Shown one piece after another: positions 1-64,000 of a stretch of 64,000 nt of DNA. The notes under the pieces were generated by a model. The model did no database searches and was not told the DNA's origin. It saw only the letters and a program-made list of their open reading frames with translations. Position 1 is the stretch's first letter; each line of letters opens with the position of its first letter. The position numbers were made by a program, and so were the translations under genes. Origin of the DNA: Shinella zoogloeoides (GTDB lineage: Bacteria > Pseudomonadota > Alphaproteobacteria > Rhizobiales > Rhizobiaceae); assembly GCF_022682305.1 (NCBI RefSeq), contig NZ_CP093528.1, forward strand, positions 310,001-374,000, read 5' to 3'.

Positions 1-2
1 CT

Positions 3-104
3 TCGTTCTTCAACATCGCCTCGTCCGGTGCTTCTGGCTACGGCACGTTGGGCGACTTCCCGTCCGGTAAATCCGCCACGACACCGGCAGGGCGCTTCAA
101 GTGA
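3..104 (+). CDS. 3' end of an unidentified protein (partial)
   Basis: An open frame enters from the left edge and stops at TGA 102-104, giving the last 33 residues of a protein. The tail is rich in Gly, Ser and Thr (for example ASSGASGYGTLGDFP). A strong intrinsic terminator follows 10 bases later, which supports a real gene end. The product cannot be identified from this fragment. It lies in the accessory region, so a phage or island protein is possible. Confidence 0.55.
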   Translation, partial: SFFNIASSGASGYGTLGDFPSGKSATTPAGRFK

Positions 105-114
105 TCTCTCAGGA

Positions 115-143
115 GGGTGGGCCTTCGGGCCTACCCCTTTTTG
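115..143 (+). terminator. Rho-independent terminator
   Basis: A nine-base-pair stem (GGGTGGGCC / GGCCTACCC, one G-T pair) closed by a TTCG tetraloop is followed by CTTTTTG. It sits just after the partial gene ending at 104. Confidence 0.85.
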
Positions 144-207
144 TCACTGCCAACTACGAGTATTAGTTTGCCCGAATTCAAAGCAAACTCGGACTGGCGA
201 AGCGCCG

Positions 208-696
208 TTACGTGGCGGTGCAGAGGCTAATGCCCTTCTTCACGAACATTTCCCATTTCGGCCCCAAGGTCTCCTTCGCGGAAATCGCCTGAGACGCGCC
301 GGGTTCTCCTTCGCGGAACATGCGGATGGCGTAAGACTGATCGTAGGAGCCGGTAACGATTGTCGGTCCCGGCTGGTAAACCGTCGTTGCGTTGTAAGTT
401 CCGTAGCCGCCGTACACGTTCGCAGTGCCGTAGGTGTTGTAGTGGCCGGGAAGCTGCGTGACGCTGACGCTATCCGATGCACCAGCGCCTGTTATGATGT
501 AGCGATCATAACCAGCTTTGATGGTCTCGATAGCGGCTTGCTTCTCGGCCACCCGAGCGGCCCCGATGCTTCCACACATGGGTTCCGCGCTGGTCTTGAT
601 AATAGCGGTGTTCTGCGACGTCCTGACGGCGGTCGAGCTTGTGCAACCCGATATGGCGATACCGCCGAGCAGGACGACTACAGCAATCTTCTTCAA
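208..696 (-). CDS. Small predicted lipoprotein, function unknown
   Basis: This encodes about 162 residues. The N-terminus has basic residues, a hydrophobic stretch (IAVVVLLGGIAI) and a lipobox ISGC, so the mature protein is probably attached to a membrane through its Cys. I chose the TTG start at 696 because AGGGGG lies 7 bases upstream and the signal peptide then begins properly as (M)KKIAVVV. An ATG at 735 adds 13 residues and lacks a ribosome site. The centre is rich in Tyr, Gly and Thr, suggesting an extended segment. No catalytic motif is visible and I do not recognise the family. It lies in the accessory region next to other hypothetical genes. Confidence 0.6.
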   Translation of the reverse strand: MKKIAVVVLLGGIAISGCTSSTAVRTSQNTAIIKTSAEPMCGSIGAARVAEKQAAIETIKAGYDRYIITGAGASDSVSVTQLPGHYNTYGTANVYGGYGTYNATTVYQPGPTIVTGSYDQSYAIRMFREGEPGASQAISAKETLGPKWEMFVKKGISLCTAT

Positions 697-800
697 CTTC
701 TGCCCCCTAGATATTCTCCTTTCGGCACAATGCATAATTGAAGAGCGGAGACAAGCGGTGGTTTTAGGTTGCTAACACCGCAAGGTCCCGTAGTTCCCCG

Positions 801-1010
801 TCAGCGCCCTCTGGCCGCGTTGTCGGTGACTTCATACGTCACCGCGCCGGGAGGCATCGCGCGTTCCGCCCGTTCGTTGGCGTTCTCGATGCTGTATGCC
901 TTGAGGGTCTCCGCGAGGATGAAGCGGTTCCCGGTGCCGTAATAGGCGACCGTGAAGAACCCGAGGCGATCCCCGGCGCGTCTTGTTCTGTCTCTCCTCG
1001 CCATCGTCAC
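801..1010 (-). CDS. Small hypothetical protein, translationally coupled
   Basis: This encodes about 69 residues and is basic at the N-terminus. Its GTG start at 1010 overlaps the stop of the upstream minus-strand gene in the arrangement GTGA, which is typical of translational coupling. An ATG two codons later is an alternative start. The sequence contains FFTVAYYGTGNRFILAETL but no domain I recognise. The coupling to its neighbour is the main support that it is expressed. Confidence 0.45.
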   Translation of the reverse strand: MTMARRDRTRRAGDRLGFFTVAYYGTGNRFILAETLKAYSIENANERAERAMPPGAVTYEVTDNAARGR

Positions 1011-1285
1011 GCCGCCGCGTTCCGGCTGACTTCGCGGTTTGCCATGATCATCATGACAGCCGCCGCCCGGATATGCTGAGGACCGACAGCGATTGCCGCT
1101 TGGTCTTCGACAATCTGGAAGTCGGCAATGCTTCTCTTGTCGCGGCTCTTATGCACCTCGTCCCATGCTGCCTCGCAAGCCTCCCAGTAGCCGGTTGCCA
1201 TAATCGTTCCGGTGCGAAGCGCTGCTCCGCATTCCGTGTAGTAGACAACGCCGAAGGTGCGCGGTGCGGGTCTTGTCTTTGCCAT
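1007..1285 (-). CDS. Small hypothetical protein
   Basis: This encodes about 92 residues from the ATG at 1285, which has AGAGGAGA about 11 bases upstream. A longer reading from 1345 is possible but has no ribosome site. The protein contains TFGVVYYTECGAALRTGT, and the neighbouring 69-residue protein has the loosely similar TVAYYGTGNRFILAETL. The two genes overlap and probably form one transcript. No family is recognised. Confidence 0.45.
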   Translation of the reverse strand: MAKTRPAPRTFGVVYYTECGAALRTGTIMATGYWEACEAAWDEVHKSRDKRSIADFQIVEDQAAIAVGPQHIRAAAVMMIMANREVSRNAAA

Positions 1286-1539
1286 GGTCCCGAAATCTCC
1301 TCTGAGTGAACCGCGAGTGTCGCGGCGGGACCTCCTATTGCTCACATCAAAGCGCCGAATAAAAGCACTAAATTTGGAGATATTCTCAGGAATATCAAAG
1401 GCTTCGTTATCGAAGATAATGGCGAAACGGCTCTGCCATGGATATCCGGGCGGTGTCCGCGAGAGAACCCGGAGGTCTCTTCGGTTGCGGAGGAAATGAA
1501 AAAGTTCGCGTGGCGAGCGCCGGTCGGGGGGGGGGCACC

Positions 1540-1644
1540 TCAGATGAACTTAATCAACAGAGGCAACATCAAGAGAAATGCGAGAACACTGGACGCAATC
1601 GCGGCGGCAATCCCGGCGGCTTTTTCTGCTTTCGTTTTGTGCAT
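1540..1644 (-). CDS. 34-residue single-pass membrane protein
   Basis: A short frame starts at ATG 1644 with GGGAG six bases upstream and stops at TGA 1540-1542. The peptide has a charged start (MHKTKAEK) and then one long hydrophobic segment (AAGIAAAIASSVLAFLLM) ending in KFI, a plausible transmembrane helix. Small proteins like this occur in phage and island DNA, but no family can be named. The good ribosome site and clean topology are the only support. Confidence 0.45.
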   Translation of the reverse strand: MHKTKAEKAAGIAAAIASSVLAFLLMLPLLIKFI

Positions 1645-2177
1645 GGCTGCTCCCCATTTTTTGCATTCCAAGCTTCAGGCCTATGCAAGCCGCGTATGGA
1701 TGCGGAGTCAATACCGATGATCCCTATATCCTCGATAGGAACCTTGAAGGGGTGCTGGGGATGAGAAAACACCCAAACGCCGCAGCGGTCGGATTGCCGA
1801 GAACATGGGTGAGTTGAATCAGTAGGCCTATACGGACGGACGCAACACCTGCGAAAATGGCCGATGCGGTGAACCCGTTGCCACCCGCCATCTTGGCAAA
1901 TGACAAAAAAGACCCCCGGCTTGGCTCTTCCGGGGGCCTTGAGTTCTTCTTGAGGAGGGACAAGATGCTGCCATCATTCTGCACGGGGACGTATACAGAG
2001 CGAGACAAGTGGGAGAGTAAATAAAGAAAACGCTAATGTAAATAGGGGTAGCAAAATGCAACCCGTTCAGTCGGCTCCGGCTGACGAAAGGGGGCTAGTC
2101 AAACTGCCCGGCTTCCGTTGCCATTCCGCACCCCAAAACGCCTCTCCACCGTCGATGCGTCGTCAGGAAATCGTCTT
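1645..2177. other. Stretch with no convincing protein gene
   Basis: Between the small membrane protein and the terminator of the next minus-strand gene I see no frame with both a ribosome site and a plausible product. It contains an isolated minus-strand terminator at 1904-1938, so a short untranslated RNA may be made here. Several competing frames are open, but each lacks start signals. Confidence 0.5.
1904..1938 (-). terminator. Isolated terminator, possible 3' end of a small RNA
   Basis: On the minus strand a GC-rich stem (GGCCCCCGG / CCGGGGGTC) with a ten-base loop is followed by TTTTTTG. No well-supported protein gene ends just before it, since the nearest minus-strand gene has its own terminator at 2178-2214. 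A short transcript starting somewhere before about 2070 on this strand is the simplest explanation. Confidence 0.7.
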
Positions 2178-2214
2178 GCAAAAGCAAAGCCCCCGCAGAT
2201 TGCTCCACGGGGGC
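2178..2214 (-). terminator. Rho-independent terminator
   Basis: On the minus strand GCCCCCG pairs with CGGGGGC across a 12-base loop, followed by TTTGCTTTTGC. It lies about 60 bases after the stop of the periplasmic protein gene at 2271. Confidence 0.8.
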
Positions 2215-2270
2215 GAACAGTGGCTGACGATGTTCTGTATCAGATACGCCCGACAGGCGTCCCTGGCACC

Positions 2271-2600
2271 TTATTCATTGATGGTGTATTCGCCGAGTTC
2301 GCAGAGGTTCTGGGTGTCGGTTGTCGTGTCGAGTTCATCGCCTTGGAACTCGAACTTCATATCGTATTTACAGACATCACGCCCATCCTTGATGGTAATT
2401 TCCATCGACTCACCCGGATTGAGAACCTGATTACCAAAAACATCTTCCTCCCAGCTTTCGACGCCAACAGGCGAGGTGTGGAAGTTATTCAGGACGGAGC
2501 CTGTGCCGTTCTTCAGCGTGAAGACGAGGTCTTCAGCGTGCGCTGCTCCAGTTGCAAGAGTGAACGCAATCGCAAGAACGGCATATTTCATATTCTTCAT
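2271..2600 (-). CDS. Small exported periplasmic protein of unknown function
   Basis: This encodes about 109 residues. A signal peptide is clear: MKNMKYAVLAIAFTLATG followed by AAHA and a cleavage point before EDLVF. The mature part contains VFTLKNGTGSVLNNF, SPVGVESWEEDVFG, LNPGESMEITI and DVCKYDM, a pattern I have seen in short secreted rhizobial proteins of unknown role. It has two Cys residues that could form a disulfide. I chose ATG 2600, with GGGG ten bases upstream. ATG 2615, five residues earlier, is equally open. A terminator follows the gene. Confidence 0.65.
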   Translation of the reverse strand: MKNMKYAVLAIAFTLATGAAHAEDLVFTLKNGTGSVLNNFHTSPVGVESWEEDVFGNQVLNPGESMEITIKDGRDVCKYDMKFEFQGDELDTTTDTQNLCELGEYTINE

Positions 2601-2803
2601 ATTAAACAACCCCATAAGCCCACAATCAGGCGGTGGGATTAGAGCGTCTCGAACCTTAACGTAATGTGAACGGATGGCCGGGGTGATCGGAGTCGAGAAG
2701 ACTGAGTGCGGTCGCCTGTAAGCGAGGCGTGGTTCGGAAGAGACACATGTCAGGCATGGGTCTCTTCTCCGGCATTTCAAGCCGCGAACCTGTGAGATTG
2801 CAC

Positions 2804-3352
2804 ATGAACGACAACAAACCTGTTTCTCTTTTCCGGTTCAATAAGCAGCAGATCAGGGTGGTTGAGATCGATAGCGACCCCTGGTTCGTCACGACTGACG
2901 TCTGTCGGTGCTTGGATATGAGCGTCTTGAAGGGAACCCACAGATACCTCGGGGCACTGCATTCTGATGAGAAACGAGTGGTGACGAATCGAGACTACCG
3001 CGATCTGTTTGCGGTAGGCGGGAGAGTGGCTCCAACCTACACCCTCATCTCCGAGAGCGGCCTCTACAAGCTCATCATGCGCTCTGATAAGCCCGAGGCG
3101 AAAGCCTTCCAGAACTGGGTGACCCGCGAAGTCCTCCCCTCGATCCGCAAGAACGGCGGGTACATCAAGGATCAGGAGAAGGTCGCGACCGGTGAGATGT
3201 CCGGCGAGGAGCTTGCCCTGCGCGGCTACGAAGCTCTCATGAAGATTTACGAGGACATGAAGGTGAGGGCGGAGAGGGCGGGACTGAAGGTTTCCCCGAG
3301 GGAACCCCGCGACCTTTTTCCGAAAAATCTGTTTCGGCTTACATGTATATAG
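2804..3352 (+). CDS. BRO-N family phage antirepressor-like protein
   Basis: This encodes about 182 residues from ATG 2804 (MNDNKPVSLFRF). The N-terminal half carries the BRO-N signature in order: WFVTTDVCRCLDM, then TLISESGLYKLIMRSDKPEA, then AFQNWVTREVLPSIRKNG. BRO-N proteins bind DNA and act as antirepressors or regulators in phages. The C-terminal part is short and ends in DLFPKNLFRLTCI, with no KilA-C or ANT domain, so the gene may be truncated or use another C-terminal type. Earlier in-frame starts are open but poorly supported. Its presence marks this region as prophage-derived. Confidence 0.8.
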   Translation: MNDNKPVSLFRFNKQQIRVVEIDSDPWFVTTDVCRCLDMSVLKGTHRYLGALHSDEKRVVTNRDYRDLFAVGGRVAPTYTLISESGLYKLIMRSDKPEAKAFQNWVTREVLPSIRKNGGYIKDQEKVATGEMSGEELALRGYEALMKIYEDMKVRAERAGLKVSPREPRDLFPKNLFRLTCI

Positions 3353-3615
3353 CCCAAGCCTAAATCCCCCCGTACCGGGGTGGGGCGCATATAGTGGCCC
3401 CTATACCCGACCCCCCGGCACACCTTGGCGGCATACCTCTGGAGCAGGGGTGCTTGCTGTTGCGGTGGGGGACACTGGAGGGCCTTGGGGTCTCCGGGCG
3501 GTAGGGGTGCCAGAAAGAGTGCGGCCACTTTGAATGCCTCCTAGCACAACAGAGGACAGGCTGGTAGGTGAGTAGAACCGGACTGATAGGCGCTATTCCA
3601 GATTGCGAGGATGAC

Positions 3616-4116
3616 ATGTCTGCTCAATTACATTCGCTTACGTTGCCGGGTCCAATGCTGCGGCGCGGCTTCTGGCTTTACGTTTGGGTTGTCGAGACCC
3701 CCAAGGGGCAAATGCATTATGTTGGACGAACCGGCGACAACTCCAGCCCCCACGCAACCGCTCCATACACCCGCATGGGGCAGCATCTCGGGTTTGCCTC
3801 AAACCAGAATGCGCTACGGCGGCACTTGCGCGAGCAGCAGATCGAGCCGGAAGAATGCGTCTCTTTCGACCTTGTGGCCTTTGGACCCCTTTACGGTGAG
3901 GTCGAAAAACAAGATGGCCTCACCAGAGATGACCTCATGGCAAAGCATACGCCGATACGGAATGCCGTTGGGGCGCTGGAGAAAGCACTAGCAGAGGGTC
4001 TTGCTGCGGCTGGATACCACGTCCTGAATACGGTGAAGTGGAAGCATCCGCACGAAGTTGACGGCTGGAATGCGGTTCGTGCCGCGTTTTCCGAGAGGTT
4101 CCCCGGTCTCGCATAG
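3616..4116 (+). CDS. GIY-YIG-like domain protein
   Basis: This encodes about 166 residues from ATG 3616, with GAGGA upstream. Near the N-terminus the segment FWLYVWVVETPKGQMHYVGRTGD resembles the two-strand core of GIY-YIG nucleases (a Y-V-W/I motif followed by YVGRT), then TRMGQHL. The rest contains ALRRHLREQQ and a Trp-rich end (VKWKHPHEVDGWN). If the assignment is right it may cleave DNA, as such proteins do in phages and restriction systems. The usual downstream Arg and Glu catalytic residues cannot be placed with certainty. Confidence 0.55.
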   Translation: MSAQLHSLTLPGPMLRRGFWLYVWVVETPKGQMHYVGRTGDNSSPHATAPYTRMGQHLGFASNQNALRRHLREQQIEPEECVSFDLVAFGPLYGEVEKQDGLTRDDLMAKHTPIRNAVGALEKALAEGLAAAGYHVLNTVKWKHPHEVDGWNAVRAAFSERFPGLA

Positions 4117-4170
4117 CGCTTTCATTTAGGTATATCTCAGGCGAAGTGATGAAAGTCCCGGCAAATCGCA

Positions 4171-4218
4171 CTTCGATAAATGGTATTGACAATGTAAAGC
4201 GAAGCAGTAATATCGAAG
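4171..4218 (+). promoter_or_regulatory. Strong sigma70-type promoter bracketed by an inverted repeat
   Basis: TTGACA (4186-4191) and TAATAT (4208-4213) are separated by 16 bases, a near-consensus vegetative promoter directed at the recombinase gene. A perfect eight-base inverted repeat brackets it: CTTCGATA at 4171-4178 and TATCGAAG at 4211-4218. The second arm overlaps the -10 box, so a bound protein would block transcription. It could be an operator or a recombinase binding site. Confidence 0.7.
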
Positions 4219-4249
4219 CTACCCAAAGCGAATTATGGAGCTTCACGCC

Positions 4250-4906
4250 ATGTTTATCCGCGCCTACCTTCGCGCCTCCACTAAAGAGCAAGATGCTACC
4301 CGTGCCAAGGTAGACCTCCAGCGCTTCGTTGATGAGCGCGGCCTTCCGATTGCTGCTTCCTATGTCGAGAACGAGAGCGGCGCATCCCTCCAGCGCCCGG
4401 AACTCTTCCGCCTCCTATCCGATTGCCAGCCGGGGGATGTGCTTCTGGTGGAGCAGGTGGACCGTCTCAGCCGCCTCAATGCCGCCGACTGGGAGAAGCT
4501 CAAGGCGGAGATTGCCGCCAAGCGTGTCCGCGTCGTGGCGCTGGACCTTCCAACCTCGCATCAATTGATCCAACAGGGCGGCGATGAGTTCTCCTCCCGG
4601 ATGCTTGATGCCATCAACGGCATGATGCTCGACATGCTGGCGGCTATCGCTCGCAAGGACTACGAGGACCGCAGGAGGCGACAGGCGCAAGGGATTGAGA
4701 AAGCGAAGGGGAAGGGGGCCTACAAGGGGAGGCCTGAGGACGAGGAGCGCAATGCGGCCCTCATGAGGATGCTCAAGGCTGGCATGTCATACAAGACGAT
4801 TATCGACAGCACGAAGGTGAAGCGGAAGGATAAGCCGGGGTTTGATAAGGTCTCCACGTCTACGCTGGCGAGATTGGCGAAGAGGATCAAGGACGAGGCG
4901 ACGTAG
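4250..4906 (+). CDS. Serine recombinase of the resolvase/invertase family
   Basis: This encodes about 218 residues from ATG 4250, with GGAG nine bases upstream; a start at 4235 adds five residues. The catalytic domain is plain: FIRAYLRASTKEQD places the nucleophile at Ser10, and VLLVEQVDRLSRL gives the conserved Asp-Arg segment. A long helix (MLDMLAAIARKDYEDRRRRQ) follows, then KGKGAYKGRPEDEERN and a short C-terminal helix-turn-helix. The size fits small resolvases rather than large phage integrases. It probably acts on sites near its own promoter or on element ends. It sits 320 bases from the tRNA-Ala gene and may be the mobility gene of this element. Confidence 0.88.
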   Translation: MFIRAYLRASTKEQDATRAKVDLQRFVDERGLPIAASYVENESGASLQRPELFRLLSDCQPGDVLLVEQVDRLSRLNAADWEKLKAEIAAKRVRVVALDLPTSHQLIQQGGDEFSSRMLDAINGMMLDMLAAIARKDYEDRRRRQAQGIEKAKGKGAYKGRPEDEERNAALMRMLKAGMSYKTIIDSTKVKRKDKPGFDKVSTSTLARLAKRIKDEAT

Positions 4907-4983
4907 CGGCATATTACGTTCGTGCCCCTCCCCACATTTTTCCACCTATACCAATCCCACTCGGGAAACCCGGAGTTTCACAC

Positions 4984-5121
4984 ATGATCGACGCAATACA
5001 GGCAATCTTTTGGGCCGTGGTTTGGCTGGCAGCCGCCGCCTCAGTCCTCGGCATGACCGTGGTCCCGCTGTCCTTGTTCGTGGAGGATCGGATCAAGCGG
5101 CGAAGGGTGAAGGCGAAATAG
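4984..5121 (+). CDS. 45-residue single-pass membrane protein
   Basis: ATG 4984 opens a 45-codon frame ending at TAG 5119-5121. The product has a hydrophobic helix (AIFWAVVWLAAAASVLGMTVV) followed by a positively charged tail (EDRIKRRRVKAK), a classic single transmembrane segment with a cytoplasmic basic end. It lies between the recombinase and the tRNA. The ribosome site is weak (GGGAAACCCGGAG about 10 bases upstream). No family is recognised. Confidence 0.45.
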   Translation: MIDAIQAIFWAVVWLAAAASVLGMTVVPLSLFVEDRIKRRRVKAK

Positions 5122-5228
5122 CAGGCGGGTGGGGGAGCATTCTGGGTACGCGAGTGGGTACTCAGGATAAATCTCTATCCACTAATATTGCAGTGATTTC
5201 AGATATTTATATAGGAAAAAAGGCGGAT

Positions 5229-5304
<76 letters not shown>

Positions 5305-5401
5305 ATAACGGGTCCGGCAGAGCCGGTTTCCGGGAACCGAAGCGGCGTTGCCGTTCGGGTGTGGCGGCTTATTACTTCCGGGCTTCGGAGATGGCAAGCC
5401 G

Positions 5402-5442
5402 AAAAATGAAATCCGACCGATTTTTTTGAAACCGGCCGGATT
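5402..5442 (-). terminator. Rho-independent terminator
   Basis: On the minus strand AATCCGGCCG pairs with CGGTCGGATT (one G-T pair) around a loop rich in A, followed by TCATTTTT. It lies ten bases after the stop of the TIGR02300 gene. Confidence 0.75.
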
Positions 5443-5451
5443 ATCAAGGTC

Positions 5452-5841
5452 TTAAGCTTCGTCTTCGTCGCCGGTGACGCCGATGAGGTCGCTCATGTCG
5501 TCATCGTCGTCGTCTTCGTCCTGTTCAAGGAACGTGTCGTCGTCGTCGCCGTCGATCTCGACGTCGTCGTCGCCGAGATCCGGCAGATCGTCGCCACCTG
5601 CCGCATCCTCGTCGGCGTCCTCGAGCGAGACGAGTTCGACTTCCGTGTTCTCGGTATCGACTTCGTTTGCGTCTTCTTCCTCTTCCTTCTCAAGAACGGC
5701 CGCGGCCGAGGTTTCCTCGAAGAAGGAGAGGGGATAGGTCTTGCCCGTGTAGGGCGAGACGATCGGGTCGCGGTTCAGGTCGTAGAACTTCTTGCCCGTT
5801 TCCGGGTCGATGCGTTTGGTGCCGAGTTCCGGTTTTGCCAC
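5452..5841 (-). CDS. TIGR02300 family acidic protein
   Basis: This encodes about 129 residues from GTG 5841, which has GAGAGG eight bases upstream and gives the usual start (M)AKPELGTKR. The conserved N-terminal block GTKRIDPETGKKFYDLNRDP followed by IVSPYTGKTYP is diagnostic of this alphaproteobacterial family. The C-terminal half is almost entirely Asp and Glu. Function is unknown. The N-terminal block looks like a small metal- or nucleic-acid-binding ribbon that has lost most Cys residues, but that is only an inference. It is divergent from aroA, the same neighbour it has in many Rhizobiales. Confidence 0.9.
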   Translation of the reverse strand: MAKPELGTKRIDPETGKKFYDLNRDPIVSPYTGKTYPLSFFEETSAAAVLEKEEEEDANEVDTENTEVELVSLEDADEDAAGGDDLPDLGDDDVEIDGDDDDTFLEQDEDDDDDDMSDLIGVTGDEDEA

Positions 5842-6023
5842 TGTCAAAGCCTCTCAGGTGCCGTTTTTCTTGCCGGCGGGGCCGGTGTTTCCGGCGCGTT
5901 GAAGGGGAAAATGATTAGCCGGTCCCCATAATGGTCTTGCGCAATCCTGTCAAAGCCAAACTTCGCGGGACACGGCGACGGTCTTTCTGCCGAATGTTTT
6001 CGGGCAGGATGATGACGCTTTAA

Positions 6024-7465
<1,442 letters not shown>

Positions 7466-7466
<1 letters not shown>

Positions 7467-8098
7467 TGACCTTCACCATCGCCATCGACGGTCCTGCCGC
7501 CGCCGGCAAGGGCACGCTCTCCCGCCGCATCGCGGAGGAGTATGGCTTCCATCACCTCGATACGGGGCTGACCTATCGGGCGACGGCGAAGGCCCTGTTG
7601 GATCGTGGCCTGCCGCTCGATGACGAGGCGGTCGCGGCCGATGTGGCGAAAAACCTCGATCTCGGTGGGCTCGAACGCTCCGTGCTGTCGGCCCACGCCA
7701 TCGGCGAGGCGGCCTCGAAGATTGCTGTCATGCCCTCGGTGCGCCGGGCGCTGGTCGAGGCGCAGCAGGGTTTTGCCGCCCGCGAGCCGGGCACGGTGCT
7801 TGACGGGCGCGATATCGGCACGGTCGTCTGCCCCAAGGCGCCGGTAAAGCTCTATGTCACGGCCTCAGCCGAAGTGCGCGCGAAGCGCCGCCACGACGAG
7901 ATCGTTGCCGGTGGCGGGGTGGCCGATTATGGGACGATCCTCGACGATATTCGCCGCCGCGACGAGCGCGACATGGGCCGGGCGGACAGTCCACTGAAGC
8001 CTGCTGACGATGCGCACTTGCTCGATACCTCGGAAATGAGTATAGAGGCCGCGTTTTCCGCGGCAAAGTCGTTCATCGACGCCGCGCTTAAGCGCTAG
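7466..8098 (+). CDS. cmk: Cytidylate kinase
   Basis: The 210-residue product phosphorylates CMP and dCMP with ATP, supplying CTP and dCTP pools. The N-terminus carries the P-loop in [17 protein letters not shown] (residues 5-21). [13 protein letters not shown] resembles the family's LDTGAMYR substrate segment, with Leu in place of Ala. [19 protein letters not shown] and the Arg-rich lid ([17 protein letters not shown]) follow. ATG 7466 overlaps the aroA stop as TGATG. The order aroA-cmk-rpsA is conserved in many proteobacteria. Confidence 0.96.
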
Positions 8099-8263
8099 CA
8101 ACGCCAGGAAAAGTGCGGAAGCGGTTTTCCGTCCGGTGTTGCGAAACATAAGAACAAGGCCTGTCCCCGCGCCGGATTTGCTGCCCAAGGGCAGCGGATA
8201 GCGCCTCGTTCATTACCAACGCTAACCCCCGGCGCCCGTGCCTTTGGCACATCAGGAGTTTCA

Positions 8264-9970
8264 ATGTCTCAAGCAAACCCCACGCGCGAAGATTTCGCAG
8301 CCCTTCTGCAGGAATCCTTCGCCGCTAACGATCTCGCCGAAGGCTATGTCGCCAAGGGCATCGTTACCGCGATCGAAAAGGACGTCGCCATCGTCGACGT
8401 CGGCCTCAAGGTTGAAGGTCGCGTTCCGCTGAAGGAATTCGGCGCCAAGTCCAAGGACGGCACGCTGAAGGTCGGCGACGAAGTCGAAGTCTACGTCGAG
8501 CGCATCGAAAACGCGCTTGGTGAAGCTGTTCTCTCGCGCGAAAAGGCTCGCCGCGAAGAAAGCTGGGCCAAGCTCGAAGTCAAGTTCGAAGCCGGCGAGC
8601 GCGTCGAAGGCGTCATCTTCAACCAGGTCAAGGGTGGCTTCACCGTCGATCTCGACGGCGCCGTTGCCTTCCTGCCGCGTTCGCAGGTCGACATCCGTCC
8701 GATCCGCGACGTCACGCCGCTCATGCACAACCCGCAGCCCTTCGAAATCCTCAAGATGGACAAGCGCCGCGGCAACATCGTCGTTTCGCGCCGCACGGTT
8801 CTGGAAGAGTCGCGCGCCGAGCAGCGTTCTGAAATCGTTCAGAACCTCGAAGAAGGCCAGGTTGTTGACGGCGTCGTCAAGAACATCACCGATTACGGTG
8901 CGTTCGTTGACCTCGGCGGCATCGACGGCCTGCTGCACGTCACCGACATGGCCTGGCGCCGCGTCAACCATCCGTCGGAGATCCTGTCCATTGGCCAGCA
9001 GGTCAAGGTTCAGATCATCCGCATCAACCAGGAAACCCACCGCATCTCGCTCGGCATGAAGCAGCTCGAGTCGGATCCGTGGGATGGCATCGGCACGAAG
9101 TACCCGGTCGGCAAGAAGATCTCCGGCACCGTCACGAACATCACCGACTACGGTGCGTTCGTCGAGCTGGAGCCGGGCATCGAAGGCCTGATCCACATCT
9201 CCGAAATGTCCTGGACCAAGAAGAACGTACATCCCGGCAAGATCCTGTCCACGAGCCAGGAAGTCGACGTTGTCGTTCTCGAAGTCGACCCGACGAAGCG
9301 CCGCATCTCGCTCGGTCTCAAGCAGACCCTCGAGAACCCGTGGCAGGCCTTCGCGCACAGCCACCCGGCTGGCACGGAAGTCGAAGGCGAAGTCAAGAAC
9401 AAGACCGAATTCGGCCTGTTCATCGGCCTCGACGGCGACGTGGACGGCATGGTTCACCTGTCGGACCTCGACTGGAACCGTCCGGGCGAGCAGGTCATCG
9501 AAGAGTTCAACAAGGGCGACGTCGTCAAGGCTGTTGTTCTGGATGTGGACGTCGACAAGGAGCGCATCTCGCTCGGCATCAAGCAGCTCGGCCGTGACTC
9601 GGTCGGTGAAGCTGCTGCTTCCGGCGACCTGCGCAAGAACGCCGTCGTTTCGGCTGAAGTCATCGCGGTCAACGATGGCGGCATCGAAGTGAAGCTCGTC
9701 AACCACGAAGACATCACCGCGTTCATCCGTCGCGGCGACCTGTCGCGTGACCGTGACGAACAGCGTCCGGAGCGTTTCTCGGTCGGCCAGACCGTCGACG
9801 CCCGCGTCCTGAACTTCTCGAAGAAGGATCGCAAGATCCAGCTTTCGATCAAGGCGCTGGAAATCGCCGAAGAGAAGGAAGCCGTCGCACAGTTCGGTTC
9901 GTCCGACTCGGGCGCTTCGCTCGGCGACATCCTCGGCGCGGCTCTGAAGAACCGCAACAACGCCGAGTAA
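8264..9970 (+). CDS. rpsA: 30S ribosomal protein S1
   Basis: The 568-residue protein binds mRNA on the small ribosomal subunit and aids initiation on weak ribosome sites. Six S1 RNA-binding repeats can be followed through the sequence by their recurring cores: GIVTAIEKDVAIVDVGLKVEGRVP, GVIFNQVKGGFTVDL, GVVKNITDYGAFVDLGG, GTVTNITDYGAFVELEPG, GEVKNKTEFGLFIGL and AEVIAVNDGGIEVKL. The length is the usual one for alphaproteobacteria. It lies 165 bases after cmk, so it likely has its own promoter. A strong terminator follows. The start is ATG 8264 with AGGAG upstream. Confidence 0.98.
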   Translation: MSQANPTREDFAALLQESFAANDLAEGYVAKGIVTAIEKDVAIVDVGLKVEGRVPLKEFGAKSKDGTLKVGDEVEVYVERIENALGEAVLSREKARREESWAKLEVKFEAGERVEGVIFNQVKGGFTVDLDGAVAFLPRSQVDIRPIRDVTPLMHNPQPFEILKMDKRRGNIVVSRRTVLEESRAEQRSEIVQNLEEGQVVDGVVKNITDYGAFVDLGGIDGLLHVTDMAWRRVNHPSEILSIGQQVKVQIIRINQETHRISLGMKQLESDPWDGIGTKYPVGKKISGTVTNITDYGAFVELEPGIEGLIHISEMSWTKKNVHPGKILSTSQEVDVVVLEVDPTKRRISLGLKQTLENPWQAFAHSHPAGTEVEGEVKNKTEFGLFIGLDGDVDGMVHLSDLDWNRPGEQVIEEFNKGDVVKAVVLDVDVDKERISLGIKQLGRDSVGEAAASGDLRKNAVVSAEVIAVNDGGIEVKLVNHEDITAFIRRGDLSRDRDEQRPERFSVGQTVDARVLNFSKKDRKIQLSIKALEIAEEKEAVAQFGSSDSGASLGDILGAALKNRNNAE

Positions 9971-9991
9971 GCCTTCGCTTACGAAACAAGA

Positions 9992-10023
9992 AGCCCGCGG
10001 AGAGCGATCTCCGCGGGCTTTTT
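9992..10023. terminator. Bidirectional Rho-independent terminator
   Basis: AGCCCGCGGAGA pairs with TCTCCGCGGGCT over a four-base loop and is followed on the plus strand by TTTTTCTTT. On the minus strand it is followed by TCTTGTTTCG. It ends rpsA and the convergent minus-strand gene at 10038. Confidence 0.92.
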
Positions 10024-10037
10024 CTTTGGGGGATCGG

Positions 10038-11534
10038 TCAGGTCCAGTAGTCGCCGAGCTTCTGGTAGAAGACGAGGCCCGGCTCTATGACGCCGACCAT
10101 CTCCGCCGTCTTCTCGCGCCGGCGCGCCATGTCGGGGCTTTCCGGCTCCGGTTCCCCGCCGCCGGGGTCCTCCTGCATCTCCTCGCCGTCCTCTTCGCCG
10201 GCCGGGTCGTCCTCGCCGGGCGCATCGTCTTGTTCGGCCTCGCGGCTTTCCGGCCAGGCGATATCCTCTTCCGCCGGCAGGTAGGGCACGAAGGCGAGGG
10301 GAACGCCCTCACGGGGAATTGCTGCGGCGGGTAGCCTCTCCGGCAGGACGTCGGCCACCGCCATGGATTGGGCGGCCGCCCTGGCTTGCGGCGCGGAGGC
10401 TGCCTCGTCCGGTTCGGCGGAGGGTTGCGGCGCCGCCGCTTCCGGTTCGCCGGCTTTGGGGCGAGGCTTGCTTGCTGCCTCTTCTGTGTGCTCGCTGGCG
10501 ATCTGGGCCAGTTCCTGCTCGATCGCCGGATCGAAGGGGTGTTCGAGGAGTGCTCGGATGAAGTTCGCCTCCTCCGGCGAAAGGTTTTCCATCAGGTGCG
10601 CCACCGCCTGCATGAGCTGGGCGGGGGGCGCGTCACGGGCGACGGCCTGTAGCACGCTGCGGGCAAGCGCTTGTCCCGCCGCGTTGGAAATCTGCGCCCT
10701 GGCCGGAACCTCTTCCCGTTTCAGTGTGGGGGATGCCGCTTGCGTGTCTTCCGCGCCATCCTGGTGTCGGATCACCGATTGGGCCGCATCGACTGGCCGC
10801 TGGTCGGTTGTCCTGGCGGCCGGGTTTGGCAGGCGGGATTCTGCCCGCGCCGCGGTGTTCCCGGAATTGGAAAGGATGTGTTCCGCCTCGCCCGATGGCG
10901 CGGATGTCTGGCCGGCCACGGGGCGCGGCTTGCTGCTGCCTTCGAGATCGAAAATGCGCTTCAGCGCCGTCTGGAGCGCGCGGGCGTCGCCAACCACCTG
11001 CGCCGCCTGCTGCGGACCGTGGCGGCCGACGGCGGCGAGTTGCTGGGCGGTCAGGCCGACAGGCTTCTGCTGGCGCTCCGTACCGGAAAGGTCGCCGGGC
11101 TGAAGGCTCGTCGCAAGCAGGTTGGCCAGTTTTTGCGCCTCCGGCCCGTTCGGATTGCGCACGATCTCCACGAGGCTGCGTGTCGGCATGGCTGAAAGCA
11201 CGGTGCCGATCAGTTTTTCCACGCTCGGGCGAAGCTCCGGCGGCAGTCGTGCGATGATGTCGGCAAGCTTGCGGGCGTTTCCGCCCTCGCTGTCGGGCAT
11301 CGCCTTCAGCGCGGCCAGCAGCGTTTCCAGAAGATCCCGGCCTGGGCTCGGCTCCGCCGTGCGCGGCATGTGCTTGAGCATGGTTTCGAGCAGGCGCAGC
11401 AGCACCTCGGCCCTGAGATTGGCGAGAGTGGCGGCGGAGGCCTGCGGCGTGGCGGCGGCGTCGGCCGGCGCACCCGCCTGCAGGGCGGGGGAGGGCTGCG
11501 ATACCCCTGTCGTCGGTGCCACGCGCGGCAGCAT
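10038..11534 (-). CDS. Uncharacterised 498-residue protein, Ala/Pro/Glu-rich
   Basis: The start ATG 11534 has AGGAGG five bases upstream. I see no signal peptide or membrane segment. Residues 40-145 are helical and ordered, ending in SLVEIVRNPNGPEAQKLANL (120-139). The middle is low-complexity, a second ordered block around 310-370 contains HLMENLSPEEANFIRALLEH, and a very acidic stretch precedes the end VIEPGLVFYQKLGDYWT. The layout of ordered blocks joined by Ala/Pro/Gln-rich linkers recalls flagellar hook-length proteins, but no FliK signature is visible. It shares the RNPxGxEAQ motif with the uncharacterised protein at 13729-14961. Confidence 0.7.
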   Translation of the reverse strand: MLPRVAPTTGVSQPSPALQAGAPADAAATPQASAATLANLRAEVLLRLLETMLKHMPRTAEPSPGRDLLETLLAALKAMPDSEGGNARKLADIIARLPPELRPSVEKLIGTVLSAMPTRSLVEIVRNPNGPEAQKLANLLATSLQPGDLSGTERQQKPVGLTAQQLAAVGRHGPQQAAQVVGDARALQTALKRIFDLEGSSKPRPVAGQTSAPSGEAEHILSNSGNTAARAESRLPNPAARTTDQRPVDAAQSVIRHQDGAEDTQAASPTLKREEVPARAQISNAAGQALARSVLQAVARDAPPAQLMQAVAHLMENLSPEEANFIRALLEHPFDPAIEQELAQIASEHTEEAASKPRPKAGEPEAAAPQPSAEPDEAASAPQARAAAQSMAVADVLPERLPAAAIPREGVPLAFVPYLPAEEDIAWPESREAEQDDAPGEDDPAGEEDGEEMQEDPGGGEPEPESPDMARRREKTAEMVGVIEPGLVFYQKLGDYWT

Positions 11535-11944
11535 GATGCCTCCTGTCCGTCCTTGCCGATGCGGTCCGCATCCCAGGCCTGCGAATGAATGTACCATCGT
11601 TCGTCGGATGGCGCATCATGCGCGACGCTGCGAGATGAAGTGCTTTCGGCCCGGAAAACCGGGCATTTCATGCGGGGAGGCGGCGGCGGGGCCGGCGAAA
11701 CACTGAACCGCTGACTGTGGCCGGACGGGACGCCCCGAAACTCCGAACAACTACTCTTCGTTACAATTGGCATTTTATGGTTAATGAAACGCTAACGTCG
11801 CGGCGGGCGCTTCGCAGGTGCAACATTCCGCGCGCAATTTCCCCGCCGCCACGGCCTTGCCCCTTATGCTCGGCTCGCGTAAATCTTGCCGGCACTGTCG
11901 GCCGCCGGGGATTTGCGGACCGCGGATGCGGCGGAGACCCTTCG
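11535..11944. other. Divergent intergenic region upstream of nadV
   Basis: About 410 bases separate the minus-strand 498-residue protein gene from nadV. No gene is supported. A more AT-rich patch near 11755-11790 (ACAATTGGCATTTTATGG and neighbours) is the most likely promoter area, but no convincing -35/-10 pair or operator can be assigned. No riboswitch is recognisable. Confidence 0.5.
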
Positions 11945-13327
11945 ATGAACCTCACCAACCTCATCCTCAACACCGACAGCTACAAGTTCAGCCACTACCT
12001 GCAATATCCGCCGGAAACGCGGGCGATCTCCTCCTATGTCGAGGCGCGCGGCCATTCCGATCATCCGGAAGTGCTGTTCTTTGGGCTCCAGATGTTCCTG
12101 AAGGAATATCTGTCGAAACCGGTGACGATGCGGGACGTGGACGAGGCCGAGGCCATCGTCACGGCGCATGGCCTGCCGTTCAACCGCGAGGGCTGGACCC
12201 ATATCGTCAACAGGCATGGCGGCTTCCTGCCGCTGCTCATCGAGGCGTTGCCGGAGGGCACGATGGTGCGCCGCGGCGTGCCGGTGGCGCAGGTGGTCAA
12301 TACGGATCCGGCCTGCTTCTGGCTCACATCCTATATCGAGACGGCCTTCCTGCGCGCCATCTGGTATCCGAGCACGGTCGCCTCCAATTCGCGCAAGGTG
12401 AAGCAGGTTATCCAGCCGATCCTGGAAAAGACCTGCGACGACCCGGCCGCCGTGCTGCCCTTCCGCCTGCACGATTTCGGCGCACGCGGAACCACGAGTT
12501 TCGAGCAGGCGGGCATCGGTGGGGTGGCGCATCTCGTCAATTTCATGGGCACCGACACGGTGAGCGCGGTGCTCTATGCCCGCCGCTACTACGGTGCCGA
12601 GATGGCCGGCTTCTCCATTCCCGCCTCCGAGCATTCGACCATGACCGCCTGGGGGCAGGACCGCGAGGCGGAGGCCTACGGCAACATGGTCGACAAATTC
12701 GGCAGCAAGGGCCTCTATGCCGTGGTGTCGGACAGCTACGACATCAACAATGCCGTCGCGGAAATCTGGGGCAAACAGCTCAAGGAGCGCGTGCAGGCGG
12801 CCGGCGGCACGCTGGTCGTGCGCCCGGACAGCGGCGATCCGGTGGAAACGCCGGTGCAGGTTGTGCGCCAGCTCGCCTATGCCTTCGGCACGCATCTCAA
12901 TGCCAAGGGCTACAAGGTGCTCGATAACAGCGTGCGTGTCATCCAGGGCGACGGCATCTCGCCCGCCGATATCGGCCTCATCCTCGGCCGTATGGAAGCC
13001 TTCGGCTTCTCGGCGGAAAACATCGCCTTCGGCATGGGCGCGGGGCTTCTTCAGCGCGTCAACCGCGACACCTATTCCTTCGCCATGAAGGCCAATGCCC
13101 GGCAGGACATGGAAGGGAACTGGCACGACGTCTACAAGCGCCCGGCGACCATGAACCTCAAGGCCTCGAAGGCCGGCCGGCAGGCGGTGGTCGAGGGCTA
13201 TGTGGGCCTTGAAGCGGCGCGTGTCGACCAGCTCGCGGGTCGGCGGAATCTCCTGCAGCCCGTCTGGCGCGATGGCGAGCTTCTCGTCGACTGGACCTTC
13301 GATGCGGTGCGCGCCCGCGCGGCCTGA
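11945..13327 (+). CDS. nadV: Nicotinamide phosphoribosyltransferase
   Basis: This 460-residue enzyme makes NMN from nicotinamide and PRPP, salvaging NAD without deamidation. The sequence follows the NAMPT fold family: NLILNTDSYKFSHYLQYPP at the N-terminus, SSYVEARG, FRLHDFGARGTTSFEQAG, PASEHSTMTAWG, VVSDSYDINNAV, VVRPDSGDPVETP, VIQGDGIS and AFGMGAGLLQRVNRDT. These cover the PRPP and nicotinamide pocket. ATG 11945 follows GCGGAGAC; the frame is open upstream but without start signals. It stands alone as a single transcription unit and is followed by a small conserved gene. Confidence 0.93.
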   Translation: MNLTNLILNTDSYKFSHYLQYPPETRAISSYVEARGHSDHPEVLFFGLQMFLKEYLSKPVTMRDVDEAEAIVTAHGLPFNREGWTHIVNRHGGFLPLLIEALPEGTMVRRGVPVAQVVNTDPACFWLTSYIETAFLRAIWYPSTVASNSRKVKQVIQPILEKTCDDPAAVLPFRLHDFGARGTTSFEQAGIGGVAHLVNFMGTDTVSAVLYARRYYGAEMAGFSIPASEHSTMTAWGQDREAEAYGNMVDKFGSKGLYAVVSDSYDINNAVAEIWGKQLKERVQAAGGTLVVRPDSGDPVETPVQVVRQLAYAFGTHLNAKGYKVLDNSVRVIQGDGISPADIGLILGRMEAFGFSAENIAFGMGAGLLQRVNRDTYSFAMKANARQDMEGNWHDVYKRPATMNLKASKAGRQAVVEGYVGLEAARVDQLAGRRNLLQPVWRDGELLVDWTFDAVRARAA

Positions 13328-13384
13328 TCCCTTGCAACCCGGCCCGCGCCGCGCCATCTTGAGTCTCCTGACTGGAGACGAGAG

Positions 13385-13732
13385 ATGACGGTTCGCCCGC
13401 CGCAGGCGCTTGCCCCTTCCTTCACCAAGGAAACGGGCCTCAATATCCTCGAATACGAGCTGATGTCCGAACGGGCAGATGCGCTCGGCCGGCATGGGCT
13501 GAAGGTCGAGAAGGCGCTGGCGGTTCTGGCCGAACGTCTTGCAGCCGGTTGCGGGGAGGGGGAGCGGGAAGACCTGCTCGACGACGCGGCCGACAAGGTC
13601 TGGGCCTTCTTCATCCAGCGGGAGATGTGCGGTCTGCGCAGCCAGAAGGATGCGGTCCGCCGCTATGGTATCCCGCCGGAAGTCATCGCCCGCCTCGGTA
13701 TCGTGCGGCGTAAACCGGAGTCCCGGTCCTAG
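13385..13732 (+). CDS. Conserved small protein, probably DUF6665
   Basis: The 115-residue product has the features I associate with DUF6665: a start MTVRPPQALAP, then LNILEYELMSERADALGRHG, a helical VEKALAVLAERL, and the strong block VWAFFIQREMCGLRSQKDAVRRYGIP with PEVIARLG near the end. Function is unknown. It is a soluble helical protein with no signal peptide. GGAGACGAGAG precedes ATG 13385. Its stop overlaps the stop of the convergent minus-strand gene in the shared sequence CTAG. Confidence 0.75.
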   Translation: MTVRPPQALAPSFTKETGLNILEYELMSERADALGRHGLKVEKALAVLAERLAAGCGEGEREDLLDDAADKVWAFFIQREMCGLRSQKDAVRRYGIPPEVIARLGIVRRKPESRS

Positions 13733-14961
13733 GCGACGAGCTGGCGGGTGATCAGGTCGTAAATCCCGTTGTCGTCGACACGCAGCGCGAAGATACCCTT
13801 CTTCGCCTCTTCCCGTTCCTCTTGCTCGATCACACCCGCCGCATCGAGGTTGCGGACGGCTTCGCCCGTGCTCTCGGCCGGTGTTTCCGTTTGCGGGGAG
13901 AGGCCATGATCGGGCTTTGCGGGGGCCTTCTCGTCAACCTCGGTCGCCTCCGCGCCGGCGGCGAGCAACTGGATCGTGTCGATGGCCTCGGTCGGCGTCC
14001 GGCTGTCGGCCTTGCCCTTCACGGCGTCTTCGTTGGCGTGGCCGACGGCGTCCTGAAGCTTCTCGACGTCCTCGAGCTTCTCGCCGGCCTCCAGCTTGCC
14101 GATGGTTTCCTCGCGCTCCTTGCGCGTTTCAGCATCCTCGACGCGCGTCGGATCCCGTTTCGTGCGGTCGAGCTTCAGTTCCTCGATGGATTTCGGGTCC
14201 GCCGCGTCCTCGAGACGGGCGAGAACCTTGCGCATTTCCGGCGTGAGCGCCTTTTCCTCCTCAGCCTTCTCCGCCAGCGCGTCCTTCACGCGCTGAGCCT
14301 CGGTGCCATAGGGGTTTCGGATCGCGCCGATGATATCGCTCGCGGTAAGGCCGAGATCGGTGAGGCCGGATTTCCTCTCCAGCGTCGCGACATCCGCCGG
14401 AAGTTCGCCGCGCTCGCGCGTCAGCATGGCGGAAAGGCGCTGCTCGAAGTCGGCCTCGTCCTCGCCCTGCGTCACGCCCGTCGCCAACGCAAGGCGTGCG
14501 ACGAGATTGGCGGCGGCATCGTCGGAGGGGCCGGCCATCGCCTCCTTGACGGAGGAAAGCGTGGTGCCGAGCGAGCGCAGGCTCACATTGAGCGTGCTGC
14601 CCTTGGCGGCAAGTCCGACGCTGTCGACGAGGGTGATCTTGTCGGAAAGGCGCTGGGCGAAGGCGCGTGCGGATTCGCCATCCTGCTGGGTGATGCCGAG
14701 CGTATCGCTGAAACGGGCGATCACCTTGGCGAGCGTATCGCCGCCGCGGGCGTTGCTGCCGAAGAAATGTTCGTTGATGCGGGTGTTCGCCTGGCGCGCG
14801 GCGTCGTCCGACTGCAGGTGCGCCTGCTCGCGGATGTCGTCGTTCTTGCGCCCGCTCGCCTTCTCCGCCTCTTCGCGGCGGCGATCCTCGATCGTCTCGA
14901 CGATCGACTGCATGGCCGAGATGGCGGCGGTGGACTGCGCGCTCTGCAGCGATGTCAGCAT
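13729..14961 (-). CDS. Uncharacterised 410-residue helical protein with an internal duplication
   Basis: ATG 14961 has GGAG upstream. The N-terminus (MLTSLQSAQSTAAISAMQSI) is Ser/Ala/Gln-rich with no classic signal peptide, then a charged coiled-coil stretch. Two related blocks follow: about 82-146 (ARFSDTLGITQQDGESARAF, QRLSDKI) and about 155-219 (ARLALATGVTQGEDEADFEQ, RLSAML), the second ending in IRNPYGTEAQ (214-223). The C-terminal third is acidic and Glu/Lys-rich, ending IFALRVDDNGIYDLITRQLVA. I do not recognise a named family. It shares a motif with the protein at 10038-11534. Its stop overlaps that of the gene at 13385. Confidence 0.7.
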   Translation of the reverse strand: MLTSLQSAQSTAAISAMQSIVETIEDRRREEAEKASGRKNDDIREQAHLQSDDAARQANTRINEHFFGSNARGGDTLAKVIARFSDTLGITQQDGESARAFAQRLSDKITLVDSVGLAAKGSTLNVSLRSLGTTLSSVKEAMAGPSDDAAANLVARLALATGVTQGEDEADFEQRLSAMLTRERGELPADVATLERKSGLTDLGLTASDIIGAIRNPYGTEAQRVKDALAEKAEEEKALTPEMRKVLARLEDAADPKSIEELKLDRTKRDPTRVEDAETRKEREETIGKLEAGEKLEDVEKLQDAVGHANEDAVKGKADSRTPTEAIDTIQLLAAGAEATEVDEKAPAKPDHGLSPQTETPAESTGEAVRNLDAAGVIEQEEREEAKKGIFALRVDDNGIYDLITRQLVA

Positions 14962-15039
14962 GGCAAACCTCCAGGAGACTGGAGGATAAGGCCGAGGCCG
15001 TTAACCGGGCGTTAAGCCTGCGCCCGCGGATTTGCGGGG

Positions 15040-15666
15040 TCAGCTATGGGCGAAGATATCCGTTTCCTCCCAGCCGAGCAGATCGAGCTTGGCGCGGGTC
15101 GGCAGGAAGGCGAAGCAGGCATCCGCATGCTCTGCCCGGCCATCGCGCAGGAGGCGGGCGGTGAGCTTGTCGCGCAGCGCATGGAGATAGAGCACGTCCG
15201 AGGCGGCATATTCGAGCTGTGCCGGCGACAGCGTCGCGGCCGCCCAGTCGGAAGACTGTTGCTGCTTGGAAATGTCGACTTCGAGCATTTCCTTGAGATT
15301 GTCCTTGAGGCCGTGGCGGTCGGTATAGGTGCGGGTCAGGCGCGAGGCGATCTTGGTGCAGAAGACCGGTGTGGTGGTGACACCGAAGGTGTGGAACAGC
15401 ACGGCGATATCGAAGCGGCCGTAATGGAAGATCTTCTGGCGCGCCGGGTCTTCCAGCATGGCGGTAAGGTTGGGGGCTTCCTTCTGGCCGGCGGCGATGC
15501 GGATGACGTCCGCGGTGCCGTCGCCCGGCGAGAGCTGCACGACGCAGAGTCGGTCCCGGCGCGGGACGAGGCCGAGCGTCTCGGTGTCGATGGCAATGGC
15601 GCCGGTATAGCGGGCCGCATCCGCCGCCGGGATATCGCCTTCGTGATACCGGATTGCACTTGCCAT
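15040..15666 (-). CDS. Ribonuclease D-like 3'-5' exonuclease
   Basis: This is a single-domain DEDDy exonuclease of about 208 residues, half the size of full RNase D because the HRDC domains are missing. Catalytic motifs are AIDTETLGL (Exo I), FHYGRFDIAVL (Exo II) and YAASDVLYLHALRDKL (Exo III with the Tyr). It should trim structured RNA 3' ends in the cytoplasm. I chose ATG 15666 with GGGG seven bases upstream; ATG 15678 would add four residues but has no ribosome site. Stand-alone forms are common in Rhizobiales. Confidence 0.9.
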   Translation of the reverse strand: MASAIRYHEGDIPAADAARYTGAIAIDTETLGLVPRRDRLCVVQLSPGDGTADVIRIAAGQKEAPNLTAMLEDPARQKIFHYGRFDIAVLFHTFGVTTTPVFCTKIASRLTRTYTDRHGLKDNLKEMLEVDISKQQQSSDWAAATLSPAQLEYAASDVLYLHALRDKLTARLLRDGRAEHADACFAFLPTRAKLDLLGWEETDIFAHS

Positions 15667-15775
15667 GAAAAACCCCATCTAAGCTGTCTGAATATCCGCA
15701 GGCCTATATCGCATGTCGCCGGCCGGCGGTACCTCTTTGTGGATTGCGAAAGGCCGGCTCCGACCGGGAAAGACG

Positions 15776-16060
15776 ATGAAGACACGCACCGCCCTCGTGC
15801 TCCTTACCATCCTTGTGTCCGCCTCCACCGGGCGGGCGCAGGCTTTCAAGGATCTTCCCGGCGTCGTTCCCTCCGATGCCACGGAGGAATACAGCAACAA
15901 GGACGCGCCGCGTTGCACCCAGCAGGTGGAGGTGCCGCGCAGCGACAGGACCCACTGGATGCCGCGAAGCGTCTATGTCTGCGAGAAGAACGGCATGACG
16001 TGGAGCAGCACGCAGCCGCCCCCGTCGAGCATACGCACCCTGCGCGGCCTGGACCGGTAG
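15776..16060 (+). CDS. Small secreted protein of unknown function
   Basis: ATG 15776 begins a 94-residue product with a typical signal peptide (KTRTALVLLTILVSASTGRAQA). The mature part is short, with two Cys residues (RCTQQVEVP and YVCEKNGMTW), suggesting one disulfide in the periplasm. The end is Pro/Ser/Arg-rich. No domain is recognised. GGGAAAGACG lies just upstream of the start. Confidence 0.65.
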   Translation: MKTRTALVLLTILVSASTGRAQAFKDLPGVVPSDATEEYSNKDAPRCTQQVEVPRSDRTHWMPRSVYVCEKNGMTWSSTQPPPSSIRTLRGLDR

Positions 16061-16078
16061 ACGCAGGGCGCTTGTCGC

Positions 16079-16333
16079 TCAGGCGCGCTTGATGACCTTG
16101 ATCAGCACGAGCAGGATCACGGCACCGATGGTGGAGTGGAGGATGGCGGCGACGATGCCGCTGCCGAGGCTGACGCCGATGGCGGGGAAGAGATAGCCGG
16201 CGATGAAGGCGCCGACGATGCCGACGACGATGTTACCGATGAGGCCGAAGCCGAAGCCCGAGACGATGAGGCCGGCGAGCCAGCCGGCGACTGCGCCGAC
16301 GATGAGGAAAACCAGAATGCTTTCAATGCCCAT
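16079..16333 (-). CDS. GlsB/YeaQ/YmgE family stress-response membrane protein
   Basis: This 84-residue protein is almost wholly hydrophobic with three helices and the family pattern: ILVFLIVGAVAGWLAGLIVSG, FGLIGNIVVGIVGAFIAGYLF and a third helix ILHSTIGAVILLVLIKVIK. The repeated Gly motifs are typical of the transglycosylase-associated protein family, whose role in stress is poorly defined. It is located in the inner membrane. ATG 16333 is preceded by GGGAGCACATC. Confidence 0.92.
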   Translation of the reverse strand: MGIESILVFLIVGAVAGWLAGLIVSGFGFGLIGNIVVGIVGAFIAGYLFPAIGVSLGSGIVAAILHSTIGAVILLVLIKVIKRA

Positions 16334-16408
16334 GATGTGCTCCCTTGGACGGTGTCATTCCGTCGGGATGTAATCTGGCAGCCGATTTGGCGAAAGCAAG
16401 AGGGACTT

Positions 16409-16522
16409 TTAGAAAACCCGCGCCTTTGCTTTCGTGCGCGCGGCCTCGATGTCGATGAGAAGATAGAGTGCTGCGAGCGTTGCGGAAGCGATCAGTGTGG
16501 CGCCCAGTCCCAGAACAATCAT
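16409..16522 (-). CDS. 37-residue single-pass membrane protein
   Basis: ATG 16522 has GAGGGAA six bases upstream, an excellent ribosome site, and the frame closes at TAA 16409-16411. The peptide is one hydrophobic helix (MIVLGLGATLIASATLAALYLL) followed by a charged tail (IDIEAARTKAKARVF), like many bacterial small membrane proteins. It lies upstream of the YeaQ-family gene on the same strand and may share its transcript. No family is known to me. Confidence 0.55.
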   Translation of the reverse strand: MIVLGLGATLIASATLAALYLLIDIEAARTKAKARVF

Positions 16523-16910
16523 TGCCTGTTCCCTCTGACATCATTGTCAGTTTACGACTTGAAGATTACGCGCGCGGGCTTGCCCGTGGCTTACGCAACG
16601 TCGGGTCGTGTTAATTTTAGCGAAGTCATAAACAAGGTGTGAACTATTAACCTTCAGGCAAGGAATTAACCATAAACATGGGTCTACACGTCGGAATGGG
16701 AAACTCGCCGTTTCTCACCCAGGCATGATGCCGAACCGCCGTACCGGAACAGAGCCGGTATTCGAGTTTCACCGAATTTGATCATGGATCGACGGGAGTG
16801 CCACGCATGCCGTTTGCGGCAGCGTGCGGCTCGGCCAGCTCCCCATCCATGCGAAATTCAGTCGGTTCGCCCGCAGGGCAACCGGGCATCGTTGGTTTGG
16901 GAGCGGATTG
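16523..16910 (+). promoter_or_regulatory. Promoter and leader region of the chemotaxis operon
   Basis: About 390 bases upstream of icpA hold no gene. TTAACCAT at 16666-16673 is a CtrA-type half-site. GGCAAGGAAT (16657-16666) and ACACG (16686-16690) occur with exactly the same spacing upstream of the first flagellin gene (44758 and 44787). GGCATGATGCCG with AACCGCCGTA follows at 16722-16743 and also recurs before that flagellin. These shared blocks suggest common regulation of receptor and flagellin. I assign no exact -35/-10. Confidence 0.6.
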
Positions 16911-18518
16911 GTGCAGGAAATGCCGGCAGAACAGGCTCGAACGGGACAGGCAGCCAGCCTGCGCGACCGTTTGCGCTTTGCCGGGGTGGAAAGCGCCGAC
17001 GGCGATATCCTGCGCCGCCATCGCCAGACGCTCGAACGGCATGTCGAAACGGCCCTTCGCGATCTCTTCCAGCGTTTCCAGACCTTTCCCGATGCTGCCC
17101 GCCACTTCCAGAGCGAGCGCCAGGTCGACCGTCTGCACGACCTCCAGAGTTCCCACTGGAGCGTCCTGACCGATGCGCGCTTCGACGGCCTCTATGCCGA
17201 GCGGGTCAAGGTTCTCTCCGACAGCGAAAGCCAGATGGGCCTCGATCCGCGTTGGCGGATCGCCGGTCATTCGGTCGTCCTTGAGACGGTCGTCACCGGC
17301 CTCATCGAGGAATATTGGCCGAAATCCATCCTCGGCGGCGGCAAGGCCCGCCGCAAGGAGCTGACCGAGCTCGTCTCCGCCTTCCTGCGCACCGCCATGG
17401 TCGACGCGGAAATCGGCGTCTCGCTGCGCTTCAACGAGCTGCGCCACGCCCATGCCCGCGCGCTCGGCGAACAGCGCCGCGAGGACCGCGCCGAGCTTGA
17501 CCGGGTCTTCGGTGAGGCGATCCGCGGCCTCTCGCAGCTCGATTTCTCGCAGCGCGTTTCCGGCGAGATGCCCGACGCCTGGCGCGACATGGCCGACACG
17601 CTGAACGGCGCGCTCGACGAAATCCAGTCCCGTCTTGCCGCGGCCGCTGACCGCGCCAGCGAATCCGACCGTCTCGTCGGCACGCTGGCTTCAGGCGCAA
17701 ATGCGCTCTCCGCCCGTTCCTCCGAGCAGTCGGCAAACCTCATCGAGACCGCCAACGCCCTCGGCGCCATCGTCGAGCGGGTGCGCCAGACGCTGGGCGA
17801 GACCCGCAAGGCCCAGGCCGCTGCCGCCTCCACGCAGGCCTCCGTCGCGCTCAGCGGCAACATCGTCGGTGAAGCGATGTCGGCCATGGCGGATATCGAG
17901 GCTTCGGCCGAGAAGATCGGCCAGATCATCGGCGTCATCGACGAGATCGCCTTCCAGACCAACCTGCTGGCGCTCAATGCCGGCATCGAGGCTGCCCGCG
18001 CCGGCGACAGCGGCCGAGGCTTTGCCGTCGTCGCGCAGGAAGTGCGCGCGCTCGCCCAGCGCTCGGCCGACGCCGCGCGCGAGATCAAGCAGCTCGTCAC
18101 GGGCACGAAGGCGCAGGTCGAGGCCGGCGTCGAGCACGTCCATCGCACGCAGGACGCCATCGGCAACATCGTGCGCCAGGTCGAGGACATCAATGAGGCC
18201 ATCACCGGCATCGCGCGCGAAAGCGCCGTCGATGCGGATGGGCTGAACGGTGTTTCGGCCGAGATCGGTCGCGCCGGCCGCATGCTGGAAGCCGACGCCG
18301 CGGAGGCCGGTCGCTTCGGCAATGCGGGCGGCGACCTCCACACCGTCATCCTCGAACTCGGCCGCACGATCCGCGAATTCCACGTTTCGTCGCAGCGCGA
18401 CCTTCGCCGCCCGGCTCGCCCCGCGCAGGCGGAGCCGCGCGCGACGATGCCGGCAGGCGAAACATCGTCCTCTCCCCTCGATTTCCTGACGGCGCGCGCC
18501 GTCGGCTTCGGAGGCTGA
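16911..18518 (+). CDS. icpA: Soluble chemoreceptor with N-terminal globin-like domain (IcpA type)
   Basis: This 535-residue receptor has no membrane segment. Residues 25-165 resemble the protoglobin/globin-coupled sensor domain ([54 protein letters not shown]). A HAMP-like linker and a methyl-accepting domain follow, whose hairpin tip is recognisable in [19 protein letters not shown] and [15 protein letters not shown]. It signals to CheA/CheW in the cytoplasm. I chose GTG 16911 (GGGAG seven bases upstream); ATG 16920 is possible. It is the first gene of the che operon, as in Sinorhizobium meliloti. The residue aligned with the heme-ligating His of HemAT appears to be Glu106. Confidence 0.9.
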
Positions 18519-18519
18519 G

Positions 18520-18657
18520 ATGACGGCAAGCCAACCCCGGCACTGGTTTTCCACGGCGCGCAGCCGGCTTTCCGAAGAAGGCCTGCCGCCGGCACCGAAT
18601 GGCGGAGCAACGCATTCGGAAAGACGCAGTCACTGCTTCAGACAAGGAACGCGATAA
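18520..18657 (+). CDS. 45-codon ORF filling the icpA-cheS gap
   Basis: ATG 18520 lies one base after the icpA stop with GGAGG five bases upstream. The frame runs 45 codons and ends in TAA 18655-18657, whose last base is the A of the cheS start (TAATG). It therefore fits the gap between the two genes exactly. The peptide (MTASQPRHWFSTARSRLSEE, then a Pro/Gly stretch and a basic end) is soluble and Arg/Ser-rich, with no recognised domain. It may be a real small protein or a coupling ORF that carries ribosomes to cheS. Confidence 0.5.
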   Translation: MTASQPRHWFSTARSRLSEEGLPPAPNGGATHSERRSHCFRQGTR

Positions 18658-18956
18658 TGGCGAGCAAGAAAGCCGCTCAGAAAAGTCTAAGCCTTGCCCC
18701 CGTCCTCGATCTCAACGAGGCGACGGCGCTGCATACCCAGCTCATGGGCCTCAAGGGCAATCCGCTGACAATCGACGCCTCGGCGGTCGAGCGGGTAGGC
18801 GCGCTCTGCGCCCAGGTGCTGATGGCCGGCGCCAAGAGCTGGGAAGAGGACAAGCAGCCCTTCACCTTCACCAAGGTGTCCGACCCTTTCATGAAGACAA
18901 TGCAACTTATCGGCGTGAATATTGATCACTTGCTGGCACAGGAGGCTACGCAATGA
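18657..18956 (+). CDS. cheS: CheS, STAS-like chemotaxis protein
   Basis: The 99-residue protein has a STAS-like pattern: LDLNEATALHTQLMGLKG, PLTIDASAVERVGALCAQVL and FTFTKVSDPFMKTMQLIGV. In Sinorhizobium meliloti the protein in this position binds CheA and speeds loss of phosphate from CheY1 by strengthening the CheA-CheY1 sink. Nothing here argues against that role. The start overlaps the stop of the preceding small ORF and has AAGGAA eight bases upstream. The stop overlaps cheY1 (ATGA). Confidence 0.88.
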   Translation: MASKKAAQKSLSLAPVLDLNEATALHTQLMGLKGNPLTIDASAVERVGALCAQVLMAGAKSWEEDKQPFTFTKVSDPFMKTMQLIGVNIDHLLAQEATQ

Positions 18957-19318
18957 AGAAAAAAGTCCTGACCGTGGATGATTCCCGGACGATCCGGAAC
19001 ATGCTTCTGGTCACTCTCAATAATGCAGGCTTCGAGACCATTCAGGCGGAAGACGGCGTAGAGGGCCTCGAAGTCCTCGAAAACGCGAACCCTGACGTCA
19101 TCGTCACCGACATCAACATGCCGCGCCTCGACGGCTTCGGCTTCATCGAAGGCGTGCGCCGCAACGAGAAGTACCGGGCGATCCCGATCCTCGTTCTGAC
19201 CACCGAGAGCGATGCCGAGAAGAAGAACCGCGCCCGCCAGGCCGGTGCGACGGGCTGGATCGTAAAGCCCTTCGACCCGACCAAGCTGATCGATGCAATC
19301 GAGCGCGTAACCGCCTAA
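18953..19318 (+). CDS. cheY1: Response regulator CheY1 (phosphate sink)
   Basis: A 121-residue single receiver domain. The acidic pocket is in LTVDDSRT, the phosphorylated residue is Asp53 (VTDINMP), the switch Thr is in VLTTESD, and the Lys is in IVKPFDPTK. By position and homology it is the CheY1 that drains phosphate from CheA in rhizobia, with CheY2 being the motor-binding output. It begins in the ATGA overlap with cheS and is followed 23 bases later by cheA. Confidence 0.93.
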   Translation: MKKKVLTVDDSRTIRNMLLVTLNNAGFETIQAEDGVEGLEVLENANPDVIVTDINMPRLDGFGFIEGVRRNEKYRAIPILVLTTESDAEKKNRARQAGATGWIVKPFDPTKLIDAIERVTA

Positions 19319-19341
19319 TCCTCCAGTCCAGGATTTTCCCG

Positions 19342-21621
19342 ATGGATATGAACGAAATCAAAGAGATCTTCTTCCAGGAGTGCGAGGAGCAGCTCGCGGA
19401 ACTGGAATCCGGTCTCTTGAAGTTGAATGACGGGGATCGCGACCCGGAGACGGTCAACGCCGTGTTCCGTGCCGTCCACTCGATCAAGGGCGGTGCCGGC
19501 GCATTCGGCCTCGATGACCTCGTCTCCTTCGCCCACGTGTTCGAGACGACACTGGATTGCGTTCGATCCAACAAGCTGGAGCCCACCCAGGACGTCCTGA
19601 AGGTCATGCTCAAGTCCGCCGACGTTCTGGCGGACCTGACCAACGCGGCCCGTGACGGCGGCAGCGTCGACGAGGCGCGCAGCCGCACCCTGATCCGGGA
19701 ACTCGAGGCGCTGGCCCACGGCGAGGTTCCCGCTGCCGCCGAGGCGCCCGCGCCGAAGCCGGTTGCCGCTGCCCCCAAGGCGGCCGCGCCTGCACCGGTC
19801 GTCGAGAAGCCGGCGGTCAACGACGAAGGCTTCCAGCCGATCCCGTTCTCCTTCGGGGATTTCGACGAGGAGGGCGCCGACCACTACGTGCCGACCGTCC
19901 AGGTCTCGTTCAAGCCGAAGAAAGACCTCTACGCCAAGGGCAACGAAGCCGTCCTCCTGCTGCGCGACGTTTCCCGCCTCGGCGAGATGAGCGTCTATTG
20001 CGACATGGATGCCCTGCCGACGCTCGACAAGATGAACCCGGAGGAAGCCTATTTCTCCTGGAAAATCTCGGTAACGACCGAAAAGGGCGAGGACGGCGTG
20101 CGCTCCGTCTTCGAATTCGCGGAATGGGATTGCGACCTCGATATCCAGACCATCGAGGAAGACGTCGTCAGTGAGGCGAGCGGTGACGAAGAGCTGCCGA
20201 TGCAGCCTGTTCCCTTCGACCTTTCCATGCTCGACGACGGTGGCGCCGCTGCCGCCGACGAACCGGCCATCATCGAAAGTGATGCCGCGGCTGCCGTCGC
20301 CGCCGCCGAAACCGCCACCAAGGTCGCGCAGGTCGCAAGCCGCGCCGCCGAGAATAAGGCTGCTGCCGCCGCTTCGGCCGCCAGCGCCGCGCAGGCGAAC
20401 CAGGCTGCTGCCGCAGGCCAGACGATCCGCGTCGATCTCGATCGCGTCGACCGCCTGATCAACCTCGTCGGCGAGCTCGTCATCAACCAGGCGATGCTTT
20501 CGCAGAGCGTTGTGGAGAACGACAACAACGGCACGTCCTCCATCAATATGGGTCTGGAGGAGCTGCAGCAGCTCACCCGCGAGATCCAGGACTCGGTGAT
20601 GGCGATCCGCGCGCAGCCGGTGAAGCCGGTCTTCCAGCGCATGGCCCGCACTGTCCGCGAAATCGCCGACATCACCGGCAAGTCGGTTCGCCTCATCACG
20701 GAAGGTGAGAACACCGAAGTCGACAAGACCGTCATCGACAAGCTCGCCGAGCCGCTGACGCACATGATCCGCAACGCGGTCGACCACGGCCTCGAAATGC
20801 CGGAGAAGCGCGAAGCCCTCGGCAAGAACCCGGAAGGCACCGTCCGCCTCACGGCAAAGCACCGTTCGGGCCGCATCGTCATCGAGCTGGCCGACGACGG
20901 CGCCGGCATCAACCGCGAGAAGGTGCGCCAGAAGGCCATCGACAATGACCTGATCGCGGCCGATGCGAACCTGTCGGACGAGGAAATCGACAACCTGATC
21001 TTCCACGCCGGTTTCTCCACCGCCGACAAGGTCTCGGACCTGTCCGGCCGCGGCGTCGGCATGGACGTCGTCAAGCGCTCGATCCAGGCGCTCGGCGGCC
21101 GCATCTCGATCTCGTCCAAGCCGGGGCAGGGCTCCGTCTTCACCATGAGCCTGCCGCTGACGCTCGCCGTCCTCGACGGCATGGTGGTCACGGTCGCCGG
21201 CCAGACGCTCGTCGTGCCGCTGACGGCCATCGTCGAGACGCTGCAGCCGGAAGCCTCCGCCATCCATTCCTTCGGCGCATCGCAGCGGCTCATCTCGATC
21301 CGCAACTCGTTCTGCCCGCTGGTGGATGTCGGCCGGATTCTCAACTTCCGCGCCACGCAGGCAAATCCCATCGAGGGCGTCGCGCTTCTCGTGGAATCGG
21401 AAGGCGGCGGCCAGCGCGCCCTCATGGTCGATGCGATCCAGGGCCAGCGCCAGGTCGTCATCAAGAGCCTCGAGGCGAACTACACCCACGTGCCGGGCAT
21501 CGCCGCCGCCACCATTCTCGGTGACGGTCGCGTCGCTCTCATCCTGGACGTCGATGCGGTTGTCGCCGCTTCGCGCGGCCAGTCCCTGAAACAAGACATC
21601 TCGCTCGCTGCCACCGGTTGA
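19342..21621 (+). CDS. cheA: Chemotaxis histidine kinase CheA
   Basis: The 759-residue kinase phosphorylates itself at His46 (FRAVHSIKGGAGAFG in the HPt domain) and passes phosphate to CheY1, CheY2 and CheB. Further domains are a regulator-binding domain around 165-290 flanked by Ala/Pro-rich linkers, a dimerisation helix pair (VDLDRVDRLINLVGELVINQ), the ATP-binding domain with MIRNAVDHGLE (N box), LADDGAGINREKV (G1) and LSGRGVGMDVVK (G2), and a C-terminal CheW-like domain. The linker near residue 310-355 is unusually Ala-rich. The gene is fourth in the operon after the small ORF is set aside. Confidence 0.97.
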   Translation: MDMNEIKEIFFQECEEQLAELESGLLKLNDGDRDPETVNAVFRAVHSIKGGAGAFGLDDLVSFAHVFETTLDCVRSNKLEPTQDVLKVMLKSADVLADLTNAARDGGSVDEARSRTLIRELEALAHGEVPAAAEAPAPKPVAAAPKAAAPAPVVEKPAVNDEGFQPIPFSFGDFDEEGADHYVPTVQVSFKPKKDLYAKGNEAVLLLRDVSRLGEMSVYCDMDALPTLDKMNPEEAYFSWKISVTTEKGEDGVRSVFEFAEWDCDLDIQTIEEDVVSEASGDEELPMQPVPFDLSMLDDGGAAAADEPAIIESDAAAAVAAAETATKVAQVASRAAENKAAAAASAASAAQANQAAAAGQTIRVDLDRVDRLINLVGELVINQAMLSQSVVENDNNGTSSINMGLEELQQLTREIQDSVMAIRAQPVKPVFQRMARTVREIADITGKSVRLITEGENTEVDKTVIDKLAEPLTHMIRNAVDHGLEMPEKREALGKNPEGTVRLTAKHRSGRIVIELADDGAGINREKVRQKAIDNDLIAADANLSDEEIDNLIFHAGFSTADKVSDLSGRGVGMDVVKRSIQALGGRISISSKPGQGSVFTMSLPLTLAVLDGMVVTVAGQTLVVPLTAIVETLQPEASAIHSFGASQRLISIRNSFCPLVDVGRILNFRATQANPIEGVALLVESEGGGQRALMVDAIQGQRQVVIKSLEANYTHVPGIAAATILGDGRVALILDVDAVVAASRGQSLKQDISLAATG

Positions 21622-21627
21622 TAGCCC

Positions 21628-22092
21628 ATGACGAACGCGGTCAAGAATCTCACCCACGGACGCGAACTGATCGCCTTCAGGATCGGCGATCAGGAGTTCT
21701 GCGTGAACATCATGTCGGTCCGGGAGATCCGTGGATGGACCCCGGCGACGCCGATGCCGCACGCGCCTTCCTACGTGTTGGGCGTGATCAACCTGCGCGG
21801 CGTCGTCCTGCCGATCGTCGACATGTCGCTGCGCCTCGGCATGAAGCCCGTGGAGCCGACCGTGCGCCACGTCATCATCGTTGCCCAGGTCGGGCCGAAG
21901 GTGGTGGGCCTGCTGGTCGATGCGGTATCCGACATCCTGACCGTGACCGACGAGAACATGCAGCCGACGCCTGACGTCGCCAACGAGGCGACCAAGGCCT
22001 ATGCCCGCGGCATCCTCGCCATCGAGCGCCGCATGATCTGTCTTCTCGAGCTCGAATCCCTGTTCCCGCATACCGAAAGCGAAGCCGCATGA
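21628..22092 (+). CDS. cheW: Chemotaxis coupling protein CheW
   Basis: The 154-residue adaptor links receptors to CheA in the polar array. The fold is recognisable by LIAFRIGDQEFCVNIMSVREI, MPHAPSYVLGVINLRGVVLPIVDM, RHVIIVAQVGPKVVGLLVDAVSDI and KAYARGILAIERRMICLLELE. The start follows cheA by six bases and the stop overlaps cheR (ATGA). Confidence 0.95.
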   Translation: MTNAVKNLTHGRELIAFRIGDQEFCVNIMSVREIRGWTPATPMPHAPSYVLGVINLRGVVLPIVDMSLRLGMKPVEPTVRHVIIVAQVGPKVVGLLVDAVSDILTVTDENMQPTPDVANEATKAYARGILAIERRMICLLELESLFPHTESEAA

Positions 22093-22994
22093 CCTATTCT
22101 TCGGCCATCGATACACGGCAATCGCCGGACGAATGCCTCGCGAGCGGCGAGTATCCGCTGACGCGCAAGGATCTGTCCGAGATCGCGGCCATGATCTATG
22201 CGGATGCAGGCATCTATCTCAACGAGACCAAGGCTTCGCTGGTCTATTCGCGCCTGTCGAAGCATATCCGCCAGCTCGGCCTCAAGGGCTTCCGGGAATA
22301 TTGCGCGCTCGTCTCCTCGCCGGCCGGCGCTTCGGCGCGCAAGGAGATGCTGTCGCACCTGACTACGAACTTCACGCGCTTCTTCCGCGAGAACCATCAC
22401 TTCGACCATCTGAAGAGCGACGTCCTGCCGGAGCTGCTCGCCCGCGCCCGCAACGGCGGCCGCGTGCGCATCTGGTCGGCGGCCTGTTCGGACGGGCAGG
22501 AGCCCTACTCGATTGCGCTGACGGTGCTGTCGCTGATGCCGAATATCGCCGACTACGACTTCCGCATCCTCGCGACGGACATCGACCCGAAGATCCTCGC
22601 CATCGCCAGGGCCGGCGCCTATGACGCCAATGCGCTGGAAACGGTGAACCCCGCCATGCGCAAGCAGTTCTTCCGCGAGGTGGATGCGGGCGGCCGGCAG
22701 AAGTGGCAGGTCGACGACCGGGTGAAGCGGCTCATCACCTTCAACGAGCTGAACCTGATGGCGCAGTGGCCGTTCAAGGGTCCGTTTGACGTGATCTTCT
22801 GCCGCAACGTCGTCATCTATTTCGATGAGCCGACGCAGATGAAGATCTGGTCGCGCTTCGCTGGCATGCTGGGTGACAACGGCCACCTCTATATCGGCCA
22901 TTCCGAGCGTGTCTCGGGCGAGGCGAAGAACCAGTTCGACAATATCGGCATCACCACCTACCGTTACACCGGCAAGTACAGGAGGGGCGCATAA
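22089..22994 (+). CDS. cheR: Chemoreceptor methyltransferase CheR
   Basis: The 301-residue enzyme moves methyl groups from S-adenosylmethionine to receptor glutamates during adaptation. Its N-terminal helical domain ([20 protein letters not shown]) is followed by [20 protein letters not shown], the SAM loop [38 protein letters not shown] and [15 protein letters not shown]. It works against CheB, whose gene overlaps it by one base (TAATG). Confidence 0.97.
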
Positions 22995-24046
22995 TGGCAC
23001 CAGCGCGTGTCCTCGTCGTCGACGATTCGCCGACCATGCGCGGCCTGATCACGGCCGTGCTCAACGCCGATCCCGATGTGAACGTCATCGGCCAGGCCGG
23101 CGACGCCATGGAAGCCCGCAACGCGATCAAGCAGCTCAATCCGGACGTCGTGACGCTGGATATCGAGATGCCGAACATGAACGGGCTCGAATTCCTCGAC
23201 AAGATCATGAAGCTCCGGCCGATGCCGGTCATCATGGTCTCCACGCTCACCCATCGCGGCGCGGAAGCCTCGCTGATGGCGCTGGAGATCGGCGCCTTCG
23301 ATTGCGTTGGCAAGCCGCAGCCGGGCGATGCCCGTCCCTTCGGCGACCTTGCCGAGAAGGTGAAGGCTGCCGCCCGCTCGCAGCGCCGTTTCCACGCAGA
23401 GCCGCCGCCGCTTGCGCCCGCCGCCTCGAACGTCAACCCGGCCGCCGGCTATCGGCCCGGCCGCCGCGTCGTCGCCATCGGCTCCTCGACGGGCGGCGTG
23501 GAAGCGCTGATCGCGGTCCTGCAGAAATTCCCGGTCAACTGCCCGCCAACCGTCATCACGCAGCATATGCCGCCGACCTTCACCAAGAGCTTCGCCGAGC
23601 GGCTGAACCGCCTCTGCGCGCCGGTGGTACAGGAAGCGACGGATGGCGCGCGTCTCGAGATCGGCAAGATCTATCTTGCGCCCGGCGGCGACCGTCACCT
23701 TCAGATCACCAACCCGCATGCGCCCTGCTGCCGGCTGGTGGAACGCGATCCGGTCAACGGTCACCGCCCTTCGGTGGATGTGCTGTTCGATTCGGTGGCA
23801 GAGCTCGCCGGCCGCAATGCCGTCGGCGTCATCCTGACCGGCATGGGCCGGGACGGGGCGGCGGGTTTGTTGAAGATGCGCCATGCAGGGGCGCGTACCA
23901 TCGGCCAGAACGAAAAGACCTGCGTCGTATATGGAATGCCCAGAGTGGCTTTCGAACTGGGTGCCGTGGAACACCAGTTTCCGCTCTCCTCCATAGGGGA
24001 GGAAATCCTGAAGATCACTGCGGCCCGTAGAGAAGGGAGCGAATAA
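22994..24046 (+). CDS. cheB: Receptor methylesterase/deamidase CheB
   Basis: The 350-residue enzyme has a receiver domain ([10 protein letters not shown], phosphorylation at Asp56 in [11 protein letters not shown], Lys in VGKPQPGD) joined by a short linker to the esterase. The catalytic triad lies in [12 protein letters not shown] (Ser), [17 protein letters not shown] (His) and [14 protein letters not shown] (Asp). Phosphorylation by CheA turns on demethylation of receptors, completing the adaptation loop. The start and stop both overlap neighbours as TAATG. Confidence 0.97.
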
Positions 24047-24435
24047 TGTCTATCGCTGAAAAAATCAAAGTACTCATCGTTGACGACCAGGTGACGAGCC
24101 GCCTGCTTTTGGGTGATGCCCTCCAGCAGCTCGGTTTCAAGCAGATCACCGCGGCCGGTGACGGCGCGCAGGGCATGGCCATCATGGCCCAGCAGCCGCA
24201 CCACCTCGTCATCTCCGACTTCAACATGCCGAAGATGGACGGCATCGAGTTCCTTCAGGCGGTTCGGTCCAATCCGAACACCAAGAAGGCGGCTTTCATC
24301 ATCCTGACCGCGCAGGGCGACCGTGCCCTCGTGCAGAAGGCGGCGGCGCTGGGTGCGAACAATGTTCTCGCCAAGCCCTTCACCATCGAGAAGATGAAGG
24401 CGGCTATCGAAGCCGTGTTCGGGGCATTGAAATGA
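24046..24435 (+). CDS. cheY2: Response regulator CheY2 (motor output)
   Basis: A 129-residue receiver domain with acidic pocket in LIVDDQVTS, phospho-acceptor Asp58 ([12 protein letters not shown]), switch Thr in IILTAQGD and Lys in [10 protein letters not shown]. In rhizobia CheY2 binds FliM and slows the one-way rotating motor. The stop overlaps cheD (ATGA). Confidence 0.93.
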
Positions 24436-24986
24436 TAACAGACGCCGGGACGCGCCGCGTCCATGTCATTCAGGGCGAATACAAGGTCCTCAACGATCCG
24501 AATGTGGTGCTCACCACCATTCTCGGCTCGTGCGTGGCCGCCTGCATGCGCGACCCGGTCATTGGCGTCGGGGGCATGAACCACTTCCTGCTGCCCGGCT
24601 CGGCCGAGGCCCTGGCCTCGGGCGGGGACGCCACACGCTACGGCGTGCACCTGATGGAACTGCTGATCAACGGCCTCCTGAAGCAGGGCGCGCGGCGGGA
24701 CCGGCTGGAGGCGAAGATCTTCGGCGGTGCGCGCACGATCGCCCGCTTCTCCAATGTCGGCGAGCAGAATGCGCTCTTCGCCCGCCAGTTCCTGATGGAC
24801 GAAGGCATCAAGGTCGTGGGCGAGAGCACGGGCGGCGAGCACGGGCGCAAGCTGGAATACTGGCCGTCGAGCGGCCGTGCCCGGCAATATGCCCTGACCG
24901 GCGTCGAGACGCAGAAGACGGTTGCGCTGGAGCAGCGGCCCGCTCCCGTCGTCAAGCCCGTCGAAAGCTCGATCGAATTCTTCTGA
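24432..24986 (+). CDS. cheD: Receptor glutamine deamidase CheD
   Basis: The 184-residue enzyme converts receptor glutamines to glutamates before methylation. [20 protein letters not shown] gives the catalytic Cys34 and GMNHFLLPG the catalytic His51; the family block [20 protein letters not shown] follows. The last residues are SSIEFF, an aromatic end also seen in the neighbouring CheT. An 84-base gap separates it from cheT. Confidence 0.95.
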
Positions 24987-25070
24987 GCGGCGGTCCCGCT
25001 GCGCGGAAACGAAAGTACGAAGTGTATTGCGTTGCCGGTTTTCGCCGGCTCGTACAGAAAAGGGTAATCC

Positions 25071-25460
25071 ATGCAAGCCGAGTATCAGAGTGCCGCGACC
25101 GCCATGGAAGAAGCCCTTCCGGATGTCCTGATGCGGATCGTGTCCGAGTTGCACGACGTCGCCTATCTCATCGAGCGCATCGAGCCGCAGCTTGCGGCCA
25201 TCCAGAACGAAGGCGCAAATGACGCCGGCGAGCGCATGATGGTGCTGCAGGGGATCGACCTTGCCGTCCAGAAGACGCGCGGGCTTGCCGAATTCATCGA
25301 CACCATCACCGGCGGTATTCCCGACGGCTGGGTCGTCGACGTCACGACGGCGCTGAACCTCGTGAAGCTTGCCGACATGCAGAAGGCGCTGAGCAACGGC
25401 TTGCGCCATGGCCATTCCCAGCCGCTCGGCAAGGCTGCCGGCGATTTCGAGTTCTTCTGA
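25071..25460 (+). CDS. cheT: CheT, CheZ-like chemotaxis protein
   Basis: The 129-residue all-helical protein is the last gene of the operon, in the position of Sinorhizobium meliloti cheT. From memory, recent work there assigns CheT a role in signal termination through CheY1. The sequence MMVLQGIDLAVQKTRGLAEFI (residues 56-76) carries the DxxxQ pattern (Asp63, Gln67) in a context like the CheZ active-site helix, and the protein ends in a phenylalanine-rich tail (FEFF) such as CheY-binding peptides use. AAAGGGTAATCC precedes ATG 25071. Confidence 0.82.
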   Translation: MQAEYQSAATAMEEALPDVLMRIVSELHDVAYLIERIEPQLAAIQNEGANDAGERMMVLQGIDLAVQKTRGLAEFIDTITGGIPDGWVVDVTTALNLVKLADMQKALSNGLRHGHSQPLGKAAGDFEFF

Positions 25461-25491
25461 GCGGTTTCCTCCGGGAAACCCCGTTCCTTTC

Positions 25492-25522
25492 GACGGCGCC
25501 TTACCGGCGCCGTCTTGCGTTT
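25492..25522 (+). terminator. Rho-independent terminator of the che operon
   Basis: GACGGCGCC pairs perfectly with GGCGCCGTC across a five-base loop, then TTGCGTTTTG. It lies 32 bases after the cheT stop. Confidence 0.85.
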
Positions 25523-25728
25523 TGCGCCGCGGGCAAAGCTGCGCCACGACATGCTCGCGCAAGTTTCACGGTCTAGTTTCCAGGCCGGATCAGTTAGGTC
25601 CGCGTATTCCATGGGGCAGGTCGGCGCGTGCGGAAATGTGCCGGTCCCGTCCCACGAGATTGAAAATGCGTCTGGGAGCGCCGGCATGCTAGTCCGGTGG
25701 ACAGGCGACTAGTCCGTGCGGGAACAGA

Positions 25729-27423
25729 ATGAATCTGTTGGAACAGTTGACGAAAGTCTACAAGAACCTGGCTTCGCTGGGGCAGGCGAAACTCGCGATG
25801 CTGGCGGGAGCCGCCGTCGTGTCGATCGGTCTCGTGCTTACCGCCGGGATCCTCGTGAACAAGCCCGCCTACGAGACGCTTTATGTCGGCCTTGAAAAGA
25901 CCGACGTGAACCAGATCAGCCTAGCGCTTGCCGAGGCCAATATCGATTTCAACACCGGAACGGACGGTGCAAGCATCGAGGTCCCTGTCGGCCAGACCGG
26001 CAAGGCGCGGCTCTATCTCGCCGAGCGCGGCCTGCCGAGCAGCGCCAATGCCGGCTATGAACTCTTCGACAAGGTCGGCTCCCTTGGCCTGACCTCCTTC
26101 ATGCAGGAAGTGACGCGTGTGCGCGCCCTCGAAGGCGAGATCGCCCGCACCATCCAGCAGATCAGTGGCATCGCCGCCGCCCGCGTCCATATCGTGATGC
26201 CCGAGCGCGGCAATTTCCGCAAAGCCGACCAGGTGCCGACCGCCTCCGTCATGATCCGCGCCAGCGCGCAGGCCGGTCGTGAATCGGCCGCCGCCATCCG
26301 CCACCTCGTCGCGGCCTCCGTGCCGGGCCTCGAAGTCGACGGTGTCACCATTCTCGATTCCGCCGGCCAGCTTCTCGCTTCCGGCGACGACCCGGAGAAC
26401 GGCGCGGTCAATCGCTCGCTGACGGCGGTCCAGACCGTCCAGAGCGAGATCGAGCGCAATATCGAAAAGGCGCTTGCGCCCTTCCTCGGCATGGACAATT
26501 TCCGCGCCAGCGTTACCGCCTCGCTCAATACCGATACGCAGCAGATCCAGGAAACGGTCTACGATCCGGAATCGCGCGTCGAGCGCTCCATCCGCGTGAC
26601 GCGTGAAAGCCAAAAGTCCAGCCAGCAGGCGACGAACAAGGCCGCGACCGTCGAGCAGAACATTCCGCAGGGCGGCCCGGAAGGTAACGGCGACGGCCCG
26701 CAGTCCAAGGACGAGGCGGACAAGAAGGAAGAGCAGACCAACTACGAGATCAACAGCAAGACGGTCGCGACCGTCCGCAACGGTGTCGCCGTGGAGAAGC
26801 TGTCGGTCGCCGTGGTGGTCAACCGCGCTCGCGTCGCGGCCATGGTCGGCGAGCCGGCGGACCAGGCGAAGATCGACGCCTATATCGCCGACATGCAGAA
26901 GATCGTCTCGTCCGCCGCCGGCCTCAACACCGATCGCGGCGACGTGGTGACGATCACCGCCATGGAATTCCTTGATCACCAGCTTCTCGACGAAGCCGTG
27001 CCCGGCCCGGGCATCCTGGAAGTACTGACACGCAATCTCGGCGGCATCATCAATGCGCTCGCTTTCGTCGGTGTCGCCTTCCTCGTGGTCTGGTTCGGCC
27101 TGCGCCCGGCGGTCCGTTCCGTCACCGGCGGCGGCGCCTCGGCCGGCGCGCTGGACAGCGGCGCGGCAGGTCTCGAACTGCCCGACTTCTCGCCGGCAAG
27201 CGGCATCGGCGGCCCCGGCGCCACCCTCATGGACGGCTTCGGTGCCGACTTCGGCTTCGACAGCACGGACGACCTGCTCAATGCCGGCGATGACGGCGAC
27301 GGTTCCTTCAACCGCCGCGTCAAGGAAGGCCCGGAACGTCGCCTCGGCCGCATGGTCGAGATCAGCGAGGAACGCGCCGCCAAGATCCTGCGCAAATGGG
27401 CCGTCGAGAGGGAAGCCGCCTGA
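25729..27423 (+). CDS. fliF: Flagellar MS-ring protein FliF
   Basis: The 564-residue protein forms the MS ring in the inner membrane, the base on which the rotor and export gate assemble. One membrane helix lies near residues 20-45 (LAMLAGAAVVSIGLVLTAGI) and a second near 440-462 (IINALAFVGVAFLVVWFGLRP). Between them are the ring-building domains (ETLYVGLEKTDVNQISLALA, ALEGEIARTIQQISGIAAA). The acidic C-terminal tail that binds FliG follows. GGGAACAG precedes ATG 25729. It is alone between two terminators. Confidence 0.96.
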   Translation: MNLLEQLTKVYKNLASLGQAKLAMLAGAAVVSIGLVLTAGILVNKPAYETLYVGLEKTDVNQISLALAEANIDFNTGTDGASIEVPVGQTGKARLYLAERGLPSSANAGYELFDKVGSLGLTSFMQEVTRVRALEGEIARTIQQISGIAAARVHIVMPERGNFRKADQVPTASVMIRASAQAGRESAAAIRHLVAASVPGLEVDGVTILDSAGQLLASGDDPENGAVNRSLTAVQTVQSEIERNIEKALAPFLGMDNFRASVTASLNTDTQQIQETVYDPESRVERSIRVTRESQKSSQQATNKAATVEQNIPQGGPEGNGDGPQSKDEADKKEEQTNYEINSKTVATVRNGVAVEKLSVAVVVNRARVAAMVGEPADQAKIDAYIADMQKIVSSAAGLNTDRGDVVTITAMEFLDHQLLDEAVPGPGILEVLTRNLGGIINALAFVGVAFLVVWFGLRPAVRSVTGGGASAGALDSGAAGLELPDFSPASGIGGPGATLMDGFGADFGFDSTDDLLNAGDDGDGSFNRRVKEGPERRLGRMVEISEERAAKILRKWAVEREAA

Positions 27424-27450
27424 CGGCTCCGCCAGCAAAAACAGAAATGA

Positions 27451-27478
27451 CGCGGCCGGAAACGGCCGCGTTTTTTAT
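27451..27478 (+). terminator. Rho-independent terminator after fliF
   Basis: CGCGGCCG and CGGCCGCG form a stem with a small loop (GAAA core), then TTTTTTATTG. It lies 27 bases after the fliF stop. Confidence 0.92.
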
Positions 27479-27732
27479 TGCGCGTAAATCAAGGCGTCGC
27501 CGTTTTTTGAAGTCTCGCTGTCGCTTTTCAGCAACGCTTGTTCAGCCTCATTGCAACATTTCCGTTGCAGTCGGGCCGAACCTTCCCGTGTGGCTCTTCA
27601 CGGGCGCGTGATCTTCGAAAAAAGTTTATCGCCCCTACGGTTGCGAAACGGGAGGTGTTGCATGCAATTCCCGCACGCATTAGGCATGCCTTCTTTATCC
27701 GCCCGCCCGGAATTCCTTCAAATATTGCATGG

Positions 27733-27747
27733 TTAACAATTACTTAA
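27733..27747 (+). promoter_or_regulatory. CtrA-type box upstream of visN
   Basis: TTAA, seven bases (CAATTAC), then TTAA matches the spacing of the CtrA recognition site in alphaproteobacteria. It is 256 bases upstream of the visN start, compatible with a promoter element if the leader is long. Binding is inferred, not shown. Confidence 0.55.
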
Positions 27748-28002
27748 ACGAAAGTTGTCCAGAAGGTCGATGTGCCGCGCCCCAAGGCAAATCACTTGAC
27801 GAATGGCGATTCATAGTTGCCGGCAAAAGTAAATCCCGAGAAGGGGGCGATGGTTTTTAGCGAAAGGAGATGTACACTTTAGTTACTGATTCGCTTGGTG
27901 ATTCCCGTCGATGCGGCCTGACCGGCAAGGGGTTCGGACTGTTCCGAATGCCTGTTGGGAAGGAGACGGAATCTCCGTTCGGAATCGGAACAGGGGGCTA
28001 TC

Positions 28003-28746
28003 ATGGAAACGATCCGGTCGGATGCTGCGGCCTGGGAATCCTATGGATTCTCTGCCGAAGCGGGTGAGCGTAAGAGTGCGCGTGCGTTGTTAGTTCAACA
28101 CCTCGGGCGCTGTACCGGCCACGCCGGTCTCTCCCCGGGGCTGAGGGCCTTGACCGACTACGTCAGCGCCTCGCATTTCCTCCTTCTTCGCCACGACGTC
28201 ATGCCGGAGGCCGGCCTCGAAAGCGTCATCGCCTCAGACTGGCCCTTCGACATGGTGCGCGCTATTGCCGGCGCTATCCTCGCCGGCCAGTCCCGCATGA
28301 GCGAGCTGGACAAGTGCCTGACGCTCCTGAAACCATGCTTCAGTCATCTTGCCGACGATATCGCGGTGCCGAAGGGCATCAGCCGCGAATATTGCACCAT
28401 CGCCTTCCATGTCGGCCGGGTGCGCATGTCGCTGCTGCTGCTCTTCCCGGAGCATTTCATCCTCTCCCAGAGCAAGCTGCGCGATGTCGGGGTGATGACC
28501 GGCTATTTCGCCAGCGTCTGCTGCCAGGGCGCGTTCCTCCGGCAGGATCGCGAGATGGAGCTGACCGAGCGCGAAGTGGAATGCCTCTACTGGATCGCCG
28601 AAGGCAAGACGAGCGACGAGATCGCCGTCATCCTCGGCATCTCGCGCAATACGATCAACAATTACATCACCAGCGTGATGCGCAAGACCGCGACGAAGAC
28701 GCGGTCCGAGGCGATCGCCTGGGCCGTTCGAAACAATCTGGTCTGA
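28003..28746 (+). CDS. visN: Motility master regulator VisN (LuxR family)
   Basis: The 247-residue regulator works with VisR as the top of the rhizobial flagellar hierarchy and activates rem. The N-terminal part is a ligand-binding-like domain (residues 1-180), and the C-terminus is a LuxR helix-turn-helix: LTEREVECLYWIAEGKTSDE, IAVILGISRNTINNYITSVM. AGGGGG lies seven bases upstream of ATG 28003. An ATG at 27955 is open but lacks a ribosome site. visR follows 11 bases later. Confidence 0.93.
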   Translation: METIRSDAAAWESYGFSAEAGERKSARALLVQHLGRCTGHAGLSPGLRALTDYVSASHFLLLRHDVMPEAGLESVIASDWPFDMVRAIAGAILAGQSRMSELDKCLTLLKPCFSHLADDIAVPKGISREYCTIAFHVGRVRMSLLLLFPEHFILSQSKLRDVGVMTGYFASVCCQGAFLRQDREMELTEREVECLYWIAEGKTSDEIAVILGISRNTINNYITSVMRKTATKTRSEAIAWAVRNNLV

Positions 28747-28757
28747 GGGAGATGGGC

Positions 28758-29501
28758 ATGGGCATTCAGCTTTCTCCTCCCGCCGGCATCGAGGCGGAAA
28801 TCCGCCTCGCCCGGCCTCCGAAGGCCGCTACGGCGTCCGATTTCGTCTCCCGCCTGCAGGTGATGCAGACGATTCTCGGCGCCGGGTACTTCGCGGTGCT
28901 CCGCCTCGGCGGCCATGGCCTGCCGTCCGCCCGCAAGCTCGCGCTTTCGCTGCATAACCTCGCCCACGACGCCGACGGCCATGGCCGCGAGCTTCTGGAC
29001 GCCTACGGGGCGGTGATGCTGGAGCATCTCGAAGCCTCCATGCTGCCGCTGATCTGGGACGGCGTCGGCGACAACCAGTTCGCCGAATCGAGTGTGGAAA
29101 CCTTCACCACGCGCCTTCCGCCCCGGCTTCTGCCGTGGTCGGGCATGGCGTTTCCGGTGCGCCTCGGCGCGCATGGCAACGGTTACGTGCTCTTCATGGG
29201 CACGTTCATCGCGCCGTCCAGCGACCTCATCATCGACATGCACATGAAGAGCTGCCAGGTGCTGATCGACATGCTGGCATGCGAAGAGAAGAAGCTGGCC
29301 CCGGCCGAAGCGCTGAGCGAGCGAGAGATCGCCTGCCTGCAGATGGCCGGCGACGGCTGTATCTCGGAGGCGATCGCCGAGAAGATGGGGCTTTCCGTGC
29401 ATACGGTGAACGCCTATCTCGGCACGGCCACCACCAAGCTTGACGCGGTGAACCGCATCCAGGCCATCGCGAAGGCGATCCGCCTCGGTTACATCACCTG
29501 A
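28758..29501 (+). CDS. visR: Motility master regulator VisR (LuxR family)
   Basis: This LuxR-type partner of VisN is also 247 residues when read from ATG 28758, which has GGGAG seven bases upstream; ATG 28752 is too close to that site. The C-terminal DNA-binding domain is LSEREIACLQMAGDGCISEA, IAEKMGLSVHTVNAYLGTAT. The two proteins act as a heterodimer in Sinorhizobium meliloti. The gene is co-transcribed with visN and meets a minus-strand operon tail to tail. Confidence 0.93.
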   Translation: MGIQLSPPAGIEAEIRLARPPKAATASDFVSRLQVMQTILGAGYFAVLRLGGHGLPSARKLALSLHNLAHDADGHGRELLDAYGAVMLEHLEASMLPLIWDGVGDNQFAESSVETFTTRLPPRLLPWSGMAFPVRLGAHGNGYVLFMGTFIAPSSDLIIDMHMKSCQVLIDMLACEEKKLAPAEALSEREIACLQMAGDGCISEAIAEKMGLSVHTVNAYLGTATTKLDAVNRIQAIAKAIRLGYIT

Positions 29502-29502
29502 C

Positions 29503-29534
29503 GAAAAAGCGGCCACGCCTCGGCATGGCCGCTT
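29503..29534 (-). terminator. Terminator of the motA-flhB operon, also behind visR
   Basis: On the minus strand AAGCGGCCA pairs with TGGCCGCTT around a GC-rich loop, and the run TTTTT follows. It lies 16 bases after the stop of the 148-residue gene. On the plus strand the same hairpin follows visR closely but has no U tract. Confidence 0.85.
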
Positions 29535-29549
29535 CCCCTGGTCTGTCCC

Positions 29550-29996
29550 TCAATGGGCGTGCTGCGCCGGTGGCATCCCGGATTTCACGTAGCGCGCCTC
29601 GGCAAGGCTCCTGCGCAGGAAATCGGTGTTGTCGTCGGGGTCCGCGGACGGATCGTTGAAGGCGACGTGGGTGACTTCCACGCCGGCCGTATCCTTCTGA
29701 AGCATGAGCCGCGCATAGACCGTAACGCCCTGCGGGCGGATTTCCATGTCGAGCGTCACTTCCGGCTCCGTGTCCCAGTCGAGACGATAGTCGCCGCCTG
29801 CGCCAAAATTGATCGTGCCGGGCAGGAAGTAAAGCTCCGCCGCGGAGGAGACCAGGTCGGCCAGGTTACCGTAGCACTCGAAACGCAACAACGAGACGAG
29901 ATCGGCGGCATCGAGCAGTCTCAGCTCAGTGGCGACCGGGCAGATTGCTTCGGCAACAATCTTCTCGCGCTCGGCGGAATAGGTGCATTTTCTCAT
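29550..29996 (-). CDS. Conserved flagellar-cluster protein of unknown function
   Basis: This encodes 148 residues, with no signal peptide or membrane segment. The ordered core (LRLLDAADLVSLLRFECYGN, LVSSAAELYFLPGTINF, YRLDWDTEPEVTLDMEIRPQ) looks like a small alpha/beta fold. It is the last gene of the minus-strand motA-fliM-fliN-fliG-flhB operon, five bases after flhB. Sinorhizobium meliloti has an uncharacterised gene in the same place between flhB and visR, so a motility role is likely, but none is established from sequence. Confidence 0.75.
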   Translation of the reverse strand: MRKCTYSAEREKIVAEAICPVATELRLLDAADLVSLLRFECYGNLADLVSSAAELYFLPGTINFGAGGDYRLDWDTEPEVTLDMEIRPQGVTVYARLMLQKDTAGVEVTHVAFNDPSADPDDNTDFLRRSLAEARYVKSGMPPAQHAH

Positions 29997-30001
29997 CGGA
30001 T

Positions 30002-31081
30002 CTAGTTTACCCGTCTGGTCTGGGGCGAGGCTGCGTAAACCCGGTGAATCAGCTCCGCCACGGCTTTGTAGAACACCGGCGGAATGACACTATCCACCGA
30101 GACTTGCGCAAACATTGAGCGTGCGAGCGGCGGGTCCTCGAAGACGGGAATTCCGTTCTCCTCGGCGATCTCGCGAATCTTCAGCGCGATGAGGTCCTGC
30201 CCCTTGGCGACGACGACCGGTGCGTCGCCCTCTTCCCGCACATAACGCAGCGCCACGGCGAAGTGGGTCGGGTTGGCGATGACGAGGGTGGCGCGCGGCA
30301 CGTCCGTCATCATGCGGCGGCGGATGCGGTCGCGCTGGATGGAGCGCATGCGCGCCTTGACGATGGGGTCGCCCTGCGCCTGCTTCATTTCCTCCTTCAC
30401 CTCCTGCTTTGTCATCATCAGTTCGGAGAACCAGTGATGGCGCGTCCAGGCGAAGTCGAGGGCGGCGATGAGAGCGGTGGCGAAGAGGATGATCAGCAGG
30501 ACCTTGTTGATGTCCGAGCTCATCATGTAGATGAGCGCCGCCGGCTCGGAGAACATGGTGTCGAGCGAGGCGAAGAAATTGCCGCGCATCGCAAGGGCGA
30601 CGACGACCGAGACGAGCAGGATCTTGATCAGGGACTTGCCGAATTCGACGAGACCCTGCTTGCCGAACAGGCGGCTGAGGCCCTTGACCGGGCTGAGGCG
30701 GCTGATCTGCGGGCGCACGCGCTCAAGCACGGGGCTGGGCAGGTTCTGGAAGACGGACGAGGCGATGCCGAAGAGCATCATCATGGCCAGGATCGGCAGC
30801 AGCAGCGCGCCGGCCTCCCAGCCGAGATGCCGGAAGATCGCGATGACGTCGGTCCCGGTTCTGAGGTTCCAGGCTTCCGGCTGCTCGAAGAAATCGCGCA
30901 GCGTCTCGTTCATGCGCGAGATTCCGCCTGGCACGAAGAAGACGAGGAAGAGATAGATCGCCAGCGTCGAGGCGAAGACCGTGATCTCGCGCGAGAAAGG
31001 CGTGTTGCCCTTCTCCGCCGCATCCCGGAGTTTCTTCTCGGTCGGGAGTTCTGTTTTACTGTCCTTGTCGTCGTCCGACAC
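30002..31081 (-). CDS. flhB: Flagellar export protein FlhB
   Basis: The 359-residue inner-membrane protein belongs to the flagellar type III export gate and switches substrate from hook to filament. Four hydrophobic segments lie between residues 30 and 210 (for example [18 protein letters not shown] and [18 protein letters not shown]). The cytoplasmic domain has the autocleavage motif NPTH in [16 protein letters not shown], followed by [20 protein letters not shown]. The start [20 protein letters not shown] is the family's usual one. Confidence 0.97.
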
Positions 31082-31177
31082 GCCGCACTCCCCGGAAAAG
31101 CAGACGGCCCGAACCCCATGTCAGGAGATTCGGGCCGAAAACACGCTCCGCTCGCGGCTCTGCCGTGTCAAGCAGGA

Positions 31178-32215
31178 TCAGGCCGCCTCGGCTTCCTGTT
31201 CCTTTTCCTTCAACTGGATTTGTCCGGCTGCGGCCAGGCGAATGGCTTCCTGCGTGATCGAGCGGCGGGCGATCGCCACTTCGCGCGGGTTGCCGGCATC
31301 GCCGGCGGCAAGGTCCGATTCGATCATGCGGCGCTGGCGCGCGCCGATGGAGGAGAGGACCGATTCGCGCAGTTCCATCGTCGCGCCGCGCAGCGCGGCG
31401 GTGATGATGTCGCCGGACACGTCGTTGAAGAGCGCGACGCGGCTCTTCTGCGGCATGTAGAGCACGTCTTCGAAGAGGAAGATCTTCGGGCGCACCTTCT
31501 TGACCGATTCGGTCGAAACCGTCTCGAGCGAGGCGAGCATCTCATCGACCTGCGACTTCTCCAGTTCGTTCATGAGGTCGGCGACCTTGTTCGAGCCGAC
31601 CGAGTTGCGTTCCGCATCCAGCGCATTGATCATCTCGATCACCCGCGCCTCGACGATGGCCGTTGCCTTGGGGCTGGCATCCTTGAGGTTGACGGTGCGG
31701 TTGATGATGTCGGCGCGGTGCTCTTCGGGAATTTCGAGCAGGACCTTCGCGCCGAAGGAGGACGGCATCATCGAGAGGATGTAGGCGATGGTCTGCGGAT
31801 GCTCGTTGAGCAGGAATTTTGCGACGAAGACCGGGTCTGCATCCTGCAGGCGGTCCCAGATCGTCGTCTCGAAGGCCTGGAAGGCGGCGCGGCGGCCGAG
31901 CAGGCCGTCCACCTCGTCCGGCGTCAGGCCTTCTTCGAGGATGCCTTCCATCATCTTGGCGTTGTCCATCAGGCCCGCGCCCTCGGTGAACAGGTCCTCG
32001 AACTCGTTGACGAGGTCGATCAGTTCATGGGGCGGGATGGCGCGCAGGTTCTGCGCGGCGGCGATGATCTGCTGGAGCTCGCTCTGGGTGAAATATTTCA
32101 GCAGCTTGCCGGCGACACCCTTGCCCATGGCGAGAAGGACGGCTGCTGCCTTCTCGACCTGCGAAAGCGGCGTTCCGACCGCCGTGGATGTCCCGAAATT
32201 CTCGAAATCCATCAT
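31178..32215 (-). CDS. fliG: Flagellar motor switch protein FliG
   Basis: The 345-residue rotor protein binds FliF and meets the stator. It has three helical domains: N-terminal (KAAAVLLAMGKGVAGKLLKY), middle with armadillo motif (LLNEHPQTIAYILSMMPSSFGAKVL), and C-terminal with the charged torque helix (AALRGATMELRESVLSSIGA, RQRRMIESDL). AGGGGG lies nine bases upstream of ATG 32215. The gene is between fliN and flhB in the operon. Confidence 0.96.
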   Translation of the reverse strand: MMDFENFGTSTAVGTPLSQVEKAAAVLLAMGKGVAGKLLKYFTQSELQQIIAAAQNLRAIPPHELIDLVNEFEDLFTEGAGLMDNAKMMEGILEEGLTPDEVDGLLGRRAAFQAFETTIWDRLQDADPVFVAKFLLNEHPQTIAYILSMMPSSFGAKVLLEIPEEHRADIINRTVNLKDASPKATAIVEARVIEMINALDAERNSVGSNKVADLMNELEKSQVDEMLASLETVSTESVKKVRPKIFLFEDVLYMPQKSRVALFNDVSGDIITAALRGATMELRESVLSSIGARQRRMIESDLAAGDAGNPREVAIARRSITQEAIRLAAAGQIQLKEKEQEAEAA

Positions 32216-32245
32216 GGATTTATCCCCCTGAGACCTAACCGGTCA

Positions 32246-32836
32246 TCAGATCTTGCGTGTACTCTTCACTTCGATGAGCTTGACCCCGAAGCGGGTGTCG
32301 TCGTTTTCAAGAACGGTGATCTCGCCGCGGCCGATGATCCGGCCGTTGACCATGACTTCGACCGGCTCGCCGATGCGGCGGTCGAGCGCGATGGTGGCGC
32401 CCTCGCTGAGGTTCATGAGGCTGGAGACCTGCATCTGCGAGGAACCCAGAACGATCTGCAGATCGATCGGGATGTCCATGATGAGGTCCATGTTGGATTC
32501 CATGGCGCTGCCCGGACGGGGCGCTTCGCCGAGGTCGGCGGAGAAGTCGTTGCCGCCGCCGAAATCGCCGCCGCCGAAATCCGAACCGCCGAAGCCGGTA
32601 TCCGTGCCGAAATCCGTGGTGGCCGCGCCGCCGCCGAAATCCGAATTGCCGAAATCGCCGCCGAATGCGGCAAGCGGGTCATCGCCGGCCGTAGCGGGGA
32701 AGTCCGCGCCGATCGAGCCGGCGGCATCGTGCTGAAGAACGCCGCGCAGATCGTCGATCGCCTGCTCCAGTTCCTGGTCGCCTGCGTTGATGGAAGACAT
32801 GATGTCGTCAGCGATGGGTGTTTTCTTCGGTGCCAT
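32246..32836 (-). CDS. fliN: Flagellar motor switch protein FliN
   Basis: The 196-residue C-ring component is longer than the roughly 140-residue enteric form because of a Gly/Phe/Asp-rich insert (residues about 60-105, with repeated DFGG and SDFGG units). The C-terminal surface-presentation domain is conserved: [40 protein letters not shown] and FGVKLIEV. The insert is low complexity and probably disordered. Confidence 0.95.
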
Positions 32837-32899
32837 AAGACCACTATTCCATTCGAAACTTGCCTGAGGCGTGCCGCCCCGCAGGCTTCACGCGCAAAA

Positions 32900-33844
32900 C
32901 TATCCGATGATGTGCTGGAGAAGGTCTTCCTCCGAGCCGTAGGTATCCTTGACGCGGACCGTGTAGCGGGCGCCGGACCGGCCGAATTCGCAGACATAGA
33001 GGTTGCGCCCGTTGGCGTTCACCTCCACGCGCACGTCGCCCGCCTCGTTGAAGGGGATGATGTCGCCGGCCTGCAGCCTGCTGATCGTGTCGAGCGTCTG
33101 CCGTTCGAGGCGGATGCGCGCCTCCAGCGTCACCTTCGAGCGGCGGACCTGCTCGCCGAGCTGTTCGCTCCACTCGACGCGGGTCCTGGGGGCATTGGCC
33201 GGCTTCGGGGCGGTGATGGTCGACTTCAGCATTACGGCTTGGGGAATGACGACATGGAAGGTGGAGAGCACCGGCCCGATGCCGACGGCCATGTTGACCA
33301 TGGCGACGAAGGCGTCGTCGCTGGCGTCTTCCGAGGGCTTGCGGGTCTCGGCATTGTGGGCCGAGCCGAGGAAGGGTTCGAAGCCGTTCGCACCGTTGAC
33401 GGCCGTCTTCAGCACGCCTGAGATGCGGTCGAACATCATCGCCGCTACGTCCAGCTCGATCTTGGAGAGCGGGCGCGGCTCCGGATCCTCGACCGAATCG
33501 CTGACGGCGCCGAGCATGTTCTCGACGAGCGTGATGATCATCGGGCTGTCGCAGATCAGCGTGAAGCGATCACACCAGTCGCGTAGCGAAGCGTCGCAGC
33601 AGGCCATTGCGCCGCCGAGGCCGGAGACGAGCGTGCCGTAGCGGCCGGTCTCGAAGCCGGCATAGGAAACCGCGACCTCGAAGCCAAGTTCGCTTTCCAG
33701 CATGTCGGGCAGGAATTCGGCGAAGACGTCGCCGAGACTGGCGCAGAGCTTGGAGATGGTCGCCTGGTCGCCGAGCCTGCCGGTGAGGCGGGCGAGCACG
33801 ATCGGGTCCATGGTGGGGTGAGGGGTCACGGTCGCTGCGCTCAT
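32900..33844 (-). CDS. fliM: Flagellar motor switch protein FliM
   Basis: The 314-residue rotor protein receives CheY2~P. A middle CheC-like domain (FAEFLPDMLESELGFEVAVS through VFPQ-type strands such as STFHVVIPQAVM) and a C-terminal FliN-like domain (RSKVTLEARIRLERQTLDTI, GDIIPFNEAGDVRVEVNANG) are visible. The enteric N-terminal CheY-binding peptide LSQxEIDAL is not recognisable here, as is usual for rhizobia. The gene starts three bases after the motA stop. Confidence 0.93.
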   Translation of the reverse strand: MSAATVTPHPTMDPIVLARLTGRLGDQATISKLCASLGDVFAEFLPDMLESELGFEVAVSYAGFETGRYGTLVSGLGGAMACCDASLRDWCDRFTLICDSPMIITLVENMLGAVSDSVEDPEPRPLSKIELDVAAMMFDRISGVLKTAVNGANGFEPFLGSAHNAETRKPSEDASDDAFVAMVNMAVGIGPVLSTFHVVIPQAVMLKSTITAPKPANAPRTRVEWSEQLGEQVRRSKVTLEARIRLERQTLDTISRLQAGDIIPFNEAGDVRVEVNANGRNLYVCEFGRSGARYTVRVKDTYGSEEDLLQHIIG

Positions 33845-33847
33845 GTC

Positions 33848-34726
33848 TTAGGCCGCCTTCGAATCGCCGCCGCCGCCCGGATTCATCATTTCCTGCTCGA
33901 CGGCGTCGATGGACGGGCGCTCGTAGGAAGAGATGGTCTTGCGGCCGTATTCGAGGGCGACCTGCGGCACCGAGCCGTTCATGTAGGCGAGCAGCGTCTG
34001 CTTGACGATGACGTAGAGGCGGTTCTGCTTCTCGCGCACGACCTTGATGTTCGTGGTGATCGGCGCGACGACCGAATAGGACAGGAAGATGCCGAGCATG
34101 GTGCCGACGAGCGCCGAGCCGATGAGGCCGCCGAGCACTTCCGGCGACTCGTTGATCTTGCTCATGGCCTTGATGACCCCGAGAACGGCCGCGATGATGC
34201 CGATGGCCGGGAAGGCGTCGCCCATCGTCGACATGGCGTGATAGGGCTTCATCTTGTCACGCGTGATCGTCTGGATTTCCTCATCCATCAGCGCCTCGAT
34301 CTCGTGGGAGCGGGCATTGCCGATGATGATGAGGCGGACATAGTCGCAGATGAAGGCGGTGAGTTCCTTGTTCTTCAGCACGGTCGGCGCGGACTGGAAG
34401 ATCGGCGATTCATCCGGGTTGTCGATATGCGCTTCGATCTCGTTGCGCGACTTGGTGCGCAGGTCCCGCATAAGGCTGTAGAGCACGCCGAGCGTATCGA
34501 GATAGTCGCGTTCCTTCGGCACCTTGTGCTTGAAGGCTTCGCCCAGCGCCTTTCCGGTTTCCTTGATCACCTTCATCGTGTTCGCCACGATGAAGCCGCC
34601 GACGCCGGCGCCGCCGATGATCATGAGTTCGAATGGCTGGTTCAGCACTTCGATGTGCCCGCCCATGGCCATGAAGCCGCCCAAGACGCAGCCGATGGTG
34701 ACGATGAGACCGATAATGATGTTCAT
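33848..34726 (-). CDS. motA: Flagellar stator protein MotA
   Basis: The 292-residue inner-membrane protein forms the proton channel with MotB. Four membrane helices can be placed: [56 protein letters not shown] and [20 protein letters not shown]. The cytoplasmic loop holds the conserved charged residues that press on FliG. ATG 34726 gives the standard start (MNIIIGLIV). It is the first gene of the minus-strand operon and divergent from the plus-strand flgF operon across 172 bases. Confidence 0.96.
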
Positions 34727-34898
34727 GAGCGCAGGTGTCCCGACACAATTCTGACCCTTCCGGCAATACGGTTCCAGCCTTGCGTGAGGCTGTACCGGGC
34801 GGCGGGGTCGCGGATCAGGTTCGCACAAGCAAAAGCCGCAAGGATCGCGGTTCAAAACGGGCATCCATGCCTTCCTGAACCCTGATCGGCGGCCTATC

Positions 34899-35678
34899 GT
34901 GACGACCACCTATACCAGCTACAAGCTGATTTCCTCCGACCTCCAGACCTCGCTGAAGCGCGTATCGGAGCAGCCGGACGTCAAGCGCGAGACGGAATAC
35001 TATCTCGCGAAGATCGGCAGCATAAAGACGATCGACGAGTTCTTCGCCGACAGCCGGCTCTACAACTACGCCATGAAGGCGCACGGGCTGGACGACATGG
35101 CCTATGCCAAGGCCTTCATGCGCAAGGTTCTGACAGAAGGCATCGACGACAAGGCGGCCTTCGCCAACCAGCTCAGCGACACGCGCTACAAGGAATTGGC
35201 GGAATCGCTGAACTTCGCCCGCCATGGCGAGCTTGCCACCACCTTCGAGCGCGCCCAGAAGGGCGTCGTCGACAAATACACCCGTCAGACGCTTGAGGTC
35301 AGCGTCGGCGAGGACAATACGGGCGTGCGCCTCGCGCTTTATTTCGAGCGCATGGCCTCCTCCGTCACCTCGGGCTATTCCATCATCGCCGACGATGCGC
35401 TGGCGCAGGTCGTGCGCACCGCGCTCCAGCTTCCTGCGGAGTTCGCTGCCACCGATATCGACCGTCAGGCGGCGTATTACGAGGACGCGCTGAACATCGA
35501 GGACTTCAAGGAACCGGCCAAGCTCGGCAAGTTCCTCGAGCGCTTCACCTCGATGTGGGAACTTGAAAATCCCTCCGGCAGCTACGATCCGATGACCGTG
35601 TTCCAGCCGTCCAGCCTCACCGGCATCTCGACGGACCTCCTGCTTTCCATCAACAACCTGAAACTCGGAGGCCGCTGA
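34899..35678 (+). CDS. DUF1217 protein, flagellar cluster
   Basis: The 259-residue product starts at GTG 34899 and belongs to DUF1217, a family found in rhizobial flagellar clusters just before flgF. Features are [40 protein letters not shown], two further helical repeats ([15 protein letters not shown] and [11 protein letters not shown]) and [19 protein letters not shown]. There is no signal peptide. The function is unknown; the position and Ser/Thr-rich C-terminus would suit a flagellar assembly factor or exported protein. flgF starts two bases after its stop. Confidence 0.82.
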
Positions 35679-35680
35679 GC

Positions 35681-36406
35681 ATGCAGACCGGGCTTTATGT
35701 ATCGCTTTCGTCCCAGATCGCGCTCGACCGCCGCATGGCGACCCTCGCCGACAACGTCGCGAATTCCACGACGGTTGGCTTCCGCGCCACCGAAGTGAAG
35801 TTCAACGAGGTCGTCAGCGACCAGAAGACCGCCGACGTCGCCTTCGTCTCGAAGGGCAACGAGTTCATCTCGACCCGCAACGGCGGCCTCACGGAGACGG
35901 GCGGCCAGTTCGATTTCGCGATCAAGGGCGAGGCCTGGTTCCAGGTGGAAACGCCCTCCGGCCCGACTTTGACGCGCGACGGCCGCTTCACGCTGACGGA
36001 CGCCGGCGAACTGGTGACGCTCAACGGCTATCCGGTGCTCGATGCCGGCGGTGGTCCCATCCAGATCGATGCGAATGCCGGCCCGGTCATGCTCAGCGCC
36101 GACGGCCAGCTCAACCAGGCCGGCCGGCCCGTCGCCGCGCTCGGCATCTTCGAGGCCGATCTTTCCGCCGGCTTCGTGCGCGCCGGCAACAGCGGCATCA
36201 TTCCCTCCAACCGGCCGCAGCCCATCGTCGACCGCGTCGACGCCGGCGTGGTGCAGGGCTATGTCGAGGAATCCAACGTCAACGCCATCGGCGAGATGAC
36301 GCAGCTTATCCAGGTCACGCGTGCCTTCGAGAACATCGCCGCGCTGATGCGCAGCAGTGAGGATTCGATGAACGAGGCGGTCCGCACGCTCGGGGGCAGC
36401 AAGTAA
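35681..36406 (+). CDS. flgF: Flagellar proximal rod protein FlgF
   Basis: The 241-residue rod subunit is recognised by its N-terminal rod signature LDRRMATLADNVANSTTVGF, the middle block AWFQVETPSGPTLTRDGRFT and the C-terminal YVEESNVNAIGEMTQLIQVT. Together with FlgB, FlgC and FlgG it forms the drive shaft through the periplasm. It is exported without a signal peptide through the flagellar gate. Confidence 0.93.
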   Translation: MQTGLYVSLSSQIALDRRMATLADNVANSTTVGFRATEVKFNEVVSDQKTADVAFVSKGNEFISTRNGGLTETGGQFDFAIKGEAWFQVETPSGPTLTRDGRFTLTDAGELVTLNGYPVLDAGGGPIQIDANAGPVMLSADGQLNQAGRPVAALGIFEADLSAGFVRAGNSGIIPSNRPQPIVDRVDAGVVQGYVEESNVNAIGEMTQLIQVTRAFENIAALMRSSEDSMNEAVRTLGGSK

Positions 36407-36409
36407 TCC

Positions 36410-37822
36410 ATGACGGCGGCAGAGGGCACCACGGCGAACTCCACCCAGACACCCGACGGCGGGCGCATGCTGAACGCGCTGGCAGGGCTGGTGCGGCGCT
36501 ATTCCTCGCCGGAATTCTCGGTCACCCACGGTGGCCGCGTACAGACCATCGCGGCCGGCAACTATACGGTCAGCGGCCTGTCGCGGCATGTGCGGCTCGG
36601 TGAATTCGTGGCGCACAAGAGCGCGACGGGCATCCATCTCGGCGAGGTCGTCCGCGTCGAGCAGGAGACGGTCGTCGTCTGCCCCATCGAGCCGGGCGAA
36701 CCTATCGGCATCCATGACACGGTCATCCGCAAGGGTGCCTTCCGCGTCGCGCCGACCGCCTCCTGGTGCGGCCGCACGATCAACGCGCTCGGCGAGCCGA
36801 TCGACGGGCTGGGTCCGCTGCCGCAGGGTGAGGACCGCCGGTCCATCTCCAACACCGCGCCGCCTTCCATGACGCGCAAGCGCATCGAGAAGGGCTTCAG
36901 CACCGGCGTTCGCGCCATCGATATCTTCGCTCCGCTCTGCCTCGGCCAGCGCCTCGGCATCTTTGCCGGCTCCGGCGTCGGCAAGTCGACGCTGCTGTCG
37001 ATGCTGGCAAGGGCGGACGCCTTCGACAAGGTGGTGATCGCGCTGGTCGGCGAACGCGGCCGAGAGGTGCGCGAATTCATCGAGGACACGCTGGGCGACA
37101 ACCTCGCCAAGTCCGTCGCGGTCGTGGCGACCAGCGACGAAAGCCCGATGCTGCGCAAGATGGCGCCGCTAACGGCCGTCACCATCGCCGAGCATTACCG
37201 CGATCAGGGTGACAACGTGCTCCTGATCATCGACAGCGTGACGCGCTTCGCCCATGCGATCCGCGAGGTGGCGACCGCTTCCGGCGAGCCACCCATTGCC
37301 CGCGGCTATCCGGCCTCCGTCTTCACCGAGCTGCCACGCCTTCTGGAGCGTGCGGGTCCCGGGGCGGAAGGGGCGGGCACGATCACCGCGATCATCTCGA
37401 TCCTCGTCGATGGCGACAATCACAACGACCCCATCGCCGACTCGACGCGCGGCATCCTCGACGGTCATATCGTCATGGAGCGCAGCCTCGCGGAGGAGGG
37501 GCGCTATCCGCCGATCAATCCGCTGGCCTCGATCTCGCGCCTTGCGCGCAAGGCGTGGACGACGGATCAGGAGAAGCTGGTGTCGCGGCTGAAGTCGCTC
37601 ATCCATCGCTTCGAGGAGACGCGCGACCTGCGCCTCATCGGCGGCTATCGCCCGGGCGGCGATCCCGACCTCGACATGGCGATCAAGCAGGTGCCGATCA
37701 TCTACGACGTATTGAAACAGACGCCGGGCGAGAAGCTCGCCGCCGACGCCTTCTCCGATCTCGCCGTCGCATTGAGGAATGCGGCCGCGCAGGGCGCCGC
37801 GCCGGCAACGCGAAGGGGATGA
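36410..37822 (+). CDS. fliI: Flagellum-specific ATPase FliI
   Basis: The 470-residue ATPase unfolds and delivers export substrates at the flagellar gate. Motifs are the Walker A loop LGIFAGSGVGKSTLLSMLAR, VVIALVGERGREVREFIEDT, Walker B VLLIIDSVTRFAHAIREVA and the substrate-side block ILDGHIVMERSLAEEGRYPP. ATG 36410 lies four bases after flgF. The stop overlaps the next gene (ATGA). Confidence 0.96.
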   Translation: MTAAEGTTANSTQTPDGGRMLNALAGLVRRYSSPEFSVTHGGRVQTIAAGNYTVSGLSRHVRLGEFVAHKSATGIHLGEVVRVEQETVVVCPIEPGEPIGIHDTVIRKGAFRVAPTASWCGRTINALGEPIDGLGPLPQGEDRRSISNTAPPSMTRKRIEKGFSTGVRAIDIFAPLCLGQRLGIFAGSGVGKSTLLSMLARADAFDKVVIALVGERGREVREFIEDTLGDNLAKSVAVVATSDESPMLRKMAPLTAVTIAEHYRDQGDNVLLIIDSVTRFAHAIREVATASGEPPIARGYPASVFTELPRLLERAGPGAEGAGTITAIISILVDGDNHNDPIADSTRGILDGHIVMERSLAEEGRYPPINPLASISRLARKAWTTDQEKLVSRLKSLIHRFEETRDLRLIGGYRPGGDPDLDMAIKQVPIIYDVLKQTPGEKLAADAFSDLAVALRNAAAQGAAPATRRG

Positions 37823-38382
37823 CAGTGACGGACTTCGACGCAGACGAGACCATCCAGCCGCTCAGGCGAGCGGATCGGGGACGCTACAGCATTGGCGACA
37901 AGGTGCTTGTCGGCGCGGGCGTGATGCTCGCGGCGGGCGCGGCCTTCTTCCCCTGGTATGTCTTCCTCAACCCGGAACAATTCTCCGTGCCGACGCTCTG
38001 GCAAGGCACGACCCGTGACCTGCCGGAAACGGCGGCGCGCGACGTGGTGAGCGTTTCTCCCTCCGCAATGATCGACAACGACAACGATCCGGCGCTCAAG
38101 GGCCTCGATCCCGTGGCGACCGCCACGACATCCGGCCTCGGCACGGAAAGCAAGCTCGGCGCGCCGGTGGAAACCGGCCTCGACCAGCCATTGCCGGCCA
38201 ATTCCGGCTTCCGCCTCATGCATGTGGCGAACGGGCGGGCGCTGATCGAGGACGCGCGCGGCATGTATATCGTGCGCGTCGGCTCGATTCTGCCGGACAA
38301 CAGCCGCCTCGCGACGCTGGAGCAGCGCGACGGGGCCTGGGTCATCGTCACCTCGAACGGCGCGGTGATCAAGCGCAACTGA
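37819..38382 (+). CDS. Conserved flagellar-cluster membrane protein, function unknown
   Basis: The 187-residue protein has one membrane helix near residues 28-50 (VLVGAGVMLAAGAAFFPWYV) after a charged cytoplasmic start, then a periplasmic part with a disordered linker and a C-terminal domain (FRLMHVANGRALIEDARGMY, GAWVIVTSNGAVIKRN). It overlaps fliI by four bases. Sinorhizobium meliloti has an uncharacterised gene at the same place between fliI and flgB. A link to assembly is likely but unproven. Confidence 0.8.
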   Translation: MTVTDFDADETIQPLRRADRGRYSIGDKVLVGAGVMLAAGAAFFPWYVFLNPEQFSVPTLWQGTTRDLPETAARDVVSVSPSAMIDNDNDPALKGLDPVATATTSGLGTESKLGAPVETGLDQPLPANSGFRLMHVANGRALIEDARGMYIVRVGSILPDNSRLATLEQRDGAWVIVTSNGAVIKRN

Positions 38383-38576
38383 CGGGTGGCGGGCGGTCGC
38401 CCACCCTCGATTCGGCCGGGTCGCCTTGCCGCGCCCGGCCTTTCGCTCGCCCGGAAATAAGCGGCTTGAGCACTTTATCCCTCATGAATTCAGTTGGTTG
38501 GCGGGAAACCGCAGCACAGCAAGTCTGACGCAAGATTGGCTCCGTAGGTTCGCCGTGAACAAGGATGGAGCTTGTC

Positions 38577-38957
38577 ATGCAACCGATACAACTGTTTGAA
38601 CTGGCATCGAAGCAGGCCGAATGGCTCTCAGTCCGCCAGAGTGTGGTTGCAGGCAACATCGCCAACGCCAACACACCCGCGTTCAAGGCGAAGGACGTCA
38701 CTCCCTTCCAGTCCGTGCTCGAAACGACGGGCATGCGCATGGCGGCGACGCAGCCGGGCCATTTCACCGAAACCGAAATGGCAAGCCGCGTCATCGAGAC
38801 CCGACCCACCGAGGAGATCGGCGTGCAGGAGTCCGGCAACACCGTCGGCCTTGCCGAGGAACTCATGAAAGAGGGCCAGGTCAAGCGTGATTTCGAGTTG
38901 AATGCCGGCCTCGTAAAGGCCTTTCATCGCATGATGCTGATGACAGTCAGAAGGTAA
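38577..38957 (+). CDS. flgB: Flagellar proximal rod protein FlgB
   Basis: The 126-residue rod protein has the motif WLSVRQSVVAGNIANANTPA near the N-terminus and a helical C-terminus (VKRDFELNAGLVKAFHRMML). I chose ATG 38577, with GGAG eight bases upstream; ATG 38565 is four codons earlier but its AAGG lies immediately against the start. It follows a 194-base gap with no other gene and opens the flgB-fliP series. Confidence 0.95.
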   Translation: MQPIQLFELASKQAEWLSVRQSVVAGNIANANTPAFKAKDVTPFQSVLETTGMRMAATQPGHFTETEMASRVIETRPTEEIGVQESGNTVGLAEELMKEGQVKRDFELNAGLVKAFHRMMLMTVRR

Positions 38958-38960
38958 GAA

Positions 38961-39380
38961 ATGGATCCGCTCGTAGCTTCAATGAAAGTCGCGGCCTCGG
39001 GACTTGAGGCGCAATCCACCCGAATCCGCATTGTTTCGGAAAACTTGGCGAACGCCCGCTCGACGGGCGACACGCCCGGCGCCGATCCGTTCCGCCGCAA
39101 GACCGTGACCTTCGCCGCCGAGCTTGACCGCGCGACCAACGCCGCGCTCGTCGAGGTCGAACGCCTCGGTGTCGACGAGGGCGATTTCTCGACCGAATAC
39201 GATCCGGGCAACCCGGCGGCCGACGAGAAGGGCTTCGTCAAGATGCCGAACGTCAACGTGCTCGTCGAGATGGCCGACATGCGGGAAGCCAACCGCTCCT
39301 ACGAAGCCAATCTGCAGAGCATCAAGCAGTCGCGCGACCTGATCAGCGCCACTATCGACCTTCTGAGGGCATCGCAATGA
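38961..39380 (+). CDS. flgC: Flagellar proximal rod protein FlgC
   Basis: The 139-residue rod protein has the usual N-terminal helix ([20 protein letters not shown]) and C-terminal motif ([20 protein letters not shown]). It follows flgB by three bases and its stop overlaps fliE (ATGA). Confidence 0.95.
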
Positions 39381-39709
39381 TCGACAGCATCAAGGGCGTA
39401 ACCAGCCTTCTGTCCAATGACGCGCTCTCCGGCGTCGAGGCGACCGCCTCCAAGGGCGTGAGCGCCGCCGCAGCGCAGGGAACCGGAACGCAGATGTCCT
39501 TTGCCCAGGTGCTGGGCGACATGGCGAGCGACATGGCCGGCGCGCTGAAACTCAGCGAGACCAAGTCCTTCGAAGCCATCCAGGGCAAGGCGGGAACCCG
39601 CGAAGTGGTCGACGCCGTCATGAATGCCGAGCAGTCGCTGCAGACCGCCATCGCCATCCGCGACAAGGTCGTCACCGCCTATCTCGAAGTAGCCAGAATG
39701 CAGATCTGA
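39377..39709 (+). CDS. fliE: Flagellar MS-ring/rod adaptor FliE
   Basis: The 110-residue adaptor joins the MS ring and rod. The conserved C-terminal half is present ([40 protein letters not shown]), while the N-terminal part is Ala/Gln-rich and variable as usual. It is exported without a signal peptide. Confidence 0.93.
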
Positions 39710-39718
39710 GGACCGGAC

Positions 39719-40501
39719 ATGAAAGCCCTTGCCATCGCCGCCACCGGCATGAACGCGCAGCAGACGAACCTCGAAGTCATCGCGAACAACATCGCGAACA
39801 TCAACACGACCGGCTTCAAGCGCGCCCGCGCCGAGTTCTCCGACCTTCTCTACCAGACCGAGCGCGCCGCCGGCGTGCCGAACCGCGCCAACCAGGCGGT
39901 CGTGCCGGAAGGCGCCATCATCGGTCTCGGCGTGAAGACGGCGGCCGTGCGCAACCTGCATCTCCAGGGCGGCCTCGTTTCCACCGGCAACTCCTTCGAC
40001 CTCGCGCTCATCGGGCGCGGCTGGTTCCAGATCGAGGCTTCGGACGGCTCGACGCTCTACACCCGCGCCGGCGCCTTCAACACCAACGCAGAAGGCCAGC
40101 TCGTCACCCTCGACGGCTATACGGTCGTGCCGGGCATCACGGTGCCGCAGGACGCGACGGAAGTCACCGTCACGCGGTCCGGCCAGGTCTTCGCCACCGT
40201 GGCGGGCCAGCAGCAGGATCTCGGCCAGATCACGCTGGCGAACTTCGTCAACGAGGCCGGCCTCGAGCCGCTCGGCGAGAACCTCTACCGCGAGACCGCC
40301 GCCTCCGGCCCGGCCAATGTCGGCGCACCGGACGAGGCGGGCTTCGCCTATATCCAGCAGAACTATCTCGAAGCCTCCAACGTCGATCCGGTCAAGGAAA
40401 TCACCGACCTGATCTCCGCCCAGCGCGCCTACGAGATGAATTCCAAGATCATCCAGGCGGCGGACGAGATGGCCGCGGTCGTCAGCAAGAACCTGAGATA
40501 G
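39719..40501 (+). CDS. flgG: Flagellar distal rod protein FlgG
   Basis: The 260-residue distal rod subunit has the classic N-terminus ([40 protein letters not shown]), the FlgG block [10 protein letters not shown], and the C-terminal [20 protein letters not shown] with [14 protein letters not shown]. It is one of the best conserved flagellar proteins. flgA follows 20 bases later. Confidence 0.97.
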
Positions 40502-40521
40502 CAACCGGACACGCGGGGAAC

Positions 40522-41031
40522 ATGATGTTTCGCCTGATAGCAGCTCTTCGTACCGCAAAGACCCTCAGTGCATGGCGGCGCACGGCACTTGCCGTGCCGG
40601 CCGTGCTGGCGGGTCTTCTCGTGGCCGATGCGGCCCTTGCCGACGCGCGCACCGCCGTCGTGCCGAAGCGCACCATCTATCCCGGCGAGGAGATCGATGC
40701 CGGTCAGGTCGAGGAAGTCGAGGTCACCAACCCGAACATCGTGAAGGGCTTTGCCGAGACCATCGCCGATGTCAGCGGCATGGTGAGCAAGCGCACGCTG
40801 CTTCCCGGCCGCGTCATCCTCGTCTCGGCCCTGCGCGAACCCTTTGCCGTTTCCCGCGGCACCACCGTCCAGCTCGTCTTCGACAGCGGCACGCTGGTGC
40901 TCCGGGCGGCCGGAACGTCCCTTGAGGATGCCGCGGTCGGCGCTCTCATCAAGGTCCGCAACAAGGATTCCGGCGTGATCGTCGCCGGCACGGTCATGGC
41001 GGACGGAACCGTACACGTGGTGGCGAAATGA
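40522..41031 (+). CDS. flgA: P-ring assembly chaperone FlgA
   Basis: The 169-residue periplasmic chaperone helps FlgI form the P ring. A long basic N-terminus leads into a signal peptide (ALAVPAVLAGLLVADAALA), then an SAF-type domain: VVPKRTIYPGEEIDAGQVEE, GMVSKRTLLPGRVILVSALR and IKVRNKDSGVIVAGTVMADG. The start may be either of two adjacent ATG codons at 40522 and 40525. The stop overlaps flgI (ATGA). Confidence 0.92.
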   Translation: MMFRLIAALRTAKTLSAWRRTALAVPAVLAGLLVADAALADARTAVVPKRTIYPGEEIDAGQVEEVEVTNPNIVKGFAETIADVSGMVSKRTLLPGRVILVSALREPFAVSRGTTVQLVFDSGTLVLRAAGTSLEDAAVGALIKVRNKDSGVIVAGTVMADGTVHVVAK

Positions 41032-42143
41032 TGCAGTCCCTTCTTGGTCGCGCGCTTGCCGTTGTCGCCTGCCTGATGCTCGCGGCAGGCCCGGCGCTGC
41101 CGGCCGCCCGCATCAAGGACGTGGCCTCGGTGCAGTCCGGCCGCGAGAACCAGCTCATCGGCTACGGCCTCGTCGTCGGCCTCCAGGGCACCGGCGACAG
41201 CATGCGCGCCGCGCCCTTCACCGAGCAGTCCATGCGCGCGATGCTGCAGAACCTCGGTATCTCGATGGTCGGCAACCAGACGCGCGCCAAGAACATCGCG
41301 GCCGTGCTCGTCACCGCCAACCTGCCGCCCTTCGCCAGCCCCGGCAGCCGCATCGACGTGACGGTCGGCTCGCTGGGCGACGCCTCGTCGCTGCGCGGCG
41401 GCACATTGGTCATGACCTCGCTTTCCGGCGCCGACGGCCAGATTTACGCTGTCGCGCAAGGCTCCGTCGTCGTTACCGGCATCAATGCCAGCGGTGATGC
41501 GGCGAGCGTGCAGCAGGGCGTGACGACCGCCGGCCGCGTGCCGAACGGCGCGATCATCGAGCGCGAGCTGCCCTCGCGCTTCAAGGACGCCTCCGATCTC
41601 GTGCTGCAGCTTCGCAACCCCGACTTCTCGACGTCCGTCGGCATGGCGGATGCGATCAACCGTTATGCGGCCGCGCAATATGGCGGGCCGATCGCCGAAT
41701 CGCGCGATTCCCAGGCCGTGCATGTCGCCAAGCCCCGCATGGCGGACCTCACCCGCCTGATGGCCGATATCGAGAACCTCGTCATCGAGACCGATGCGCC
41801 GGCGCGCGTGGTGATCAATGAGCGCACGGGCACCATCGTCATCGGCCAGGACGTGCGCATTTCGCCCGTCGCCGTCAGCTACGGCACGCTGACCGTGCAG
41901 GTCAGCGAAATGCCCACGGTGGTTCAGCCCGAACCCTTCTCCCGCGGCGTCACGGCCGAGGAGCCGCGCACGGATATCCTCGTCCAGCAGGAAGGCGGCA
42001 ACGTCGCGATGCTCGACGGCTCCAGCCTGCGCTCGCTCGTCTCGGGCCTGAACAGCATCGGCGTGAAGCCGGATGGCATCATCTCCATCCTGCAGAGCAT
42101 CAAGACGGCCGGAGCCCTCCAGGCGGAACTGGTATTGCAATGA
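41028..42143 (+). CDS. flgI: Flagellar P-ring protein FlgI
   Basis: The 371-residue protein makes the P-ring bushing in the peptidoglycan layer. A Sec signal peptide (ALAVVACLMLAAGPALPAA) precedes the conserved RIKDVASVQSGRENQLIGYG and LVVGLQGTGDS. Later blocks include VITGINASGDA-type strands, AVSYGTLTVQVSEMPTVVQP and the C-terminal LNSIGVKPDGIISILQSIKT. It overlaps flgA and motE by four bases each. Confidence 0.96.
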   Translation: MMQSLLGRALAVVACLMLAAGPALPAARIKDVASVQSGRENQLIGYGLVVGLQGTGDSMRAAPFTEQSMRAMLQNLGISMVGNQTRAKNIAAVLVTANLPPFASPGSRIDVTVGSLGDASSLRGGTLVMTSLSGADGQIYAVAQGSVVVTGINASGDAASVQQGVTTAGRVPNGAIIERELPSRFKDASDLVLQLRNPDFSTSVGMADAINRYAAAQYGGPIAESRDSQAVHVAKPRMADLTRLMADIENLVIETDAPARVVINERTGTIVIGQDVRISPVAVSYGTLTVQVSEMPTVVQPEPFSRGVTAEEPRTDILVQQEGGNVAMLDGSSLRSLVSGLNSIGVKPDGIISILQSIKTAGALQAELVLQ

Positions 42144-42670
42144 CGAACACGACCCTTTCCCTTCTCGCAAGAAGGCTCGCCCTTCCTCTCGCCGGCCTCG
42201 TGATGATGGCCATTCCCGGCGCCTTCGCCGAGGAGCGCCCCGTCATCATGACGACCAAGGCGAGCGCCGACGAAATCCGCGAATTCTGCACCAACATCGC
42301 GGATGCCGCGCGCGACCAGCGCTACCTTCTCCAGAAGCAGGAGCTTGAGAAGCTGCAGAAGGACGTCGACGAACGCATCAAGACGCTGGAGATGCGGCGC
42401 GCGGAATACCAGGACTGGCTGAAGCGCCGCAACGACTTCCTGAAGTCAACGGAAAAGGACCTGGTGGACATCTACCGCAAGATGAAGCCGGACGCCGCTG
42501 CCGCGCAGCTCGCCGAACTGGACCCGGAGATCGCCTCGGCCATCGTCATGAAGCTGCCGCCGCGCCAGTCGAGCACCATTCTCGGCGAGATGCCGGCCGA
42601 CAAGGCCGCCGCGCTCACCCGCATCCTCGTTTCGGCGACAGACCCGAATACCTCAAAGGACCCGTCATGA
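42140..42670 (+). CDS. motE: Motility protein MotE, chaperone for MotC
   Basis: The 176-residue periplasmic protein has a signal peptide (ALPLAGLVMMAIPGAFA), a long coiled coil (LEKLQKDVDERIKTLEMRRA), and a C-terminal MgtE-N-like domain (IYRKMKPDAAAAQLAELDPE, IASAIVMKLPPRQSSTILGE). In Sinorhizobium meliloti MotE stabilises MotC and is needed for rotation. The gene sits between flgI and flgH with ATGA overlaps on both sides. Confidence 0.9.
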   Translation: MTNTTLSLLARRLALPLAGLVMMAIPGAFAEERPVIMTTKASADEIREFCTNIADAARDQRYLLQKQELEKLQKDVDERIKTLEMRRAEYQDWLKRRNDFLKSTEKDLVDIYRKMKPDAAAAQLAELDPEIASAIVMKLPPRQSSTILGEMPADKAAALTRILVSATDPNTSKDPS

Positions 42671-43377
42671 AAAAGATCGCCTCCGCACTCGCCGTCGCGC
42701 TGGCCCTGTCGGGCTGCCAGAGCCAGGCGGTCAAGGAAATCGGCCGGGCGCCGGCGATGAGCCCCATCGGCAGCGGCCTCAGCTATGCCGAGACGCCGCA
42801 GATGGCCATGTATCCCAAGCAGCCGCGCAATTCGGTCGCCGGCTATTCGCTGTGGAGCGACCAGCAATCGGCGCTCTTCAAGGATTCGCGCGCCTTCAAG
42901 ATGGGCGACATCCTGACCGTCAACATCCGCGTCAACGACAAGGCGAGCTTCGACAACAAGACGGACCGCTCGCGCACCAACAAGAGCGGTATGAATTTCG
43001 GCTTCGGCGGAAAATCCGCCAGCAGCAGCGTCGATGCCGAGGGCGATCTTTCCTTCGGCTCGTCGACCAGCACCAAGGGCGACGGCTCCACGGAGCGCGC
43101 GGAAAAGCTGAACCTGCTCGTGGCGGCGGTCGTCACCGGCGTCGTGGAGAACGGCAACCTTCTGATCAGCGGTTCACAGGAAGTGCGCGTGAACCACGAG
43201 CTTCGCATCCTCAACGTCGCCGGCATCGTGCGGCCGCAGGATGTCGACGCCTATAACCAGATTTCCTACGAGAAGATCGCGGAAGCCCGCATCTCCTACG
43301 GCGGCCGCGGCCGCCTGACGGAAGTGCAGCAGCCGCCGTGGGGCCAGCAGGCCATCGACCTGTTCTCGCCGATCTGA
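42667..43377 (+). CDS. flgH: Flagellar L-ring protein FlgH
   Basis: The 236-residue lipoprotein forms the outer-membrane L ring. The lipobox is in ALALSGCQSQAVKEI, and the conserved part includes WSDQQSALFKDSRAFKMGDI, LTVNIRVNDKASFDNKTDR, a Ser/Gly-rich loop, and LLISGSQEVRVNHELRILNV with GIVRPQDVDAYNQI. Confidence 0.96.
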   Translation: MKKIASALAVALALSGCQSQAVKEIGRAPAMSPIGSGLSYAETPQMAMYPKQPRNSVAGYSLWSDQQSALFKDSRAFKMGDILTVNIRVNDKASFDNKTDRSRTNKSGMNFGFGGKSASSSVDAEGDLSFGSSTSTKGDGSTERAEKLNLLVAAVVTGVVENGNLLISGSQEVRVNHELRILNVAGIVRPQDVDAYNQISYEKIAEARISYGGRGRLTEVQQPPWGQQAIDLFSPI

Positions 43378-43409
43378 CGATCCCATTCTCCCAACCCGGA
43401 AACACGAAC

Positions 43410-43937
43410 ATGGCGGACGAAGAACAGGGCGTCGAGACCAAGAAGAAGCCCTCGCTGGTCATCACCATCGCGGTCGTCGCCGTGCTGACGCTGCTGGCCG
43501 GTGGCGGCGGCTGGTTCGTGGGCAACATGCTTGCCCCGCCGCCGGCCGAAGAGCCGGCGCAAGAGGTGGCGAAGGCCGAGCCTCCCGCCGAGGGCGGCCA
43601 TGGCGGCGGCGAGAAGGCGGAGGCGGGGGAAATCCCGCATATCTCCACCGAGGCGAACGGCATCGTGCTGCTCGACCCGATCACCAGCAACCTTGCCTAT
43701 CCGTCCGACAACCGCGTGCGGCTCGAAGTGGCGCTGATGTTCAAGGGCGCGCCGGATGCGGTTCTGGCGGAGGAAATCCATCAGGATATCATGGCCTATA
43801 TGCGCACGGTCTCGCTCCAGCAGGTGCAGGGGCCGCGCGGCTTCCAATATCTGCGGGAAGACCTGGAGGAGCGGGTTGACCTCAGGTCCGAAGGGCGCGT
43901 AACCAACGTCATGTTCCGCACCTTCGTGATCGAATGA
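43410..43937 (+). CDS. fliL: Flagellar basal-body protein FliL
   Basis: The 175-residue single-pass protein surrounds the stator and affects torque. The membrane helix is LVITIAVVAVLTLLAGGGGW (about residues 20-40), followed by a Pro/Glu/Ala-rich linker and the periplasmic FliL domain (VRLEVALMFKGAPDAVLAEE, LREDLEERVDLRSEGRVTNV, FRTFVIE). I used ATG 43410 (MADEEQ), which gives the usual short cytoplasmic start. The stop overlaps fliP (ATGA). Confidence 0.92.
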   Translation: MADEEQGVETKKKPSLVITIAVVAVLTLLAGGGGWFVGNMLAPPPAEEPAQEVAKAEPPAEGGHGGGEKAEAGEIPHISTEANGIVLLDPITSNLAYPSDNRVRLEVALMFKGAPDAVLAEEIHQDIMAYMRTVSLQQVQGPRGFQYLREDLEERVDLRSEGRVTNVMFRTFVIE

Positions 43938-44680
43938 TTCGAGCCTTTCTGACCTTTCTCGCCATGATGGCGATGACCGGCATGGCCTACGCCCAGCAGC
44001 AGTTGCAACTGCCGGGCGGCCTCCTGAACGCGCCCGTAGACGGCTCCGCGGCGGCCTGGATCATCCGCACCTTCGGGCTTCTGACGATCCTTTCGGTCGC
44101 GCCCGGCATCCTGATCATGGTGACGAGCTTTCCGCGCTTCGTCATCGCCTTCTCGATCCTGCGCTCGGGCATGGGCCTTGCCACCACGCCGTCGAACATG
44201 ATCCTCGTCTCGCTGGCGCTGTTCATGACCTTCTACGTCATGGCCCCGACCTTCGACCGCGCCTGGCAGAACGGCGTGGAGCCGCTGATGGCCAACCAGA
44301 TCGACGAGACGGAGGCCGCCAAGCGCATCGCCGAGCCGTTCCGCGAATTCATGGTCGCCAACACGCGCGACAAGGATATCGAACTGTTCATCTCGCTGGC
44401 GGAAGAGCGCGGCCAGACCATGGTGAAGGACAATGTGGCGGACCTGCGCGTCGTCATCCCCGCCTTCATGATCTCGGAAATCCGCCGCGGCTTCGAGATC
44501 GGCTTCCTCGTCGTGCTGCCCTTCCTCGTCATCGACATGATCGTCGCCACCATCACCATGGCCATGGGCATGATGATGCTGCCGCCCACCTCGATCTCGC
44601 TGCCCTTCAAGATCCTGTTCTTCGTGCTCATCGACGGCTGGAACCTGCTCGTCGGCAGCCTCGTGCGGTCCTTCAGCTAG
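43934..44680 (+). CDS. fliP: Flagellar export gate protein FliP
   Basis: The 248-residue export-gate subunit begins with a cleavable signal peptide (MIRAFLTFLAMMAMTGMAYA), as FliP does. Family blocks are LLTILSVAPGILIMVTSFPR, FVIAFSILRSGMGLATTPSN, LALFMTFYVMAP, LRVVIPAFMISEIRRGFEIG and MIVATITMAMGMMMLPP. Its partners FliQ, FliR and FlhA are not in this window. It ends the long flagellar series. Confidence 0.97.
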   Translation: MIRAFLTFLAMMAMTGMAYAQQQLQLPGGLLNAPVDGSAAAWIIRTFGLLTILSVAPGILIMVTSFPRFVIAFSILRSGMGLATTPSNMILVSLALFMTFYVMAPTFDRAWQNGVEPLMANQIDETEAAKRIAEPFREFMVANTRDKDIELFISLAEERGQTMVKDNVADLRVVIPAFMISEIRRGFEIGFLVVLPFLVIDMIVATITMAMGMMMLPPTSISLPFKILFFVLIDGWNLLVGSLVRSFS

Positions 44681-44916
44681 GCCGCTCCCGTCGGCTTTTA
44701 CCGGCGGTTAACCATAAATCTTAGTGCGTCGAAGTCGAATCGCCGATTTAATCAGTTGGCAAGGAATGGCTGCGAATTTCACCGTGACACGACGGGTTTG
44801 GTATCCCTCCGACCGCGAGAGGAACCGAGTTGGCATGAGGCCGAACCGCCGTAACCGGTAAAGTTTTTTGAGTCCGGTATGTCCCCACCAGTACTTCGTT
44901 CAAAGGGACAACGACA
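44681..44916 (+). promoter_or_regulatory. Promoter and leader of the first flagellin gene
   Basis: The region contains the CtrA-type half-site TTAACCAT (44708-44715), GGCAAGGAAT (44758-44767), ACACG (44787-44791) and GGCATGAGGCCG with AACCGCCGTA (44832-44853). The last three blocks recur upstream of icpA, the first two of them with the same spacing. GCATGA begins 84 bases before the start codon, and the other two flagellin genes have it at 75 and 79 bases. Confidence 0.6.
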
Positions 44917-46137
44917 ATGACGAGCATCCTCACCAACGCAGCAGCAATGTCTGCTCTCCAGACGCTGCGCTCCATCAACAACAACATGGACGAAACCCAG
45001 GCGCACGTCTCGACGGGCCTGCGCGTCGGCAGCGCGTCCGACAACGCCGCCTACTGGTCGATCGCAACGACCATGCGTTCCGACAACATGGCGCTTTCCG
45101 CCGTTCAGGACGCCCTCGGCCTCGGTGCGGCGAAGGTCGATACCGCCTATGCCGGTATGAATTCCTCGATCGACGTGGTCAAGGAAATCAAGAAGAAGCT
45201 GGTGACGGCAACGGAAGACGGCGTCGACAAGACCAAGATCAACGAAGAAATCAAGCAGCTCCAGGGCCAGCTCAAGAGCATCTCCGAAGCTGCTTCGTTC
45301 TCGGGTGAGAACTGGCTGGAAACCGACATCGCCAGCGGCGGCCCGGCCAACAAGGCAACGGTCGTTGCCTCCTTCGTCCGTAACGACCTCGGTGCGGTCT
45401 CGGTCAAGAAAGTCGATTACACGCTCGACGCAAATTCGGTGCTGTTCGACAAGTCCGGTGCCGATGCGGGTATCCTGGACCAGATGAACAGCCTTGGCTC
45501 CGATAGCATCGTCGTCAACGTCAATACGGGCGGCACGGTCGCTGCCGTCAACGTGAAGAAGTTCACGACGGCTGAAGTCAGCACTGCCGTCACCGGTGCA
45601 ACCGGCGGCTTCGATGCAGGCGGCAACATCGCCTGGACGGTGGCTAGTGATGGCGCCGGTGCCGGTCGGGGCTTCGTCAAGATCGCTGATGACACCTGGG
45701 TTGCTGCAGAAGAGCAGGACAAGGGAGCCAACGACGGTCAGGAAACGTTTGCGACGGACGCCGGCACGAACCTCTGGAAGATCGATGTCACCAGCCCGTC
45801 TACTACTCCGACGGCGTCCGTATCGGGCTTCTCGATCAGCAACTCCACCACCGGCACGGAGTTGGACGCACTGATCCAGAACGTCGACAACGCGCTCAAG
45901 AGCATGACCAGCGCCGCTTCGGCTCTCGGTTCGATTTCTTCCCGTATCGGCCTGCAGGAAGAATTCGTTTCCCAGCTCAGCTCGGCCATCGACAAGGGCG
46001 TTGGCCGCCTGGTCGATGCAGACATGAACGAGGAATCGACCCGCCTGAAGGCCCTGCAGACCCAGCAGCAGCTCGCCATCCAGTCGCTGTCGATCGCCAA
46101 CAACGCATCGCAGAACGTTCTGTCGCTGTTCCGTTAA
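44917..46137 (+). CDS. flaA: Flagellin (FlaA type)
   Basis: The 406-residue filament subunit has the standard short rhizobial flagellin plan. The N-terminal D0/D1 is MTSILTNAAAMSALQTLRSI to LKSISEAASFSGENW. The surface-exposed middle (about 130-310) is rich in Thr, Ser, Val, Asp and Gly. The C-terminal D1/D0 ends in QTQQQLAIQSLSIANNASQN. Its ends are nearly identical to those of the next flagellin. The numerous surface Ser/Thr residues could be glycosylated. It follows fliP by 236 bases and is followed by a terminator. Confidence 0.95.
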   Translation: MTSILTNAAAMSALQTLRSINNNMDETQAHVSTGLRVGSASDNAAYWSIATTMRSDNMALSAVQDALGLGAAKVDTAYAGMNSSIDVVKEIKKKLVTATEDGVDKTKINEEIKQLQGQLKSISEAASFSGENWLETDIASGGPANKATVVASFVRNDLGAVSVKKVDYTLDANSVLFDKSGADAGILDQMNSLGSDSIVVNVNTGGTVAAVNVKKFTTAEVSTAVTGATGGFDAGGNIAWTVASDGAGAGRGFVKIADDTWVAAEEQDKGANDGQETFATDAGTNLWKIDVTSPSTTPTASVSGFSISNSTTGTELDALIQNVDNALKSMTSAASALGSISSRIGLQEEFVSQLSSAIDKGVGRLVDADMNEESTRLKALQTQQQLAIQSLSIANNASQNVLSLFR

Positions 46138-46183
46138 TCGAGACAGCAGGACCGGTGGGGATTTTCTCCACTTCTCTATGGAG

Positions 46184-46217
46184 GCCGCGCTTCGCAAGAA
46201 GCGCGGCTTTTGCGTTT
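46184..46217 (+). terminator. Rho-independent terminator after the first flagellin gene
   Basis: GCCGCGCTTC and GAAGCGCGGC form a ten-base-pair perfect stem with a GCAA tetraloop, then TTTTGCGTTTT. Confidence 0.95.
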
Positions 46218-46488
46218 TAAACCCTGCACCACCTGCTCCTTCATCCTCCGGCCCGCCTCGAGCATGACGAAAGAGAGGGTTTGGTTCTGCGGCGACGGTT
46301 ATGGTTACCGCTCAGTGTATTTTCTCGCCCCGCTTAGCAGTTCGTTAACCATGAGCGCGTTACCTAGAACCATCGAAGCGACAAGCCGGCCTCAAGAATG
46401 ACAGGCCTGGCAAGCATGATGCTGGTTGGCGCTCCCGGTGGAACCCGGAATGTCCCTTCTCCTGAAGCCAATCAAGGGGCACCATTCA
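46218..46488 (+). promoter_or_regulatory. Promoter and leader of the second flagellin gene
   Basis: About 270 bases with no gene. A CtrA-type half-site TTAACCAT lies at 46345-46352, and GCATGATGC at 46414-46422 corresponds to the leader element of the other flagellin genes. AAGGGG nine bases before ATG 46489 is the ribosome site. Confidence 0.55.
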
Positions 46489-47691
46489 ATGACGAGCATT
46501 CTCACCAATGTTGCGGCTATGTCCGCTCTCCAGACGCTGCGGTCGATCGGTTCGGACATGGAAGACACGCAGGCGCGTGTTTCCTCCGGCCTGCGCGTCG
46601 GCGGCGCGTCCGACAACGCCGCCTATTGGTCGATCGCGACGACCATGCGCTCCGACAACATGGCGCTTTCCGCCGTTCAGGACGCCCTCGGCCTCGGTGC
46701 CGCGAAGGTCGATACCGCCTATGCCGGTATGAACTCTTCGATCGAAGTCGTGAAGGAAATCAAGAAGAAGCTGGTTGCCGCCACGGAAGACGGCGTCGAC
46801 AAGACCAAGATCCAGGAAGAAATCTCCCAGCTTCAGGACCAGCTCAAGAGCATTTCCGAAGCCGCTTCCTTCTCCGGCGAGAACTGGCTTGAAGCCAATG
46901 TAGGCGACCAGACGAGCGTCGTCGCCTCCTTCGTCCGCGACAGCGGCGGTGCTGTTTCGGTCAAGAAGGTCAACTATGACCTTACGGTAGACAACGTTCT
47001 GTTCGACAAGGGCGGTAATACCGGTATCCTCGACCAGACGCAAAACATTGCCGGCGACGGCGTTGTGGTCAACGTCAACACGAACGGCACGACTGCTCCC
47101 GTAAACGTGCCGAAATTCACGTCCGCAGAGGTCAGCGATGCCGTGACGCTCGCAGGCGGCAGCTTCGATGCCGGCGGCAAGATTGCCTGGACCACGGTCG
47201 GCGACGGCGCTGGCGCCGGTATCGGTTACGTTAAGGTTGCCGATGACGTCTGGGTCGCCGCTAAAGAACAGGATCTGGGCGCGAACAACGGCCAGGAAGC
47301 CTTCGCCAAGGATGCCACCAACTTCCTCTGGCAAGTTGATACGACCGTTCCCGCAGGCTCCACGGCGGAATCCGTTTCGGAATTCTCGATCGACGGCACG
47401 ACCACCGGCGCACAGCTCGACGGCCTGATCACGCTGGTTGACGAAGCCCTCGGCAAGATGACCTCCGCCGCCGCCGACCTCGGCTCCATGGCGATGCGCA
47501 TCGGCCTGCAGGAAGACTTCGTCTCCAAGCTGACCGACTCCATCGACTCGGGCGTTGGCCGTCTCGTGGACGCCGACATGAACGAGGAATCGACCCGCCT
47601 GAAGGCCCTGCAGACCCAGCAGCAGCTCGCCATCCAGTCGCTGTCGATCGCCAACTCGGCTTCGGAAAGCATCCTCACGCTCTTCCGTTAA
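46489..47691 (+). CDS. flaB: Flagellin (FlaB type)
   Basis: The 400-residue flagellin is a close paralogue of the first: MTSILTNVAAMSALQTLRSI at the start and LQTQQQLAIQSLSIANSASE near the end. The two differ mainly in the variable middle (for example VNVNTNGTTAPVNVPKFTSA). The start at 46489 is set by homology and by AAGGGG upstream. A terminator follows 30 bases after the stop, so each flagellin has its own transcript. Confidence 0.95.
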   Translation: MTSILTNVAAMSALQTLRSIGSDMEDTQARVSSGLRVGGASDNAAYWSIATTMRSDNMALSAVQDALGLGAAKVDTAYAGMNSSIEVVKEIKKKLVAATEDGVDKTKIQEEISQLQDQLKSISEAASFSGENWLEANVGDQTSVVASFVRDSGGAVSVKKVNYDLTVDNVLFDKGGNTGILDQTQNIAGDGVVVNVNTNGTTAPVNVPKFTSAEVSDAVTLAGGSFDAGGKIAWTTVGDGAGAGIGYVKVADDVWVAAKEQDLGANNGQEAFAKDATNFLWQVDTTVPAGSTAESVSEFSIDGTTTGAQLDGLITLVDEALGKMTSAAADLGSMAMRIGLQEDFVSKLTDSIDSGVGRLVDADMNEESTRLKALQTQQQLAIQSLSIANSASESILTLFR

Positions 47692-47718
47692 TCGGAAAAC
47701 GCAGGATACGGAAATCAG

Positions 47719-47745
47719 AAGGCCCCGGTTTACCGGGGCCTTTTC
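47719..47745 (+). terminator. Rho-independent terminator after the second flagellin gene
   Basis: AAGGCCCCGG pairs with CCGGGGCCTT around a short TTTA loop, then TTCGCG. It also lies just behind the minus-strand gene ending at 47751, so it probably works both ways. Confidence 0.9.
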
Positions 47746-47750
47746 GCGTT

Positions 47751-50950
<3,200 letters not shown>

Positions 50951-51060
50951 GACATCCTGCGGCAAGGGGCCTGCTGGCCGGGCTGTTGAACGGACTCTGG
51001 ATGAGCTCGTCCGCCTTGCTATCGGAGTTGACTTGCGTCGGGCTGGTCGCCGGGAAGGGG

Positions 51061-51095
51061 AAAGGGCGGCGCGGTTCGAAGCCGCGCCGCCCTTT
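51061..51095 (-). terminator. Hairpin terminator after the octapeptide-repeat gene
   Basis: AAAGGGCGGCGCGG pairs with CCGCGCCGCCCTTT around a loop of about seven bases. It lies nine bases after the stop of the repeat-protein gene. The U-rich tail is short, so efficiency is uncertain. Confidence 0.75.
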
Positions 51096-51103
51096 ATCGT
51101 GCG

Positions 51104-54100
51104 TTAGACCGTCTTGTAGGCCTGGATGATGGCTTCGACCTGCGCCGTGTTCATCGCGGCGACCTGCTCGGCCTTCAGAGCCCGGACCTGGGCGGAGCTC
51201 AGGGCAAGGATGTCTTCCGTGGCGAGGCCGGCAATCGCCTTGGCGCTGATGGCGGCCAGTTCGTCGGTGGTGAAGGTCTTGATCTCGTCCGCGCTCAGGG
51301 CCTGCAGGACGGCGGCGGTGAGGCCGGCGATCTGCGTGCTGTTGAGGGCCTCGACCTGGGTCGAGGAGAGAGCCGCGACCTGGCTGGAGCTGAGGCCATT
51401 GAGCTGCTTGGCGTCGAGAGCCGCAACCTGCGTGGTGCTGAGTGATGCGACCTGGCCGGTCGTCAGGCCGGCGAGCTGCTTGGCCGAGAGGGCCGCGAGC
51501 TTGTCGGAACTGAGCGAGTTGAGCTGGGCGCTGTCGAGGGCGCCGAGCTGTGCCGAGGAGAGCGCCGCGATCTGCTTGGTGTTGAGCGCGGCGAGCTTGT
51601 CGGTGCCAAGGCCTGCGAGGGCCGCAGCTTCAAGGCCTGCGATCGCCTTGTCGGAGATGGCGGCCAGTTCGCTGGAGGAGAACAGGGCCAGTTCCGCGGA
51701 GTCGATGGTCTTGAGGGCAGCGGCGCCGAGGGCGGCGATCTGCGAGGAGGTCAGAGCCTCGATCTGAGCGGTGTTCAGGGCAGCGGCCTGCGACGTCGTC
51801 AGAGCTGCGATCTGCTTGGCGCCGAGCGAAGCGACCTGATCGGTGCTGAGGCCAGCCACCTGACCAGTCGTCAGGCCAGCGATCTGCTTGGCGGACAGCG
51901 CGCCAAGCTTATCGGAGCTGAGCGAGTTGAGCTGAGCGCTGCTGAGGGCGCCGAGCTGAGCCGAGGAGAGGGCCGCGATCTGCTTGGTGTTGAGCGCAGC
52001 GAGCTTGTCGGTTGTCAGGCTTGCCAGAGCGGCGCTGTCGAGACCGGCGATCGCCTTATCGGAGATGGCGGCGAGTTCGTCGGTGGCGAACAGGGCCAGT
52101 TCCGCCGAGTCGATGGTCTTGAGAGCAGCGGCGCCGAGGGCGGCGATCTGCGAGGAGGTGAGGGCTTCGACCTGAGCAGTGTTCAGAGCAGCGGCCTGTG
52201 CGGTGGTGAAGGCTGCGATTTGCTTTGCACCGAGCGAAGCGACCTGCGTGGTGCTGAGGCCGGCGACCTGGCCGGTCGTCAGACCCGCGATCTGCTTGGC
52301 GGAGAGAGCGCCGAGCTTATCGGAGCTGAGCGAGTTGACCTGGGCACTGCTGAGGGCGCCGAGCTGAGCCGAGGAGAGCGCCGCGATCTGCTTGGTGTTG
52401 AGCGCGGCGAGCTTGTCGGTGGTCAGGCTTGCCAGAGCGGCGCTGTCGAGACCGGCGATGGCCTTATCGGAGATGGCGGCCAGTTCGCTGGTGGAGAACA
52501 GGGCCAGTTCCGCGGAGTCGATGGTCTTGAGGGCAGCGGTGCCGAGCGCAGCAACCTGCGAGGAGGTCAGAGCCTCGACCTGGGCGGTGCTCAGGGCGGC
52601 GGCCTGTGCCGTCGTCAGGGCGGCGATCTGCTTGGCGCCGAGCGAAGCGACCTGATCGGTGCTGAGGCCAGCCACCTGGCCGGTGGTCAGGCCGGCAAGC
52701 TGCTTGGCGGAGAGGGCGCCGAGCTTGTCGGAGCTGAGCGAGTTGAGCTGAGCGCTGCTGAGCGCGCCGAGCTGAGCCGAGGAGAGGGCCGCGATCTGCT
52801 TGGTGTTCAGGGCCGCGAGCTTGTCGGTTGTCAGGCTTGCCAGAGCGGCGCTGTCGAGACCGGCGATGGCCTTGTCGGAGATGGCGGCCAGTTCGCTGGT
52901 GGAGAACAGGGCCAGTTCCGCGGAGTCGATGGTCTTGAGGGCAGCGGTGCCGAGCGCAGCAACCTGCGAGGAGGTCAGAGCCTCGACCTGGGCGGTGCTC
53001 AGGGCGGCGGCCTGTGCCGTCGTCAGGGCGGCGATCTGCTTGGCGCCGAGCGAAGCGACCTGATCGGTGCTGAGGCCAGCCACCTGGCCGGTCGTCAGGC
53101 CCGCGATCTGCTTGGCAGAGAGAGCCGCAAGCTTATCGGAGCTGAGCGAGTTGAGCTGGGCGCTGCTGAGGGCGCCGAGCTGTGCCGACGAAAGAGCTGC
53201 GATCTGCTTGGTGTTCAGGGCTGCAAGCTTGTCGGTTGTCAGGCTTGCCAGAGCGGCGCTGTCGAGACCTGCAATCGCCTTGTCGGAGATGGCGGCCAGT
53301 TCGCTGGAGGAGAACAGGGCCAGTTCCGCGGAGTCGATGGTCTTGAGGGCAGCGGCGCTGAGCGCGGCGACCTGCGAGGAGGTGAGGGCTTCGACCTGAG
53401 CCGTGCTCAGGGCCGCAGCCTGCGCCGTCGTCATGGCGGCGATCTGCTTGGCGCCGAGCGAGGCGACCTGTTCGGTGCTGAGACCGGCAATCTGGCCGGT
53501 CGTCAGGCCGGTAAGCTGCTTGGCGGACAGCGCGCCGAGCTTATCGGAGCTCAGCGAGTTGATCTGGGCGCTGCTGAGAGCACCGAGCTGCGCCGACGAA
53601 AGGGCCGCGATCTGCTTGGTGTTGAGCGCAGCGAGCTTGTCGGTGGTCAGGCTTGCCAGAGCGGCACTGTCGAGACCTGCAATCGCCTTGTCGGAGATGG
53701 CGGCGAGTTCGCTGGTGGAGAACAGGGCCAGTTCCGCCGAGTCGATGGTCTTGAGGGCAGCTGCGCCGAGGGCGGCGATCTGCGAGGAGGTGAGGGCTTC
53801 GACCTGGGCGGTGTTCAGCGCAGCGGCCTGTGCGGTGGTGAAGGCTGCGATCTGCTTTGCACCGAGCGAAGCGACCTGCGTGGTGCTGAGGCCGGCGACC
53901 TGGCCGGTCGTCAGGCCGGCAAGCTGCTTGGCGGAGAGGACGCCGAGCTTGTCGGAGCTGAGCGAGTTGAGCTGCGTGCTGCTGAGAGCACCGAGCTGTG
54001 CGGAGGAGAGTGCTGCCATCTGCTTGGTGTTGAGCGCGGCGAGCTTGTCGGTGCCGAGGCTTGCGAGGGCAGCGGTTTCGAGACCTGCGATCGCCTTGTC

Positions 54101-54943
54101 GGAGATGGCGGCAAGTTCGTCGGTAGAGAACAGGGCCAGTTCCGCGGAGTCGATGGTCTTGAGGGCAGCGGCGCTGAGCGCGGCAACCTGCGAGGAGGTC
54201 AGAGCCTCGACCTGGGCGGTGTTCAGGGCGGCGGCCTGCGCGGTGGTGAAGGCTGCGATCTGCTTGGCGCCGAGCGAGGCGACCTGCGTGGTGCTGAGGC
54301 CGGCAATCTGGCCGGTGCTGACGCCGGCGAGCTGCTTGGCGGAGAGGGCGGCGATCTTGTCCGTGCCGAGCGAGGTGAGCTGGGCGCTGGTCAGCGCGTT
54401 GAGCTGGCTCGAGGAGAGGGCTGCGATCTGCTTGGTGGTCAGCGCGGCAAGCTTGTCGGTGCCAAGGCTTGCGACGGTGGCGGTGGTGAGGCCGGCGATG
54501 GCCTTGTCGGAAATGGCGGCGACTTCGTCCGTGGAGAACAGGGCGATTTCAGCCGAATCGAAGGTCGTGAAGACGTCATAGCCAAGGGAGGCGATCTGCG
54601 TCGCGGAGAGCGCGCTGACTTCGTCGGTCGTGAAGGTGGCAACCTGCGCGCTGGTGAGCGAAGCGGCCTGCTTGGCAGTGAGGCCGGCGATATGGCCGGA
54701 ATCGAGAGCGGCCATCTGGGTGGCGCTCAGGCCCTTCAGCGCCGTCGCGGTGATCGCGCTGATCTGGCTGGAGGTGAAGGAGACCAGGCTGGTCGAGGTG
54801 AAAGCGTTGAGCTGTGCGGAGGAGAGCGCTGCCACCTTGTCGGAGGTCAAGGCCGCGACATCCTCGGTGTTGAGCGTCTGAATCGTCGCTGTGGCGAGAT
54901 TCTTGATCTGGCTGGCGGTCAGATTGGAAATAATTGAAGTCAT
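51104..54943 (-). CDS. Giant octapeptide-repeat protein, function unknown
   Basis: The 1,279-residue protein consists of five residues (MTSII), 159 consecutive octapeptides without a single insertion or deletion, and two final residues. The octad consensus is [AG]-A-L-[ST]-[ST]-x-Q-[LIV], for example AALSTAQV and GALSSAQL. Leu or another hydrophobic residue is fixed at position 3 and an aliphatic at position 8. A higher order of 17 octads (136 residues) repeats through most of the chain. There is no signal peptide, Cys, RTX motif or membrane helix. ATG 54943 has AAGGG upstream. Composition suggests a rigid solenoid or fibre, perhaps exported. I do not recognise a family. Confidence 0.85.
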   Translation of the reverse strand: MTSIISNLTASQIKNLATATIQTLNTEDVAALTSDKVAALSSAQLNAFTSTSLVSFTSSQISAITATALKGLSATQMAALDSGHIAGLTAKQAASLTSAQVATFTTDEVSALSATQIASLGYDVFTTFDSAEIALFSTDEVAAISDKAIAGLTTATVASLGTDKLAALTTKQIAALSSSQLNALTSAQLTSLGTDKIAALSAKQLAGVSTGQIAGLSTTQVASLGAKQIAAFTTAQAAALNTAQVEALTSSQVAALSAAALKTIDSAELALFSTDELAAISDKAIAGLETAALASLGTDKLAALNTKQMAALSSAQLGALSSTQLNSLSSDKLGVLSAKQLAGLTTGQVAGLSTTQVASLGAKQIAAFTTAQAAALNTAQVEALTSSQIAALGAAALKTIDSAELALFSTSELAAISDKAIAGLDSAALASLTTDKLAALNTKQIAALSSAQLGALSSAQINSLSSDKLGALSAKQLTGLTTGQIAGLSTEQVASLGAKQIAAMTTAQAAALSTAQVEALTSSQVAALSAAALKTIDSAELALFSSSELAAISDKAIAGLDSAALASLTTDKLAALNTKQIAALSSAQLGALSSAQLNSLSSDKLAALSAKQIAGLTTGQVAGLSTDQVASLGAKQIAALTTAQAAALSTAQVEALTSSQVAALGTAALKTIDSAELALFSTSELAAISDKAIAGLDSAALASLTTDKLAALNTKQIAALSSAQLGALSSAQLNSLSSDKLGALSAKQLAGLTTGQVAGLSTDQVASLGAKQIAALTTAQAAALSTAQVEALTSSQVAALGTAALKTIDSAELALFSTSELAAISDKAIAGLDSAALASLTTDKLAALNTKQIAALSSAQLGALSSAQVNSLSSDKLGALSAKQIAGLTTGQVAGLSTTQVASLGAKQIAAFTTAQAAALNTAQVEALTSSQIAALGAAALKTIDSAELALFATDELAAISDKAIAGLDSAALASLTTDKLAALNTKQIAALSSAQLGALSSAQLNSLSSDKLGALSAKQIAGLTTGQVAGLSTDQVASLGAKQIAALTTSQAAALNTAQIEALTSSQIAALGAAALKTIDSAELALFSSSELAAISDKAIAGLEAAALAGLGTDKLAALNTKQIAALSSAQLGALDSAQLNSLSSDKLAALSAKQLAGLTTGQVASLSTTQVAALDAKQLNGLSSSQVAALSSTQVEALNSTQIAGLTAAVLQALSADEIKTFTTDELAAISAKAIAGLATEDILALSSAQVRALKAEQVAAMNTAQVEAIIQAYKTV
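51681..54536 (-). repeat. Seven full 408-bp tandem periods inside the octapeptide-repeat gene
   Basis: The marker AACAGGGCCAGTTCCGC (with small variations) occurs at 51681, 52089, 52497, 52905, 53313 and 53721, then at 54129, always exactly 408 bases apart; a degenerate copy with AACAGGGCGATTTC begins at 54537. Each period encodes 17 octapeptides. More diverged periods continue on both sides. The uniform length shows repeated duplication followed by selection against frameshift and for octad phase. Confidence 0.95.
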
Positions 54944-55696
54944 GGACGCGCGCCCTTGTTCTAGCGGATCTGGTCGACGTCGTCTTCGTGCCACCGACCG
55001 TGCGGGAAGAGTTGGCTCTTCTCCTCGGGTCCCCAAGCGCCTTGCGCTGGCCGTCGTACCGCTCGGTCGGGCGCCAATTGCGGGCGCTTACGCTCCGGAC
55101 GTCCGGTTGGACGAAAACTATGTCAATTGAAACATGGCTCGAACGAGCCAGCGCATCGGAAGGGCATCATGCGCGGAAGCCGAAGCGGCTCCGATCCCTA
55201 CGCCATTTGGTCACAAACGCCTTGCATCGGCTGTGCTGTGTCAGGGGGAGCCACCGGAACGCACAGAGTGCCCCATTACTCCCCTTTTCGACCAAGGCCA
55301 GTTCTAAACCGGCAGCTTTTAATTTTAGGTTAACAGGCCTCGTAGGAGTTGCAATCTCGGCCCGCCGTTTCGCCCGGTAAACCGGACCGTGCCGATGGAT
55401 ATCGACAGGCCCGCAAAACCCCTCGATTGTCAGGGGGAATGGCCGGATTGCCATCTTGCGGATACATGGACGAGGCCAGATCTGGTCATCGGAAATTTAC
55501 GATTTCTTCAATTTCCTTTACACGCGCCGGCGGCGTTAACCATTTGTTAACCATTTCTCGTTAACCAATTGTTAAGAACGATGGATCGGCGCCCAGGGCA
55601 AACAGGCGGCGCCGAATGCATGACGCCCCCTGTCGTTACCGGTCCCCGCCTCACTCCGGCATGTCCCCGACAATCTCCTTTTCAGGGCAAGTGCCA
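54944..55696. promoter_or_regulatory. Long divergent region between the repeat gene and the third flagellin gene
   Basis: This 753-base gap is more AT-rich than its neighbours and holds no convincing gene. At 55536-55575 TTAACCATTTG and relatives are repeated, giving two perfect TTAA-N7-TTAA CtrA-type boxes (55536-55550 and 55561-55575). GCATGA at 55618, 79 bases before the flagellin start, matches the leader element of the other flagellin genes. The promoter of the repeat gene should lie near 54950-55150 on the minus strand, but I cannot define it. Confidence 0.6.
55536..55575 (+). promoter_or_regulatory. Double CtrA-type box upstream of the third flagellin gene
   Basis: Two perfect TTAA-N7-TTAA sites occur within 40 bases: spacer CCATTTG at 55540-55546 and spacer CCAATTG at 55565-55571. 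Two copies of the extended half-site TTAACCAT and one TTAACCAA are included. Protein binding is inferred from the CtrA consensus of alphaproteobacteria. Confidence 0.6.
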
Positions 55697-56974
55697 ATGA
55701 CCAGCATTTTGACCAACTCCGCCGCCATGGCAGCGCTGCAGACCTTGCGCAGCATCGACAACGGCCTCGAAACCACCCAGGCGCGCGTTTCCTCGGGCCT
55801 GCGGGTCGAGAACGCCTCCGACAACGCCGCCTATTGGTCGATCGCGACCACGATGCGCTCCGACAATCGGGCGCTTTCCACGGTGGCCGACGCGCTCGGC
55901 CTCGGCGCCGCGAAGGTCGACACCGCCTATGCCGCGATGGAAAGCGCGATCGAGACGGTGAAGGAGATCAAAGCCAAGCTCGTCGCCGCCTATGGCGTCG
56001 GCACCGACCGCGCCAAGATCCAGGAAGAGATCACCCAGCTCCAGAACCAGCTCCGCAGTATTTCCGAATCCGCCTCCTTCTCCGGCGAGAACTGGCTGCA
56101 GGGCGTCATCAGCAACGGCGCCACGCCGCCCGTCGAGCGGCCGATCACCAAGCAGGTCGTCGCCTCCTTCATCCGCACCTCCTCCGGGCAGGTCGCCGTC
56201 ACGACGGTGGACTATCCGCTCGATTCCAAAACCGTTCTCTTCGACCAAAGCGGCGGCAAGTTCGGTGTCCTCGACAAGGAGGCCGGCTTCCTTTCGGAGA
56301 AGGAGGTTGCCGTCTCCATCGAGGAAACGGACGGTGCAGGGGATGTCGCGACCAAGAAATATGCCGTCGCCAGCTACACCAATGCGGACCTCGCCGTGAA
56401 GGGGCCGACGACGGGGAGCGATCCGCGCGTCTACGAGGTATCCGGCGAATTCTATCTGAAGATTGCCGACGATAGCTGGGTCGAGGTCACGACGACCGAT
56501 CCGAGCATCGGGGGCGGCACCACGACCGCGGCCTACGACAACGGCACGCCCTATTATGCGGTCGCCACTGCCGCAAACGACATGGACAGCCGCTCCCTCG
56601 GCTTCTCCGTCGCCACGCTCGACATCAACAAGCTGCTCGATCTCGCCACCACGATGGGCGGTATGACGGGCCAGACCTATGTCGAGGTCGATGTGCTCGA
56701 CGTGATGACGCGCTTCGTGGACCAGCAGCTCCTCGCCATGACGAGCGCGGCCTCCTCGCTCGGCTCCATCCAGAGCCGTATCGGCCTGCAGGAGGATTTC
56801 GTCGCCACGCTTGTCGACGTGATCGACAAGGGTATCGGCCGCCTGGTCGATGCGGACATGAACGAGGAATCCACGCGCCTCAAGGCGCTGCAGACCCAGC
56901 AGCAGCTCGGCATCCAGTCGCTCTCGATCGCCAATTCGAGCGCCGAGAACATTCTCCAGCTCTTCCGCCAGTAA
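55697..56974 (+). CDS. flaC: Flagellin, divergent third copy
   Basis: The 425-residue flagellin shares the termini of the other two (MTSILTNSAAMAALQTLRSI; KALQTQQQLGIQSLSIANSS) but differs more in the conserved helices (SDNRALSTVADALGLGAAKV, EIKAKLVAAYGVGTDRAKIQ) and has a longer middle with Thr-rich stretches (TTDPSIGGGTTTAAYDNG). ATG 55697 is set by homology. Rhizobial filaments usually contain a major and several minor flagellins; this one may be minor. It follows the insert that separates it from its paralogues. The symbol follows gene position in related species. Confidence 0.94.
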   Translation: MTSILTNSAAMAALQTLRSIDNGLETTQARVSSGLRVENASDNAAYWSIATTMRSDNRALSTVADALGLGAAKVDTAYAAMESAIETVKEIKAKLVAAYGVGTDRAKIQEEITQLQNQLRSISESASFSGENWLQGVISNGATPPVERPITKQVVASFIRTSSGQVAVTTVDYPLDSKTVLFDQSGGKFGVLDKEAGFLSEKEVAVSIEETDGAGDVATKKYAVASYTNADLAVKGPTTGSDPRVYEVSGEFYLKIADDSWVEVTTTDPSIGGGTTTAAYDNGTPYYAVATAANDMDSRSLGFSVATLDINKLLDLATTMGGMTGQTYVEVDVLDVMTRFVDQQLLAMTSAASSLGSIQSRIGLQEDFVATLVDVIDKGIGRLVDADMNEESTRLKALQTQQQLGIQSLSIANSSAENILQLFRQ

Positions 56975-56992
56975 GGGTGGGAGGCTTCGATC

Positions 56993-57056
56993 CGCCCGGC
57001 CGTGGTCATCGGCCGGGTGGGCGGTTGGGCCGCGCGATTGCCCTGGCGCGGCCCAA
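56993..57056 (+). terminator. Tandem hairpins after the third flagellin gene
   Basis: CCCGGCCG pairs with CGGCCGGG across a seven-base loop (TGGTCAT), and 57024-57056 forms TTGGGCCGCG / CGCGGCCCAA. The second is followed by CACCCTTCATCTTC, a weak pyrimidine tail, so termination is likely but not textbook. Confidence 0.6.
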
Positions 57057-57271
57057 CACCCTTCATCTTCATCCTCGCACAAGTTTGAACCCCTAGGTTC
57101 GGTGGCACGATCAGGAAGATTGTGCGCCCTCCGCCTCCCGGCGGGGCGCGGTGTCCGAGGAGACAGGTCAGCGGTGTTGTCAGGCAAGAGTGTCCCCATG
57201 AGCGAGCGTCGAAGCGGTCCGCGGCTGTCCCGCCGGGCCTTCGTTCCGTTCGTCCGGCAGGAAGCGATGGC

Positions 57272-57922
57272 ATGAGCACCCATCTCGCCCGCTACCTCAA
57301 GGATTTCAGCACGCCGCGTGCGCCTGCGCCGGTCTTCCAGCCGCCGAGCTTCGCGCAGGAGAGTATGCCGGCCATGGCCGAACCCCTTGCCTTGCTGCCT
57401 GCCCTGCCGGCGGTGGATGTGGAGGCCGAAAGGGCCGCGGCGCTGGCGGAAGGCCGGGCAGAGGCCGAAGCCGAGCTTCAGGCGAAGCACGAGGCCACCC
57501 TTGCCGCCCTGAAGGAAGCCCACAAGGCCGAACTCGAGGCATTGAAGGCGCGCTACGAACAGGACTACGCGGCGGCGCTCGCCGAACGGTTCTCCGCGCT
57601 GACGGGTGAGGTGGCCGATCAGGTCGCCGCGCAGACGGCGCAGGTTCTTGCCCCCGTCATGAGCCAGGTCCTGACCAAGGGCGCGGTCGCCGACCTCGCG
57701 CGCCTGGTCGCCGAAGGCCTGAAGGACGGCGAGGGCATGACGATTACGGTGAAGGGGCCGTTGAACCTCTTCGAGCAGTTGAAGTCGCACTTCGAGGACC
57801 CCATGCCGGTGTTCCGGCATGTCGAGGTGCAGGATGTCGATCTGACGGTGGAATTCGGCGACGCCGTCCTGGTAACGCGGATGGCGGCCTGGGCTGACAC
57901 CGTACGCAAGGTGCTTGCATGA
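57272..57922 (+). CDS. FliH-like flagellar protein (candidate)
   Basis: The 216-residue protein starts at ATG 57272 with AGGAAG upstream. Its plan matches FliH: a Pro/Ala-rich N-terminus, a long charged helix (AELQAKHEATLAALKEAHKA, ELEALKARYEQDYAAALAER), and a C-terminal alpha/beta domain (MTITVKGPLNLFEQLKSHFE, VEVQDVDLTVEFGDAVLVTR, ending WADTVRKVLA). FliH regulates FliI, and no other fliH candidate lies in this window. Sequence similarity to known FliH is too weak to see directly. Its stop overlaps motB (ATGA). Confidence 0.6.
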   Translation: MSTHLARYLKDFSTPRAPAPVFQPPSFAQESMPAMAEPLALLPALPAVDVEAERAAALAEGRAEAEAELQAKHEATLAALKEAHKAELEALKARYEQDYAAALAERFSALTGEVADQVAAQTAQVLAPVMSQVLTKGAVADLARLVAEGLKDGEGMTITVKGPLNLFEQLKSHFEDPMPVFRHVEVQDVDLTVEFGDAVLVTRMAAWADTVRKVLA

Positions 57923-59154
57923 GCGAAGGCGAAAATCACCACCACGGCAAGAACGAGATCATCATCGTCAAGCGACATGGCGATCACGAGGGCGATCACC
58001 ATGCGGCCGCCTGGAAGATCGCCTATGCCGACTTCATGACGGCCATGATGGCGTTCTTCCTCGTCATGTGGCTCGTCAATGCCGCCAACGAGGAGACCAA
58101 GGCTTCGGTCGCCTCCTATTTCAACCCGATCAAGCTGACCGACGACAAGCCGGCGGACAAATCCGTGAAGAAACCCGCCAACAGCAAGGAAGGCGAGGCG
58201 ACCCAGGACAAGTCCAAGGAGCAAGGCCAGCAGCAGGCGAGCGGCAACGGCGCGGAAAAGGGCAAGGACGAGAACACGACGGCCGGCGAGGAGACGAAGT
58301 ATTCCGAGGCCGACTTCTTCTCCAATCCCTATTCGGTGCTCTCCGAGATCGCGCAGGAAGTCGGCCAGCAGGCCAATGTCAGCGCCAAGGGCGAGGGCGG
58401 CGCGGCAAGCTCCGGCCCGGCCACGGGCGCCAGCGGCGGCGAAGCCTATCGCGACCCGTTCGATCCCGATTTCTGGACGCAGCAGGTGGAAATCTCCGAG
58501 GCGACCAGCGCCGGCAGCGAGGCCAAGGCGCAGGCGGGCAAGCCCGGCCAGCAGACGATGGCGGCTGTCGATACCGACAGGACGGTCGAGGATGCGCTTG
58601 CCAAGGCGGATGCCGAAGAGGCCATGAAGAAGGCCGAGGAAGACAAGACCGAGACGGAGAGGAAGGCCGACGAGGCCGAGAAGGCGAAGAAGGACAAGGA
58701 CGCCGACGCGCTGAAGAAGCAGATCGCGCAGGAAATCGGTGCGATCGGCAAGCTCGCCGAAGGCCTCACCGTCACCCCTGCCGAAGGCGGCCTCCTCGTC
58801 AGCCTCACCGACCAGCTCGACACGACGATGTTCAATGTCGGCTCTGCCGTGCCGCGGCAGGAAATGGTGCTGGCCATGGAGAAGATCGGCAAGATCCTCG
58901 AAGGCAAGCCCGGCGCCATCGCCATCCGCGGCCATACGGACGCGCGCCCCTTCGCCGGCGGCAAGAACGACAACTGGCGTCTTTCCCTCGACCGTGCGCA
59001 GAGCGCCTACTACATGCTGGTGCGCGGCGGCCTTGCGGAGAAGCGCGTCAGCCAGGTCTCGGGCTTTGCCGATCGTCGCCTGAAGGTGCCGGCCGATCCG
59101 ATGGCCGCCGCCAACCGTCGTATCGAAATCCTCATCCAGGCCGAGGGTGGCTGA
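57919..59154 (+). CDS. motB: Flagellar stator protein MotB
   Basis: The 411-residue protein couples proton flow to rotation and anchors the stator to peptidoglycan. The N-terminus is His-rich (GENHHHGKN), then the membrane helix AYADFMTAMMAFFLVMWLVN with the proton-carrying Asp38. A long charged linker (about 70-260) is typical of rhizobial MotB. The C-terminal OmpA-type domain has AIRGHTDARPFAGGKNDNWR, LSLDRAQSAYYMLVRGGL and MAAANRRIEILIQAE. Confidence 0.95.
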   Translation: MSEGENHHHGKNEIIIVKRHGDHEGDHHAAAWKIAYADFMTAMMAFFLVMWLVNAANEETKASVASYFNPIKLTDDKPADKSVKKPANSKEGEATQDKSKEQGQQQASGNGAEKGKDENTTAGEETKYSEADFFSNPYSVLSEIAQEVGQQANVSAKGEGGAASSGPATGASGGEAYRDPFDPDFWTQQVEISEATSAGSEAKAQAGKPGQQTMAAVDTDRTVEDALAKADAEEAMKKAEEDKTETERKADEAEKAKKDKDADALKKQIAQEIGAIGKLAEGLTVTPAEGGLLVSLTDQLDTTMFNVGSAVPRQEMVLAMEKIGKILEGKPGAIAIRGHTDARPFAGGKNDNWRLSLDRAQSAYYMLVRGGLAEKRVSQVSGFADRRLKVPADPMAAANRRIEILIQAEGG

Positions 59155-59157
59155 TCG

Positions 59158-60492
59158 ATGGGTTTCCTCCGGCGCACGCTCCTGACGGGTACGGTTTTCT
59201 GCGCGGCGCTTGTCGCCGGCGCGTCGGCGCGCGCAGAAAGCCCCGACGATCTTGCGCCCTACAAGATGATCCGCTCGCTGCAGTTCGTGCAGGACACGGT
59301 GGTGCTCGGCGACCATTCGGCGATGGAGATGCAGCGTTTCCTGCTGACCACCATCGACGAGCGGCTGCGCACTGCCGATCCCTCGATCTTCGACGATCCG
59401 CGCAATGTGGATGCGGCGCTCGTCTACGCCATGAGCGGCGGTAATCCCGAGACGCTGGAGCTGCTGCTCAAGAAGGACGTCGCCGGCCATTTCGATTCCC
59501 GCCTGACCGACACGCTGAGCAATTATCTCGGCGGGCGCGGCAGCCAGAGCGTGAAGTCGCTGGCGGAAATCTTCCCGGAATACAAGCGCTCGCGCGTCGG
59601 TCCCTATCTGGCGCTCGTCTCGGCCAATTCCGTCATCCGCAAGGACCCGAAGCTGGCGCTTACCTATTTCGACTGGGCGCGCCTCGTCGCGCCCGGAACG
59701 ATCGTCGAGGAGGCGGCGCTGCGCCGCTCCATCTTCATCGCCAGCGAGGCGGGCTGGATCGACAGGAGCATGGCCTATGCCAACCGCTATGCGCGTCGCT
59801 ACCTGCGCTCGCCCTATGCCAGCCAGTTCGCCGATCTCTTCGTCAAGCTCGCCGTCGATCACTTCGACGCGCTGAAGCAGGACGATATCCTCGAAATCCT
59901 CTCCTTCATGGATGTGCCCCGCCAGCGTGAGGTCTATCTGCGCATGGCGCGGCTGGCGGCGATCTCGGGCAAGAACAAGCTCGCCAGCCTTGCGGCCGAA
60001 CGCGCGCAGATCCTCTCGGGAGACGGCGAGAGCGTCCCGAAGGTGCTGGCGGACCTCTATTCGGGGCTGGCGTCCGTGCCCTCCGGCGACGTGGCGTCGG
60101 CGATGCAGGAAATCGTCGCCATTCCGGACGACAAGCTGTCGGCCAAGGACAGGGCCTTGAAGGAGGCCGCGCGCGCCGTGGCCGAAGAGGTTTTGCGCGC
60201 GCCCGTTGCCGGCGGCGCGCAGGAAAAGGCGGTGGTGCCCGCGAAGGCGGAGGACCCTTCCTACGAAGGGCTGAGCGAGGCCGAGGCGGCAGCGGACCGG
60301 GCGATGGACCCGCGGGCGGGGGCGGAGGAAACACCGGTTGCCGTCGCCAGGCCGGAGCAGAAAAAGCCGGAACAGGAAAAGCAGGCGCAGCAGGAAGAGA
60401 CGGGCATCGACCCGGCCTTCGACAATTTCGTGTCGACCGGCCGATCCAAGCTCGACGAAATCGACGCGCTCTTGAAAGGAGAAGGCAGTTGA
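59158..60492 (+). CDS. motC: Periplasmic motility protein MotC
   Basis: The 444-residue rhizobial protein binds the periplasmic part of MotB and is needed for torque. It has a signal peptide (LLTGTVFCAALVAGASARA), then ESPDDLAPYKMIRSLQFVQD, a long helical domain (YLALVSANSVIRKDPKLALT, SMAYANRYARRYLRSPYASQ), and a variable Glu/Pro-rich stretch before the end FVSTGRSKLDEIDALLKGEG. It begins three bases after motB and its stop overlaps the next gene as TTGA. Confidence 0.93.
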   Translation: MGFLRRTLLTGTVFCAALVAGASARAESPDDLAPYKMIRSLQFVQDTVVLGDHSAMEMQRFLLTTIDERLRTADPSIFDDPRNVDAALVYAMSGGNPETLELLLKKDVAGHFDSRLTDTLSNYLGGRGSQSVKSLAEIFPEYKRSRVGPYLALVSANSVIRKDPKLALTYFDWARLVAPGTIVEEAALRRSIFIASEAGWIDRSMAYANRYARRYLRSPYASQFADLFVKLAVDHFDALKQDDILEILSFMDVPRQREVYLRMARLAAISGKNKLASLAAERAQILSGDGESVPKVLADLYSGLASVPSGDVASAMQEIVAIPDDKLSAKDRALKEAARAVAEEVLRAPVAGGAQEKAVVPAKAEDPSYEGLSEAEAAADRAMDPRAGAEETPVAVARPEQKKPEQEKQAQQEETGIDPAFDNFVSTGRSKLDEIDALLKGEGS

Positions 60493-61817
60493 GCACCATC
60501 GGCAGCGGGGTTCTGGGCGCCGTTCAGGCAGAGGCGCCAGCCAAGGGCAAGACCGGCCACGGCAAGGCGGGCGAGGCATCCGGCGGCGGCGATTTCGCCA
60601 TGGCGGTCGCGAGTCTTCGCTCCCGGGATGGGGAGGGCGGCCGCTCGATCTCGGGCAACGGCGAGCGGGCGGGCGGCGCACGGGCCAAGCCGGGCCATCG
60701 CGATGAGCAGGCCCTTGCCGAAGCGCTCGGCAAGGCCGGCGGCGATGCGGTGGGAGAGGCCAAGCCCTCGCTTGATGGAAAGACGAAGGCTGCAGCGCAT
60801 GCCGGCGGCAGACCCCGTGCGGGAGGCCATGAGGCCGCCGGGGATGCGGCAGGAAATATCGAAGGAACCGAGGGCGAGGTCGATCCGAACGCGCTGATGG
60901 CCGGTGAAACGGATGTCGGCAATCTTCTCGATCTGCTGGCGACGCCGAACGCCGCCCTGCCGCATGCCGGCGCCAATGGCGCTGCGGCGTTCGGCGGCGC
61001 GCCGGAGGGCAGGACCCAGCCGGCCGGCAAGACGGCGGCCAAGGCCGATATGGCCGGCAGGACGGATGCGGCAGATCTTGTCGAGGCGGATGGCGGCGAG
61101 GTGCCGCAATCGGAGACCGACAAGCTCTTCCGCCTCATCCGCGCTGACGGCAAGGGCCGTGACCTCGATGTGAGCATCGGCGGCGACCGTGCTTCCTTCC
61201 GTGACGCCAATCCCACCGGGCCGAAGGGCGAGACGGTGACGGTGGTCGATTCCCGCCGCTATATCGGCCTTGCACAGGCCGGCAACGCGGCGGCGGTGAC
61301 GACCGCCATCACGCAGGATCCGGAATGGACCGCCTCGCTCAGCGCGACGGGCGGTCTCACCCATTCGGAGGCGGCGGCGACCGGCAAGGTGGTCAACACG
61401 CTCAAGATTCAGATGCACCCGATCGAGCTTGGCCTCGTGACGGCGACGCTGCGCCTGCATGGCGATGAGCTGGTCGTCTCGCTGCAGGTGGAGACGGGCG
61501 AAGCCTATCGCCAGCTTGCCGACGACCAGGACGCCATCGTGCGCGCCCTGCGCGGCCATGGCTTCGCGGTGGATCAGGTCTCCGTGCAGCTTGCGCCGGC
61601 CGATCGCAGCGCCGGCACACAGGGCGATGGCCAGGGCCAGCAGCAATTCTCCAGCCAGCCGCAGGCCCGCGAGGGCGGCAATGGCCGCGGACAGCGCGGT
61701 GACGAAGGCGCAGGCACGTTCGGACGCGAGGGAAGGTCCCATGAAGGCAACATCTCGGAAACCGCTGCTGGCGTTGCTGGCGGCCAGTCTGGGCGCTCTG
61801 GCGGCGTCTATCTCTGA
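60489..61817 (+). CDS. fliK: Flagellar hook-length control protein FliK (formerly MotD)
   Basis: The 442-residue protein measures hook length. The start is TTG 60489 in the TTGA overlap with motC. Residues 1-240 are Gly/Ala-rich and disordered. The conserved C-terminal domain is TLKIQMHPIELGLVTATLRL, HGDELVVSLQVETGEAYRQL and GFAVDQVSVQLAPA, typical of FliK. In Sinorhizobium meliloti this gene was named motD and later shown to be fliK. Its last 77 bases overlap the lytic transglycosylase gene in another frame. Confidence 0.92.
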   Translation: MSTIGSGVLGAVQAEAPAKGKTGHGKAGEASGGGDFAMAVASLRSRDGEGGRSISGNGERAGGARAKPGHRDEQALAEALGKAGGDAVGEAKPSLDGKTKAAAHAGGRPRAGGHEAAGDAAGNIEGTEGEVDPNALMAGETDVGNLLDLLATPNAALPHAGANGAAAFGGAPEGRTQPAGKTAAKADMAGRTDAADLVEADGGEVPQSETDKLFRLIRADGKGRDLDVSIGGDRASFRDANPTGPKGETVTVVDSRRYIGLAQAGNAAAVTTAITQDPEWTASLSATGGLTHSEAAATGKVVNTLKIQMHPIELGLVTATLRLHGDELVVSLQVETGEAYRQLADDQDAIVRALRGHGFAVDQVSVQLAPADRSAGTQGDGQGQQQFSSQPQAREGGNGRGQRGDEGAGTFGREGRSHEGNISETAAGVAGGQSGRSGGVYL

Positions 61818-62319
61818 CGCCTCGGCTGCTGTCGGCACCTGCGAGCGGGAAATCCTCGCCGCTGCCGCCAAATACGACATCCCCGCCGGTATCCTCTATT
61901 CGGTCGGCCTCACCGAGACCGGCCGGAAAGGATCGCTCCAGCCCTATGCCCTGAATGTCGAGGGCAAGGCCTATTTCGGCGGGAGCCGGGAGGAGGCGCT
62001 GCGCACCTTCGAGGCGGCGCGGGCAAGCGGCGCGAAGCTGATCGATCTCGGCTGCATGCAGATCAACCACCACTTCCACGGCGATCAGTTCGCCTCGCCC
62101 GCCGAGATGTTCGATCCGCACAAGAACGTCGAATATGCGGCGGCGTTCCTTGCCCGCTTGCACGCCCGGCACGAGACCTGGACCATGGCGGTCGCACGCT
62201 ACCATGCCGGTCCCAACAACGATCCCGCGCAGAAGCGCTATGTCTGCCGGGTGATCGCCAATCTGGTCGCCACGGGCTACGGAAGCTGGACGCCGAACGC
62301 GAAAGCGTTCTGCCAATAA
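61741..62319 (+). CDS. Lytic transglycosylase of the flagellar cluster
   Basis: The 192-residue enzyme has a signal peptide (KPLLALLAASLGALAASISD, ASA) and an SLT-type catalytic domain: IPAGILYSVGLTETGRKGSL gives the catalytic Glu, then LIDLGCMQINHHFHG, NVEYAAAFLARLHARHETWT and ARYHAGPNND. It cleaves peptidoglycan in the periplasm, and its position suggests it opens the wall for the rod. ATG 61741 lies inside fliK (GGAAGGTCCC upstream), an overlap of 77 bases. Confidence 0.9.
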   Translation: MKATSRKPLLALLAASLGALAASISDASAAVGTCEREILAAAAKYDIPAGILYSVGLTETGRKGSLQPYALNVEGKAYFGGSREEALRTFEAARASGAKLIDLGCMQINHHFHGDQFASPAEMFDPHKNVEYAAAFLARLHARHETWTMAVARYHAGPNNDPAQKRYVCRVIANLVATGYGSWTPNAKAFCQ

Positions 62320-62600
62320 TTCCCTCAAAGGTTGAGAGTTCGCCTCCTGAAGACACTGTCCCGTAATGTGGCGGGAATGCGCCCGCTTTGGGGCATGCAA
62401 GGCTGGGCGTTAACCTTTATTAACTTTTCCACCGTAAAATTGTGGCAAAGAATGGGGGTGGCTACTATATGTAGATCAAATCGGCACGCAAATCTTAATC
62501 AACTGTTAAAATCAGCCGTTTAGTTCCTCTAGTTGCCGGTGATTCGCCCGATTCGTACCACTGCCTGAACGAAACACCACACTGATTCGGAGGCGGACGA
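62320..62600 (+). promoter_or_regulatory. Promoter region of rem with CtrA-type boxes
   Basis: The region is AT-rich. TTAATCAACTGTTAA at 62495-62509 is a perfect TTAA-N7-TTAA site, and TTAACCTTTATTAA at 62410-62423 has the same halves with a six-base spacer. CGGAGGCGGACGA precedes ATG 62601. VisN/VisR and Rem itself are expected to act here by analogy with Sinorhizobium meliloti, but I cannot place their sites. Confidence 0.6.
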
Positions 62601-63275
62601 ATGATCGTAGTGGTTGATGAGCGCGAGCTCGTTAAAGACGGCTATACTTCTCTTTTTGGTCGCGAGGGCGTGCCCTCGACGGGGTTCGATCCCCGTGAAT
62701 TCGGCGAGTGGGTCAACACCGCCGCCGATTCGGACATCGATGCGGTCGAGGCTTTCCTGATCGGTCAGGGCCAGCTTTCCATGGAGCTGCCGCGGGCCAT
62801 CCGCGATCGCTCGCAGGCACCGGTGATCGCGGTCAGCGACACGCCGTCCCTGGAAACCACGCTTGCCTTCTTCGACAGCGGTGTCGACGACGTCGTGCGC
62901 AAGCCGGTCCATCCCCGTGAGATTCTGGCCCGTGCGGCGGCCATCCGGCGTCGCCTGAAGGCGCTTGCCAACCACACCGACATCGGCCCGATCCGCGTCT
63001 TCTCGGACGGCCGCGATCCGGAAATCAACGACGAGGTCTTCCCGCTGCCGCGCCGCGAGCGCCGTATCCTGGAATATTTGGTCGCCAACCGCGGCCGCCG
63101 TCTTTCCAAGACCCAGATCTTCAACGCGATCTACGGCATCTTCGACGAGGACGTCGAGGAGAACGTCGTGGAAAGCCACATCAGCAAGCTGCGCAAGAAG
63201 CTGCGCAAGAAGCTCGGCTTCGACCCGATCGATTCCAAGCGCTTCCTTGGCTACTGCATCGACTGGCAGGGCTGA
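62601..63275 (+). CDS. rem: Motility regulator Rem (OmpR-like, atypical receiver)
   Basis: The 224-residue protein is the second tier of the VisNR cascade and activates flagellar genes during growth. The C-terminal winged helix is OmpR-type: [60 protein letters not shown]. The N-terminal domain keeps the receiver shape ([33 protein letters not shown]) but where the phosphorylated Asp should be it reads [11 protein letters not shown], so it is probably not controlled by phosphorylation. Confidence 0.93.
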
Positions 63276-63282
63276 CATCCGT

Positions 63283-63325
63283 TGCCGGGCCGGAGGGGAG
63301 GGGACCCCTCCAGCGGCCCCCGGCA
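63283..63325 (+). terminator. Hairpin after rem, probable terminator
   Basis: TGCCGGG pairs with CCCGGCA, with an inner GGAGGGG / CCCCTCC stem. There is no U run, so it may be a weak or Rho-assisted terminator, or a processing structure in a rem-flgE transcript. Confidence 0.45.
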
Positions 63326-63385
63326 GCCAGCTTCACGCAAGGCCCGTCCCATAGGGTCTGAGCACGAGACGAACGGGGAAATCCA

Positions 63386-64000
63386 ATGAGCCTTTACGGT
63401 ACGATGAGAACGGGTGTTTCCGGCATGAATGCCCAGGCCAATCGCCTGAGCACGGTCGCCGACAACATCGCGAATGCGAACACGACGGGCTACAAGAAGG
63501 CCTCGACCCAGTTCTCCTCGCTGATCCTGCCCACCACCGGCGGCGCCTACAACTCGGGCGGCGTCACCACGGATGTGCGCTATTCCATTTCCTCGCAGGG
63601 CACCTTCACCTATACGACCTCGGCGACGGACCTTGCCATCAACGGCAGGGGATTCTTCATCGTCAATGGCTCGGACGGCGTCGAGTATCTCACGCGCGCC
63701 GGCGCCTTCACCGTGATGGACGACGGCACGCTGAAGAACTCCGCCGGCTTCACGCTGATGGGCTATCCCTATTCCTCGACCGAGGACCCGACGATCGTCA
63801 TCAACGGCTTTGCCGGTCTCGAGGAGATCAACCTCGCCTCGGGCGAACTGAACGTGAAGGCTTCCGAATCGGGTTACCTGCACGTCAACCTGCCGTCGAA
63901 CGAGGACGTGGGCTTCAAGAAGGCGACGTCGCTCGTGGCCTATGACAGCCTCGGCAACACACGCAAGCTCGACTTCACCTATACCAAGGTCAGCACCACC
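63386..64000 (+). CDS. flgE: Flagellar hook protein FlgE (5' part)
   Basis: The first 205 residues are visible before the window ends. The hook signature is complete: MSLYGTMRTGVSGMNAQANR, LSTVADNIANANTTGYKKAS, TTSATDLAINGRGFFIVNGS and FTVMDDGTLKNSAGFTLMGY, and the hook-specific ATSLVAYDSLGNTRKLDFTY begins the next domain. GGGGAA lies upstream of ATG 63386. FlgE polymerises into the hook; its length is set by FliK, encoded just upstream. Confidence 0.94.
   Translation, partial: MSLYGTMRTGVSGMNAQANRLSTVADNIANANTTGYKKASTQFSSLILPTTGGAYNSGGVTTDVRYSISSQGTFTYTTSATDLAINGRGFFIVNGSDGVEYLTRAGAFTVMDDGTLKNSAGFTLMGYPYSSTEDPTIVINGFAGLEEINLASGELNVKASESGYLHVNLPSNEDVGFKKATSLVAYDSLGNTRKLDFTYTKVSTT

Follow-up and report, generated by a model that had tools for sequence, protein, structure and literature searches.

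An ALTTAQ octad-repeat protein of Shinella zoogloeoides, probably an O-glycosylated rod, and its linkage to an adjacent TPR-GT41 glycosyltransferase

The stretch of Shinella zoogloeoides DNA analyzed here (64,000 nucleotides; the window) encodes a protein of 1,279 residues, P0001, built of 159 octapeptides in one register. On sequence comparisons and a structural model, we consider it fairly probable that P0001 is an O-glycosylated and probably exported rod, its glycosylation, export and function being predictions. The closest partner of the repeat protein is the adjacent TPR-GT41 enzyme with a UDP-galactopyranose mutase, not the flagellum.

Repeat structure and translation

The frame of P0001 occupies positions 54943..51104 on the minus strand, with an ATG at 54943 and the stop codon included in the coordinates. 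Its strand was absent from an earlier, sequence-only reading of this DNA. The protein resolves into 5 + 159 x 8 + 2 residues, as that reading had counted, and its octad phase is indeed unbroken. The hydrophobic column holds L, I, F, M or V in 159/159 octads, whereas across 2,000 shuffles no phase exceeded 37.5%. An in-register octad scan rule picked P0001 alone among the 268 window ORFs of at least 110 aa; when applied to 5,492 shuffled ORFs, it picked none. The super-period proposed to lie above the octad also proved real. Tandem Repeats Finder reported a 408-bp unit (17 octads, 136 residues) at 51404..54570 on the minus strand, with 7.8 copies, 88% matches and 0% indels.

Between P0001 and an equal-length gene of the nearest genome, dN was 0.044 and dS 0.341, while shifted frames of the same gene pair reversed the pattern. 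Likewise, the 15 pairs formed by 6 internal units gave a dN of 0.040 and a dS of 0.393. Judging by these substitutions, the frame is under purifying selection. The sequence-only reading would have been undermined by a frame that is not translated; translation is shown here by a dN/dS of ~0.1.

Family membership and related octad proteins

The earlier statement that the repeat belongs to no named family was wrong. P0001 matches the Pfam ALTTAQ repeat (PF20080) with an E value of 1.1e-218 and 707.1 bits (cut-off, 26.4) in 44 stretches, and the tandem octads common to the family and P0001 are in register in 159 of 159 cases. P0001 is unlike other PF20080 members in consisting of octads only, in its single register and in its 17-octad super-period, and Ser or Thr occupies octad places in which Pro or Ala is frequent among distant members. 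Several ALTTAQ homologues shift register (e.g., L048, L055, L068, L072 and L102); an unbroken register is no rule of the family. Because of these shifts, the earlier argument that the lack of indels implies a strict geometric constraint is weakened.

Matches of P0001 to NCBIfam models were all below their cut-offs. CAAP1, DUF5440, LRR_EndoS and DUF4351 passed only by their summed scores, no individual stretch qualifying, and were set aside as octad look-alikes, as were LRR matches in the PDB search. That search also matched P0001 to HeliScrew4 (9zem; 107 residues aligned; E value, 8.9e-16), and a family profile matched it with an E value of 1.3e-28. Going by its name, HeliScrew4 is apparently an engineered octad protein. 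It shares the octad pattern with P0001 but has 120 residues and is rich in Pro and Glu. Descriptions of the ALTTAQ family, HeliScrew or an ALTTAQ-GT41 pair were not found in a literature search that most subscription papers lie outside. Although named, the family has received little study.

Predicted fold and the 17-octad period

P0001 is predicted to form a long screw-like alpha-solenoid rod. The AlphaFold model of residues 1-373 (pLDDT 94.8, pTM 0.83) has 46 helices for 46 octads. The suggested solenoid, in which each octad supplies a single helical element, is thus borne out as a prediction, with one short helix per octad. Self-similarity in Rhizobiaceae relatives peaked at 7, 10, 17, 24, 27, 34 and so on octads. 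With proteins of stronger 2-octad alternation set aside, distant ALTTAQ proteins gave an aggregate peak at 3.4-3.5 octads; among the distant proteins the 2-octad period is stronger than 3.4, and others peak near 4 or 5.

In sequence terms, the 17-octad period agrees with a superhelix that completes one turn every 3.4 octads (five turns in 17 octads). The octad helices would stack at about this spacing, and since 17 octads would close five turns, whole units could be gained or lost while every face keeps its orientation. Rod length could then differ between species with the surface pattern kept. A turn of the armadillo solenoid takes ~42 residues, compared with ~27-29 for the octad solenoid. 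In the fold search, global TM-scores to these solenoids were low (for mesothelin, 0.19-0.34 by query length). Viral matches were rejected, the best two being uncultured phage proteins (E value, 1.5e-6; TM < 0.2). The fold-search library ends on 8 April 2026, and the absence of 9zem from its matches is uninformative.

Genomic neighborhood and linkage to GT41

The placement of the P0001 gene among flagellin genes was confirmed. Three plus-strand neighbors, at 44917..46137, 46486..47691 and, divergent from the repeat gene, 55694..56974, carry Flagellin_N and Flagellin_C in Pfam searches; P0001 carries neither. On the minus strand lie the putative modifier of P0001, a TPR-GT41 glycosyltransferase of the O-GlcNAc-transferase (OGT) type (48902..50965), and a UDP-galactopyranose mutase (Glf; 47751..48905), the proposed donor-sugar supply, whose gene overlaps the GT41 gene end by 4 bases. 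The GT41 gene start is uncertain, with a TTG at 50965 and several homologues beginning nearer an internal ATG. The GT41 domain matched PF13844 (E value, 6.9e-70), and N-terminal TPR models scored above cut-off. By sequence comparison the enzyme is classed as OGT type (E values of 3e-114 to OGT, 3e-79 to SPINDLY and 6e-6 to HMW1C-like).

Among 80 loci from this GT41 subfamily, 69 had an ALTTAQ ORF in the fetched flanks, some of which were cut short. Among loci with full flanks, 55/60 had one, against ~0.8 expected by a rough estimate, and the genomes of all 11 loci without a nearby ALTTAQ ORF have ALTTAQ matches. For 15/80 loci the flanks, some of them short, yielded no Glf. In each of the four non-Rhizobiales loci examined, GT41 has as neighbors an ALTTAQ gene and a UDP-glucuronate-decarboxylase relative; four of 12 plasmid records with GT41 kin were examined.

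Co-occurrence counts come from related genomes and are not independent: among 61 genomes, the GT41 subfamily (at least 49% identity to the window enzyme) and PF20080 were found in exactly the same 24, while 25 had Flagellin_N matches but neither of the two. One Shinella genome (G005) is without both, yet has four Flagellin_N matches. In a family sample of 247 genomes, with E values up to 1e-120 for GT41 and up to 1e-8 for ALTTAQ, GT41 was present in 24 and ALTTAQ in 34, which include all 24. Since 10 of these 34 lack the GT41 subfamily (7 of the 10 retrieved), not all ALTTAQ members can need GT41.

Two residues past the octad leucine, the Ser/Thr fraction of P0001 was 0.74 with 0% Pro, compared with 0.45 and 17% Pro in an unlinked paralogue. 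The mean fraction was 0.69 in 33 GT41-adjacent type-B proteins and 0.33 in 4 nonadjacent ones, with no overlap, in a contrast that draws on a small number of unlinked proteins and could reflect kinship. Hydroxyl content at this position is therefore richer in GT41-linked proteins of this small sample, with types assigned by pattern and 34 rows unassigned. The tests left out the 3-kb pieces L001-L037 (linked and unlinked copies mixed), except L055, and L148 was grouped as having no GT41 nearby, though its genome has GT41 elsewhere.

Target of the enzyme, location of the protein and alternative explanations

P0001 and its neighbor resemble the HMW1-HMW1C and EtpA-EtpC pairs, in which a large protein is glycosylated by an adjacent GT41 enzyme, as proposed here. 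Glycosylation of HMW1 takes place in the cytoplasm and precedes its export (PMC3983070). The window GT41 is of OGT type with TPR, whereas HMW1C lacks TPR, forms N-linkages and serves two-partner secretion. Unlike the HMW1/Etp adhesins, P0001 has only 2 N-x-S/T sites in 1,279 residues and no PF05860 (TpsA haemagglutination-activity) domain.

It is also conceivable, if quite unlikely, that GT41 and Glf glycosylate the neighboring flagellins, leaving the repeat protein a bystander. FlmG of Caulobacter is a cytoplasmic TPR and GT-B O-glycosyltransferase of flagellins (PMC7591256), and the window GT41 is also of TPR plus GT-B type and lies with Glf among flagellins; its genome has no other GT41 match (E value up to 0.001). 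In two Shinella genomes (L066 and G003), GT41 lies in the flagellin cluster with no room for a repeat gene before the next flagellin, and L066 retains Glf there as well. On the GT41 tree, moreover, the ALTTAQ-GT41 pair has moved into or out of flagellin clusters four times, which favors some flagellar link. However, only 14/80 subfamily loci are flagellar, and the subfamily is missing from 25 of the 49 genomes that have Flagellin_N matches. The homologues are thus not restricted to motility clusters, the outcome that would have supported the sequence-only reading, since an ALTTAQ gene accompanies 56 of the 66 nonflagellar loci. What stands of that interpretation is the predicted solenoid and the 17-octad period; its family claim does not stand, its motility-cluster test fails, and its indel argument is weakened. 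A different GT41 clade (~35% identity) is found within or close to some flagellin clusters and, in L119, occurs alongside the window-type enzyme. In contrast to FlmG, the window subfamily tracks ALTTAQ proteins rather than flagellins, and it is linked to glf, whereas FlmG transfers pseudaminic acid.

The position among flagellins and the four location changes could also speak for P0001 as a flagellum-associated protein, such as a sheath, hair or coat, that leaves the cell through the flagellar type III apparatus, and its start, MTSII, resembles the flagellin start MTSIL. We regard this as very unlikely. Most homologous loci are outside motility clusters, and P0001 has no flagellin domain. Because MTSI-like starts are common in ALTTAQ copies far from flagellar genes, they are a family feature, and a flagellin-like N terminus was rejected as an export signal.

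It is unlikely that the repeat protein remains cytoplasmic and forms a structural or scaffold rod there, with or without glycosylation, though several observations suit this reading. P0001 has no cysteine, no exported-domain match in the Pfam profile search and no signal-peptide-like start as judged by eye. No exporter was recognized by eye in the gene list beside P0001 in Shinella, and an exporter-sized ABC gene was absent from neighbor clusters found in at least five Rhizobiaceae loci. The GT41 enzymes known so far are active in the cytoplasm (PMC3983070). Against this, some proteins elsewhere combine ALTTAQ stretches with matches to haemagglutination-activity, haemolysin-type calcium-binding or Ig-like families, and a type I ABC transporter with an HlyD adaptor lies beside the ALTTAQ-GT41 pair in three of four non-Rhizobiales loci (L150, L151 and L154; not seen in L155/L156). 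A type I secretion system common to Rhizobiaceae and Rhodospirillales was discarded, as the transporter search matched 60/61 genomes without discrimination. The Rhodospirillales-type transporter had a best match of only ~30% in the window's genome, as in nearly all genomes. G046, G035 and G011 have closer kin of this transporter, but the surrounding 20 kb that was retrieved yielded no called ALTTAQ frame. The surface role envisaged by the sequence-only reading is plausible.

Proposed mechanism and implications

We favor a glycosylated, exported P0001. The TPR-GT41 enzyme would likely O-glycosylate many Ser/Thr residues of the repeat protein in the cytoplasm, with a sugar probably of galactose type supplied via the adjacent UDP-galactopyranose mutase. 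The sugar is unsure, as Glf was not found at 15/80 loci and a UDP-xylose-type enzyme takes its place outside the Rhizobiales. The glycosylated protein may then be exported to the cell surface, as the type I transporters suggest, and could act there as a surface rod, e.g., in adhesion or as a coat.

A bolder version, which we put forward tentatively and think unlikely, is a surface rod whose length changes in exact five-turn steps (17 octads, 3.4 per turn) and whose screw pitch presents glycans on fixed faces. It would be densely O-glycosylated by a dedicated OGT-type enzyme using UDP-galactofuranose in Rhizobiaceae and UDP-xylose in Rhodospirillales. This would be a new kind of glycoprotein system, and its GT41 enzymes would be the first to use these donors. 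If true, the match between the 17-octad genetic unit and five turns would show clearly how the geometry of a fold sets the unit in which its gene is duplicated. OGT-type enzymes are not known to use either donor, and if GT41 moves either sugar onto protein, the range of OGT-type donors would be widened. Overall, the ALTTAQ family, for which no described function was found, now has a proposed partner enzyme together with a probable source of sugar and, in one branch, an exporter that probably serves it; its role thereby becomes directly testable.

Repeat family, reading frame and composition

P0001, the octad-repeat protein, is encoded on the minus strand from an ATG at 54943 down to 51104, and its 1,279 residues correspond to 5 + 159 x 8 + 2. 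The single octad register described in the sequence-only reading was confirmed: the hydrophobic column was occupied by L, I, F, M or V at 159/159 positions, compared with at most 37.5% for the best phase across 2,000 shuffled controls. Written in this register, the consensus is L-[ST]-[TS]-x-Q-[LIV]-A-A. The 408-bp (17-octad) period was also recovered, as an array of 7.8 copies with 88% matches and no indels. The absence of a named family did not hold, as P0001 belongs to Pfam PF20080, the ALTTAQ repeat (E 1.1e-218, 44 stretches). No papers naming ALTTAQ, PF20080 or HeliScrew were found in the literature searched.

Comparison with the gene of identical length in the closest genome (locus L038) gave a dN of 0.044 and a dS of 0.341, and six internal P0001 units compared pairwise gave 0.040 and 0.393. 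Because dN is far below dS in this frame and the relationship reverses in shifted frames, the frame is translated. Ser and Thr together make up 300/1,279 residues, Pro, Cys and Trp do not occur, N-x-S/T sites number two, and the computed pI is 4.7.

A protein search (7,994 candidates scored) returned 241 homologues. Many of the 120 matches listed have an additional calpain domain, and haemagglutination-activity, haemolysin-type calcium-binding or Ig-like domains are present in some, an indication of exported proteins elsewhere. HeliScrew4 (9zem), an apparently engineered octad protein, matched with an E of 8.9e-16 (1.3e-28 with the family profile). Of the 14 control genomes, Caulobacter vibrioides alone matched PF20080.

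Predicted superhelical period and length

In 262 segments of relatives, where one protein may contribute more than one phase under the rule used, octad-octad similarity peaked (near neighbours aside) at distances of 7, 10, 17, 24, 27, 34, 37, 41, 44, 51, 54, 58, 61 and 68. These are the multiples of 3.4 that land near whole numbers. The spectral maximum lay at 3.40 octads, or 3.39 when the 135 more divergent segments were taken separately. Among distant ALTTAQ proteins returned by the protein search (44 segments, 35 proteins), a 2-octad period was strongest (z 47) and 3.39 came second (z 9), while the 26 distant segments lacking the 2-octad period had an aggregate peak at 3.4-3.5 octads (z 6.5). 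Individual distant proteins differ, several having other main periods. The distant proteins P0019, P0033, P0038 and P0049 show a two-octad alternation, unlike the 3.4-octad pattern.

With 3.4 octads in each turn of the predicted rod, 17 octads would close five turns, and this closure would explain why length can change by whole 17-octad units. Among homologues, lengths of 599, 1007, 1143, 1279, 1415, 1551, 1687 and 2639 residues fit 136n + 55, and those of 1335, 1359, 1439, 1503 and 1711 do not; many homologue lengths also lack the remainder of 7 modulo 8, and register shifts occur within several homologues (at L048, L055, L068, L072 and L102). The 17-octad step is thus not a strict rule among homologues. 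ALTTAQ frames broken into several pieces were seen at loci L151:1609-6696 and L051:5386-13537, reflecting either decay or the way in which the repeats were assembled.

Association with a GT41 glycosyltransferase

Two genes that overlap by 4 bases follow the P0001 gene downstream on its strand: one for a TPR-GT41 glycosyltransferase (48902..50965) and one for a UDP-galactopyranose mutase, glf (47751..48905). The GT41 is of the OGT type (E 3e-114 to a solved OGT, 6e-6 to HMW1C-like). In the best 80 of 253 loci of its subfamily, drawn from named genomes of Shinella, Rhizobium, Sinorhizobium, Neorhizobium, Agrobacterium and kin, an ALTTAQ frame lay near the GT41 gene at 69 (55/60 with full flanks; chance expectation roughly 0.8), by an in-register octad rule that gave 0 matches in 5,492 shuffled frames. 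All 11 genomes whose loci lacked a nearby frame had PF20080 matches. Neighbor clustering of 84 loci, counted outside flagellar genes, recovered GT41 (81), Glf (67), a 402-residue Methyltransf_FA-type protein (26), a short general ABC ATPase (16; median 6 kb from ALTTAQ), a GalE-like epimerase (10) and some smaller clusters, none of them an ABC cluster of exporter size. The Methyltransf_FA-type protein (402-427 residues), possibly a second transferase, sits between GT41 and Glf at L039:14214-15497 and L128:3644-4852, and is absent from this position in the window.

Across the window's genome plus 60 relatives, PF20080 matches and GT41 subfamily members (at least 49% identity) occurred in an identical set of 24/61 genomes. 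Flagellin_N was found in 49/61, 25 of which had neither; the only Shinella lacking both (G005) has 4 Flagellin_N matches. Other GT41 clades (43% identity or less) exist in genomes without ALTTAQ (e.g., G005, G021, G029 and G035). Across 247 genomes of the family, all 24 with the subfamily (E up to 1e-120) fell inside the 34 with ALTTAQ (E up to 1e-8, a cut-off that may miss weaker ones), so that every genome found to have the enzyme also had a repeat protein. By genus the counts were 12/109 and 19/109, and full nesting has a probability of 1.6e-11 if genera are independent, which they are not. The converse fails, as 10/247 genomes have ALTTAQ without the subfamily. In 7 of these 10 the surroundings of the ALTTAQ genes were varied; one lies, by eye, ~6 kb from a pcm-tolC-like pair.

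The position two after the octad leucine, the first of a predicted short helix, is Ser/Thr in 74% of P0001 octads and never Pro. An unlinked paralogue in the same genome (L055:5998-12783, contig C2; ~2,261 residues) adjoins a GGDEF gene, and no GT41 was called within the 20 kb covered. It is lower in Ser/Thr than P0001, with 45% Ser/Thr and 17% Pro at this position. Among larger-type proteins, the Ser/Thr fraction averaged 0.69 in 33 GT41-adjacent versus 0.33 in 4 non-adjacent proteins, without overlap, although the unlinked proteins are few and kinship may contribute. This pattern fits P0001-type proteins as putative GT41 substrates.

Flagellar location

A surface or filament role had been proposed from the flagellin neighbors. 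Flagellar clusters housed 14 of the best 80 of 253 loci; the GT41-ALTTAQ pairing is better supported than a flagellar role. In a GT41 tree built from 88 rows (quick method, no bootstrap), flagellar location (16/88 rows) required four changes, the minimum allowed by well-supported branches: in the main Shinella clade (to which a Pseudorhizobium plasmid belongs), in Shinella fusca, in Ectorhizobium and in Rhizobiales isolate AFS032198. These may be gains or losses. The module is therefore not limited to flagellar loci, yet its flagellar place was gained or lost repeatedly. Either a functional link or a hot spot for insertion could account for this. Two Shinella genomes retain GT41 in a flagellin cluster where the gap before the next flagellin is too short for an ALTTAQ gene: Shinella zoogloeoides PQ7 (L066), where Glf is likewise kept, and G003 (C1:277511-283615). 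Pseudorhizobium flavum plasmid 5 (L152) carries flagellins, flgE, a 1,143-residue ALTTAQ gene, GT41 and glf together. A different GT41 clade, with ~35% identity to the window enzyme, lies in or near flagellin clusters (L119:2219-4210, G005:C37:74382-75527 and G003:C1:296859-298010) and is a candidate flagellin glycosyltransferase of the FlmG kind in Rhizobiaceae.

Possible export, sugar donors and precedents

Four loci examined outside Rhizobiales have close GT41 kin (Niveispirillum, Pseudoroseomonas and two further genomes). All four cluster an ALTTAQ gene, broken in Pseudoroseomonas, with a UDP-glucuronate-decarboxylase relative; three add a second GT41 gene, an ABC transporter and an HlyD adaptor, the last of which carries a type I secretion annotation in Pseudoroseomonas. 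The adjoining transporter is the best hint of export. No such transporter/HlyD pair was recognized beside ALTTAQ-GT41 genes in the Rhizobiaceae neighbor clusters, and a transporter search across Rhizobiaceae genomes does not discriminate. Replacement of Glf by a UDP-xylose-type enzyme suggests that different sugar donors may serve the same ALTTAQ-GT41 architecture.

Cytoplasmic GT41-like enzymes modify exported proteins in HMW1C-HMW1 and EtpC-EtpA (PMC3983070) and in FlmG-flagellin (PMC7591256). These are precedents for the proposed pair; HMW1C differs from the window GT41, which is far nearer OGT (3e-114 versus 6e-6). Glycosylation, sugar donor, export and function are all putative for P0001. 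Overall, a predicted rod of ALTTAQ repeats served by an OGT-type glycosyltransferase of its own is better supported than the flagellar interpretation.
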